Source: Halichondria panicea (Eukaryota; Porifera; Demospongiae; Suberitida; Halichondriidae). From it: a stretch of DNA of 64,000 nucleotides. The notes beneath the pieces were generated by a model. That model ran no database searches and was not told the origin of the DNA. It saw only the letters and a program-made list of their open reading frames with translations. Each line of letters begins with the position of its first letter. Position 1 is the stretch's first letter. The stretch lies in the NCBI RefSeq assembly GCF_963675165.1, contig NC_087383.1, forward strand, positions 6,967,139-7,031,138. Reading direction: 5' to 3'. Positions 1 to 64,000 of the stretch are shown in pieces. The position numbers and the translations under genes are program-made.

Positions 1-660
1 AAGTAGTCACTTCAATATACCAGTCGTTATAAATTGCTAGCTTGATCAGACCTGAAGTGCGGCCATGCCTCCGTATATACTGTAGTTCTGGCTGCCCCAA
101 GCTAGGTTTTTAATGTACGTTTATTACAGCCGGATATGACGTTTTGGGTGTGATTTGAAGTATGAAAGTTTAAATAGAGAGCAGTGGCGTAGGCAGGGGG
201 TGGCAAAGGGGGCAAATGCCCCCCCTTTTTCTGGATCTCTACTACTCAGCTCAGGTTAGTGTAGCTGATTATCTTGCTGAGCACTCCCTTTCTACTCAAT
301 CTTGCTGCAGTTAGCTAGCTAGTAGGCAAGCAAAACGATTTAGTCCCTAAACTGTGAGCTATTCTGGTCTAAATCTATAGACAGTTCTTGTTCTTTGCTA
401 AACTAGCTTTCTAAACATCAGGCCACACCCAACTAAATAGAGAAATCAATTATGACGTCATAATTAAGAGGCGTGGCTTCCGGTCAAAATTTAGGCGCTG
501 CGCGGCTGATAGGTTTTGCCCCCTCTTCCAAAAAAATCCTGGCTACGCTCCTGGAGAGCATAACAATTCAAGACAAAGTCGCAAATTAGTCATTAGATTC
601 GAGATCAACCTGCACAGTCCCAATTAACCGAATAGCCGCGGTTATGATTTCATACCGCCC
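1..660. mobile_element. Diverged pogo-like MITE, split by a later insertion
   Basis: Bases 1-176 and 561-660 together match, in diverged form, the interior of the MITE that is better preserved at 8151-8583. Shared features are the 'cggccggatatgacgttttgggtgtg' region, the 'ttaaatagag' tract, and the 'agtcattagattcgag' stretch seen here at about 587. The two halves are separated by the element at 184-553. No coding sequence is visible. This looks like the oldest copy of the family in the window. Confidence 0.55.
184..553. mobile_element. 370-bp insertion with 7-bp target-site duplication
   Basis: The sequence GAGAGCA occurs at 177-183 and again at 554-560, flanking this segment exactly. The segment begins GTGGCGTAGGCAGGGGG and ends with the near-inverse CCTGGCTACGCTCCTG, giving short imperfect inverted ends. 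Removing it restores the 'aaatagagagcataac' continuity expected from the related repeat. It has no open reading frame of note. It is a non-autonomous DNA element; the superfamily is not determined. Confidence 0.7.
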
Positions 661-989
661 ACCGCATAACCAAAATCTAGTCAAATCGCTTGTTACTCGA
701 GACTTTTCTTCTGCTTATAATGATATCTAAGAATTGCCGACAAACACTCAATGCCTATAGATGCATGTATATAGACTTTACATGTGTAATAGAATTTTGA
801 TCATCAGAACGTCCATCCTCTCTAACCACCACATGGGTTTCCGTACACTCTTGTTATAATTATTACTACGATAATACACAAATTGAATACGAGGCCTTAT
901 CAAGATCAAGCTATAATAATAATTATTGTACAAACTTGATTACTAATAGTTCCCAAGCTTATAGGGGGTGTTTCAGCACCCTGAGTCCC
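661..989. repeat. Diverged copy of the tandem repeat unit; no gene
   Basis: Bases about 797-905 match, with differences, the segment at 7448-7610 (and 9679-9790, 57957-58080, 60478-60600). Shared landmarks are 'gatcatcagaacgtccatcctct', 'accacatgggtttccgta' and 'ccttatcaag'. The rest of this stretch shows nothing recognisable. Confidence 0.5.
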
Positions 990-2081
990 TAGCCTCGATC
1001 CCAGGCCGAGTTTTCGCTTTTATAACGGTTAGGCGAACAACTGGGCCTGGTACTAGTTGTCTGCGCATGCGTCAATCGTTCGTCAGATTCTGACGAATGG
1101 ATATTCTTGTTCACTTTCGTGACATTTATATTCGTGTACTATCGTGTACTAGAAGTCAGTTCCCGTTTTATCATTATTGGAATCGATTGGAATGGCTCTT
1201 AGCTGAAGCTTCTCTCTTCTCTGAAGCTTATTCTGAAGACTGAACAACAAGGGAAGAGGTATAAAGCTTTGTCAAGCTTGTTAAGGTCAGATATTTTTGT
1301 GTGGGCCCTATGGCCGGCTATGCTATCAAGTCTTGTTCATGTTTGGCAAGAATGTAGGTAGACTATAGTTTCATCATTAATATGGTGGATCAAGTGAAGA
1401 GTGTGAGCTAGAGAACTTGGTGCTGCCATCATCAGCTCGTCGACAATGACACTATAACCGAGAAATTTAATATGTATAGATCTACACGTATTTAAAATGT
1501 CTACTTCTCTGTACAGGAGCAATGGCTAATATCCAGCTATCCCAACAGTGCTCCTCTTGGCTATACTAACGGACGAGACTGGACAGTTTGAGGTAAGGGT
1601 TTAACCGTCTTTGGTTTCTTTTAATAATTATTGTCCTATACTCACAGACACAGGACTGGAGTATGACCTGCTCATTCGAGCGTTGCTGGGTAGCTCAGAG
1701 ACATCAAGAGAATCTACGTTTTCTCAAGCAATGAGTTACGAGTTGGGGCCTAGAATTAGAGAAGTCCAGCAGCTTGCTAAATCTTTTTGAAACGTAATTT
1801 GAAGGCATTCAATCATCCTGAAGTTGCCCTGGGTCACTGTAATTGTGCTGCAGCACAACTGGCAACTCCCCAGGCCTTTGTGAATCAGCTCCCTATGTGC
1901 ATCTTTTGTGTACTCACTCTGTGCATTTTCTGTGTACAAATTTCGATTATTGATTTATTAAATATTTTTGCCGACCACAAATATACAATGAAAATTTGAC
2001 GCATGCGCAGACAACTAGTACCAGGCCCAGTTGTTCGCCTAACCGTTATAAAAGCGAAAACTCGGCCTGGGATCGAGGCTA
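990..2081. mobile_element. Complete non-autonomous MULE-like element, 1,092 bp
   Basis: The element starts TAGCCTCGATCCCAGGCCG and ends with the exact inverse. The left 86 bases (990-1075) and right 86 bases (1996-2081) are identical inverted repeats by eye. It is flanked by a perfect 10-bp direct repeat, CCTGAGTCCC, at 980-989 and 2082-2091. Long TIRs with 9-11 bp duplications are typical of the Mutator superfamily, so the assignment is an inference from structure. The interior has only short ORFs and no transposase. Perfect TIR identity suggests a recent insertion or gene conversion. Confidence 0.85.
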
Positions 2082-2910
2082 CCTGAGTCCCTAGCTCGAT
2101 ACGAATGCACATAATCAAGCAATGATAATCAGCTAACGTAACCAACAAGACAATATTATTTTTGGTTTTATGATAATACAGTATAAATACTACCTAAAAC
2201 TTTCTATCTTCTGTCAGACACTAAAATTAATAGTGAGCATGTGGCATTCAGCTACTGCGCATGCTCAACTCTTTATTCTTATAATCGAGTGAAAATACCC
2301 TCGTGCAAGAACTTTGAAGCAAAAGAGGGGATGGGCGTTTATTCAAGATGGGCATATTTTCGTGTGTCACAACTATTACTTGTATTGAACGAGTTAAAAA
2401 CAAAAATAAGAGAGATTTTTCACAGTAGCACGCATGCAGCATTTGATAGCAAATAGACTTGCCATATATACCGTATTACTAGAATATTTGCTAGTGAAAA
2501 ACCTTTGTGAACGAACCAAACCAGCAGAAAAGTTGACCCTTTGCGATCTAACTATTGCGTTCTGGCAAAGATCACATGTGTATTTACTAGAGAGATAAAA
2601 ATGTTGAGAGAAATTAATGTAAAGGAGAAAATGCATGCAAATGATGTTGCTATTACAGCTAAATAATTATTAAGTGTTATTCTGAATTCTACATGTGTTC
2701 ATGTTTTCTGTACGCAGACGAAAGTTGGGCATGTCTGGTCAAGGAGAACGTCAAAGTAAAGTATTTCTTTCGAATGTGCTTCCCCAGAAACCGTTAACTG
2801 CTATATCTTGGTGATGGTCCAAGATATAGCAGACTAGACACTCTCAGACCTTTCTATATAATATACTTCAATGGTAGTGACCCTCTTCAGTTCTGATTAT
2901 TATTATACAT

Positions 2911-2982
2911 GCAGACTGTTATAATTATACATCGTAAAATAATAGTGATCACTACTATTTTACGATGTATATAACAGTCTGC
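2911..2982. repeat. Near-perfect 72-bp hairpin
   Basis: The arm beginning 'gcagactgttataattatac' is mirrored by '...gatgtatataacagtctgc' around a central GATC. One arm has a small length difference around 'taattat'. The same hairpin is at 49600-49671 in the second duplicate. It is probably a minimal foldback/MITE relic. Confidence 0.7.
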
Positions 2983-3373
2983 ATATGGAACTTAGTACCA
3001 GTTACTTCAGACCTCCTTGACTCAACAGTCCCTTGGCCATATACCCCTATATATAATTTGGCAAGCAAACCCTCCTGATATGATCTTTAAGTGGCGATGG
3101 TGGTGCTCTGACCCACCTTCAGCAGTCAATACTTCCTTCATACAGCATATAATTATAGCTACAACCATAGCTCATAATTATTATAGATAAACTGACAATT
3201 ATTTGCATATGGAAAAGCACTGGTATACAATACAAAAAACATGCAGTGCTTAAAATACATTTATAAATGAGTTCTATACAGTACTACGAAACTAACTTAA
3301 AGTAATATTTTGTACATCCACACTATAATTATACAGATCCTTGAACGGCTGTATTACAAGTTACAGCACTCTA

Positions 3374-3405
<32 letters not shown>
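3374..3405. repeat. (CA)n microsatellite
   Basis: An uninterrupted AC dinucleotide tract of about 32 bases. The equivalent tract in the second duplicate (50312-50372) is about twice as long, so the locus has changed length since duplication. Confidence 0.9.
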
Positions 3406-3406
<1 letters not shown>

Positions 3407-3626
3407 CAGCGTATATACCTCGCTGTGCAAGCACACAGAGGCATCATAACTCAGTTCAACGAATACTACGCTATAATTATATACCTCGCAGCGAGGTATA
3501 CATGCAGTAGTGTGTTTGTGCGTGTGTCTGTGTAGAGTGATATACAACTGCTCAATAAGTGTATAAGAATAAGAGGCTTCTAGACAGACTAAGTCATATT
3601 CAGTATTAGTTATTGCCCAGCCAGAG

Positions 3627-3723
3627 TGCAACATGCCATATATTGCATTGGAGCAGTATAATGCCCGAGGGCCGCAGGCCCCGAGGGCATTATGTGATCC
3701 AGTGCAATATATGGCATGTTGCA
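3627..3723. repeat. 97-bp palindrome, intact in copy 1 only
   Basis: 'tgcaacatgccatatattgc' at the left is mirrored by '...gcaatatatggcatgttgca' at the right, around a GC-rich centre (cccgagggccgc / aggccccgaggg). In the second duplicate only the left arm is present (50603-50650); the right arm and about 100 further bases are missing. Palindromes are known to be deletion-prone. Confidence 0.75.
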
Positions 3724-4483
3724 CGAGGGCGCCTGCAATAACTAACTTGTTGCCCAATGACGTTAAACTCGTCTGACTGGTCATATAAATCGTAATAAAA
3801 GACATGTGTTTTGAAGGTATTTAGTGTATTCATTAGTTTTGCTGAATTCCATAGTAAATTTTTAGGTTTTCTTCCCACTAGTAGTTATAAAAGTAGTAGC
3901 CTATAAAAGGAACCAAATGAGTTATTGGTTGGGATGGTGGAGCATAAGTCCCAAATGGATATCTCTTAAAGAAATCTACTGCATTTACACACAGTGCAAG
4001 TGCATATAATCCAGTGCATTATGCCATATAATGCAGTGCAATATATGGTAGCCATGGCAGTGATGCAACATGCCATATACTGAGCACTGGAATGCTTTGA
4101 TCTGCCCACTCACTGGGCAACAAGTGGATTTACAAAAATTAATAAATAAATATTATGCTTCGACTAGTTTTGCTTAGTAATACATTGAAGGCTATGAATG
4201 ATCTACGCCGTTCTTCTGTTCTGCTGCTTTTCTCTGATTTGTCACAACTAAAATTCACTGAATTTTATTGCAGACTGCAGACTCTAACGTAGCAAAATCA
4301 GTTGAGTATAATTACATCTTAATTCTTATTAGCTATAATTATAATATAGCTCTGCATTAGAACGCTTTAGCTACAAGAGTCATTATTAAAAATAATTATA
4401 ATTATAGACATGAAACTTTCAGCATCCTTTTTATAGCAAAAATCATTTCCCAACTATTTTTTCACACCATGTGTATAATTATG

Positions 4484-4800
4484 CCTCGAGGCGTAGCCAT
4501 ACGGTAAAGCTGACTGTGTGTGTGTCTGTTCCAGCTGCAACTGCTCAACAGTTACTTGTAATGCGACAAAAACAATAGGCTTCTAGTCACGTTCTCATGG
4601 ATTTTGATTCGTCGATTAGCAAACATTCTCGAGTTATGGCTAGTTTGACTCACATTGAAGGCTGTGTTGCAGTCTCTTCAGGAATCTTTCATAGCATCAT
4701 CTGTTTGCACAAACTTTCTATTCGAGTTAGCCTTGTACTAAAGCGCTAGCTTTTTGTTAGCTATAGATACAAGAGTAAGAAAGAGCTGCTAAAGAAGCTA
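4484..4800 (+). repeat. Copy of an interspersed repeat with internal TG tract
   Basis: The sequence runs 'gcctcgaggcgtagcc', 'tgtgtgtgtgtctgttccag', 'ctgcaactgctcaac', 'aggcttctagtcacg' and 'tggattttgattcgt'. The same order of blocks recurs at about 46133-46500 and 52260-52570, and inverted at about 39000-39240. It looks like a SINE-like or MITE-like family. I cannot find a Pol III promoter in it, so the class is open. Confidence 0.5.
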
Positions 4801-5305
4801 GCTATTTTAGTAATCATTATGGAACTTGCAGACACACCCCTTCTTCCTGGATGTAATGTGCATGCGCTCAATACCACGTGTAAGAGAATCCATTTTGAAC
4901 GCCAGATCCTGGCAGAATCAATTTTCTTTTTTGTTGAGGTCCTGGTAAGCCACAAACCAACCTTTTCTGATAGACTGCTTGTTATAGATAATAATTATTA
5001 CTACTTTCTGTGATTGATTTCTGTCTTTCACAGACTACTGACTATGCCTTTGACAAAGGTTTTCTCCAATTGTTTGGCTACATGCAATTTAAGACGATCA
5101 GTATGCACTTTCTTGTGAAACAATCAAAACACATTGCAAAGTACTTATCTCTTCTATAACACTCTATAGTAATACTTTTGAGCGAAAGCAAAAACATGAC
5201 GAGAGGCATTAGCAAGTGCACGCTTGCAATACTTGTTGTAACTGTATACATGCGCTGCATTATCACCCGTGGTGTTCAGCACATGCACATAGGCGAACAA
5301 AAATT

Positions 5306-5378
5306 CATCCGATGTGGGGCTCAAACCCATGATCCTCAGATTAAGAGTCTGATGCTCTACCGACTGAACTTGTCTTAG
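5306..5378 (-). other. tRNA-Lys(CUU)-like sequence (tRNA pseudogene or SINE head)
   Basis: Read on the minus strand there is a D-arm (GTTC..GAGC with AGTCGGTA loop), an anticodon arm with stem TCAGA/TCTGA and loop CTCTTAA (anticodon CTT, lysine), and a T-arm ending in GGGTTTGAGCCCC, which is a good B box. The would-be acceptor strands (about CTAAGAC and ATCGGAT) do not pair, so it is not a working tRNA. Four further copies sit in duplicated surroundings, at about 8985, 53156, 57255 and 63200. Confidence 0.75.
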
Positions 5379-5864
5379 TAGCAGATCCAGGAAAAAGAAA
5401 AGGGGGGTTTCAAATTAACGAGCGCGCAGTACGAACATTTTTGGGAGTTATGCCCACTTCCGGTTACACGTTGTGCAGTAACACTATAGGGAAAATCCCA
5501 TGCCAGGGTAAGTCCCATAATAGACCGGCCTGCGTAGAGCTATAGCTAGCTGCTATGAACAGTCAACTAACTAACTTATATAGGCGAACCCATTTGATAC
5601 ATCAAAACAACAGGTACAATTAATACAAAAAGCTAGGTAGTATAGTTGCATGCAATAAAGCCAGCTAGCATTATAATTATAGTGCAGAGCTATAAAATTA
5701 TCTACTTTAAGTAGAGAGCAACACTCCATGGACGAGTTTTGCTACTCTCTCTTCTGAAAGGCTGCGATGGCATTCCAAGTAAATAAACCTATAATTATAG
5801 CTATAACTGCAAATCCGCAAAATTGCAATCAAAAAAAACGCTACTATAGAAGCCTATATATTAT

Positions 5865-7212
5865 TAGCCTCGATCCCAGGCCCACCGTCTCCAATTGAAC
5901 GCTAGGTCGCCTCCTCGGCCTGGTATTGATTGTATATCTGGGCGTGACCGGAAACTGGTAAGTATCAAGAGGAATGCTACGTACTGTAAGATCTTCAGTT
6001 CATCACAGTTGGCTAAAAATACAGTGATATAATGACACTAGAAATTAATACTGTTATCTGTAGAGTGTACTGCACAGCAGTACTGCGTCCATAATAAATG
6101 CAGATGTTTAGAAGCGAAGATCTCAAAAAAGAGCTTCCAGAAAGACTTAATAAATACTGCGTTGGATATGCCTGCTAAGCCTTCAGGTGGCATAACAAAG
6201 ATTGTGTGTTCACAGTGCATCAAGAGACAGTAGAATCCTGACGTCACTGGTCAGGATAGCAACCACAAGTGTTGAAAGAGCCATTCCACGTCAGTAGTTT
6301 TAGTGCAGGTAGTTGTATAAGATCGGCCCCCTTGGGAAGGACACGAGTGGCACTGGGGCATCCTCTTTCAATGAGTTCGCACCCATCAGCTAGGAAGAGT
6401 ACAACGGGGGTTGGAGGGGAAGGTTCCATTTTGCTCCTGTATACTAGAACTTAAATTCACCATTCCACTATACATTTTGTAACTCACAGTGATGGTCCAC
6501 ACAAAACTAGCCTCGATCCCAGGCCGCACTTCCTTGAAGGCCGGTGAAGGAGGCTAACACAACACCAGTTCCAGTACCATAATGTCATATCTTGATCCAG
6601 ATACCAAAGATTGGGCTATAGGCTATAGTGTACAATTTCCAATGATGAAATGGTATTATTGATTTATATCGCTCACTTTGACAATACATCCCAGGCCCAG
6701 CCACTTGTAGACACCCCTGAGCATAGTATACAAGAGATCGATGGCCGGAGTCTGAGGATAGACTCTACCAAGTGTATCTGGCAATCAATGGTCTAATCAA
6801 GCGCTTGTATTAAATTGTGTGGTCAATCAAAGGTAGCCAACTGATAGCAGAAACTTGAGAACATAGGTCTGTTCTTTCACAAGAGTGATGATCCTTCTTC
6901 CTTCGCACAAGACAGCTCCTCACACTCTAGCTAAGCCTATATCTATGACAAACTAAACTTGCTAAAGAATATACCTATGACACGGAGTTCTAAGTGATTT
7001 AACGGTGATTTACGGAGTAAGTATGATTACATACACTATTAGTGTTTCTATTCGCTCCACCTTGCTCAGGTATTCACTCTTTTTGAGTGAATACCTGAAC
7101 AACCACAGCAACCACAGCACATGCCCAGATACACGCCCAGATACAATCAATACCAGGCCGAGGAGGCGACCTAGTGTTCAATTGGAGACGGATTGGCCTG
7201 GGATCGAAGCTA
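5865..7212. mobile_element. MULE-like element, 1.35 kb, present in both duplicates
   Basis: The left end TAGCCTCGATCCCAGGCC runs into 'gtctccaattgaacgctagg' and 'ggcctggtattgattgtat'. The right end (about 7127-7212) is the inverse of the same blocks, giving TIRs of about 85 bases. Two paralogous sites without the element exist at about 9440-9465 and 57718-57735 ('agaagcctat..tattatagaaactc'), which supports a mobile insertion. The copy at 53728-55081 shares the position, so the insertion predates the segmental duplication. The interior has no transposase. A minus-strand open frame at 6244-6429 is unidentified. Confidence 0.8.
6508..6555. mobile_element. Minimal 48-bp element with MULE-like ends
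   Basis: The segment begins TAGCCTCGATCCCAGGCCG and ends GCCGGTGAAGGAGGCTA, so it carries degenerate versions of both MULE-like termini with almost no interior. It is nested within the element at 5865-7212. Similar miniatures occur at 54366-54413 and about 43932-43986. Confidence 0.55.
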
Positions 7213-7760
7213 ATATTAGAAACTCTTAAGCTTGTTTGCACTTCATTGATCCTTGAGCAGCTGTAGCAGTCTATATATACAAACACAGACTATACCATAA
7301 TTATACCTGTCAGAGCACAGTGGCGTTTCTAGGAAATGCAGCTAGTAAGGTGGGTGCAAGCTGAGAGCGAGCGCCAAAAAATGTTTGATTGCTACTATAA
7401 TAATTACATGCATGTATACAGGCTAGATATACACTTGAATAACTCTTTGATCATCAGAACGTTCATCCTCTTTATATAATTAATAATTATTATAGCTACC
7501 ACCACATGGGTTTCCGTATATACACTCATGTTTTAATTGTTATACACTAACAAGTTACTATAATAACGATGCAAAACAGTGACCATGCAGTGCAGGCCCT
7601 ATACCTCTTATCAAGGAATCAAGGCATACTGTAGGTTATAGCAAGGTGTTCAATAATACCGAGAAATGTACAACCTACTTAATTGTTAGTATTTGACAGC
7701 CCAGTACAGCATAATTATGCACAAAATAATAATTATTGTATTACTATACTAACTAATTAC

Positions 7761-7865
7761 CATTGACAGCCACATTGCATTTCATGATGAGGAACTTTAT
7801 GATGTCCAGGTGCCCCTCTCTGACTGCCAGTCCCAGTGGAGTTAGTCCATCCCTGGTCACAGCTC
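7761..7865 (-). CDS. Ankyrin-repeat exon, 105 bp, phase 1-1
   Basis: On the minus strand a 105-bp exon lies between an acceptor (CACTATAG) and a donor (G|GTAATTAG). It encodes AVTRDGLTPLGLAVREGHLD followed by IIKFLIMKCNVAVN, a consensus-like ankyrin repeat with the TPL turn and two helices. It starts with two bases and ends with one base of a split codon, so it can be added or lost without breaking frame. The rest of its gene is not visible nearby; the 3' end would lie before base 1. The duplicate at 55628-55732 is nearly identical. Confidence 0.75.
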
Positions 7866-8150
7866 CTATAGTGGTGAGTATAATTATGTCAGGAATTAGC
7901 CTCGAATCCAGGCCGATTAAAATACGGCCTGCATGGCCATGGTATATATTACATGTGTAATCATAATAATAGGTGTTGCCCGTCCACGCCGATGTACTAT
8001 CGTATATAGCGCGAAATTTTCGAGGGGCTTAATTTTTGCGGATTTCGTGGGTTAGTAATCCTACACAAAAATTAAGTCCACGAAAATGTTTCTATTGAGA
8101 AGGTTTATTTGCACATTATAGTCTGAAACTATAGAAGAGGCTCTCATCTA

Positions 8151-8583
8151 CAGTAGACTCTCGCTATTCCGGCTCTCTGAAGTACGGCCACCTCGATATA
8201 CCGGCCATTTGGCTTGGCACGGAATGCTAGCTATAATAATATGTTTACTGCACAAAACTCACCCTGAAGTACGGCCACTCCCTATTCCGTTTACCGGACA
8301 GTGCTGGCTGTCCCAAACAAGGTTCAATGTAATTTTATACGAATATTACGGCCGGATATGGCGTTATGGGTGTGGTTTAGTAAATAAAATTGGATTACAC
8401 TTAAATAGAGAACAGAAGGATGCCTTATCCTACATTATCCTCGAGACAAGAACCGCAAAAGTAGTCATTAGATTCGAGGTAAGGTTGTTTTTAAGCCGCG
8501 GCTATTTCCTGAGCTACAGCCACCTCGCTATTCCGGCCAAGCTGCATGGTCCCAAGGGTGACCAGATTAACAAGATTCTACTG
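8151..8583. mobile_element. Pogo/Tc1-type MITE, 433 bp, TA duplication
   Basis: The left end CAGTAGACTCTCGCTATTCC and the inverse right end (...TTCTACTG) are flanked by TA at 8149-8150 and 8584-8585. TA duplication with CAG-starting ends fits the Tc1/mariner-pogo superfamily. It contains the recurring blocks 'cgatataccggcc', 'ctggctgtcccaaacaagg' and 'ggtgtggttta'. A frame at 8209-8655 crosses it but looks like repeat noise rather than a gene. The orthologous copy is at 56012-56446. Confidence 0.7.
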
Positions 8584-8587
8584 TATA

Positions 8588-8700
8588 CCTCTATAATGGT
8601 CGTATGGTTGGGATGTTTGAACTTGGTTTCTGTACAGACCATGGGAAATCTTTGAATTTGTGTTTCCAACTTAACTACGACCATACGACCATTGTAGAGG
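8588..8700. mobile_element. 113-bp foldback MITE
   Basis: 'cctctataatggtcgtatgg' at the left is mirrored by 'ccatacgaccattgtagagg' at the right. A second copy is at 13613-13725. In the second duplicate the same unit (56451-56988) is split by the 418-bp insertion at 56472-56889. Confidence 0.75.
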
Positions 8701-9837
8701 TAGCCTCTTCTAACTTCAGAATGGTGTGCAAGCCTTCTCGACAATGGAATAGAGCTAGGGCATAAGCCACGGCTACAAAATATTTGAACTTAGTAAACGA
8801 ACTATTATTATAGTTCACGATATTATTATAGTGCACGCTTGCAACACTTGTTGTAACTGTATACATGTGTGTAATAGTCTGCTAGTACAATATAGCTTCA
8901 TTGGTATTGGTGTGCTGCATTATCACCAGTAGTGTTCAGCACATGCACATATAGAAGGGGCAATACCAGCGAACAAAAATTCATCCAATGTGGGGCTCAA
9001 ACCCATGATCAGAGTCTGATGCTCTACCGACTGAACTTGACTTAGTAGCAGATCCAAGAAAAAGAAAAGGGGGATTTCAAATTAACGAACGCGCAGTACG
9101 AACATTTTTGGGAGTTACGCCCACTTCCGGTCACACGTTGTGTAAGACTATAGGGAAATCCCATGCAAACTCATTTGATACATCAAAACAGCAAAAAAGG
9201 TATTCAACTAATACAAAAAGCTAGGTAGTATAGTTACATGCAATAAAGCCAGCTAGCATTATAATTATATAGTGCAGAGCTATATGAAATTATCTACTAA
9301 GTAGAGTAGCAATACTCCATGGACGAGTTTTGCTACTCACTCTTCTGAAAGGCTGCGATGGATTTCCAAGTAAATAAACCTATAATTATAGCTATAACTG
9401 CAAATCCGTAAATTGCAATCCAAAAAACGATACTATAGAAGCCTATAATTATATTATAGAAACTCTTGTTTGCACTTCATTGATCCTTGAGCAGCTGTAG
9501 CAGTCTATACACACACATGCACACAGTATACCATAATAATTATACCTCTCTGAGCACAGTGGTGTTTCTAGGAAATGCAGCTAGTAAGGAGGGTGCTGAG
9601 AGCGAGCGCAAAAAAAATGTTTGATTGCTACTATAATAATTACATGCATGTATACAGGCTAGATACACTTGAATAACTCTTTGATCATCAGAACGTCCAT
9701 CCTCTTTATAATTAATAATTATTATAGCTATACCATCACATGGGTTTCCGTATATACACTCATGCATGTTTTAATTGTTATACACTAACAAGTTACTATA
9801 ATAACGATGCAAAACAGTGACCAGTGCAGGCCCTATA

Positions 9838-10277
9838 CCAGTACGGCCACTCACTATTCCGTTTACCGGTCAGTGCTGGCTGTCCCAAACAAGGTTCAAT
9901 GTAATTTTATACGTATATTACGGCCGGATATGACATTTTGGGTGTGGTTTAGCAAATAAAATTGGATTACACTTAAATAGAGAACAGAATGATTCATTAT
10001 CCTACATTATCCTCGCGAGACAAGAACCGCAAAAGTAGTAATCCAATTTTATTTGCTAAACCACACCTAAAACGTCATATCCGCCGTAATATACGTATAA
10101 AATTACATTGAAAACCTTGTTTGGGACAGCCAGTACTGGCCGGTAAACGGAATAGCGAGTGGCCGTTCTTCAGGGTGAGTTTTGTGCAGTAAACATATAG
10201 CTAGCATTCCGTGCCAAGCCAAATGGCCGGTATATCGAGGTGGCCGTACTTCAGAGAGCCGGAATAGCGAGAGTGTA
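9838..10277. mobile_element. Foldback derivative of the pogo-like MITE
   Basis: The left half ('acggccactcactattccg' to 'gcaaataaaattggattac') is followed by an inverted version of the same blocks, ending in 'agagccggaatagcgagag'. The whole can fold into a long hairpin. Equivalent foldbacks are at about 58110-58545 and 60634-61057. They resemble two head-to-head copies of the 8151-8583 element. Confidence 0.65.
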
Positions 10278-10285
10278 CTGTACAC

Positions 10286-12065
10286 AGCAGAATTGTAGGA
10301 TCACAATTACTTTATATGTGCCTATGAGTGCCATTGCATGTAAGTTTGCTTGTGGGGGCCTATACATAATTATGTCTAAGGTTGCATGATTCATAATTAT
10401 TTGGCACCCTTGTATGAGATGTACTGTACTTTGTGTATGGCCATTCTCAATATACTTTTTTAGGTTTGTTGGCTTGTGAGTTAGTGCTGTGTTACATGTG
10501 CATTCCTAATTTTTAGTGTGCTGTCTATTATAGCAATTCAATTATAATTATGTGGCTGAATGTTATTATTCAATTTAGTGTGTGTATTGATTGCATGATA
10601 ATCTTTTGATCTTTTAGGCACCACCCCAAACAAAGGTACATTTAAAATTCAATTTCTTTATGGCTGGCTTGTTGGCTGGTGTTTGTCTCTGAGGAGGTTA
10701 TGTTCTACTGTGTGTAAGAACAATTGATTCTAGAGGTGGTCTGCTTGGTTGGTAATACTCCTTCTTCCTCATGCAGGTCTATGGAACTATCGTCACTGCT
10801 ATCTGCCATGGAACCACCACCATCTTATGGGTCTGAGAAGCTCTACTCACTGTAACTACTATCCAGGATAGCTAGGAGTACCTCCTCCCCTGTGTACAGA
10901 AGCCTCTTAGTCATTGTTGTACCATAGAATTAATTGTAATTGTATTTATTATAATGTATGTTCACTTTTGAGATTGATATTGAAATACAAATTTCACATG
11001 AAAATTTCAGCAAATTTTTGATTGCTAACCTATGGTGATCGGACTCAGTACAGTTTCTGTTGACCTTCGAGAGAAGCCTTGCAAAGCTGTGGAGCTTTGG
11101 AAGGTTGTAGCTCACCACAAATTAATTAAGAGTAGAGTAATGTGCAGTTGACGCTTCAAAGCGTCAACCGTATGGAACGCCGTTTGCGACAAAATTCAGG
11201 CAGAATGTGATAGGCGTGTGCATCCAATATAAAATCGATTTTTGAAGATCGATTTTTAATAATCGATTTTTACAGTTTATTTTTGATTTACACGTGAACG
11301 ATCTTTGACAATCGATCTGATAATCGATTTTTGATAATCGATTATTGAAATTCGATTTTTGAAAATCGATTACAAAAATCGCGATACTAGCCTCGAATCC
11401 AGGCCGATTAAAATGGCTACAGTTAGGCCGCCCTTGAAACTCAGAACATGCACAAACTCCTTTCTGCGGCCTGGAATCAAAGCTTGGCTTGGTTAGCTAT
11501 CTCACATGATAGACTATAACGCAAAAGCGAAACATTATTGTTTTTTGGAACCATTAAAAAGAAGGGCCATAAGTCACAGTAAAAATCATTAATTTTAGAA
11601 CTGTTCAGTTGATGCTATCTTATTTAGTTCCTTCGTGCACCCATTTTTGTATGCTTTCTCGCCAGCACTGTTTTATTTGGCCATCTTGTGTGTGCTTAGA
11701 AATTGAACCCCCCTTTGAGATAGAAGTGAGTGCATGGGAGGCTCAAGCAACTAGTTAGCAAGTTGTTCCTTTCTTACTAGCTTTCACATGCACTTCTCAC
11801 TAACCTTTAGTCCTTGTTAGTCCTGCGAAGCTTTGTCTGTGCAGTTTCAGTGACTATGAAGGCCAAAAAACTCTCCAGCGTAGCGCATGCAGATTGCTTA
11901 TGAAAAGTGATGACCTTTTTTTTTCGGAAAAAATTCGGTGTCTTAATGCGCATGCTCATTGTTTCGAAGAAGTGACGACCTTTTTTTTAGGTAAAATAAC
12001 AGTCCTTGACCTGCTCAGGGCCCTGGAACCCCCTTTCAAGAATCCTAGATCCTCCACTGATACTG
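10286..12065. other. 1.8-kb segment found only in duplicate 1; no gene seen
   Basis: In duplicate 2 (58545-58560) and in the third partial copy (61057-61073), 'tactgtacacagcagaa' joins directly to 'aaaattgcagtg'. Here the two are separated by about 1.78 kb. Near-direct repeats ('tactgtacacagcagaa' and 'tactgtacaacagaaca') lie at the two ends. The inside holds short ORFs, the AATCGATTTTT array, and MULE-like termini at about 11391-11505. It could be an insertion here or deletions in the other copies. Confidence 0.6.
11228..11378. repeat. Degenerate AATCGATTTTT minisatellite
   Basis: About ten irregular copies of a roughly 11-16 base unit containing the palindrome ATCGAT (e.g. 'aatcgatttttga') are strung over 150 bases. 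Units occur in both orientations because the core is self-complementary. Confidence 0.8.
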
Positions 12066-13102
12066 TACAACAGAACAAAATTGCAGTGTGTTTGGACGCT
12101 ATTATAGCGTATAGCATATCGAATTGCTTTTAACTGTGTCCATAGAAAGGTCAACACAATGAGCTATTCCCTATAATTATGACAGTACCATAAAGGTCGC
12201 GTGTAGAGTTCGTGCAAGTTCAAGCTATTCCCCAAAAATTAAATGCGCGAAAACGTTTCTAACGGTCATTTCGCGAAATTTGACTCAAAATACTCATCCC
12301 AAACCTTCGTCTGGGATGGCCATTTATACCCACTATACGGCACTATAATTATATACGGTACGAAGAGCAAGCCACAAGTATTGTTTATAGTTGTTAAGTG
12401 CCATCAACACGATTAAACGTATTCTGACTTGTTCAGTTTACTATAATTATATACACCCTAGAGCACTGAAGTGCTAACCCTCGTCTGTTGACAGGAATAT
12501 GGAGTGCATACAGCAACCACACAATCAATAGTGTTTAAATTAACAGTAACAGACTCAGTAGATCAATTATTATAGCAAACATATAGAGACTGGTAAAGGA
12601 TCACTTTAGCTGCATGTATATCTACCTCAAATAAAGGTCGCGTGTGGAGCTCGTGCAAGTTCAAGTTATTCCGCGAAACTTAAATGAGCGAAAACTATTA
12701 TAACGGTCATTTCGCAAAATGTCATATACCCTCAAACTATACCCACTATAATTATATAAGCCATGCACACAACACACCATGACAGTGCATAAGCTATACG
12801 ATACGATATGAAGAGCAAGCCACAAGTATTGTTACAGAGGTTTAAATAACAGTCGGTCCATCGGTCAATTTCTAAGCAATTATCTGACCATTAACTACTT
12901 GCTCGGTCATAGTGTCCTAGCATGCAAAGATTGAAGGCCAAAAGTAATTAGGGTTAGGGTAAAATGTAACATGGAAGGGACAGTATGACTTGTGTAACCT
13001 TGACAACGTATCTAAGTACCCTAAAACCCTCCATTATCAACTTCCCCTGATCATGAATTGTACTTCATTCACATGAATATTGTATTGCATGTACTAACTT
13101 AC
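12066..13102. repeat. Third-tier repeat block (matches 58555-59220 and 61070-61500)
   Basis: Blocks such as 'attatagcgtatagcatatc', 'agagcactgaagtgctaacc' and 'gagcaagccacaagtattg' recur in order at about 58555-59220 and again at 61070-61500. The sub-block from about 12186 also repeats internally at about 12626. No coding sequence is apparent. Confidence 0.6.
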
Positions 13103-13207
13103 TATTCATATCCACATTGCACTCTGTGATAAGGTACTTGATAGTGTCCAGCTTCCCCGCACTGACTGCCTCTCCCAGTGGAGTTAGTCCAACATTGTTC
13201 ACAGCTC
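13103..13207 (-). CDS. Ankyrin-repeat exon, 105 bp, phase 1-1
   Basis: This minus-strand exon, flanked by CACTATAG acceptor and GTAAGT donor, encodes AVNNVGLTPLGEAVSAGKLD followed by TIKYLITECNVDMN. Length and phases are the same as the other ankyrin cassettes, but it is clearly diverged from the 7761 copy and closer to the 60112 exon (KLDTIKYLITE). It may be the next upstream exon of the same gene as 7761-7865, 5.2 kb away, with repeats filling the intron. Confidence 0.7.
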
Positions 13208-13347
13208 CTATAGTGGTGAGTTAGGGAGCATTGACACGTACATATAGTTCACTAGGTCAGAGTCAATTGGGGTGGGTAAAAGCGCTTTTATCTATTATTA
13301 TGCTTAATAATTATGCCTCAGTGTGCATGCGCAAGCGAGGTACATGG

Positions 13348-13383
<36 letters not shown>

Positions 13384-13445
13384 ATGTGTGTGCATGTGTG
13401 CGTGTACATGTGTGCGTGTGCATGTGTGTGCGTGTGTGTGTGTGT
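13348..13445 (+). repeat. (TG)n / TGTGCA compound microsatellite
   Basis: A roughly 98-base TG-rich tract with interspersed CATG and CGTG units. It follows 'gcgcaagcgaggtac', the head of the SINE-like family with internal TG tracts seen also at 46133. Confidence 0.85.
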
Positions 13446-13612
13446 GCTCCTATAGTGGTGAGCATGTCGTCAGGAATTAGACTCCATGCCCATGTACTAT
13501 CTATTGTATGCCCATTGTGAAGATTAGCTAGCTAGCTGTGGCCCTCTATTAGGAAGGCTTATTTGCACACTATAATTATAGTCTGAATCCAGAATAGGCT
13601 AGCTCTCATCTA

Positions 13613-13725
13613 CCTCTATAATGGTCGTATGGTCGGAATGTTTGAACTTGTTTTCTGTACAAACCATGGAAAATCTTTAAATTTGTGCTTCCAAATTAAC
13701 TACGACCATACGACCATTGTAGAGG
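13613..13725. mobile_element. 113-bp foldback MITE (second copy)
   Basis: It has the same inverted ends 'cctctataatggtcgtatgg' / 'ccattgtagagg' as 8588-8700, with scattered substitutions. The flanking sequence also matches, so this is part of a further diverged copy of the tandem unit, running to about 13860. Confidence 0.7.
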
Positions 13726-14139
13726 TAGCCTCTTCTGGCTTCAGAATGGTGTGCAAGCCTTCTCAACAACGGAATAGAGGGCATAAGCCACAGAGACAAA
13801 GTATTTGAACTTATAGTAAACAAACTATTATTATACTTATAATAAATTTTACAAAAGTTTCCTATCGTAGAACAAATCCTCAGATTCTGGGGAACTCAGT
13901 TTATGCATGTGCACTATCACCCATGCAATAGATACCAAGCCGTATTTTAATCGGCCTGATCTCGAGGCTAGTCAGGAATGTACAGCACATTGTCTTAGAA
14001 ACCATAACCAATGAAAACACTGCGGGTGCTGATGCCTCGTGGAGGACAGTAGTAGATCTAAATGTAAAAGCGGAAAATGATCGACCATGATCAGTGCTAG
14101 TATGCCAGGGACTTCTATACATGGAAGTACGAACAGTAA

Positions 14140-16500
14140 ACTATAGCTAACCTAAGCTAACCTAAACACTTCTTTGGCAATTGGTGCATCAAAACAACAT
14201 GCAGGTACAATCATTGAATCAAAATAGCTACAAAACTGATAAATAGCTAGCTGGTAGCTGTAGTAAGCCACAATAGCTAGACTGAAAGGGGGGATCCGTT
14301 GCACCCTGGGATCTCCCCCTGGATCCGCCACTGCTATGGTGTTGTCGAGAAGGCTTGCACACTAGTCTGAAACTACTTTTATGATGGTTGGATGGTCGTG
14401 ATTTGGTTTTTACAAATGAAAGCTTCTTCTGGCTTCAAACTAGTATGTCGACAACACCACAGAGGGCCACAGCTAGCCAGCAAGTCTTATCGACAACGCA
14501 ATAGAGAGCATAAGCCACAGTTTCACAGGAGACAAGTATTTGTTAAAATTAATACGAAAAGAAACTATAATAATTATTATAATTATGTGACAGGGCCTAG
14601 GAAAACAACCCTTAACGCGGGTATACCCGAGTTTATTTTTATTGTTGAATCGGATAAAGCGTTCTCTAAGCTTCAAAATGATACCAAGATCGACCTCTTA
14701 GCTATTTTCTATCCGGAGATATGTTCGAGGGAACGCTACGAAGTATTGCAACTTGAGCAGATGACGCTCAAACGCCATGAATAATTGAAGTTCAATTATT
14801 GATTTCCGGGCACTTCCGATCAATACTGCTGCTCAACCTCATGGCAGGAGACAGCTTCAGAAGCCATGAAACCTATTGTTCCTATTGCACAAGAGATATT
14901 ATACAGAACAACACCTACAGTTCACTACTGATAAACCCTAAACACGAATTCAACTGACTAAACCAAATTAAACAGGTACTAACAGAAACACACATAAGCA
15001 CGCAACTAAAAACACTCTATACTCCCACTGGCACTTGAAGACAAATTTCGGAGGCCGGCTAAAAGTCAAAGAAATAAGACTCCACAACACCAGGAGAGCT
15101 TGCAGAAGGCTACTAAAAGATTTTGACCCCAAAAAAAGACAAGAAAAACGTTAATTGACAACCAGCAATCCGTTTTGAAAATGGCTGAAGGATAAACAGC
15201 ATGCATGTGCTTGCTTTCTATATATCGTACTCCAGTGTATCAGAAGAGGAAACATGCGCCACTATATAAAGAGTGTGACAACCATTTGAAGCAAAAACAA
15301 CCTACTAGAGCTTAGACAGGCTTAAAGTACACTTATTGCTATACCTTATAAATGAAAAATTGCACTGTTTTCAAATTTCATCGTGTTTCGTCTGACTGAC
15401 TATTACTTAGTATAACTATCTCCACTAAATCCATACAGTAATACAGTTACAGGCATGCAGTGATTGTTCCCACTCTTTTAAAACAAAATTAATTACAACC
15501 ATTAAGGCAATTAAAAGTCGGATTAGTATCTTGAATAAGTGTAGTAAGTAATAATTATTCTTGGAAAGTCATTATACAAACATGTTCAGGATACAGCTTC
15601 TAGTCGACTATACAACTTGGACAATGGGCGTTTTTCTCAGAATTGCGTTCACTTTCACGAGGCAGATGACCTCTAAGGCTCCACTTTTCTTATTATAATT
15701 ATACGCAATTCCCCCATCATGCATCATTCACTAATACTGGCAGGGTTTCGTAGAGAGGGTGGGCGTCTTGGTACCCTCCTCCCTAGAAATATAATGATGT
15801 CATAACAAAATGTATGTAATTAAAAGAAGTATTTATAGCACAAGTATAAGTTGTACAACAAAGGATCGATTAATAGTTGTATATTGTGCCATTGTATTAT
15901 GAAACCTGCTCTCTCTCCGCAGGGAAAGGCAACATCAAATTACTGACTTACCTGTTATTATGATATTATCCATAGATATTATAATACTGAAGATTATCAC
16001 GAGTCTGTGCCAGTAAATGCATGACTGCCTGCAAAGCACGAGTGACAGTTATACTAGGCACACAGACGAGTGATATAGTCATCAGTATCCATGGAATAAA
16101 GCATTTATTGGTTATAGCAACCAAAATGCAGGATGAATCTGTACACATGAGACATGCGGTTGTTTTGTCAACCAGAAGCAAAAAAATTTACTTTTCTCCC
16201 TGAAATAGATGCACAGTTCTATTTAACAACTATAGCTATGTGTAGAGAATAACCAGTTTGGGGTAACGATCAGTTTGACCCAAAAGCGTGGAGCTTGTAG
16301 TATTGAAGTTGTTCAACAGTAGAATAATAACAGCAATAAGGTACTGTGATGGCAACTGGTGCAACAACAATACATGGTGACTTAAATACAAAACATAATT
16401 ATAGTTATGCTGGAATGGTCTAGAATATCATTTCTACAGAGGTTACATCATGGCAGGAGACACCTATTGTTCCTATTGCACAAAAGAAATAATTATACAG
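14140..16500. other. No recognisable gene
   Basis: The longest plus-strand frame (14392-14784, 130 codons) begins inside repeat sequence. Its end, around 14590-14780, starts 'gtgacagggcctaggaaaac', resembling the TIR of the 56472 element, so I treat it as transposon-derived. I see no exon-like signal with conserved motifs elsewhere in this stretch. Confidence 0.45.
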
Positions 16501-17144
16501 AACAACACCTACAGTTCACTACTTAAGTCATCATGTTTTGTTGTTGCACAAAATTGTGTAAATATTGGCTGAGTCCAAGGTCTCTGGTTTTGAGAACACT
16601 CTGGTGGGCGGGATCCCAGCACATGTGATATTTGTGGTGGGCGTGGTGGTGGGGGAAATCCCCCAGGAGGAGGAGGGGAGTCGCCTTGGAGCTCAGGCCA
16701 AAGGGGTCAAAGGGCAAAGGAGGCGGGGCTACACAGAGAGAACACACAATCAATTAATCACAATCAAACTCTGACAAGGGATGGACACAACAATTATTCA
16801 AAATGTGCTGTTAATTAAGATTGTCAATTATTCACTGTACAAAGGTTGTGTTGCTCCACACAATACCACACATGTAATTACTGTGAGCACTAAACAACAT
16901 ACAGTATGCAAATGTTGCCAGTGCTAGTGGCTTTGCAGAGATGATATCTAAAAGGACTACGATAAAGTTGGATGACAAAAAGAAACATTGCAGTAATTGG
17001 TAGTGCCTTTATATCAAACCCACTGTAGTGAGGAAACACTCACCTGCTGGCAGTCCTGGTACAGGGGCTAGCGTCTGTTGACCCTTGACCCCCAGGGAGG
17101 GGGTGGTCTGGGCCTTTCCCCACAACACCTTGAGTCTGCGCCCT

Positions 17145-17402
17145 GAAACACACACACACATACACACACACACACACACACACAAGGAGATAAACAAGTG
17201 CCATAATTATGTCTCCCAGCGAGGGTGTGGGTGTGGGGGGGGAGGTGTGTGTGTGTGTGGGGAGGAGGTGTGGGTGTATGTGTGTGTGTGTGTATGGGGA
17301 GGAGGTGTGTGGGTGTGTGTGTGTGGGGGGGAGGTGTGTGTGTGTGTGGGGAGGAGGTGTGGGGGTGTGGGTGTGTGTGTGTGTGGGTGTGTGTGGGTGT
17401 AT
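17145..17402. repeat. (CA)n and GGGGTGTG-rich simple repeats in RBM22 intron
   Basis: A CA tract at 17150-17183 is followed, from 17220, by about 180 bases of GTGTGTGTGGGGAGGAGGTGT-type units. The plus strand is strongly G/T biased with many runs of 3-8 G, so it has G-quadruplex and Z-DNA potential. It lies in the intron between the RNP1 exon and the GRRLKV exon. Confidence 0.9.
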
Positions 17403-17738
17403 AATAACTGATACACTGTACGCACCTTTAACAATGAGTTTATTAAATGTTGAGTCAGCAGCTTTCACTGCGGCTGCTCTAGTGGAGAATGTGACAAAGG
17501 CATAACGAGACTTGGTCACCATGTGAATAGACATAATCTCTCCAAATGCATAAAACTGGTCCCTGCAGACGATAAAGTTTGCATAAATAGAACGCTCAAA
17601 ATGCATCAATGGAATAGGTCAATACATAAACTAGTGAAAACACACAATACCTAAAATTATTGGTGGACCAATCACAGAACTTGTATCTAAGCACATCATT
17701 GGAAAGGTAATTCTGAGAGCTATTGAATGCATCAATTA

Positions 17739-17935
17739 CAGTATAGCGTGACATTTTGAGGCACTTATATTTCGTGGAATGGCCTCTAGAAGCATTTCAT
17801 TGCACAATGTTCGCGGAATGACTGCATACCGGAAGCCACACCTTTAAATCTTTGCATGTTATAGCTGGTAATTCTGAACAATTTTCGTGGACTTACTTTT
17901 CGTGTAGAACCGGGAAAATTTCGCGCTATACGATA
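17739..17935. mobile_element. MITE of the TATAGCGCGAAATTTTCG family in an intron
   Basis: The left end 'acagtatagcgtgacatttt' and right end 'aaaatttcgcgctatacgat' are inverted. The family also appears at about 8005-8095, 24286-24512 and 55865-55950. It sits in the RBM22-like intron and does not touch exons. Confidence 0.65.
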
Positions 17936-20061
17936 GTTTGGAAATTGAACAATCTGAACACAAATTATGAGCTCTCAAGATAGCTACAAAAAATGCTGAA
18001 TTGCTAAGCAAATGTATTACATTACGTACCTGCTACACAACATCACTATAATTATAATAGAGTTACATACCTGAGATCTGATTGGTTGAATGACTCGTCA
18101 ATTCCTCCTATATAGAGGCTGGTGACTGTCTTATCGTCAAGTGGTGACAGAGTGGGCAGGTCCTGGGCACTGGAGAGAAGCTTCTCAGCCACCGGGTCAT
18201 TCACGCCGTGGTAACGATCCTTGATCTTCTGATTGGACAGTGGGTCATTTGGATCTGTCGGCATCTCGTGCCTGCATGTATATAATAGCAGTTACATAGC
18301 GACACATGCTGGTTATATAACTAGTATAGCGGGTAACAATTGTTCGCAGATTAGTCATTTTCGCGTATAATAATTATTATCCGAGGAAGCAGTTTTTTTT
18401 TGCAGACTTGTAACTTGTATATTGAACAGGCATTATCTGAGTACATTACTAGCTAGCTCACTGTACACATCATACAGTGACATGTGGAATAATAAATCAG
18501 TTCACTTCTTCATGATAACGTCAACACTATAGTGGTCTGCTTCACCTGGTTTAACGCTATCCTTTATACGTGCATTTCAATGTAAGGGGAGCTTGTTATT
18601 GATGTGTAGTGTGGTCACCTGTAGGGACACTCCTCTCCACGACTGCACTCTCCCTTGACCCAGAATGAGCAAATGTGAGGTCTGTTGCGTTTGTAATATG
18701 GTCCAGTACGCGACATCTTGAGCAGCAGATCATTAGGGGCTTTCCCCCCACCACCCCCTGGCTCTGCCCGCCCACTCTCAGCAATCTGGGGGGTCAGAGG
18801 TCATTCTACATGTCACACCTACTGATATCGTATTATTAATTCTCACGATCGATAATCATTATTGACAATTTAAAGGGAGGTCGGACAAATTTAATTGTAA
18901 TTACAGCTATTTAAAGGAAATTTCAATATTTCATCCATAAGCACCTAGATGATTAATTAGAGACTTGGTATGAACTCTGACCTTTTGTTCCATATTCTGC
19001 AGATAATATTCTCTGCCTACGTCACTCTTGGGGAGAGTGTCTGTGACATTGAAAACACTGTCCCTAGCCTGTACAGGGAGGCCATACTCGAGGTCTGTAC
19101 CCATGGAAACACACAGTTATATAGGGACAAGTTATATATAATTATAGTGACCAGGACTGCATTGAGGGGGAGGGAGTTCAGAGCCTCCATGCACACAACA
19201 AGTTAATAGTGGCAGATATTGATGTGAAAATAATGTCAAATAAAAGCGAGCAAAAGCTAAGAAACTTGCAGGTTGGTATTCAGAGCACGCGACCTTTATA
19301 ATTAACAGCTGAAGTGATCATAGTGTGAGTCCTATGAGATCACATGATAGGGAAGAGTCTGCTCACACTGAAGTGATCTCATACTAGGGACAAGGGAAAA
19401 GGGTCACTAAAGTAGAAAGCTAGAATTGTGAGAGGGGAGGCAGTTCAAAGCCTCCATACACACAACAAAGTATTAGTTTTAAAAGTGGCAGACTTTGATG
19501 CTAATTAAAGCTTCGTAAAGCTAAGAAACTTGACCTTGCACACTGACCTTAGAGCTACACGCGACCTTTATTAGACTATGTATGGAAACAGAGAGATAGA
19601 GGATAAACTACTGTGAGACTTTTATACAAATTCATGACTTGAAAAAAAGTTGTTCTAGGAAGTATTGAATGCAGTGTACTGATGATTGTGTGTTACCATA
19701 GCAACAGAGAGAGGGTTATATAGTGACAGAGCTCACCAAGGAGACAGGTTTGACAGACGTTCGAGTTGGGCACATGATTGGCATACCTCTGTTCTCTTGT
19801 AGCGCATCTTAGCACCAGCACACCATCGGAACACAGTGTAGGGCCGGGCACAGATCTAAGGGGACACTCTGGGTAACAATGACCTCATTACAATTTTGTA
19901 AAAGTACCCGAAAAAGAAAATAAGAACCTACCAATCGAGGGCAAGTTGGTGACGCCCCAACTTGATTATATGTACTTGACAGCAGTATACTGTGTATATA
20001 ATTATGAAACCCTGCCCAATAGTTACACCTAACAAAGTCAATTCTCATCAGAGTACATCTA

Positions 20062-20327
<266 letters not shown>

Positions 20328-20518
20328 TTACAGAGATGGAACTCATAAAGGTAGGGAGATTAGATCATGTGATTGGTTTAATCCCCACCTATCCCTGGTA
20401 GGGGGGCATTAGTTTGACAAGTGCTACCCACCTCAGCTTCTAAATCCCAGGGGGGGGGAGAAATACCCTCAATGCAGCCCTGATTCATTCAGTACGTACT
20501 ACTGAGATAATTGTTTAC

Positions 20519-21056
20519 CTCTCCACTGTTGTCTGAAGTCAACAGGACGACCTTTGAACCTCCTCCTGGTATTAATTTTGCGACGACCATACTTATTTCT
20601 CGAGCCTTCGTCCTCCAGCCAGTTTGTCATCACTTCGTTCAAAGCGTTTCTTTCTGCTTGTCATTCTTAATTAGTCCATCAAATGGCATTTGAAATGCTG
20701 AGCTGGGTATCTGCTCCATAGTGTGTTCCTCAGTACGGCTATACCTACACCACCTCACTCTTGCCCCGCTATACTCCACTCTCACTGGGTCTTCAGGAGT
20801 TTCTTCAGTGTTCCATCGATGTGATGGCGAGACTTGTCCTCGCGAGACTTAGCCTCGAGACCACGCCGATTGAAAGTGCAATGCTGGTGAGAAGCACAAG
20901 AGGGTTATGATAGTCACACAGATTAACTACTAACAAGGAAGAAAGCTGTTCCATAGTTTTTTGATGATCCTTACCATACACACCCACAGAAAAGATAGTG
21001 TATGGCTGGTGAGGGAAAGTGATCGTTTGGCGACCCCTATCTCTTTCCTTGGCAAT
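20519..21056 (-). CDS. Unidentified gene fragment, two exons
   Basis: Two exon-like blocks join in phase on the minus strand. Exon 20975-21056 encodes IAKERDRGRQTITFPHQPYT followed by IFSVGVYG. Exon 20519-20838 encodes QVSPSHRWNTEETPEDPVRV, EYSGARVRWCRYSRTEEH and MEQIPSSAFQMPFDGLIKN, then, after a one-base shift, NALNEVMTNWLEDEGSRNKY and RRKINTRRRFKGRPVDFRQQ. Both have canonical splice sites. The C-terminal part is very basic. I do not recognise the family. The donor phase fits the next downstream exon (the S6 fragment), so a chimeric transcript is possible. Confidence 0.4.
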
Positions 21057-21069
21057 CTGTTGTAGAAAT

Positions 21070-21968
21070 TACAACAACGGTAACGAATCCTTATGATGAA
21101 TTAGATGAAGCTAGTTGTATGTGAGCTCCTCCCTGACAAACAAACTGTAGTCTAGGTAACGGCCTTATCAGTCAAGTAGGCTAAAAATCTGTGTCCTTTG
21201 ATGTAAGCTTTGATGTCTCTTTGTGCATATGTAGTTAAAAAAAAAAGAAACCTTTGACTAGCTAGAAAGAGTAGCAGTAGTAGTAGGAAGAGTAGCAGTA
21301 GTAGTAGCAGTGCAAGCAGGACTAGACTAGATTAAAAAGTTGGTAGAAAGAATAACTGACCGTTTGGACGTCACCTGGCTGCCAGACTTTCATCTCGACT
21401 CTTCCCCCTGAGTAGCTGGCCTTTCTCTAAGCCACAAAACTGAGCAAGAAGCTGAAGAAGCAGCTAGACAGAGACATGTACCTAGCCTTGAGAATTGGGA
21501 GGCGTGGCTCAACTAGTTAGCCCAGCCCAGAGGAATTGTTACCGTGGGTACTGAACAACAGTAGAAGTAGGGCTACCCCTGGCTTTACTGAATTAACTAG
21601 CTGTGTCTGCTGTCTAGTTGGACCAGATATTTAGCTAGATAATGGGGTAGAGAATAGTTGAGCGGTGCTGTGTGTAGCTTGAACTGTACTGGCTGGCAAG
21701 AATCTAGTAAGCACCCTATGCACTGATAACTCGTCAGAATGGAGGGTATGTTCTAGGGATCTGGACAGCTGTACATCCAAAGGAGCCAGGGAGTGCCAAT
21801 CATCTTCTCCCAGTCTCTGACACGCTAAACAAAACGAGCTAGAACTGGGAGTCCCAGCTAGCCGGATCTAGACTAATAGAATGACATGGAGGCGTGGTGA
21901 GGCCGGATCCACACTAATTGATCTACCTAAAGACGCTCCTGTTCCAGATTTTCACAAATGGCAAGGAA
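21070..21968. other. No recognisable gene
   Basis: The stretch contains short AGTAGTAG-type repeats (21270-21310) and many small frames without family motifs. It forms the left flank of the large transposon. Confidence 0.5.
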
Positions 21969-21977
21969 GGAGCTTCC

Positions 21978-22105
21978 CAGAGGAGGATCGTCAGGGTCAA
22001 AAGGTCTTAATCATAAAGCTGCTTCCGGAGGACTTTAATTGAAATTCCACTCATCTACTCTTCCTTTAGTATCTCCAATTCACGTGGAGCTAATCAAGCC
22101 ATACT
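21978..22105 (+). repeat. Left terminal inverted repeat of the HIRAN transposon
   Basis: It matches the reverse complement of 27537-27672 across 'aaaaggtcttaatcataaag', 'gcttccggaggactttaatt' and 'tagtatctccaattcacgtg'. The right copy has six extra bases after 'cacgtggagct'. The first ATG of the plus-strand gene (22106) abuts its inner edge. Confidence 0.9.
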
Positions 22106-23164
22106 ATGCTCAAGCCACAGCTTTTACAGAATCAAATGGCTGAATCAACATACATGGCTCAGTCAGAACCAGAGGTAGAACTACCCCCAAAGCAAGAAGT
22201 AGTTGTATGTATTCTGAAATGGGGAGCAGTGTACCAGTACACTATTCCTGGATTTTCAGTAATAACAGTTTCTCTTAGGCATGCTGAAATTCAAGCACAA
22301 CAAGACAATGAAATCCTACTTCTGGATGTCTTTTTCCGCAATGAATCATTGCCAGACACAAATTTACTTCCTCTTCCATTGACGGCTACTATAGTCGAAG
22401 CTTGTTTAGTAGAGGTAAGTGGATATTATAATTATGAGTGACAACCAAAAGTATTGCTAGCTATACTATGAAGCTATTATTATTAGCAGACACAGTGCCG
22501 TACAGTAATACTACGTCTTTTTCCATGGTTTCACAGGGTGAGGAGTTTGCAAATGAAGTGGAAGAGGTACTGAATATGCGACTGTACAGCGGAAGCGTTT
22601 TAGTGGTTTGGAAGTGGACATGTGATGACACGACATGTGATGACACGACAATGTTCACTGAAAACAGTGAAGAATCATATAATAATATTATTGTTCAAGA
22701 TTCTGACGATGAAGACAATGTTTCTAATGAAGGTGAAGCAGTAGATACTGTCATAATTATGTATGGCTACTGCTCGGGAACATACCATCACCTTTAAATG
22801 CATTGGTGCTACTCGTGACCAAGCTTGGCAGCAGTCATTGCGAGCCGCTAGAGACAAACTCGAGAAAGGAATAGTAATACCAGTACGATTAAAACCAGAA
22901 CCGAACAATGTTAGAGATTCCAAAGCTATTGTATTTGAATGTTATTTGGAAGGAAAGTGGTTTTGTATCGGCTACATTGTGCAAGAGCTTTTGGATGAAG
23001 TCCACGATGTCATCAAGAAGGGGCTTATTGCCAGAGTCGAGTTTGACTGGATAAAGTACAAGACTAATTGGACATATTCAGGATCTGGGTATTTTGCCGG
23101 GATTTCTATAACAAAACTTGGATTCTGGAGTGACAAAGTGGTTGCTTGTCAGAGTGGCAAGTGA
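22106..23164 (+). CDS. HIRAN-domain protein of the transposon, two exons, one frame break
   Basis: HIRAN is a small OB-like DNA-end-binding domain known from HLTF/Rad5-type SWI/SNF ATPases. Exon 1 (22106-22414) encodes MLKPQLLQNQMAESTYMAQS and a conserved-looking 100-residue N-terminus. A GTAAGT donor and ...TTTCACAG acceptor join in phase to exon 2 at 22537, which is acidic (QDSDDEDNVSNEGE). The HIRAN domain follows in the +1 frame from 22763: VRLKPEPNNVRDSKAI, then WFCIGYIVQELLDEVH, ending at 23164. The shift between 22740 and 22790 may be a small indel, a missed short intron, or two genes. A duplicated 'catgtgatgacacga' (about 22618-22649) lies in exon 2. It is convergent with the transposase, whose stop is about 120 bases beyond. 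Confidence 0.75.
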
Positions 23165-23285
23165 TTAGAACAATTAATGATGCATTAATTTTAATTTCAA
23201 GTTTAAACGTTAATTTCTGACTTTGGTATCCATGAGTAAAATTAACGATGAGAAAATTGTGATTACGTAACTGTAGCTATAATTA

Positions 23286-26200
23286 TTAATGTTGAGCATA
23301 TGAATGTTCATCAGTGACTGTGGCTTGTAGTGGTGGGGGTGGTAATTCAATGGGAAGGTTATGGAACCTCCTTCGTATAGACTGTGCACCAGCCTGTACA
23401 AGTGTGGCTCGTCCGGGTGCCAGGTTTCCTGGTTGTTCTCTTGTGCGAACTCTTTGGTGTCTTGGATTCCTTTTAGGACGTTGGAAAACTTCAAATGAAG
23501 GACGATCAGCCTCAATAAATCTCTCGTTCGTGGAAGTATAATAAAAGAATGGGAGATCTTTGTTCAGACGTTTTGCAAACTCGTTGCACAATTTTCTCCA
23601 TACAAATCGAACATCCTTTACAGTGAAATGATTACCAATCATGCTGCGGAGCAGACTAAAAAAGCATTCTACGTCATCTGTTGAGCTAGATCTTGGATGC
23701 TCGGGAGGCATGTTCTCACACAAATTTCGATTTTTAATCCATTCTTTGCTCTCAATGGTTGTTGTAAGTGCTATTAGTACTTCCCTGGTGAAACCTCTGA
23801 TCTTCACTGGAAGCCTATATAATTATATGAAAAAATGGTTACACTAAAAACAGGTATTTTTAATACCTGTTCACTTCTAAAGAACTTAGATCACACTGCT
23901 TGTGCCAAGGGATTAGGTCATCTTTTATGAACTCTAACATCTCCAGATTATAAATGCTCCGTTCAGATTCAGACAATCCTCTCTCGTCAGATGCACGTCG
24001 CCAATTCAGGATCACTGTTATATACTTTTCCTCAAAGTCGTATTTCTTTTTCTTCATGTATTCTTTCATTGAAGACGAGAACAACCTCTCAGCATCACGG
24101 ACAGATTGTTTGCGTTGTCCAGTGAGTGCTGCATAGGTTAAACCTGACAACGGATCCTCCAATGCAGGTGAAAAGCGTTCCAGCTTCAGCTCATTAGGGC
24201 CACCACATCGAGTTGAAGTTGCCATTCTCTATATAATATATACGAAGTACACAATGTTACGTACTGTATATATAAGTACTGTATAAGCGCAACATTTTCG
24301 AGGGGCTTAATTTTCGCTGATTTCGTGGGTTAGCAATCCTACATGAAATAAGTCCTCAAAAATGTTTCAGAATTATCTGCTATAACGTTCAGAGATTAAA
24401 GGCATGGCATGCAACGGTAAGCAGTCATTTCACAAACATTGTGCAACAAAATGCTTTTAGAGCTAGGCCATTCCACGAAATATAAGTGTTCGAAAATTTC
24501 ATGCTACATTTATACTATATACGTAGTCCAGCAATTAATTAATACCTTCAAAATATGAGCATCATCCTCACGTTCATGGAACTCCGATTTGGTTGTCGGG
24601 TGTACTTCAGGGACATAAAAATGCGTCTTGAAAGGCACACCTTGATCGTCCCATGTACAAATCTGGTAGGTATATTCCAGCTGAGACATAATAGATCGCA
24701 ACTTGTCACATAAATCTTCCTTTCTTCCTGAAGGAAAAGTGATACCGTGTACAAACATTTCACAATAAAGTTGATTACCTGGCATCCAAGGCTTAGGCAC
24801 GTACTCAGGAGGAACACACCGTGATCTTAGCCTATCCACAATGTCGTCCAAGGATGCACCACTTCTCTTCCATGAGTGAATTTCTTTCAGTAGTGATGCC
24901 GAAACAGCTGGGTTTTTTCTAACAGCTTGAATGGAACCATCAGTTGACTCTGGTAATTGGATGCCATAACTCATTTTTATATATCAATTAATGAAGTTCT
25001 CACCTATGGATGTAATCATTTCTTTCATCCTTTTCACGCTCATGGAAGAGTACTTTTTCCGTGCCTGCGACTGAATCTGGAAAACTGACAAAGGACGAGT
25101 ATAGCCTTTATGTCTGAAGACGTTATATTCTCCATTGCTCACAAACCCTATACAGCAAGACAATAAAAAGGAGATCAGTATACAGTTGAATTAGGCTTCT
25201 AAATAACCTTCAACACGAAGTCCTTGCTTCACCATTTCCTCAGCCACTGCAGAGATATGTGAGCGGGCTTTTGCTTCACTTAGGCCAACATATGGAATGC
25301 ATGCAATTGGGAGAGCATATGGTTTGTGATTTCTTTCACTCGGGCTAATCATTGTGACCAGCACATGGGTAGCAGGTGTTCGCTGGTGTCGAGTGACTGC
25401 CTTCACAAACTCTTTTAAAGTACCTTGCAGTTTACCCACAGCATACTGTAAGCCAAGGCTTGGACTACTTTGATCTCTAATACTTTCCTTGAGGGTGGAT
25501 ACTTCAACAAGTAGAGATCTGCACTGCTGATTTAACCTAGACAACTCATCAACATTCCAGCCAAGCGCATAAAGCACTTTATCGGTTGTAGATACAGAGG
25601 ATTTCTCTTCGAACTCCTTTTGTGCTTTTCTCAAAGCTGCATCATGAATATGATTTGTATATTCATGCACTCCTGCTTTTATTTGTATAGTGGCCTTACC
25701 TGAATCAACACATGTGCCATCCTCCTTCAATTGAACAGCAACATTCTGGAGATTTGAAATCAACATGATTTCGTCACACACAGAGAGGTTGTCAATAAAT
25801 TCCAATCGTTTCAAGTAATCACTGTATTGCTTCTGGAGTAGCCCATCACCGAAGTCCACATCTCCATTCCACATATTCTTCATAGACACCATTAGCCCAG
25901 ACACAACATCGCAGCCATCGGACTTAATCCACCAACGTGAGCCAGGCAACTGTGCCGCTGCTTGCTCAATAGATGCAACCTGTATAATTTTTATCATGAG
26001 AACAATTCCATATTAATTTGAGTATACGCACTTGGATATCAGAGGTGATTGTGAAATCACTACTTGCAATACCACGCTGGATTGTCCTTGCTGATAGAGC
26101 AGGAATATTAACCCTGGCCTGTGAAAAAAGCATCAAACTATAATTTACAAGTGAGATAGAGGAACATACAGCAGTGCTTTGTCTTGAACTTGAAAGTGGT

Positions 26201-27472
26201 ATGCACACATCTGCTCCACTGTCTTGTTGAGTACCTTCCACTTTCCACATCGGTCCACTGTGGAGGTTAAGCCATTTGTTTCCGAAAAGAGTGTACATTG
26301 TCTCAATCCACAATCTATAGTCTTTAGGGCAAGGAATCTACATGGGAAAGGAACATCAAAATAACTATGTACACTATAATAATTATATACGCACTAAAAT
26401 AGGCAACTTTGCATTTAGTGAATTTCTGCAATCACAATAATTATGCATCTATACATAATTATTACAGTGCGCAGCAGGCTTTATACATGTACTTCAGTAT
26501 AATTATAAATACTCTTACATTTGAGGAACCAACAAAAAAGTTGACACAGTGCTCAAATAGGCCTGAAATCAATCGTTTTGAAGGGAAGATTGAGTCACTA
26601 CCATCTGTCCGCTGTTCTCCTAATCCTTGGCTCAGCCCATACAAAAAGTTACTCCGACCGCTACATTTCAGTTGTTTCATCGCTCTCAAAGACAATGCTA
26701 TGAAGTCAGTTGGAACAATAACACCTTCACTTTCCACTACTCTCTGAAAGAGCTCTCCGATCAATTGGACCTGTTCCTCAGCACACAGCAGTAAAAACTC
26801 TTCCTTAAAGGGTTTCATCGTATCTTCAGCAAAAACATGGACTGGAGTGAAACATATAGGAGACGAAGGAGTAGTATTGATGTCCTCTGAGTTTGTGGTG
26901 AGCAGCTCAGCAAGTGATACTAGGTTTTCTGAAGAGGTTTCTGAAGAGGTTTCTGTAGATATTGTCTGTGAAAAAATAGCTTCTCCGTCAAGGAACTGCT
27001 TTGCTTCTTCGACACTCTTAAACAATGACGGCAATTTACAAGTTGCCATAGATCGACAGGCTCCACCTGTTATATAGGATTATTATGGGATACAGTAAAG
27101 CTCACATTTAGGGCGTGCTAATTGGTATTGGTCACTTAATAATCACTTACTTGTTCTTAAGATGCCAGTCTGCTGTTTCAAGACTGCAGATGCCTTCTCC
27201 CATGTTGATATCCTCTTAGAGTACACCCAATTCTTTTTATCGCCAATACCCTCAACGTATTCAACTAATACCCTCTTCTCGGGAGTTGACCAATCTCTAG
27301 CTTTGGAGCCAGAGATACTCAAATTAGAAAATGAAAGCTGTTTCTTTGAGGTTGAGCCCATAAGCCTTCGGCTTTGTTTTGCTCGTTGCTTGGGTGTAAT
27401 TCCAGTGGGAGTCCCTCGGGCACGTTTAGCACATTCATCTCTAGTACTGCTAGCCCTGGATGATTCAGCCAT
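23286..27472 (-). CDS. Large multi-exon transposase-like protein, one in-frame TGA
   Basis: Eight minus-strand exons join in phase: 27151-27472, 26519-27066, 26170-26337, 26032-26118, 25208-25979, 24546-25147, 23867-24228, 23286-23814. They total 3,390 bases (about 1,129 codons). N-terminus: basic, then a Myb/SANT-like segment (WSTPEKRVLVEYVEGIGDKK NWVY). Middle: SRWWIKSDGCDVVSGLMVSM with DVDFGDG, a likely catalytic Asp region, then a coiled stretch. Later: FHERED, TGQRKQSVRDAERLFSS, and near the C-terminus HPRSSSTDDVECFFSLLRSM, which I take as the place of the last acidic residue of a DDE/D-type nuclease. An in-frame TGA at 24984-24986 interrupts it; the alternative, a 34-base intron, is out of phase. 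A MITE sits in the 24229-24545 intron. The catalytic assignment is inference. Confidence 0.75.
24286..24512. mobile_element. MITE nested in the transposase intron
   Basis: It starts 'tataagcgcaacattttcga' and ends with the inverse '...tcgaaaatttcatgctacat', matching the family at 17739-17935. It lies entirely within the intron 24229-24545, so it post-dates the host transposon without damaging its exons. Confidence 0.65.
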
Positions 27473-27536
27473 AATTCTCTGATCAGTCTGTTTGAACTTT
27501 AATAGCAGGTGGGTGAAAGCTATCTATGGTAATACT

Positions 27537-27672
27537 AGTATGGCTTGATCAGCTTTTGAGCTCCACGTGAATTGGAGATACTAAAGGAAGAGTAGATGAG
27601 TGGAATTTCAATTAAAGTCCTCCGGAAGCAGCTTTATGATTAAGACCTTTTGACCCTGACGATCCTCCTCTG
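27537..27672 (-). repeat. Right terminal inverted repeat of the HIRAN transposon
   Basis: Inverse of 21978-22105 with a 6-base insertion near the inner end. It lies just upstream of the transposase start codon (27472) and probably carries its promoter. Confidence 0.9.
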
Positions 27673-27702
27673 GGAGCTTCCGCAAGGCTCGGGAATTGAG
27701 GG

Positions 27703-27790
27703 TAGCCTCGATCCCAGGCCGAGTTTTCGCTTTTATAACGGTTAGGCAAACAATATATAAAAGCGAAAACTAGGCCTGGGATCGAGGCTA
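27703..27790. mobile_element. 88-bp MULE-like miniature element
   Basis: TAGCCTCGATCCCAGGCCG and its inverse enclose only about 40 bases, including 'ttttataacggttaggc', the same subterminal block as the element at 990. Flanks are GAATTGAGGG (27693-27702) and GAATTGTGGG (27791-27800), a 10-bp duplication with one mismatch. It inserted 22 bases outside the right repeat of the large transposon. Confidence 0.85.
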
Positions 27791-27800
27791 GAATTGTGGG

Positions 27801-29298
27801 ATACTCCAGTAAATAGCTAGTGGCAGTAGATAATGTGGCAAAGAGCATCGCAGCACTACAAGTGAGTGGTTAGTCATGATCGACAAGGAACTATTCAGTG
27901 GAGCTAGTGTATATAGGATGCATGCTTTTGATGGGTGGCAGTCAACATCTGGTATAGCTAACTTTTTATTACTAATCCAAAGCTTCTGTGATAAATAATT
28001 ATACTCATGTTTTGCACATGTATACGTTACTTCAATGTGTACGAGAAGTTGTAGATGATGGAGGAGTACAAGGTGACACTGTGGAGGATGCATGAGGACG
28101 ACTCATTGGACGGCTTGGAGGGTGTTATACAGGATTGTGAAGTAGAGGGGGAAATAAGGCATGCTTTTAAAAGTAATCATGCTAAAAAAGGTCAACTCTT
28201 ATTTCACTACCCTGTTAGTATTGCCAGCTTCACATTCAGTCATACAATCATAGATGATACAGTAATGACGTGACGTGGATGTGAAACGTTTCCGGATTCC
28301 AGTATTCTGCTTGAATCTATAATTATCATACCCATGAAGCTTCTTATACAAACTAATATTAATTGTGAGTATTAGTTGACTTGAGCAAGTGTTCCTGTAC
28401 ATGCACCATTATGCCTGCATTCATGTATACACTGTGGAATCTACATTTGCAATGATTGTATATTGTGACGTATAGGTATGGTAGAATGCTTCCTGTGGGA
28501 GTTGCGCTAATGAACTCTTGATCCAACAATTGTTGTGTTCAAATTTCTTATTGAATTTTCAAAACCACATTAATTATAGCAAATCATTGAGAAATTGAAA
28601 TTACAAAAGTGTGTTCAGTTTGCAGTGCTCTTGCACACTATAGAGAGATAGTCCTCCCTCCATGCAGTGTGACAGCCAGCACCGTCGCGAGTATGTGGCA
28701 CTGCATCGCTGGCCCCCCGCCCATGGGACCATCTGGGATATCTGCAGCAAATGCATAATACATTAGTCTCAAGCAATTGTTGTTGTATAAACCACCTACC
28801 TATTGAGGCTATCCCAGTCCAATTGATTAGAAGGTTCTGTTAGTTTCCAGTTGGTTTGAAGGTTCTGTTAAATCCAGGTGGTTAGAAATCGAGTATAGTT
28901 ATACGTACTGTCTACACAGGGACAAAGCATCATGTGTGTATGTAGTACTAGGCACACCCACAGCTCACATGAAGGTGTGGAAAGGTGGGTGTGGCCTAGC
29001 ATTAGAGGTGTGGTCACATGTACATTGTAGGTGTGGCCTGACCACTCCTCCTCCTGATCATTTTTCTTCTTCTTTCATGATTTATAACAACGAAAACGAA
29101 AAAATAAATGAAAATATGTAGGGGCCCCCAATAAATAAAATGAGTTGATTGAATTATGACTGATGAGATGTAGTTGAGTGTAGTAGCTGTGGGTACAAGG
29201 GCAGAGGGTTAGAATACACACACACAATTGTATAGGACAATAATGTTGCAACTCATAATACACACACAACACTATAATTATAGCTATAGGAGCATGTA
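27801..29298. other. Mostly unassigned; short exon-like signals
   Basis: A plus-strand frame at 28055-28273 (MMEEYKVTLWRMHEDDSLDG...) is unrecognised. On the minus strand, 28379-28402 resembles the tail of the decayed Death-gene copy at 35.4 kb (VYRNTCSS). A minus-strand block ending at about 28642, with an acceptor near 28742, could be a terminal exon of the module array further right. Nothing here is secure. Confidence 0.35.
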
Positions 29299-29492
29299 CA
29301 GTGGAACCCCTCTATAACTAACACCTTTGTATGCATGGGGATCAATGTTTTGGCCTTTATACATCAGAGGTGGCCTTTGTTGAGAGGTTGTTTTAATTGT
29401 AGTACACAAACTGTTATTTGGGACCTGAGTGCCTGGCCGTTATATAGCAACTGGCCTTTATTCGGAGGTGGTTGTTAACAGAGGTTCCACTG
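29299..29492. mobile_element. 194-bp Tc1/pogo-type MITE
   Basis: It begins CAGTGGAACCCCTCTATAAC and ends with the inverse GTTAACAGAGGTTCCACTG, with TA on both sides. A relative is at 37453-37708. It is non-coding. Confidence 0.75.
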
Positions 29493-29525
29493 TAATACAT
29501 TATATAATAATTATACACACTCACT

Positions 29526-31016
29526 TTTTCTTAAGGAGGAGGACATTGTATTCCACCAATGCCAGTGATGTCATTGCCGGTGAAGAGATGCTCCATACAG
29601 ACTTGACTTAATTCAGTATAGTAGCAGTAGATACTCTGTATAGTGTTGTTTCCTCTAGTATTCTCCAAATTCCGCCAGTGGTCTCCCAGAACATGTATTG
29701 TGATAATAACATTGTTAGGGCAGAGGTTAGGACACAGCATGTAATGTAATGCTCATGCAGTAATAATAATGATGCCTATTATTATAATGCTGGATATAAC
29801 TCCACCCTTGCAGTACAACCCAGGTGAGGAGTGCCAGTATCAGTCGCTGTCCGTCCACTGTCCCTGTATAGAAACAATTATACACATGCCTACTAGACTA
29901 TGACCACTTAAGCCTCTCAATACTAACATTTAACACTATGTGTGTATACAGTTTATGCTACACAAGAGTAGCTAGGGGGAGGGGCTTAGTATCATGTGAT
30001 ACAAATCACACACACTCACTCGTCCTTAAGGAGGAGGACGTTGTTTGTATTGAAATCCTTCCAGTGATATAGAGACTTGACTTGAGTATAGCAGTAGGAG
30101 TATATAGTAGATAGGCTTGCTGTTTCCTGTAATCTGGTGAGCATGGCAGAGAGGCATGCATGGGGACACATGCATGGGGGGGGGGGGGGGGAGTGGGACT
30201 CAATACTATATAAAGGAGTCAGTCTCAGTACATGTCTAATAGTTTGTTTGTTCGAGTTAAAATTAATCAGCTCTGCATTGCATGCTTGGAATTCCAACAG
30301 TAGTCTGTATTGTAAAACACAATAGATTATTAGTATAGAGGTGAGGAACACATAACATGGAATTCAGTACTAATACAATAATGCTCATGTCAGTCATAAT
30401 TATTATAATGCTCAGTAACTTACAAACACACACACACAAGAGTAGCTAGGGGGAGGGGCATGTCATGTGATACAGATTATACACACTCACTCATCTTTAA
30501 GGATGGGGAAGTTTGTTAATTCTGTCAGTACGTAGAGAGATGATCCCTATCATGCAGACTTGTACTTGAGTAGTAGCAGTGCATTGTATAGACTGGACGC
30601 TTCCTCTATTAGAGTTCCATTAGTGGTCTCCGGCCGGCTCACAACATGTATTGTGACAAGAGGTGATTGGTGTCAGAGGTTAGCACACATCATTATGGCA
30701 TGCTAATTGGACACAATGCTCAGTAACTACAGAATTGTAATGCTCAGTAAAATACAACTGCCATTCCAGCCTCCTATCCAGGTGAGGAGTGCCAGTATGA
30801 GTCCTTGCATGTTCCTCCAGTGTCCCTGTAGAAACAATTATACACATCAACCAGAGCAGCTCAGTATACATAGTGTGTATTGATTGCATGAGAGGAGAGC
30901 ACACAACAGTAGCTAGGGGGAGGGGCTTAATGTAATGTGATATAGATTATACACACTCACTGTCCTTGAGGATGAGAATGTTGTTCTTCGAGTGGCTGGA
31001 GATACTTGACTTGGGG
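29526..31016 (-). repeat. Tandem array of four degenerate exon modules
   Basis: Minus-strand blocks at about 29526-29640, 30017-30120, 30486-30610 and 30957-31020 are related to one another, spaced about 470 bases. Each ends in the same donor (GTGAGTGTGT); the last three preserve the C-terminal motif NN(V/I)L(L/I)LKD or FPILKD just before it. Between them, blocks at about 29818-29870 and 30775-30835 share (QG)LILALLTW after a CAG acceptor. Most copies have frame damage. This looks like a gene built by exon-pair duplication, now decaying; the family is unknown. Confidence 0.45.
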
Positions 31017-31767
31017 ACTTGAGTAGATAGCTTGTCTTAAAGATAATTATTTTGTAGACTTAGACACTTGATTTTGCAGTTTTAACGTTTTTTGTGGTCC
31101 ATTTTCAGTTCTGTATAAATCAATAGAGCAGGTCATCTAACACACACAACTGCAGCCACAGTAATATGCTAGTACAACACTCCTCACCAGTCACTCTATT
31201 CCAGGCACCATAGTCTCCAACACCAACACAACACAATAGAGTGACTATTGAAATAATAGAGCTCTATAATAACGAGGGGCCCCTCAAAACATAATAGCTG
31301 TTTAAAATAATAATTATGAATGAGATGACTGGTCTTTGTAATGTTTATCGAGTCAAGTGTGATGGATGAGGAGATATCGTTGTGTATGGCCGGCCATACA
31401 TGTACGTGTAGCCTTCGAGAAGATTCTTTAGTGTTCGTGGCCGGCCACCTGATTGGCGAGTAGAAGAATCGAGAGTCTTGAGAACGGGCTTGATTTCGAA
31501 AAAATGTAAAGAAATCTCATGTGTCAGCTTTTTTTAAGATTTTCCGCGCATGCGCTTTACAGATTATTATTATTGCTGGCTTAGCAGTTTTCTGCAGAAA
31601 AGAAGGAGGGGCTGGATCGTGTACAATGCAGCAACCACATTGCATAAGCAGCCAGAGACACTTTCTCCGGTCCATGTAGTCACACACATTTTGCTATGAC
31701 CTTGTATAACCTGTTGTAGGGTTCATTGGACCTTTTTGGTAACTATAAATTCCTTTGTTTCTCTATG

Positions 31768-32137
31768 AGGCCACTGTTAGTTGCATTTGTTTCAGATGAG
31801 AATACTAGCTCGACCCCGATGAGGGAGGGAGGGAGGCCTTCATTACTCATTATCCCATTATTATAAAATAATTATTATTTTGATGACGTTATATCCTGTT
31901 TTTTTAACTGACAACAATACACAAAAGGACGGAGTATGAAAAAAATAGTTTTAATTTTTTTACGCACTGGCTTTTTGGTGCACAATGCAACTTGCAACAT
32001 GGCACATGGTAAAATAATGCAATGTCAGCAAAAAAAGGACTTTGACCTCAAATAATGGCTGACTTAAGTTAAGGAGGTGAGCAAAACGAGGAGGGAGGTT
32101 GATCTGAAACAAGTATACATGCAACTAACAGTGGCCT
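31768..32137. mobile_element. Possible 370-bp MITE
   Basis: 'aggccactgttagttgca' at 31768 is the inverse of 'tgcaactaacagtggcct' at 32120-32137. The inner neighbours 'gtttcagat' and 'atctgaaac' also pair. The target duplication is not clear. Confidence 0.5.
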
Positions 32138-32486
32138 AAACATGATTATTACAGTCACAATGATGAGAGCCTTCATGTCTTCTTATACGTAGCGTCGGAG
32201 AGTTTAGAGCTTTTTGAAGAGGCAGTTGATTGATCTTCAGTGAGTATGATGCTAGACTTTCTGCAACTGCTTTTATACACGGACATTAATAAAAGGGATC
32301 TCCCTGCATGCACAGACAAATCTATAAAGACATGCACCTTAATATATCAGCAGCCCTTAAGGCTCCTGAAGAACGAGGAAAAGAGTCCATACGTGTGTGC
32401 CTCCCATGCAGACACTATAATTTGTTTCATCTTCTATAATGAAGTGCATCAGTTGGTTAACCCATGCAGCCATCTTCATCTATATA

Positions 32487-32529
32487 AGTCGAGACCAGGC
32501 CGATTTTAATCGGCCTGGTCTCGAGGCTA
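32487..32529. mobile_element. 43-bp palindrome made of two MULE-like termini
   Basis: 'agtcgagaccaggccgattt' folds onto 'aatcggcctggtctcgaggc'. It is the shortest member of the TAGCCTCG family in the window, consisting of the ends alone. Confidence 0.6.
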
Positions 32530-35385
32530 TACTATAAGCCATGCACCATCACAAATACACTGAGGTGCCTTTTCTTACTACTCAACATCCAGGTAATCTA
32601 ATTCTTCATTATGGTGATAGCTTCCCAGTAACCTGCTTCCAATAATTTCACCGTCAAGCTTTGTTGGGGAACTCGGAGAGATCATCTTTGTCGTGAATTC
32701 TTGTCGGATAGATAAATATTTTGGTCACATTTTTGCTTATGTAATTAAATAGCTGGACCAGATTATGGTGCTGTTATAACACTTGCAGAGTGTGCTCTAT
32801 ATAGAACAATCAATAACATGATCTTGGTTTTGACATCTACACTTTATATAATACATCTTCATACAACTTTGTATATGCATGATTGTATAAGCATTCTCAG
32901 CACATTCCTAGCTTTTGTCATCGTATAACTATTGAGTATATTAATAGTACAAGCTTTGCAGTTTGTTGAGGAACTTAGATTCTCAAAAATTGTTGAGTGT
33001 CCTGAGGTATTTCACATCCGTATCACCTTGTTTGCTTTTATCGGGACCTCATAGGCTATTTTTGGCTTTCTCCATCAAAACTTGACACTGTTAATTACGT
33101 TACTAGCTATATATTATAATCTTATTTGTCGAGACAAAAAAAGAGGTATAATTTTGTACTAGTTTTGTATTGCTTTGCTTTGAATTTCAGGTACGGAAAT
33201 AACTTCGATGCAGTATACTCTTGGTTTGAACATAGTTTAGAGAATCCTTTTACGTCACTGTTTGCTCTTATAATTATATAGACTATAGCTAGTACTCGCG
33301 TTCCAGAAGTTTGAGTTGCACTGAGTGCATGCAATATTGTAGTGTGTAAAGAACGCTGGATGGTTATCGGGATTTTCCTGTTTAACTTGTAACGTGCATG
33401 TGGTAGTGGCCGGTGCCTGAGATAATTATGTTCGTTGGCAATCTCCTAGTTGTAGAAACTGGTAACATAAATGTATTAGCTGTACTTGAGGACTCTTATA
33501 TACCTACTTATTTTTTTATTCCGATTCGGAACGTTATATCTCATGGTTTTGCATGGGCTATCGTCAATTGCTCAGCTGTTAGTGATTGTTCCTTCACATT
33601 GCTCTCACATTCAACAGTTACAATGTCTATACGGGAATTTGTTCTTTTGAAAGCACTTTGAACTCTACTTCGGCATGCACGAGCATGTATAATGGGTTTC
33701 CTGTAATAAGCCTAACTGCTATTTGCATAACAGGTTTGCGAGAAAATAAAAATAATGTATAATGTACCACTCAGCATTATCATGGGAAATAGAAGTTATG
33801 CATAATTATCTGATCTGATGAATGATGCTGATATCAATTTCAGTTGTGTATAATTATACTCAGACATGAACAAGCTAGTTGGTAGCTTATAAGTTAAAAT
33901 TTTGAAATTCCCATGGCTATAGTATTCTACAGATATAATAGTTGTTATACAAATCATTGTAAGCAGCTAGGTCTTTATGCAATGGACAACAATGCACGGG
34001 AATGAGTTGTCAGGACGGATTGTCACTATATACATAATATATAGTGCCAATACAGAACTTTAACAATAATACTGTGCAAATAGTGTGCTACAAGGAGAAT
34101 GGGGAGCCCCAAGGCTGTCAGCCTAATGATAATTATAAAATTATTTTCTTTTTCTCTTTCAAATTTTACTATACGTAGCGGTGGTGTTCAGTCTGTCAAT
34201 TATCAATGATGATTTTGAAATTATCCTTATATTTTTTTGTAGCTATATCGAACCATTCGTACTTATTATCATAATTATGCATGTGCTATTAATTAACGTG
34301 TGCCTGGCCAATTGTGGATTGGATCTAACATGCAGTGGTAATAATTATCGGGATCTTTAAATTCACACAAAAGAGTATAATTATAGCCTCGATCCCTATA
34401 GTTGTTCACCTATTATAACCATTATAAGAGCGAAAACTCGGCCTGGAATCAAGACTACAATGTGTGGGGCTTAATATAAAGACATCAAAAATCTGTTTGT
34501 AGTTGTATACTGCATGATATAGCATTACCTGAGGTATAGACTCTTTCCCAGCCTCGTTATCTCTATTTCAACATTGTTATAAATCGGCCCGGGACCACTT
34601 TACAGAAAGTCCTCTATAATAACTATATTTAGTGCCGAAAGATAAAGTACTCCTCCATGCATGCCATGCCTAGTAGCTATAGTGCTTATATACAGTACAT
34701 ATCTTGTAATAACTAATAATAAGATGTGAGATTATGTATAGGTCAACCAGACTCTGATCATGAGGGTCAAATTATGTTAATTTAGTGCCCTATTATTCTC
34801 AATTATGCTAGTTCCTATAATTATAGAAGTCTCCCTATATCAAAAAATTATGCTCATAATTATTGATATAATTTGCGAAGCCCTAATCACATGACGGCAA
34901 TAATTTATAATATAATTATAGGGATGAGAATGACCATAAGCTAGCTATAATACATAAAGCTTTTTTCAGTAATACATTATTTTTACACCTGTCCAGACTA
35001 GCTATAATTATGTATTAAAACATCGAGAGGTACTGCATTGTCCCTATAAGCTTTATTGGAGTTTTCTTTATTATAGAGGTTCCATGCACTGACATGTCAG
35101 TACTATATATTAGTTAAGTCTGACTTGCTTTCCAACCTCAATCTAATAATCGTGTTCATTTATTACTTTGGTTTCTTTGTCAATCACTTTGATTATAATG
35201 TCAATTGTTAAATTCAAATGAACTACAAAAATTATGTATTGATTATAAATACCAAGTGCATGCTTAGAAAATATAAAAACTCGATTTTTATGAGACACAA
35301 TAAACACAATAAAAATACTATAATTATTCTATAATTATTAATTTTATGATTGAAGCTATTTGCAAACTAAATGAATTGTGAGTAT
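32530..35385. other. AT-rich stretch, no gene seen
   Basis: Only short frames occur. A degenerate MULE-like element lies at about 34384-34457 (TAGCCTCGATCCC ... GGCCTGGAATCAAGACTA). TATAATTATA-type palindromes are frequent. I find no exon with recognisable motifs. Confidence 0.5.
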
Positions 35386-35398
35386 CAAACATTCTACA

Positions 35399-35870
35399 GA
35401 GAGTTACTTGAGCAAGTGTTCCTGTACACCTCTCCACACGTGACAATGTCATTAGACAGTGATACCTCCTGTACAATATATATGGAGACAATCAGCATTA
35501 GTTTAATAATATTATTATACTTCACTGTCATACACTAGTACAGTCTATAGCATGTACCCAACACAAGACACTAATGCATGCATGTTTGGACATCACTAAA
35601 ATTAATCTTGATTATACTCACATTGAGTCAAGTTTTGCTGAGAAAGGATCGTGTCTTTTCCAGAGAATCAAGCATTCAGTCATGACTACTTGAGTTTCAT
35701 TCTTATGGTACAACTTATTCACATCGGCCTGTTCTGCAGGAGTTAGCTAGTCCCATTGCATTCGCATAGATTTTTGACCCGTCAAAATATTCGGCCAGGT
35801 AGGAATTATCAGAGTCCCCTATTTCACTGTTGAGCTGCTCGTCAGTCAGACTGTATCTGCTCACTCTATA
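35399..35870 (-). pseudogene. Decayed duplicate of the Roc-COR gene's Death-domain exons
   Basis: Minus strand: VSRYSLTDEQLNSEIGDSDN and SYLAEYFDGSKIYANAMGL are identical to the exon at 38397-38737. A 4-base insertion after GL (AACTAGCT...) and a deletion of most of the KALLELILGLRKD segment follow. Next come matching intron sequence and a terminal exon (about 35399-35471) reading EVSLSNDIVTCGEVYRNTCS SNSL, stop. The functional counterpart of that terminal exon is 38180-38236. The coding core is destroyed, so this is a pseudogene fragment made by local duplication of about 500 bases. Confidence 0.85.
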
Positions 35871-36012
35871 GACCTTTTGCCAATAATTATTATGATCTGA
35901 ACATACCAAGTGATAGGCCTTATCTAAAGCTACGTAATGCACCTCTTAGAGAAAAGTTGAAAGTCTCTTATCAATCATGCACCCTTGTTTTGTTGACTGT
36001 ATTAATGCAGAG

Positions 36013-36618
36013 AAGGGCCGTAGATAGCGTAGGTTTGCATGGGTGGCAAAAATATCAGCTGAACATTTTTACTAAAAAAAAATGGTCAACTGTTTTTCAT
36101 ATCCTTTGAGTATGGCAACTTGTAACTTGCTGTGGCACCAACTTAGCTATTCATGGAGCAACTGAAACAAGGTAGCTTGTACTAAGAAGATGCTCCTGCT
36201 TCCCAGAGGCGTAGTAGTGGAGCTCTAAATATCAGTATAAAAGGTCCGATCACTTTTTCTCGGCAGTTATTATAAGCAAGCACAGGGCCAGAAGTGATAG
36301 TTTACAGCTTGTAAACTATGTTTGTACTTGCGAGTGTACATCAACAGTTTACAATGTTGTTGAATTTTAGTTCATCTACAATAGTTTCCTTCATAGTTTA
36401 CAAAGAAAGTTGATAGTGTACAACGTTGTATACTACTGTAAATGAACTCTTTTGGCCCTGTGAAGCGCTTTAGATAGCCCTGCCTATACACTTCAATATC
36501 AATACATGTAAGGCATGTGCAGATGAATGTTTCACAGTATACTTCTGGCAGATCTACAGATCTAGAATGCCAGGGAGGCAACTGCCACTCCTGCCCCCCC
36601 CCCCGCTGTCTACGGCCC
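36013..36618. mobile_element. 606-bp DNA element, 7-bp target duplication
   Basis: Ends 'aagggccgtagatagcg' and 'cgctgtctacggccc' are inverted, and TGCAGAG occurs on both sides (36006-36012 and 36619-36625). Its interior ends in a C10 run. It is possibly related to the 184-553 element, which also has a 7-bp duplication, but the ends differ. Confidence 0.75.
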
Positions 36619-37452
36619 TGCAGAGTTAGAGGGTACACTGTAAAAAATTATGTGTGTGGTTTCACGCAGAGTGCATTGTGTGACTATAATAATTATTGTG
36701 GCAAATGTGTGTGCATTTTTTCCTGATATTTGCCATACTAATTATAAATATATATAGTCATGCACTTGTGTGATAACCATGCACACATTATACAGTGTAT
36801 ACTATATACACAATATTTTTATGTGCATGTGATCATTCATAGGGTCTTTTAGTTTATCGAAGGTGCATGTCACTGTACGTAGTATCAATTTATTATTCGT
36901 TAATAACAGTTCATTTCCTCCTCCCCACACACCTACTGTCATGGAGATGTAGTGATCCCCCTTTCCGCGGGTATACTTTTATCATTGTGCAATAACTAGC
37001 CCATGCACTCCATTATAATGACTGAACATTGGTTCAGTCATTATAATTGTGAACTTGGCCTATAACCATGACGAATATGGAGTCTCAACAGATCAGAAGC
37101 AAAACAATGAGTCAGTTAAGTTTTGTATGTATCTTGTTTAGTATTTCCACATGCACATGCACGTCCCCACAGAAGTGACAGTTGGAAATGTCAGCAACGT
37201 AGCTATAATTATACCCGGCCATGCACTGTCTTTGATACTATATAACAATTATTATAGTTAAGATCTACATGCATGCATGCATGCCCATGGGGAAAGTATC
37301 TCACTGTGTCAGGAAAGGTAAATATTATACAATATGTGTGCATATCATGTGACTTGCGTTGTGAAGCAAATTAAACTTTTTGTGTTGTAACTTCGAGGGA
37401 AACGTTACGGTATTATTTTGGTAAGGTATATTAATTTTGTAGAATAGGTATA

Positions 37453-37708
37453 CAGTGGAACCACTGTTAACAACCACCACTGAATAATATATAATAAATT
37501 TATTATTAAAGGCCAGTTACCATGCATGCAGGCACCTTTGCAGGTCATGCATGCATGTACTTGTATACATGCAGCTGCCTTAAATAAATTGTTAGTCCTG
37601 TTAAACAAAATCCCGGGCCAACTTAAATTGTTATACATCTTCTAGATCGTTTGTATAATTATAGAGAGTATATATAATGTCCATTGTCCCTTTATAGAGG
37701 ATCCACTG
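37453..37708. mobile_element. 256-bp Tc1/pogo-type MITE
   Basis: Starts CAGTGGAACCACTGTTAACA and ends 'tttatagaggatccactg', with TA on each side. Same family as 29299-29492. Confidence 0.65.
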
Positions 37709-38179
37709 TATATTATATATAAATAGTACATCGAATGTTCCCCCATGCACACACACGTATATAGTTAGCAATGTCTCACACAGGGAAAATATTTAAATTT
37801 CCTGCTATACAGCTGTGCTGCTACAGTGCAGCCCTTTAAAATCTGCACATTTCCTGAAAAATGGCAGGTGTCCTGCAACCTACTTACAAAGGATAGTGCA
37901 CGTTTCCTGTACAGTTTCTTTTACTATTCCTGAAGAAGTCAGGACATAATTATGTGTAACATTCATAAAGGACAGGAAATTTTACATGTGTGTTCATTTC
38001 TTGCTATCACTAATGTCAATAATACAAATGAACTACAAAACAATGAATAGTATATAATTATACTGAGAGCATAGAAAGTGTAAACTTGAAACGTATTAAA
38101 TTAGAGACACAAGCTAGGAACCAATACTTATCGTTTTCGCTATATTTATGAAGCTACGTACGTAAAATAAAATTATTAT

Positions 38180-41100
38180 CTACAGAGAGTTACTATAAAC
38201 TCTTCCTGGACCAATGTCATCAGACAGTGACACCTCCTGTAAAATATAAAGACATGCAATCAGCATTAGTTTGATAACACTGTCATACAAGCTAGTATCA
38301 ATAGTACAGTCTGGCATGTATACCCAACACAAGACAATAATGCATGACTGTGGTAAGCATGTACATCACTGAAATTAATCTTGATTCTATACTCACTTGA
38401 GTCAAGTGCTGACAGATATCATCAGCTATCTTGTCTTTCCTCAGTCCCAGTATCAACTCCAGTAGAGCTTTGTAAGTTGCTGAGAAAGGATCGTGTCTTT
38501 TCCAGAGAATCAAGCATTCAGTCATGGCTACTTGAGTTCCATTCTTATGGTACAACTCATTCACATCGGCCTGTTCTGCAGGAGTTAGTCCCATTGCATT
38601 CGCATAGATTTTTGACCCGTCGAAATATTCGGCCAGGTAGGAATTATCAGAGTCCCCTATTTCACTATTGAGCTGCTCGTCAGTCAGACTGTATCTGCTC
38701 ACTAGACCTTGGAGTGTGACTCGATTAGCGGGTGGTCCTATAATTATAGAGGTCCATTATTATACTAAATAGCAATCAAAATAATAACTATAAGCATTTA
38801 TGTCCTATCACTTCAGTCTCTACCTCACAATGACAATACAATTGTATGGTACATCAATGCAGCTAGATCGATGATTTTTGTTCAAAAGGATCGATATAAT
38901 TATAAATAATTGTATGTATCGCAAAAGTCCAAGTCTAAAATTAATGGCTCCATCAGCGGAGCCTTGCAGCTGTACCATGCATGCAATGGTAGCTTTTTAT
39001 AGTGCAGAGCTAATAACTACTAAGTATAGAGTAGCAAAACCACCTCTGTGGACAAGTTTTGCTATAATTGTGCACTCTTCTGAAAAGGTTGCAATGGCAT
39101 TCCAAGTAAATAAAGGCATATTAACTCGAGAACAAAGCATTATTTTGCAAATCCACGAAAAAAACATGGCTATAATTATAGAAACTCTTATACTTGAACT
39201 TCATTGATCCTTGAGCAGCTGAAGCAGACACACACACAAACACAGTACCGTATATATATACCTTGAACGCCCACTGAGGCAGAAATAATAATAACCCCTA
39301 AACCTATTATAAACGTGCATTGTTAAAATTAATGTGCCACAATTAATTTTAGTGAGATCTCACCACGGCTTGAGGGTAATTGTCTGACTTCTGTCCTCTC
39401 CTCAATAGTTGTCAACGTGGCTCCGTCTAATAAATTATATAGGAGGGGAATACAGTCATTCACGAGAATTTGACTATAATTATAACCATGCATGTAATAT
39501 CAGGTAAACAATAACAGTATATAGCTATAATAAAAATCAGTGCATGGATTGCCACTTTCAGACGCCCAAGGGGATAAGCGGCAAAATGGGTTAATTTAGT
39601 GCTCACCTATTGTGCTTGGACTGGGTGAGGGTTCAGACTCATCAGGTTGCTGCGGCAACATGTTTTCACAAAATAACGTAGGAACAACACCAGCCAAAAC
39701 CTAATCATGAGACAAAAGTATATTTCAACATAACAAACTTATGAGTCTGGAAACATGATACAATTTTGGTACATAATGCACATAACATTCAATTAGTTTC
39801 CATGACTCACGAGAGGGTTCTTCCCAGAGAAGACACTGAGTGGATCCAGAATCAGTCTCAATGCTTTGCAAGTGCCGTCACCACTGTCCCTCCTCCACAC
39901 CGTCAGAACATGCTCTAGACTGCCACTGATTCCATGTGTGCTCTTAGCAGCCCTAGAAACAACTGAACAAACAATGTCTGATAGTTCACGATTCTTGCTC
40001 CAACAAGATGAAAGAGCTGAGAGCAGTCCATCAGAGAGTTTCTCATCGTGTGCTGGGTCACCTTCGTTGTATAGAGCTTGTAGAATATTCTCACCGAGAT
40101 CAGCGTACACTTCAGATTGGAGCAGCTCACTCACTGGTACAACTTGTGTGCTGGTTGTGGATTTAACGAATTCCTTCTGACAAGAAATACTTTTAGCAAC
40201 AGATTTCATACTAAACAATGGAGCACCAGCGATGTCAGTGGAAGGTAACAACCGTTCGTCCGTGTCTATGTTGGGGCAAAACTCACGAGCAGCTTCAACC
40301 ACTTTGTTGATAACAGTGGATCGTACATCGAGTACATCTAACGAGACCTTAGGTGCTTGTAGTTGAATAGTGACACTCTTCATCTCCATCACCTCAACAC
40401 GGACTCTGATTCCATCCTCAGTGACCCAACACACACCAGTCTTCCAGACTGAGCATTGACCTTGCAAGGCAGGATTGTCAGTGTCCACCACTGGAGCAAG
40501 ACCAAGCGATAGAGACAGTCGAAGGAGAAGAACGTGAAGAAATCGAGGGTTGAAAAAATGGTCATTGTGTGCACAGGCCAGGGACCAGTTGAAATTGTAC
40601 TGGAAATTAATAGTGTTGGCCATTGGTTCGCTGGAAGCTACCAATCGGATTAGTGCTGGACAGAAGATGAAGCCTCCAGAGACGGACACAGACGTTGCAG
40701 GAAGATGCTGGTCGATAAGACTGAGCACTATTTTGTCTTCAATTGGAACGGCTAGCTCGAGATGAAATAAGTATCCAATGAGCATGTCGATGTTGAAATT
40801 GGGGAAGTGTTTAGAAAGATCTGATTTTAGAACAACCCCAGTACTTGTGGAAAGCTCACAATGCTGTGTGAAATCTTCGGGAGCAAAGATGGTGCCATTT
40901 ACTTCAGCCAAGAGTTTCGATTTGTCAATAACGATGAAGCTCCTTTCTGGAAAGGAAGCATTGCAAAGGAAAAGAATATGACCTTTGTCACTGAGTTGAA
41001 CACAGATCTCAACAAGTCGTGGAATGCTGGTGGGCACGAAAGAAAGAACTTTTTCATCTTTTCTAGAAACTCGATCCTTTATTTTCCCTTGAACTTCTTC

Positions 41101-42008
41101 CAGGGTTACAGCAATCTCACCCGAGTACTTGTCAAGAAGGTGGACAAGAAACATATGAGCATTGAGGCTCACAGACAACCGCTCTCGAATGGAAGCACAG
41201 CTAGTTCCAACAATATCCCTAAAAATCGTCATGCCATCAGAACTTGAAAAACGACAATCCATTGAAACAAAACCAGCAAGATCAAACATTGGAAACTTTT
41301 GAACGGCTCGTACTATAATTTTCTTCTTTTGCTCCGCTTGTGTGCTTGTCACGAGATCAGCATGACTACCTATCGCAATGAGTGGTGCTTTGCCCTCCAT
41401 ATTGCCACACTGGTTGGCAACAATTCCCAACCAATAGGAGACAGAGGTTGCTGTGATGGTGTCGTTATTCTGGAGACTGATTACCATGACAAAAACGGGT
41501 GGACACGTATCGACTGTATTCTTGATAATGGCAGCGTGACTGCTGTAGTAGATCTCTTGACCAGCAAAGTCATAGACCAACACATCTCCAAAGACACGGC
41601 TCTTGAATAATCGAGGGATGATTCCGGCTGTTTTCTTGCTAACTCCATCGACTTCTTTAGGAGAGACGAAGATGTTGACTAGAGATGTGAATGCAGTTGG
41701 CTCGTGTTCCATTGCTTCAATGAGAGTGCTCTTTCCTTCTCCACCGTGGCCGATAACAAGCATCTTCACTGGGTTTTTCAGGGGATCCTTTGAAAACACG
41801 TTACCAAGAGCTTTGCGATGATTGGTATAGACATCTTCGGCAGTAGCTCCATGTTGCAACAAGAGTAGAATGATTTCCTTGTTCTCGGCAAGAAAGAGTG
41901 GTGTGTGTCCATCGTCATCTTTGATATTGGGATCACAGCCAACAACGTCATTCAGAAGATATTCCACGATTTCGGTATTCCCATACTGGCAGGCAAGTAG
42001 AAGAACAT
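38180..42008 (-). CDS. Ankyrin-Roc-COR-Death (ROCO family) protein, C-terminal 917 residues
   Basis: Minus-strand exons 39811-42008, 39607-39700, 39364-39426, 38397-38737 and 38180-38236 join in phase with no break. The first begins in a split codon, so upstream exons exist. Order: ankyrin units (LLLACQYGNTEIVEYLL, DDDGHTPLFLAENKE); a Roc GTPase with P-loop GHGGEGKS, switch II DFAGQE and base-recognition GSHAD; COR (about 300 residues); a linker rich in S/P; a Death domain (SLTDEQLNSEIGDSDNSYLA ... GLTPAEQADVN ... CLILWKRHDP); then a short tail. ROCO proteins are GTP-switched signalling scaffolds; a Death domain implies apoptosis or innate-immune signalling. An interspersed repeat lies in the intron before the Death exon. 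Confidence 0.9.
39000..39240 (-). repeat. Interspersed SINE-like repeat in ROCO intron
   Basis: The reverse complement matches the family at 46133-46500, including 'ttgatccttgagcagctg', 'ttccaagtaaata' and 'cactcttctgaaaaggt'. It fills part of the intron between exons 39364-39426 and 38397-38737. Confidence 0.6.
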
Positions 42009-44981
42009 CTGTAATGGATATGCATCAGTAATCATTAAGCACTTACATAATTATATGCAGTACTCTATAATAATGATTCGTTCATACAAGTTTTGGTTAT
42101 TCGAAGATATCTCATACATTCACGTGTTGTGTAATGCATGATTATAGTGTAGGTAATTATAATTGTATTGTGATTTACTTATTATTGTCTTGCGTCATCT
42201 CTACGATGTACATCAAAGAAATTGCGAGTACTACAAAATAATGACAGAACTCACTGAGCCGTGACCACAAGGGCAATAATGAATGCGTAAAGCCAAGCGT
42301 CGTGCTACAATACGCCTACGCCCATATTTTAAGATTTAATTACAGTAACGTTAACCATAGAAATCACACATAATTGACAAGTTATAATGTCATGAAATTC
42401 AACATGTACAGTGCATCCAGCAGAGAGTAGATTACTGGCTGCACTTAAATGTTGATATCTTTTGATTAGAAATGGTGCTGATACAGGTGAATGAATAAGC
42501 TATATAATTATACACCATATCCCAAAAAATTAGAATGACGCTTTAATCAACCACAAACTTAATTAAGAGTGGGCGTACAGTTATTGTAGCCCACTTATGT
42601 GGTTGAAGCGTGATTGGTTTGTGGTTAGCAGCTGCTGATGTCATCAAAACAGTAGAAAATAGTAAAATTTGTAGTTTTTCAGTGTTATTACAGCAATGGA
42701 ATAAGCATAGAGGATGTTCTTGGTATCAAAACGTAGCCCATTAATTTTATCTGTAAACTTATTATAGAAATTTGAAAGCTATAATTATAAGCTATAATTT
42801 TCAGAAGTTATTACTCTAACCAAAAGTATACCTAAAAATCAGTAAATCATGAATTATATACACTGTGAACATATATAAGACCCATGAAGAATAGCCAGGA
42901 TACCTAAACCATTCAACATGCAACTATCTTATGAAGTCCGAGACCTTAGCTGTTTAAGGTTAGTATTTTATTACTCTAACCGATTACCCACTACAACAAT
43001 TTGCTGTTGTTCTTATTAATCCCCAAACCCACCACCTCATGTTGTCATGGAAAGTTTTTGGGATATGTTGTAGCTTATTCATTCACCTACACAATGGTAT
43101 CAGCACCATTTCTTAGAAAGGTTCCAATCAAACATTTAAGTACAGCCACTCACACAAATGTGGTAATCTACTCTCTAAGCTGCATGGATGCAATAACAAT
43201 AGAGATAAAAATTAATAATTATTCCTTTTTCGATACTGTATATTGGGAGATGTCTGAACACATTCACATGAATTGAATAAAGCAGATCCAAGGTTCTAAA
43301 TCAGTTTTGTTGTAGCTGTTGCTTCTGTGAGCTGTTTATAGGAAGGAGCTCTGCCTGACAGCATAATTAAACTTCGTAGCCAGTCAAAGAGCCAGAACAC
43401 ACGAGCCATGGAGAGAATCAGAACACAACAATCAGAGAGCCACAAACAGGGCCAGAGGGAGTAGACCTTTCAACATGACAGTTAACCTTTCCCAGCTCAA
43501 AATACAGACACCTTTTTTTTTTAAACTAGTAACCCAGACCCCAGCTATCTTGACACTATCATCATTACCTAGCAACTGACCACCCCCACTAACTAGTAAT
43601 TTTTTCACAATTATGTCAATATTGTATGAAGGCACAAAGAGACTAAAGACACTTAATAAGTGTTCTCAATGTTCTCACGGTGACACGGTTCAATCAGGAT
43701 CTGCAGAAACTTCTCTGCGAGGTTGTATTTCAGTGAGGATTATAACGGGTCAATAATAGCTAGAAGATCGACCAAAGATTCCAACGTTCGGTCACAAAAT
43801 TATTGACCGGGCAGAATTATCACGTGGCTTGTGTTCAATAAGCAGGAAATGTCATGAAAAAAACAGATATCACGTGATTGATTGAAATAGCCATTTTTGT
43901 GATAAAACCAGTGCATGCATGTATCATGCTAAGCCTCGATTCCAGGCCGCACTACACATCAGGGAAGTGGCCGGTGAAGGAGGCTAGCATATCATGCTAC
44001 GATAGCTAGCTCTAGCAAACAAGCAAGAGACATGCTACTGTGGCTACTTTAGAGTGAGAATTAAGGACTGCACATTTCAACTTCTTGACTGACCACTTTG
44101 TGCTATGTGTAGTCTGACATTTGTCACTTCACGTCTATTTGTGCACTAACTAGACTATAAGCCACATAATTATATGATGTTCTATACAGGTCCAGGACTT
44201 GGTCTATAATTATATGATTATGCTCAGGAGCTTTTTCCTCTGGCTCTCCATGTTATAGCTTGATCTCTGAAAAGCATAGATTCCTATTATACCTATATAG
44301 CTATAATAATTATTATGATCCACATAATTATGATGTTCTATAATTATTATAGTTACTTACAATGTCCAGGAGACTTGTTCTATAATTATATATGCTCAGG
44401 AGCTTCCTCTGGCTCTCCATACATGCTCTTTATTAATAGCTTGATATCTGAAAAGTAGATTCCTATATGATCCCAGTCACTGCATGTCCTCTCACTCAAT
44501 AATTATAAGCATCGTTGTTTAGCTGCCCTATATAAAACACCCTGAGGTTGTACTACGAAGATATTGGAGCCATTATCAAACGGTCACTAATCTTAGCCTC
44601 GTTCCCAGGCCTTTTTTCTTGCCGTTGTTCATCCATAAATAGAAGGTAGCAAAAAAGAATAGCAAAATAAGGCAGCATGCAAAAAAAGAAATTGGGGTAC
44701 AGTTAAGAAAAAGTATAAGGGCTTGGTTTAGGAAATGGCGTGATCCACAAGGATATTTATGAACGTGGGAGATATGTAGCCCACAATCGGGACGTAAGGT
44801 ATTCTCCCACGCATTCAATAATAATAAGACTTGTACTGAGATACTGCATGCCAACAAGCTACTGCATGCAAAGTCAGGGAACTAGCGTGGCCAGCTCTGG
44901 TGACAGTATAGCTACCTGCTAGATGATAATGATGACTAAGCTATTAGTTTAGATCTAAGACACAAGAATATAATTATTCTA
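42009..44981. other. No recognisable gene
   Basis: A 91-codon plus-strand frame (43001-43276) is unrecognised and lacks support. A short MULE-like miniature is at about 43932-43986. A pair of similar blocks ('tccaggactt ggtctataat' and 'tccaggagac ttgttctata') at about 44190 and 44360 indicates a local tandem duplication of about 170 bases. I could not find the upstream ankyrin exon of the ROCO gene here. Confidence 0.4.
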
Positions 44982-45713
44982 CAGGGTTTTGCATAATCTT
45001 TGCAATATCCACAAAAAAGCGTTTTGCGTTGAGCGTTCCTTATATGGTTATCTGTGGTCAACCATAAGTTGTAGATCTAAGTGCATGGCACTACTACTAC
45101 CAAGAGTTTATGATAGAGGAGAGAGTATCGAACGTAGGCATACTGTACATCAGATGTATGCGAAGAGTAACGTGACTTCCTGTATCTGTCACAAGCTTGG
45201 AATTTGCACACTGACCAATCCAGTGTGGGTGATGTAATCTATCAAGAAAGTAGATTACATCACCCACACTTGGATGAGTTGATAGATTACATCACCCACG
45301 CTTGGATTGGTCAGTGTGCAAATTCCAAGCTTGTGACAGATACAGGAAGTCACGTTACTCTCCGCATACATCTGATGTACAGTATGCCTACGTTCGATAC
45401 TCTCTCCTCTATCATAAACTCTTGCTACTACTGTATTCTACAACAGTTGATGGATCAACTTGAAGATTCTCAGCAACACTTTGATAAGATAGTCCAAGCA
45501 GCTCTGTCTGATGCACTATTCTCTGCATCTTATATCCCAAATAATGCCTTGATATTTTTTCACAAGAAAAAAGCCATTTTGATTTTGACTGTTGCTTCCC
45601 AATCAGACTTGGCATTTCACCACAATATGTATATGACACCACAATGTGTAAACATTAGATATCCTATAAGGAATGCTCTACACCCTCTATTTCAAAGATT
45701 CTGCAAAACCCTG
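44982..45713. mobile_element. Tc1/mariner-type element with HTH remnant and internal hairpin
   Basis: TIRs CAGGGTTTTGCATAATCTTT and the inverse (one mismatch) are flanked by TA on both sides. On the minus strand, near 45426-45520, a fragment reads LLGLSYQSVAENLQVDPSTV, a helix-turn-helix like the N-terminal DNA-binding part of Tc1/mariner transposases; the catalytic part is absent. Between 45102 and 45424 there is a large hairpin with arms of about 150 bases, in which 'gattacatcacccac' occurs three times. It looks like an internally deleted, rearranged transposon. Confidence 0.75.
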
Positions 45714-45715
45714 TA

Positions 45716-46170
45716 TATATAAACACACAATAATATTATAGACTCTAGCACTGCATACCCACGCTCATTTTCACCCTTCTACCGTCCTTCTACCCTCACA
45801 CGACTTCCCAATATAATTATACATGCTCTCCTTTTTGCTAACTCTATACCTCTATAAATGATTCCTCCAATTAATACTGTATTTTATTTTATTGAACAGT
45901 TTTAATTTTATCTTACCGTAATTATATTCCTCCATTCCTTCCGTATTTTATTGAACAATTACAGCTAGTATAGAATGTTTTGTGAGCATCAAACATAATT
46001 CTATGTGAACTTTGCGAGGGTTGATCAATTCACAATAATAAAATCGCAAAATATACTAGTAAATACACACGATCCTTACCAGAACGCAATAGTTAGATCG
46101 CAAAGGGTCAAATTTTCTGCTGCTTGAGCTTATTATGCCTCGGTGCGCATGTGCAAGCGAGGTATACGGT

Positions 46171-46220
<50 letters not shown>

Positions 46221-48888
46221 GACTGATACAGCTGCTCAAGGATGAATCAAGTGCAAGTAAGAGTTTCTATAATTATAGGCTTCTAGTCATGGATTTTAAT
46301 TCGTGGATTTACAAAATAATGCTTCGTTCTCGAGCCAGTTATGCCTAGTATTGCTTGGAATGCCAATGCAGCCTTTTCAGAAGAGTGAGTAGCGAAACTT
46401 GTCCATGGAGTGTTGCTACTCTACTTAGTAGTTACTTAGCTCTGCACTAGAACGCTAGCTATTGTAGCTGCAACAGTGAGAAGAGAGCTGCAAGGCTCTA
46501 CTGATACAGCTATTAACCTTGGCTTGAACTTTTGGCATCGATCGTTTTTAACAACAATCATGGCCGATCATTACCCACTCTTTGAGTTTCCCTGTGATTC
46601 TAGATTCTGCATGCCTGCATGCAGCAAATTCAATGCAAGATTGTTCATCAAATTTATGTGTGTAAAAACGCTATTAGTAGGAATGTTATGTAGCTTTGGC
46701 ACCTCTACCGAGGCATCAGCACCCTTGGTGCTTTCATTCGCAAAGGTTTTTCACCAGCAAAATATTCTATAGATTGAACGATTTAGATAAAGAACAGAAA
46801 AGGAGAGCCTGTGTAGGCTACTTCGACAGTATACTGCACAAAGCGTACCTTGATGCAGGATATTAATAATACCATGTGAAAGAGCTGCTCAATGTGCATG
46901 TGCTGGTACCTACAACGTGCACACACAACGTGCAAACAATTATCACTACCGCTACCGTCATAATTTAAAATTTAAAGCTTAAATAATTTTTTAGCTCATT
47001 TTGGAGCTATAACTTGCAATTGCATATATCCCTTGTGCCCATGTTATAACTATAACATAATTATAATTATGCTAGAAGTATGCACTGGCTAGATCGACCA
47101 TAATAGACACTGGGTTAGGCCTCCATATAAATTATACTCTTCAGCAACACCCGGGCTTCATAGAGGGAGGGGCGCTCCCCCCCTGGCAATTGTATTGAAA
47201 TATAGGCCATAACGCACTGTGTTACGGCCTGTTACACACCAACCAAACAAAGAGTGTTTTATAACAACAATAATGAGTTCTTTACGAAGCTACTTTAATT
47301 AAACTGCTATTCTTCTATATATAATACTCTTTCTGTTCCATACGTCCACAATTTCTTCTTCGGAGTCACTATATCTGTATAAGTACAGAGGGCGATTCAG
47401 CGACCTTCATTTAGTGAGAAAGGCTTGTGTCGCTCAGGCTATGGCTTTTATCTATAGTGCCATTCAACCTAGGCAATTGGATTTCTGCATTTTTTATGAC
47501 ATTCCACAATACTTAATAACTCTTAAGAATGAATTAAGATGCGATGTACGACAGTCTCTAAACACAACAATTTCGCAGATCCCCCAAGATACGGATAATC
47601 GCCGAGCCTCCCATTTTAGAAATGTTGATTTTCTCCCCCCTGTCAATTTTTTTCTGTATGAAGGCCTGAACAATGCTCTACAAAGTATATCTATATACAT
47701 GCAGTAAACATGGCTGTCATTTTATCATAATTATAATGGGTGTTTATTCCAGTCCTGTCTTCTCTTCTCTGCTTCTTGACATTCCTCTTAGGCATTTTTT
47801 CACATTTTCGAAACGTATAATACTTCTGTACTGAAGAAAGAAACGGAATCGAACTAAAAAACTAATTTTGCACTGTGAAACATTGTGAACGTATATGATT
47901 GGCAGGAAAAGCATGAAATGTGTAGAAACAAGAAATTCGGCGAGTGCAACTCCAATCCGTTACAACGTCATAAATATTGGCTGAGTCCAAGGTCTCTGGT
48001 TTTGAGATTCGAAGGCCTGAGGCTGTAGCATCCCAAGCATATAGCGAGGGTGCTACTAAGGGCATATAACTGATTTAGAATAGTGCTAAGCATTATGCAA
48101 GCTAGGCTATAATTATTAACACATTTAAAGAAGACTCTGAAACTAAGAGTTTCTATACAAGCCTCAAGCAACGTTAAAGCTTCGCTCTGGCTAGTCTACA
48201 TAAAAAAACTCACATTGAAGGCATGCAGTTTCGTTTTTTTCTCTTCAGGGGAGGCCAGTGAAGGAGGCTATACCGTACCCTCGAGAAAATACGCCCAGCA
48301 AGAAGTCTAGGCTTATTAGAGTCCTGACTGGGCGTTTAATCGCGAACGGCGAGTTTTCATTCGAATATACGTCCACCCGCGGCCTCAAATCGAGGTTTAC
48401 ACTTCGCTCTATGACAAATCTTATTGTATTTTCATTTTAATACATAGTATGAACATTTTATTGACAACAATGTTATAAACTAATGCATGAATAATAATTA
48501 TGATTAAAGCATGACACGACAATGAAGTGAACTCTGACTCTATTCCTCTATTCAATGCTTGTCGATGTCAGATGTGGCAGAAACTTCCCAAAGGATATGG
48601 TAGGACATATACTCCTATACTGTAACAGAGTATATAGCTATCAGGTAGTTCGTTTCAAAACCAAGGCAAGGTAACTTGCAAAATTAGCCTGCATGTGTGA
48701 TAACTTTCTTGGACTTTGTGTTTTCCTTTCTCAGCATAATTATTATACGACTACTTGTTCTCTGCATAATTATACATCTTCAAGGTCAAACAGATCCATA
48801 CAGAGAAAGTTATATTTTTGATCTTATAATTATAGTCCAGCAAAGAGTATAATTATAGTCTACTCTAGATCTTACTAGCTACTACCTA
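45716..48888. other. Repeats and unassigned sequence; no secure gene
   Basis: 46133-46500 is a full copy of the SINE-like family with a (TG)n tract at 46170-46219. A plus-strand frame open from about 47330 to 47707 (...VRKACVAQAMAFIYSAIQPR QLDF...) is about 120 codons but has no ATG near its start and no recognised domain. At 47970-48004, 35 bases match the end of the RBM22-like last exon at 16559-16593. The region ends where the duplicated block begins. Confidence 0.4.
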
Positions 48889-50306
48889 AAACTTTCTTTC
48901 TTCTGTCAGACACTAAAATTAAAAGTGAGCATGTGGTATTCAGCTACTGCGCATGCTCAACTCTTTATTCTTATAATCGAGTGAAAATACCCTCGTGCAA
49001 GAACTTTGAAGCAAAAGAGGGGATGGGCGTTTATTCAAGATGGGCATATTTTCGTGTGTCACAACTATTACTTGTATTGAACGAGTTAAAAACAAAAATA
49101 AGAGAGATTTTTCACAGTAGCACGCATGCAGCATTTGATAGCAAATAGACTTGCCATATATACCATATTACTAGAATATTTGCTAGTGAAAAACCTTTGT
49201 GAACGAACCAAACCAGCAGAAAAGTTGACCCTTTGTGATCTAACTATTGCGTTCTGGCAAGGATCACATGTGTATTTACTAGAGAGATAAAAATGTCGAG
49301 AGAAATTAATGTAAAGGAGAAAATGCATGCAAATGATGTTGCTATTACAGCTAAATATTAAGTGTTATTCTGAATTCTACATGTGTTTATGTTTTCTGTA
49401 CGCAGACGAAAGTTGGGCATGTCTGGTCAAGGAGAACGTCAAAGTAAAGTATGTTCTTTCGAATGTGCTTCCCCAGAAACCGTTAACTGCTATATCTTGG
49501 TGATGGTCCAAGATATAGCAGACTAGACACTCTCAGACCTTTCTATATAATATACTTCAATGGTAGTGACCCTCTTCAGTTCTGATTATTATGATACATG
49601 CAGACTGTTATAATTATACATCGTAAAATAATAGTGATCACTACTATTTTACGATGTATATAACAGTCTGCATATGGAACTTAGTACCAGTTATACTTCA
49701 GACCTCCTTGACTCAACAGTCCCTTGGCCCTATACCCCTATATATAATTTGGCAAGCAAACCCCTCCTGATATGATCTTTAAGTGGCGATGGTGGTGCTC
49801 TGACGCTGGTACTTCCTCACTATAATAATTTATACTCCCACTGATCATGAGCTTGAGACTTGATGACGTAGTCCTCTGTCGTCTATATCTCATCACTGGA
49901 GTCATGAACTCACTAGCACAATCCATTATAGCTAATACACTATCATTCCAAAATACGGCTAATAAACAGTATTATATACTATACGTGGAAAAGTATGTGT
50001 CACTCTTAGGTAATTTTCGGTGAGCATGTTGGATAGATGCTTACTAATAGTTGCATGCCCTCTCCCACCTTCAGCAGTCAATACTTCCTTGATACAGCAT
50101 ATAATTATAGCTACAACCATAGCTCATAATTATTATAGATAAACTGACAATTATTTGCATACGGAAAAGCACTGGTATACAAAAAACATGCAGTGCTTAA
50201 AATACATTTATAAATGAGTTCTATACAGTACTACGAAACTAACTATTTTGTACATCCACACTATAATTATACAGATCCTTGAACAGCTGTATTACAAGTT
50301 ACAGCA

Positions 50307-50311
<5 letters not shown>

Positions 50312-50372
<61 letters not shown>
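50312..50372. repeat. (CA)n microsatellite, expanded
   Basis: About 60 uninterrupted bases of AC, versus about 32 at the paralogous site 3374-3405. Confidence 0.9.
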
Positions 50373-50374
<2 letters not shown>

Positions 50375-51292
50375 CAGCGTATATACCTCGCTGTGCAAGC
50401 ACATGCACAGAGGCATCATAACTCAGTACAACGAATACTACGCTATAATTATATACCTCGCAGCGAGGTATACATGCAGTAGTGTGTTTGTGCGTGTGTC
50501 TGTGTAGAGTGATATACAACTGCTCAATAAGTGTATACGAATAAGAGGCTTCTAGACAGACTAAGTCATATTCAGTATTATAGTTATTGCCCAGCCAGAG
50601 TGCAACATGCCATATATTGCATTGGAGCAATATAATGCCCGAGGGCCGCAATTTAGTGTATTCATTAGTTTTGCTGAATTCCATAGTAAATTTTTAGGTT
50701 TTCTTCCCACTAGTATAGTTATAAAAGTAGTAGCCTATAAAAGGAACCAAATGAGTTATTGGTTGGGATGGTGGGGCATAAGTCCCAAATGGATATCTCT
50801 TAAAGAAATCTACTGCATTTACACACAGTGCAAGTGCATATAATCCAGTGCATTATGCCATATAATGCAGTGCAATATATGGTAGCCATGGCAGTGATGC
50901 AACATGCCATATACTGAGCACTGGAATGCTTTGATCTGCCCACTCACTGGGCAACAAGTGGATTTACAAAAATTAATAAATAAATAATTAATTATTATGC
51001 TTCGACTAGTTTTGCTTAGTAATACATTGAAGGCTATGAATGATCTACGCCGTTCTTCTGTTCTGCTGCTTTTCTCTGATTTGTCACAACTAAAATTCAC
51101 TGAATTTTATTGCAGACTGCAGACTCTAACGTAGCAAAATCAGTTGAGTATAATTACATCTTAATTCTTATTAGCTATAATTATAATATAGCTCTGCATT
51201 AGAACGCTATAGCTACAAGAGTCAATATTAAAAATAATTATAATTATAGACATGAAACTTTCAGCATCCTTTTTTAGCAACAATCATTTCCC

Positions 51293-52222
51293 TATGGTGA
51301 GCCTTTTGTTTCAAAATGGCGATACAAAATACCATGTGTTGGTGTCCCAAAAATCAACTCGATTTTATCGACTTTATCTGGTAGGGATCGACTCGATGTG
51401 TTATATCAACTCGATTTTATCCAGGTAAGGATCGACTCGATGTGTTTTATCAACTCGATTTTATCCAGGTAAGGATCGACTGGATGTTATCAACTTGATT
51501 TATCCAGGTAAGGATCCACTCGATGTGTTTTATCAACTCGATTCCAGGCCGCTGGGGGAAAAGGCGAGTTTCGAGGGCGGCTTGATATCTAGGCTATCTA
51601 TGGCTGTACTCACAAAGGCGCTAGGCTCAGACAAGGCACTGAGACTCTTGAGTCCACATGCAGGCCTACAGCAGGTCAGAGTAGCTGACCTTCCAGGTAC
51701 GCCTGCAGAAGGTCACAGCAGCTTACTTGTGCTGGATCACAGTAAATTAAATCACTAAATGCTGGTCTACTTGACTCTTGAGTTCATGAAACATAGCAAG
51801 TAGCTGCTGTGTGATCTCAGGCTCAGAAGGTCCCCATCTGAGCTACTCTGAGCTGCTGTAGGCGTGCATGTGGCCTCAAGAGTCTCAGTGCCTCTTGTCT
51901 GAGCCTAGCACCTTTGTTGCAAGAGTATAGCCTTGATATCAAGCCGCCCTTGAAACTCGCCTTTTCCCCCAGCGGCCTGGAATCGAGTCGATCCTCTCGA
52001 AATCGAGTTGATAAAACACATCGAGTCGATCCTTACCTGGATAAAATCGAGTTGATAAAAACACATCGAGTCGATCCTTACCTGGATAAAATTGAGTTGA
52101 TAAAACACATCGAGTCGATCCTTACCTGGATAAAATCGAGTTGATAAAACAAATCGAGTTGATTTTTGGGACACCAACACATGGTATTTTGTATCGCCAT
52201 TTTGAAACAAAAGGCTCACCAT
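51293..52222. mobile_element. 930-bp foldback element with subterminal tandem repeats
   Basis: The element starts TATGGTGAGCCTTTTGTTTC and ends with the inverse. Almost its whole length folds: left arm about 51293-51750, right arm about 51770-52222. Within each arm a unit of about 44 bases ('ggatcgactcgatgtgtttt' + 'atcaactcgattttatccag') is repeated about three to four times. ATTTCCC flanks it at 51286-51292 and 52223-52229. Duplicate 1 has a single ATTTCCC (4445-4451) and no element, so insertion came after the duplication. No protein is encoded. Confidence 0.9.
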
Positions 52223-53155
52223 ATTTCCCAACAATTTTTTCAGACCATGTGTATAATTATGCCTCGAGGCGTAGCCGCATGAGGGATACGGTAAAGCTGA
52301 CTGTGTGTGTGTCTGTTCCAGCTGCAACTGCTCAACGGTTACTTGTAATGCGACAAAAACAATAGGCTTCTAGTCACGTTCTCATGGATTTTGATTCGTG
52401 GATTAGCAAACATTCTCGAGTTAAATGGCTAGTTTGACTCACATTGAAGGCTGTTGCAGTCTCTTCAGGAATCTTTCATAGCATCATCTGTTCGCACAAA
52501 CTTTCTATTCGAGTTAGCCTTGCACTAAAGCGCTAGCTGCTATACAAGAGTAAGAAAGAGCTGCTAAAGAAGCTAGCTATTAAATTTTTAGTAATCATTA
52601 TGGAACTTGCAGACACACCCCTTCTTCCTGGATGTAATGTGCATGCGCTCAATACCACGTGTAAGAGAATCCATTTTGAACGCCAGATCCTGGCAGAATC
52701 AATTTTCTTTTTTGTTGAGGTCCTGGTAAGCCACAAACCAACCTTTTCTGATAACTCTTTTTAGATGACTGCTTGTTATAGATAATAATTATTATTACTT
52801 TATGTGATTGATTTCTGTCTTTCACAGACTACTGACTATGCCTTTGACAAAGGGTTTCACCCATTGTTTGGCTACAGGCAATTTAAGACGATCGGCATGC
52901 ACTTTCTTGTGAAACAATCAAAACACATTGCAAATATTACTTATCTCTTCTATAACACTCTAGTAATACTTTTGAGCGAAAGCAAAAACATGGCGAGAGG
53001 CATTAGCAAGTGCACGCTTGCAACACTTGTTGTAACTGTATACATGTGTGTAATAGGCTGCTAGTACAGTATAGCTTCATTGGCGTTGGCGCTGCATTAT
53101 CACCCGTGGTGTTCAGCACATGCACATATAGAATGGGCAATACCAGCGAACAAAA

Positions 53156-53229
53156 ATTCATCCAATGTGGGGCTCAAACCCATGATCCTCAGATTAAGAG
53201 TCTGATGCTCTGCCGACTGAACTTGTCTT
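53156..53229 (-). other. tRNA-Lys(CUU)-like sequence, duplicate copy
   Basis: Counterpart of 5306-5378, with the same D-arm, CTT anticodon loop and B box. One D-loop base differs and the acceptor stem is again unpaired. Confidence 0.7.
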
Positions 53230-53727
53230 AGTAGCAGATCCAGGAAAAAGAAAAGGGGGATTTCAAATTAACGAACGCGCAGTACAAACATTTTTGGGAG
53301 TTACGCCCACTTCCGGTCACACGTTGTGTAAGACTATAGGGAAATCCCATGCATTCTTAGCCAGGGTAAGTCCCATAATAGACCGGCCTGCGTAGAGCTA
53401 TAGCTAGCTACTATGAACAGTCAACTAACTAACTTATAATTATAGGTGAACCCATTTGATACATCAAAACAACAGGTACAATTAATACAAAAAGCTAGGT
53501 AGTATAGTTGCATGCAATAAAGCCAGCTAGCATTATAATTATAGTGCAGAGCTATAAAATTATCTACTTTAAGTAGAGAGCAACACTCCATGGACGAGTT
53601 TTGCTACTCTCTCTTCTGAAAGGCTGCGATGGCATTCCAAGTAAATAAACCTATAATTATAGCTATAACTCCAAATCCGCAAAATCGCAATAAAAAAAAC
53701 GCTACTATAGAAGCCTATATATACTAT

Positions 53728-55081
53728 TAGCCTCGATCCCAGGCCCATCCGTCTCCAATTGAACGCTAGGTCGCCTCCTCGGCCTGGTATTGATTGTATC
53801 TGGGCGTGACCGGAAACTGGTAAGTATCAAGAGGAATGCTATGTACTGTAACATCTTCAGTTCATCACAGTTGGCTAAAAATACAGACACTAGAAATTAA
53901 TACTGTTATCTGTAGAGTGTACTGCACAGCAGTACTGCGTCCATAATAAATGCAGATGTTTAGAAGCGAAGATCTCAAACAAGAGCTTCCAGAAAGACTT
54001 AATAAATACTGCGTTGGATATGCCTGCTAAGCCTTCAGGTGGCATAACAAAGATTGTGTGTTCACAGTGCATCAAGAGACAGTAGAATCCTGACGTCACT
54101 GGTCAGGATAGTAACCACAAGTGTTGAAAGAGCCATTCCACGTCAGTAGTTTTAGTGCAGGTAGTTCTATAAGATCGGCCCCTTGGGAAGGACACGAGTG
54201 GCACTGGAGCATCCTCTTTCAATGGGTTCGCACCCATCAGCTAGGAAGAGTACAACGGGGGTTGGAGGGGAAGGTTCCATTTTGCTCCTGTATACTAATT
54301 AGTAGAACTTAAATTCACTATTCCACTATACATTTTGTAACTCACAGTGATGGTCCACACAAAACTAGCCTCGATCCCAGGCCGCACTTCCTTGAAGGCC
54401 GATGAAGGAGGCTAACACAACACCAGTGCCAGTACCGTAATGTCATATCTTGATCCAGATACCAAGTATTGGGCTATAGGCTATAGTGTACAATTTCCAA
54501 TGATGAAATGGTATTATTGATTTATATCGCTCACTTTGACAATACATCCCAGGCCCAGCCACTTGTAGACACCCCTGAGCATAGTATACAAGAGATCGAT
54601 GGCGGGAGTCTGAGGATAGACTCTACCAAGTGTATCTGGCAATCAATGGTCTAATCAAGCGCTTGTATTAAATTGTGTAGTCGAGTCAATCCAAGGTAGC
54701 CAACTGATAGCAGAAACTTGAGAACATAGGTCTGTTCTTTCACAAGAGTGATGATCCTTCTTCCTTCGCACAAGACAGCTCCTCACACTCTAGCTAAGCC
54801 TATATCTATGACAAACTAAACTTGCTAAAGAATATACCTATGACACGGAGTTCTTTGTGATTTAACGGTGATTTACGGAGTAAGTATGCTTATACATACA
54901 CTATTAGTGTTTCTATTCGCTCCACCTTGCTCAGGTATTCGCTCTTTTTGAGCAAATACCTGAGCAACCACAGCAACCACAGCACATGCATACCCAGATA
55001 CACACCCAGATACAATCAATACCAGGCCGAGGAGGCGACCTAGTGTTCAATTGGAGACGGATTGGCCTGGGATCGAGGCTA
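53728..55081. mobile_element. MULE-like element, duplicate of 5865-7212
   Basis: Ends TAGCCTCGATCCCAGGCCC and CCTGGGATCGAGGCTA with the same subterminal blocks. It differs from copy 1 by small indels, for example one fewer C near 54180, which disrupts the minus-strand frame open at 6244-6429 in copy 1. That frame is therefore not under obvious constraint. Confidence 0.8.
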
Positions 55082-55627
55082 ATATAAATTATTATAGAAA
55101 CTCTTGTTTGCACTTCATTGATCCTTGAGCAGCTGTAGCAGTCTATAATATATACAAACACAGACTATACCATAATTATACCTGTCAGAGCACAGTGGCG
55201 TTTCTAGGAAATGCAACTAGTAAGGTGGGTGCTAGCTGAGAGCGAGCGCCAAAAAATGTTTGATTGTTACTATAATAATTACATGCATGTATACAGGCTA
55301 GATACACTTGAATAACTCTTTGATCATCAGAAGGTTCATCCTCTTTATATAATTAATAATTATTATAGCTACCACCATATGGGTTTCCGTATATACACTC
55401 ATGTTTTAATTGTTATACACTAACAAGTTACTATAATAACGATGCAAAACAGTGACCAGTGCAGGCCCTATACCTCTTATCAAGGAATCAAGGCATACTG
55501 TAGGTTAGCAAGGTGTTCAATAATACCGAGAAATGTACAACCTACATAATTGTTAGTATTTGACAACCCAGTACAGCATAATTATGCACAAAATAATAAT
55601 TATTGTATTACTATACTAACTAATTAC

Positions 55628-55732
55628 CATTGACAGCCACATTGCATTTCATGATGAGGAACTTTATGATGTCCAGGTGCCCCTCTCTGACTGCCACTCC
55701 CAGTGGAGTTAGTCCATCCCTGGTCACAGCTC
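55628..55732 (-). CDS. Ankyrin-repeat exon, 105 bp, phase 1-1
   Basis: Encodes AVTRDGLTPLGVAVREGHLD followed by IIKFLIMKCNVAVN. It differs from 7761-7865 by one residue (V for L). It lies on the same strand and upstream of the ROCO gene, so it could belong to that gene's ankyrin region or to a separate ankyrin gene extending past the window end. Confidence 0.75.
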
Positions 55733-56011
55733 CTATAGTGGTGAGTGTAATTATGTCAGGAATTAGCCTCGAATCCAGGCCGATTAAAATACGGCCTGCA
55801 TGGCCATGGTATATATTACATGTGTAATCATATAGGTGTTGCCCGTTCACGCCGATGTACTATCGTATAGCGCGAAATTTTCGAGGGGCTTAATTTTCGC
55901 GGATTTTGTGGGTTAGTAATCCTACACAAAAATTAAGTCCACGAAAATGTTTCTATTGAGAAGGTTTATTTGCACATTATAGTCTGAAACTATAGAAGAG
56001 GCTCTCATCTA

Positions 56012-56446
56012 CAGTAGACTCTCGCTATTCCGGCTCTCTGAAGTACGGCCACCTCGATATACCAGCCATTTGGCTTGGCACGGAATGCTAGCTATAATAT
56101 TATGTTTACTGCACAAAACTCACCCTGAAGTACGGCCACTCCCTATTCCGTTTACCGGCCAGTGCTGGCTGTCCCAAACAAGGTTCAATGTAATTTTATA
56201 TACGAATATTACGGCCGGATATGGCGTTATGGGTGTGGTTTAGCAAATAAAATTGGATTACACTTAAATAGAGAACAGAATGATTCCTTATCCTACATTA
56301 TCCTCGAGACAAGAACCGCAAAAGTAGTCATTAGATTCGAGGTAAGGTCGTTTTTAAGCCGCGGCTATTTCCTGAGCTACAGCCACCTCGCTATTCCGGC
56401 CAAGCTGCATGGGCCCAAGGGTGACCAGATTAACAAGAGTCTACTG
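56012..56446. mobile_element. Pogo-type MITE, duplicate of 8151-8583
   Basis: Same CAGTAGACTCTCGCTATTCC end and TA flanks as copy 1. Confidence 0.7.
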
Positions 56447-56471
56447 TATACCTCTATAATGGTCGTAATAT

Positions 56472-56889
56472 GTGACAGGCTCTGGGAAAACCAGACTATT
56501 GGAGCAGACTAAAATTTTGGTGATTAATGTACCAAGTGATAGAGCAGAGCATCGCCTACACAATGGTATGCTTAGTGTTCACATACCTAGTTTCATACCC
56601 GAGTTATGCTCGTTAGAAACTCGAAGCCGTAAAATGTAGTATCGAGAAAAATGGCTCTCAAAGATTGCTCAATTAGGAGAAATAAGGTAATAACGAAAGT
56701 TTGGACGAAGCGTTTCAATGGAAAGAGTTGGATTTAGAGCATCAGATTTTACAGAGAGGTAGTAGAAGGACTGTAGATACGTATACACCAATAACATTTT
56801 ATTTGAGATTTTATACTGTAGGTATAAATTTAGCTGTAGCTCAATACTAAATTCTGCTCCAATAGTCTGGTTTTCCTAGAGCCTGTCAC
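56472..56889. mobile_element. 418-bp element inserted in duplicate 2 only
   Basis: Inverted ends of 36 bases begin GTGACAGGCTCTGGGAAAAC (one mismatch between arms). It splits the foldback MITE that is intact at 8588-8700, where 'ggtcgtatggttgg' is continuous. The target duplication is short and imperfect (GTA/GTAT). A related end is at 14586. Confidence 0.8.
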
Positions 56890-57254
56890 GTATGGTTGGG
56901 ATGTTTGAACTTGGTTTCTGTACAGACCATGAGAAATCTTTGAATTTGTGTTTCCAACTTAACTACGACCATACGACCATTGTAGAGGTAGCCTCTTCTA
57001 ACTTCAGAATGGTGTGCAAGCCTTCTCGACAATGGAATAGAGCTAGGGCATAAGCCAGGGAGACAAAATATATGAACTTAGTAAACGAACTATTATTATA
57101 GTTCACGGTATTATTATAGTGCACGCTTGCAACACTTGTTGTAACTGTATACATGTGTGTAATAGTCTGCTAATACAATATAGCTTCATTGGTATTGGCG
57201 CTGCAGTGGTGTTCAGCACATGCACATATAGAAGGGGCAATACCAGCGAACAAA

Positions 57255-57328
57255 AATTCATCCAATGTGGGGCTCAAACCCATGATCCTCAGATTAAGAG
57301 TCTGATGCTCTACCGACTGAACTTGACT
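57255..57328 (-). other. tRNA-Lys(CUU)-like sequence, tandem-unit copy
   Basis: Good anticodon arm and B box, unpaired acceptor. The paralogous site at about 8985-9047 lacks seven bases of the anticodon loop ('agattaa'), so the structure is not maintained in duplicate 1. Confidence 0.65.
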
Positions 57329-59343
57329 TAGTAGCAGATCCAAGAAAAAGAAAAGGGGGATTTCAAATTAACGAGCGCGCAGTACGAACATTTTTGGGAG
57401 TTACACCCACTTCCGGTCACACGTTGTGTAAGACTATAGGGAAATCCCATGCAAACTCATTTGATACATCAAAACAACAGGTATTCAACTAATACAAAAA
57501 GCTAGGTAGTATAGTTGCATGCAATAAAGCCAGCTAGCATTATAATTATAGTGCAGAGCTATATGAAATTATCTACTAAGTAGAGTAGCAACACTCCATG
57601 GACGAGTTTTGCTACTCACTCTTCTGAAAGGCTGCGATGGATTTCCAAGTAAATAAACCTATAATTATAGCTATAACTGCAAATCCGCAAATTGCAATTC
57701 AAAAAACGATACTATAGAAGCCTATATATTATAGAAACTCTTGTTTGCACTTCATTGATCCTTGAGCAGCTGTAGCAGTCTATACACACATATGCACACA
57801 GTATACCATAATAATTATACCTCTCTGAGCACAGTGGTGTTTCTAGGAAATGCAGCTAGTAGGAGGGTGCTGAGAGCGAGCGCAAAAAAAATGTTTGATT
57901 GCTACTATAATAATTACATGCATGTATACAGGCTAGATACACTTGAATAACTCTTTGATCATCAGAACGTTCATCCTCTTTATAATTAATAATTATTATA
58001 GCTACCACCACATGGGTTTCCGTATATACACTCATGTTTTAATTGTTATACACTAACAAGTTACTATAATAACGATGCAAAACAGTGACCAGTGCAGGCC
58101 CTATACCAGTATACGGCCACTCACTATTCCGTTACCGGCCAGTGCTGGCTGTCCCAAACAAGGTTCAATGTAATTTTATACGTATATTACGGCCGGATAT
58201 GACATTTTGGGTGTGGTTTAGCAAATAAAATTGGATTACACTTAAATAGAGAACAGAATGATTCATTATCCTACATTTTCCTCGAGACAAGAACCGCAAA
58301 AGTAGTAATCCAATTTTATTTGCCAAACCACACCCAAAACGTCATATCCGCCGTAATATACGTATTGAAAACCTTGTTTGGGACAGCCAGCACTAGCCGG
58401 TAAACGGAATAGCGAGTGGCCGTTCTTCAGGGTGAGTTTTGTGCAGTAAACATAATTATAGCTAGCATTCCGTGCCAAGCCAAATGGCCGGTATATCAAG
58501 GTGGCCGTACTTCAGAGAGCCGGAATAGCGAGAGTGTACTGTACACAGCAGAACAAAATTGCAGTGTGTTATTATAGCGTATAGCATATCAAATTGCTTA
58601 ACTGTATATATGCATAGAAAGGTCAACGCAATGAGCTATTCCAACAGTAGTCTATGGCCTACAAGTTACTATACACCCTAGAGCACTGAAGTGCTAACCC
58701 TCGGCTGTTGACAAGAGAATGGAGTGTTCAGTTATACAATAATAAAGAGACCGGTAAAGGATCACTTTAGCTGCATGTAGATCTACCTCGAATAAAGGTC
58801 GCGTGTAGAGCTCATGCAAGGTCAAGCTATTCCGCAAAAATTAAATACACGAAAACTATTCTAACGGTCATTTTGCGAAATTTCATTAATATACCCTCAA
58901 ACTATACCCACTATATACGGTAAGAAGAGCAATCCACAAGTATTGTTTAGTGTTAAGTGCCATCAACACGCAGGAACATTTAACCTATATATTATAAGGT
59001 GTCACACAAAGAGAAACTATACATTTGCCCACAAGCATGCTACTGATTGTACAGAGCATGACCACAAAGCTAATAATTATACGTAAGAGCAAGCCACAAG
59101 TATTATTACATGCAGAGGTATAAATTAACAGTCGGTCGCAATTAGCTGACTATTAACTATACTTGCTTGGTCATAGTGTCCTATAGCATGCAAAGACTGA
59201 AGGCCAAAGGTCATATAGTTATGATCTGCATATGCGCACTCATAATTATATCAGCTATGTTGTTCATTGCAAGAGCAGGCCTATAGCTATGTAGCTATGT
59301 ACCAGAGTGACAAACCGACTAATGGTAAGCTCTAACTAAACCC

Positions 59344-59900
59344 TAGCCTCGGTCCCAGGCCGATTTTTTTTTAATAGAACGAAGTTGAAAATACGGCCTG
59401 GTATTGATTGTATGCGTGGCAGGAACCGGAAACCAAAGTAGAGATTCTTCACACTTTGTTTCCTGTCATATTTCCCCGTATAAGTTTAATACCGTAATTT
59501 AGATCCGTGTATGCTCTGAAGTAACTAAAATCTAGCCATAGATTATCTAGCTAGCTAGCTACTGCAAGTTTAAGTTGTTCAGATTAACGTATACATTGTC
59601 TGCTTCACAAGAAGGCCCCACTCTCATTGCAGAACAGGCCCAGCTCTTGTCAGAAGGAAGAAACGTCTTTACCATGGTTTTCAATATGTATGGCAAATAT
59701 CTTGCTTTCACTCACTGCCCTTTGTGATGGACTACAAATTAGTAGGTAGGACCAGCACTGCCGGCCCTTGTCGACAGGTGTGTTGTTTATGCAAATCTCT
59801 GCTTCTTGTTTTTTTGTTCCTAACCACGCCCAGATACAATCAACACCAGGCCTATAGTTGTCGGCCTAGCTAGAAACAACTCGGCCTGGAATCAAGGCTA
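59344..59900. mobile_element. MULE-like element carrying a degraded RecQ fragment
   Basis: It starts TAGCCTCGGTCCCAGGCCGA and ends with a diverged inverse. Flanks ACTAAACCC and CCTAAACCC suggest a 9-bp duplication with one mismatch. Bases about 59590-59760 match the RecQ fragment at 62483-62680 ('cactctcattgcagaacagg', 'atggactacaa', 'aggtaggacca'), with several indels. It is the older, more decayed sibling of 62248-63053. Confidence 0.7.
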
Positions 59901-60111
59901 CCTAAACCCTACTTGATTACTAAGACATTGCATGGTTAATTTAGACCAATATCACCTGATGGCAGAACAAAATGCTATTATGCTAGGACAACTTATCAGG
60001 ACAATCAAGAGGTGTTATTTCTACCTCTGCTGTTAAGTGCAATCAACAGGGTTAAACGTATTTTATTTCTGCTGACTAGTTCACATAATTATGCACGTGT
60101 AACTAACTTAC

Positions 60112-60216
60112 CATTGACATCAACATTGTACTCTGTGATGAGGTACTTGATAGTGTCCAGCTTCCCTTCTCTGACTGCCAGTCCCAGTGGAGTTAGTCCA
60201 TCACTTGTCACAGCTC
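60112..60216 (-). CDS. Ankyrin-repeat exon, 105 bp, phase 1-1
   Basis: Encodes AVTSDGLTPLGLAVREGKLD followed by TIKYLITEYNVDVN, with CACTATAG acceptor and GTAAGT donor. It combines features of the 55628 and 13103 exons. Confidence 0.75.
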
Positions 60217-62247
60217 CTATAGTGGTGAGAGTTGTGGAAGTGTACGTGATAATACGTGTATATAGTGAGGATAAACTATTATTATTAATAATATTTGTAG
60301 TTAAAGCTACGTTCTGTAATAATATACTACTATTAGCTATAGGCGAACCCATTTGATACATCAAAACAACAGGTACAATTAAGGAGGGTGCTGAGAGCGA
60401 GCGCAAAAAAAATGTTTGATTGTTACTATAATAATTACATGCATGTATACAGGCTAGATACACTTGAATAACTCTTTGATCATCAGAACGTTCATCCTCT
60501 TTATATAATTAATAATTATTATAGCTACCACCACATGGGTTTCCGTATATACACTCATGTTTTAATTGTTATACACTAACAAGTTACTATAATAACGATG
60601 CAAAACAGTGACCAGTGCAGGCCCTATACCAGTATGCCACTCACTATTCCGTTTACCGGCCAGTGGTGGCTGTCCCAAAAAAGGTTCAATGTAATTTTAT
60701 ACGTACGGATATGACGTTTTGGGTGTGGTTTAGCAAATAAAATTGGATTACACTTAAATAGAGAACAGAATGATTCATTATCCTACATTATCATTATCCT
60801 CGAGACAAGAACCGCAAAGTAGTAATCCAATTTTATTTGCTAAACCACACCCAAAACGTCACATCCGCCGTAATATACGTATAAAATTACATTGAAAACC
60901 TTGTTTGGGACAGCCAGCACTGGCCGGTAAACGGAATAGCGAGTGGCCGTTCTTCAGGGTGAGTTTTGTGCAGTAAACATATAGCTAGCATTCCGTGCCA
61001 AGCCGGTATATCGAGGTGGCCCCACTTCAGAGAGCCGGAATAGCGAGAGTCTACTGTACACAGCAGAATAAAATTGCAGTGTGTTATTATAGCGTATAGC
61101 ATATCAAATTGCTTAACTGTATATATGGTCAACGCAATGAGCTATTCCCTATAATTATGGCAGTAGTCTATGGCCTACAAGTTACTATACACCCTAGAGC
61201 ACTGAAGTGTTAACCCTCGTCTGTTGACAGGAGAATGGAGTGTTCAAATAAAGAGACTGGTAAAGGATAACTTTAGCTGCATGTAGATCTACCTCAAATA
61301 AAGTTCGCATGTCGAGTTCGTGAAAGTTTAAGCTATTCCCCGAAAATTAAATTCGCGAAAACGTTTCTAACGCTCATTTCGCGAAATTTGACTTAAAATA
61401 CTCATCCCAAACCTTCATCTGGGATGGCCATTTATACCCACTATACGCACTATAATTATATACGGTACGAAGAGCAAGCCACAAGTATTGTTTATAGTTG
61501 TTTCTTAGCTATGCTAGCTTCTTTAGCTCTGACATCCACTCTAGAGGTAGGCTATTTTGTGTATCTCAAGAACACAATAACTCCTACTCTTCCCATCAAG
61601 GATACCAGTACCTAGCTATGAGATGTTCATCTAGCCTTGTTTTTGAAGCTTGATCTTGGCATCTTCAACGCCGTATTTGCAGTTCTCTTTCTGAAAGTGG
61701 CATGACGTCATCACCATTTATGGGACTAATTAGCATAATTGAATTAAGCTAATTAGTTTTTTGGAAAAAGAAAACATTGAGCTTCATTTTGGATCATCAT
61801 CCACTGTATATTGCAAATAATGCAGCAGTATGAACATAGTGTAAATTTTGGTGTTGAAATCTGGACCCGGGCCTTAAGTGCGCAGAGCAGAGAGTCCTTC
61901 CATATGGATATCACCAGCTATATAGCTATCATGCACTGTACAAGCTAACTAGCTCATAGATAAACGAAATTAGCTAAATCAATTAACTAATAACCTTTGG
62001 AAAAGCACTTCAATTAAAGCCTGCAGTTGAGCATGCATGCGCTTAAAGTAAATATACGCTTATAGTCGAGTAAGCGCTAATAATCCAGTTTCTACGGTAT
62101 TATGTGGACACCCCTTTCTTGTGAAACAATCAAAGCGCATTGCAAATTATTTACCTCTTCTATAATTATTATAACACTCTAATACTTTTGAGCGAAAGCA
62201 AAAACATGGCGAGAGGCTTGCAACACTTGTTGTAACTGCATGTATAC

Positions 62248-63053
62248 TAGCCTCGGTCCCAGGCCGATTTTTTTTTAATAGAACGAAATTGAAAAATACG
62301 GCCTGGTATTGATTGTATCTGGGCGTGGCAGGAACAGGAAACAAAAGCAGAGATTCTTTACATTTTGTTTCCTGCTTTTTTTCTGTAATACTAAAGGTGT
62401 ACGTAGGGGCATTTTACTCCCGTAAAAGTTACAGTAATTTAGCTCCGTGTCATGCATGTTCTCAATTTATAGCTAGCTAGCTATGGCATGCAACGCGTTG
62501 TCTTGTTTGAAGCAAGATGGCCTCACTCTCATGGCAGAACAGGCCCAGGCTCTCAAGCTCCTGTTTGAGGGAAGGGACGTGTTTATCTGGTTCCCAACGG
62601 GGTATGGGAAGTCTCTCTGCTATATCAGTTGCTACCCTTTTTAATGGACTACAAGCTAGGTAGGACCAAGGCTCCTCCTGTTGACAAAAGTGTTGTTCTT
62701 GTTAATTGTCTCTCCCCTTGTATCTCTCATCATGAGACTCATGATTGACCAGATCAGGAGTCTAAACAATAGAGGTGTTTCTGTTGCCATCCTCAGTAGC
62801 AATAAAGGAATCGACAAAGATTTGGTTGCCACTGCCAAAGAAGTGTCTTCTGGGAAGTGTTTCCTGCTGTATACTGCCCCAGAGGCTGTTGTTGAAGACC
62901 ACTGTTGGAGGATTCATTTTTTGTTGTACCACGAGTCAATTTGTTTTATGTATTAAAAAACCACGCCCAGATCACGCCCAAATACAATCAATACCAGGCC
63001 TAGTAGGCGACCTAGCATTCAATTGGAGACGAATCGGCCTGGGGTCGAGGCTA
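62248..63053. mobile_element. Pack-MULE-like element with captured RecQ helicase sequence
   Basis: TIRs of about 85 bases (TAGCCTCGGTCCCAGGCCGA ... 'ggcctggtattgattgtatc' and inverse) enclose a helicase fragment. The flanking CATGTATAC occurs exactly at 62239-62247 and 63054-63062. Long TIRs plus 9-bp duplication plus a host-gene piece are the defining features of Pack-MULEs in plants; here the label is by analogy. Confidence 0.8.
62483..62900 (+). pseudogene. RecQ-type DNA helicase N-terminal fragment
   Basis: An open start reads MACNALSCLKQDGLTLMAEQ AQALKLLFEGRDVFIWFPTG YGKSLCY, i.e. the region before and including helicase motif I (PTGxGKS). After a 2-base insertion ('ctaTAtcag') the frame continues as QLLPFLMDYKLGRTKAPPVD KSVVLV. 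A second disruption precedes the motif Ia region, IVSPLVSLI...DQIRSLNNRG. The end reads TAKEVSSGKCFLLYTAPEAV VED, corresponding to the LLYvtPE motif. Only the first part of the helicase domain is present and it is frame-broken, so it cannot make an active helicase. Confidence 0.8.
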
Positions 63054-63207
63054 CATGTATACATGACTGAGATTGTTTGTAATAGTCTGCTAGTATATAC
63101 AGTATAGCTTCATTGGCATTGGCACGGCATTATCACCTGCGGTGTTTTCATGAGCACATGCACGAGCACATGCACATAGAAGGGGCAACACCAGCGAAAA
63201 AAATTCA

Positions 63208-63270
63208 TCCAATGTGGGGCTCAAACCCATGATCCTCAGTCTGATGCTCTACCGACTGAACTAGACTTAG
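63208..63270 (-). other. Truncated tRNA-Lys-like sequence
   Basis: D-arm and B box present; the anticodon stem-loop is shortened ('cctcagtctgatgctc'). It lies in a further diverged copy of the 5.3-kb tandem unit, which continues to the window end. Confidence 0.6.
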
Positions 63271-63915
63271 TTGCATATCTTCAAATTAACGAGCGCGCAG
63301 CGCGAATGTTTTTGGGAGTTCCCACTTCCGGTCACACGTTGTGCAGTAAGACTATAATATAGGGAAAATCCCATCCTCAGCCAGGGTATAAGTCCCATAT
63401 AATAGACTTGCGTAGAGCTAGTTAGCTGCTATGAACAGTCAACTAACTAACTTATAGGCAAACCCATTGAAGTTGATACATCAAAACAACAGGTACAATT
63501 ACTACAAAAAGCTAGGTGGTAGTTGCACTAAAGCCAGCTAGCGTTATAATTATAGTGTAGAGATATATCTACTAAGTAGAGTAGCAACACTCCATGGACG
63601 AGTTTTGCTACGCACTCTTCTGAAAATAATATTAGGCTGCGATGGTATTCCAAGTGAATAAATCACCACATGGGTTTCCGTATACACTCATGCATGTTTT
63701 AATTGTTATACACTAACAAGTTACTATAATAACGTTGCAAAACAGTGACCAGTGCAGGCCCTATATACCTCTTATCAAGGAATCGAGGCATACTGTACAT
63801 ACAGGTAGGTTAGCAAGGTGTTCATAAATGTACAACCTATTTAAATTGTTAGTATTTGACAACCCGGTATACAGCATAATAAATGCACAAAATAATAATT
63901 ACTATACTAACTTAC

Positions 63916-64000
63916 CATTGACAGCCACATTGCATTTCATGATGAGGAACTTTATGATGTGCAGGTGCCCCTCTCTGACTGCCACTCCCAGTGGAGTTAG
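63916..64000 (-). CDS. Ankyrin-repeat exon, cut by the window edge
   Basis: The donor G|GTAAGT is at 63915. The coding part reads LTPLGVAVREGHLHIIKFLI followed by MKCNVAVN. It is the fifth member of the 105-bp cassette series, with H for D in HLHI. Confidence 0.7.

Follow-up and report, generated by a model that had tools for sequence, protein, structure and literature searches.

The window analysed here is a 64,000-nucleotide stretch of the Halichondria panicea genome (C7:6967139-7031138); the genome searched comprises 131 Mb in 39 contigs. At positions 21978-27672 of the window lies a DNA transposon bounded by inverted ends ~130 bp long; it has a 9-bp target site duplication (TSD) and two convergent spliced genes, one for a HIRAN-domain protein on the forward strand (22136-23164) and one for a large transposase on the reverse strand (27472-23286). 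Gene models were built from splice signals and homology (Table 1). The two convergent genes had been predicted from the sequence alone, as had the start and end of the element, which proved exact. The outer 114 bases of the terminal inverted repeats (TIRs) are identical between the arms and are followed by 19 nt more at 95%, and in the genome search the left arm aligned with the right arm over 129 bp at 93%, in keeping with the predicted length of ~130 bp. An apparent arm pairing of 117 bases arises because three TSD bases pair by chance. The flanking repeat of the original prediction was found to abut both element ends directly. Within the window, the 21-base end piece CAGAGGAGGATCGTCAGGGTC occurs at both TIRs only, and it appeared in none of 100 shuffles.

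Table 1. Features of the transposon, in window coordinates.
Feature	Position	Strand	Description	Basis
Left TSD copy	21969..21977		GGAGCTTCC	sequence; 9-bp TSDs in other copies and short derivatives
Left TIR	21978..22106	+	begins CAGAGGAGGATCGTCAGGG	repeat search, genome search
HIRAN gene exon 1 (inferred)	22136..22415	+	N-terminal domain	open frame and GT donor
HIRAN gene exon 2	22538..22797	+	end of N-terminal domain, acidic linker; frame then breaks	
HIRAN domain frame	22757..23164	+	135 aa stop to stop; 133 aa from possible ATG 22763	
Transposase gene	23286..27472	-	9 exons, 1111 aa	GT-AG borders
Transposase exons 1-5	27472-27151, 27066-26519, 26337-26170, 26118-26032, 25979-25208	-		
Transposase exons 6-9	25147-25004, 24949-24546, 24228-23867, 23814-23286	-		
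Exon 5	25208..25979	-	candidate first catalytic D396 (WWIKSDGCD); P-like RNase H match starts	
Exon 6	25004..25147	-	second acidic site N/D-G-E-x-N (N637, E639)	
Exon 7	24546..24949	-	D-x-x-H signature (D809, H812)	
Exon 9	23286..23814	-	candidate late catalytic E985 (STDDVECFFS), conserved tail	
Right TIR	27536..27672	-		repeat search, genome search
Right TSD copy	27673..27681		GGAGCTTCC	sequence

A search for an empty site with the joined flanks gave no junction-crossing match among the 40 scored of 568 candidates. The left flank (window 21820-21977) belongs to a high-copy repeat, and these 40 include 39 other places, at 91-94%, that end near the insertion point. On the other side, 21 bp outside the right TSD, lies another MITE-like repeat, a small hairpin element at 27703-27790 with 35-bp arms that are 97% complementary and an 18-bp spacer. 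Farther along the window, a 743-aa open frame on the reverse strand (39793-42024) shows, by eye, ankyrin-like repeats, then a P-loop (GHGGEGKST) and a region resembling Roc/COR. At 51368-52163, two oppositely oriented arrays of a 44-bp unit, ~460 bp apart, resemble the subterminal repeats of another inverted-repeat element.

The transposon belongs to a family dispersed through the genome. Matches to the HIRAN exon were found at no fewer than 64 places, to transposase exon 5 at a minimum of 31, and to the last transposase exon at 34 or more. Both ends and a TSD are present in eight of the 12 copies examined, the window copy included. The TSD is 9 bp long in seven of these eight (one of them mismatched) and 8 bp in the remaining one. 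TIRs of the other copies, as read from stitched copies and printed flanks, start CAGAGGAG, and their 9-bp TSDs are GTTGGGAGG, TGATGTGTC, GATAATGGG, GCACCAAAC and CTGATTTCC, with one pair differing by a single mismatch (GATTAGACC/GATTAGATC); the 8-bp duplication reads ACACCGGT. The length of the TIR pair ranges from 18 bp (C15) to 188 bp (C12). A scripted TIR search found no pair in the C16, C5 and C6 copies, and the C9 copy is truncated at one end. Matching TIRs bound the gene pair in at least eight copies; the two-gene transposon and the recurrence of its TIRs elsewhere with the same content, both raised by the original prediction, are thereby supported.

The window TIR itself has at least 69 matching places, many of them inverted pairs (40 of 85 candidates scored). 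Among 28 TIR loci that were fetched, 13 are short elements whose 9-bp TSD has one mismatch at most, 12 of these elements being 173-195 bp long and one 450 bp; two of the loci are one place. The other 15 loci comprise five with 7 of 9 TSD bases alike, two end pairs without a TSD and eight without a pair. By its TIRs and TSDs, which recur at unrelated sites, the element is a cut-and-paste TIR DNA transposon.

In the window copy, the frame of the HIRAN gene is broken between the acidic linker and the HIRAN domain (~22757-22797). Linker and domain share one open frame of 190, 201 and 193 aa in copies C8:4372k, C10 and C8:4922k, respectively, and of 274 aa in the C4 copy. The window domain alone matches PF08797 (HIRAN) at E 0.026, below the Pfam cut-off, and its predicted identity gains support from the relatives: eight of nine family members match the profile at E up to 1 (best 1.5e-9). 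Genome-wide, 18 places exceed the HIRAN cut-off, eight of which are places of this transposon family. In a search of PDB sequences, the HIRAN domain of human HLTF ranked first at only E 0.1, and the sequence link to HLTF itself is therefore weak. The resemblance to HLTF/Rad5 HIRAN domains consists in the PF08797 match and in N-x-x-D and G-Y/H positions that align to HLTF, whereas the transposon protein is small and stands alone, without Snf2 or RING parts. At the position aligned with what we take to be Y93 of HLTF, tyrosine is found in five of nine sequences (the window and 8 of 17 HIRAN copies), phenylalanine in one, arginine in two including the window, and valine in one. Four short copies (L024, L025, L026 and L027, on C14, C3, C6 and C2) carry near-identical 127-aa HIRAN frames resembling the C5:4959735 copy and are likely internally deleted, recently spread derivatives. 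A second HIRAN group, at C6:1680934, contains stops and looks like a degraded relative.

The original prediction of a large spliced transposase gene holds, but the length of ~1,129 codons given there is replaced by 1111 aa in the present model. Eight of 11 other copies align nearly full length to the window transposase at 41-45% identity; the C5 copy does so at 41-45% from residue 166 on, and the C6 and C9 alignments are partial. All 11 aligned copies required at least one frameshift in the alignment (1 to 12). Except in the C9 copy, which is misaligned before its last third, the conserved residues are D396 and D399 in WWIKxDGxD, then D415 and D417, E639 in (N/D)GExN and, later in the protein, D809 and H812 followed by D983 and E985. 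The pair D809xxH812 is invariant in all seven rows of an alignment made from the window and six of the 11 copies, from which the near-duplicates C12, C15 and C16 and the partial C6 and C9 were left out. A stretch of 241 residues separates D396 from position 637, and 172 separate the latter from D809. Position 637, with which the second D of P-type enzymes aligns in a profile alignment, is N in the window, C8:437, C8:492, C12, C10, C15 and C6, and D in C4, C14, C16 and C5. The copies with N637 include some with long matching TIRs and TSDs (C8:437, C12); they may either have been moved in trans or use E639 as a substitute. The predicted SANT-like N-terminus finds weak support among the relatives, with Myb_DNA-bind_4 in two of the six N-termini aligned at E up to 1 (best 0.0012), but not in the window copy, where the domain gave no match. 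Comparison of exon 5 with viral contigs gave eight pattern matches, none confirmed, and the transposase profile met chance matches only among PDB sequences.

The transposase had originally been placed in no superfamily. The protein can now be placed near the P-element/THAP9 branch, though outside it by several features. The TNP-like RNase H N-terminal domain (PF21787) matches five of seven members at E up to 1, including C14 (1.3e-4) and the window (0.0086), and the best match (E 4.8e-5) reaches 24.1 bits where the cut-off is 24.6. Of three copies scanned individually, C8:4372k had no PF21787 match at E up to 10. The match spans ~65 residues, about positions 59-128 of the profile, and stays below the cut-off. 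In a local comparison of profiles (hhalign), pieces of three P-like ORFs from this genome aligned with the transposase over 61 columns (E 3.3e-4, probability 38%), the pieces being 306-406 aa long and the comparison excluding the C-terminal half; global profile alignment with the same ORFs gave nothing. A putative RNase H fold may be read from PF21787, at best 4.8e-5 and below its cut-off, and from the conserved D, E, D-x-x-H and E. The predicted DDE-type assignment gains some support from the relatives, whose PF21787 matches stay under the cut-off.

Further likeness to P elements lies in the combination of TIRs with TSDs and in a [C/D]xxH signature between the second D and the last E, represented here by D809xxH812; the signature is described for the P superfamily in the available part of PMC8230255. 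The late E, in its D-x-E-x-F-F context, presumably also resembles that of P. However, for P elements the accessible portion of PMC7776569 gives TSDs of 8 bp and a THAP domain, whereas the present family has 9-bp TSDs in seven of eight copies, a weakly Myb/SANT-like N-terminus, inserts of its own and a HIRAN partner gene. THAP was not matched in any of six N-termini at E up to 1, and in four proteins no other P-type Pfam domain was found at E up to 10. The transposon was not classed as a P element, given that its TSDs are mostly 9 bp long, that no THAP zinc finger was matched and that the P-type domain set (GTP-binding, RNase H N-terminal and RNase H C-terminal) was not matched in full. Judged from sequence comparison, the transposase appears to be a very distant relative of the P-element/THAP9 transposases.

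Canonical P-like elements also occur in this genome. Those at C1:5068183 and seven other places have an identical PF21787 score of 92.4 bits, which suggests recent P-like activity. Of 46 P-like places, two have one of the 76 HIRAN positions within 10 kb, with ~0.5 expected by our estimate, in a test that took in 58 of the 64 HIRAN-exon places. We considered but did not adopt a connection of canonical P-like elements with HIRAN. One of the two places lies outside the C10 element; the other (C15:4219009) holds an ordinary P-like transposase that has no match to the present family and is 41-46% identical to local P ORFs. In the C15 case the P-like transposase (L096, C15:4218790-4219390, forward strand) is convergent with a HIRAN remnant on the reverse strand (C15:4222525-4222872), ~3.3 kb apart, and the pair can be read as chance or as one element.

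How firmly the two genes belong together was assessed by chaining matches to the HIRAN exon, transposase exon 5 and the last exon into clusters with gaps <6 kb. This gave 66 clusters, 34 of them with transposase. HIRAN is also present in 25 of these 34, and the gene pair accordingly recurs in many copies; by our estimate, a HIRAN cluster would lie within 6 kb of a random place in ~0.5% of cases (57 in 131 Mb). The convergent order of the window is found in 24 of the 25 paired clusters, which are not fully independent because some are recent duplicates of each other, and the exception has HIRAN matches on both strands. No HIRAN match was found in nine of the 34 transposase clusters, and no transposase match in 32 HIRAN clusters, although at least one counted among the latter (L049) retains a transposase tail (E 7e-4). 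Among seven lineages (C12, C15, C16, C6 and C9 left out), pairwise identity ranges from 0.35 to 0.54 for HIRAN and from 0.43 to 0.55 for the transposase, and the two are correlated (Mantel r 0.73; 3 of 5040 orders reach this value, the real one included). Such co-divergence speaks against a HIRAN gene captured repeatedly or recently; it favours the long joint maintenance of two genes that travelled and diverged together.

On balance, we lean towards a two-gene cut-and-paste transposon whose transposase is distantly related to P/THAP9 and whose HIRAN protein is an accessory factor binding exposed 3' ends. The transposase, with its Myb/SANT-like N-terminus and a putative split RNase H-like core containing D396, D/N637 or E639, and E985, would bind the TIRs, excise the element by cuts that leave 3' single-stranded ends, and attach its 3' ends to the target DNA at sites separated by 9 bp. 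The HIRAN protein would bind the exposed 3' ends, either those of the transposon or those of the donor gap, and stabilise or protect them until strand transfer or repair. Its mode of action is probably that of a P/hAT-type cut-and-paste transposon to which a partner, the HIRAN protein, has been added; here 'its' refers to the element as a whole. The stagger made by P transposase leaves 3' overhangs, and P, to our knowledge, needs no second protein. P transposase uses GTP and makes 17-nt staggered cuts and 8-bp TSDs, as stated in the part of PMC7776569 that was available. The role of HIRAN is suggested by analogy with HLTF, whose HIRAN domain accommodates a dinucleotide of single-stranded DNA between Y72 and Y93 (available text of PMC4666394) and reportedly binds DNA at 3' ends (a title cited in PMC4666394); the transposon protein may likewise bind 3' ends made during transposition. 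However, as the residue equivalent to Y93 is tyrosine in only five of nine sequences and arginine in the window, literal transfer of the HLTF mechanism is weakened.

The same transposon could be imagined with a HIRAN protein that targets chromatin or expression, not cut ends, through nuclear import, anti-silencing or the recruitment of host repair or PCNA factors. Some second proteins of other transposons act in this way, among them the Myb-like protein of Harbinger and the anti-silencing factors of MULEs. The separate N-terminal domain and acidic linker of the HIRAN protein would suit such a role, and PIF/Harbinger mobilisation requires two element-encoded proteins (PMC2836001, in the part available). 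Nevertheless, we rate this as rather unlikely, given that the only recognised domain of the protein is HIRAN, known as a DNA-end-binding type. Far less plausible still is a functionless passenger, that is, a host gene fragment caught by the transposon. The HIRAN clusters without a transposase match, the broken frame in the window and the degraded C6:1680934 copy could be read in this manner, but they are set against the single arrangement of 24 of 25 pairs (recent duplicates among them), HIRAN frames kept at 35-54% identity between lineages while co-diverging with the transposase, and the transposase tail of the supposedly HIRAN-only L049.

Two further readings concern the classification of the element. 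A separate superfamily of animal DNA transposons, sister to P, in which HIRAN would be an obligate transpososome subunit capturing 3' overhangs and the invariant E of N/D-G-E would bind metal in place of the adjacent second D, is put forward only tentatively. Similarly, we consider it possible, if doubtful, that Repbase/Dfam already contain the superfamily of this element with HIRAN included, for example as a divergent P or as an unclassified sponge or cnidarian family. The profile signal does point to P; on the other hand, the P elements described in the available part of PMC7776569 combine 8-bp TSDs with a THAP domain, and the HIRAN-domain literature that names a transposase or transposon contains no such element by title or opening of the abstract. 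Nor was one present among the matches listed for literature on sponge transposons and new superfamilies, as far as their accessible text goes.

The HIRAN-assisted cut-and-paste transposon favoured here has partial counterparts among known systems. Harbinger elements have a 3-bp TSD, and no Harbinger Pfam domain was matched in the present transposase. PIF/Harbinger likewise pairs a transposase with a second element-encoded protein and has MITEs (available part of PMC2836001), but that protein is Myb-like, whereas the present family has a HIRAN protein. KolobokP, too, is a DDD/E transposon with an acquired second DNA-acting protein, a His-Me nuclease; it differs in its TTAA TSD, its long terminal direct repeats and the nuclease in place of HIRAN (PMC9587614, as far as available).

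The best-known proteins with a HIRAN domain are repair ATPases working at replication forks. A transposon retaining its own HIRAN protein through deep divergence would offer a small, separable system for HIRAN action on DNA ends, and suggests that a dedicated binding partner may be required by some transposon ends. Further, P/THAP9 transposases gave rise to host genes, and the family described here is a candidate for a new branch near them.
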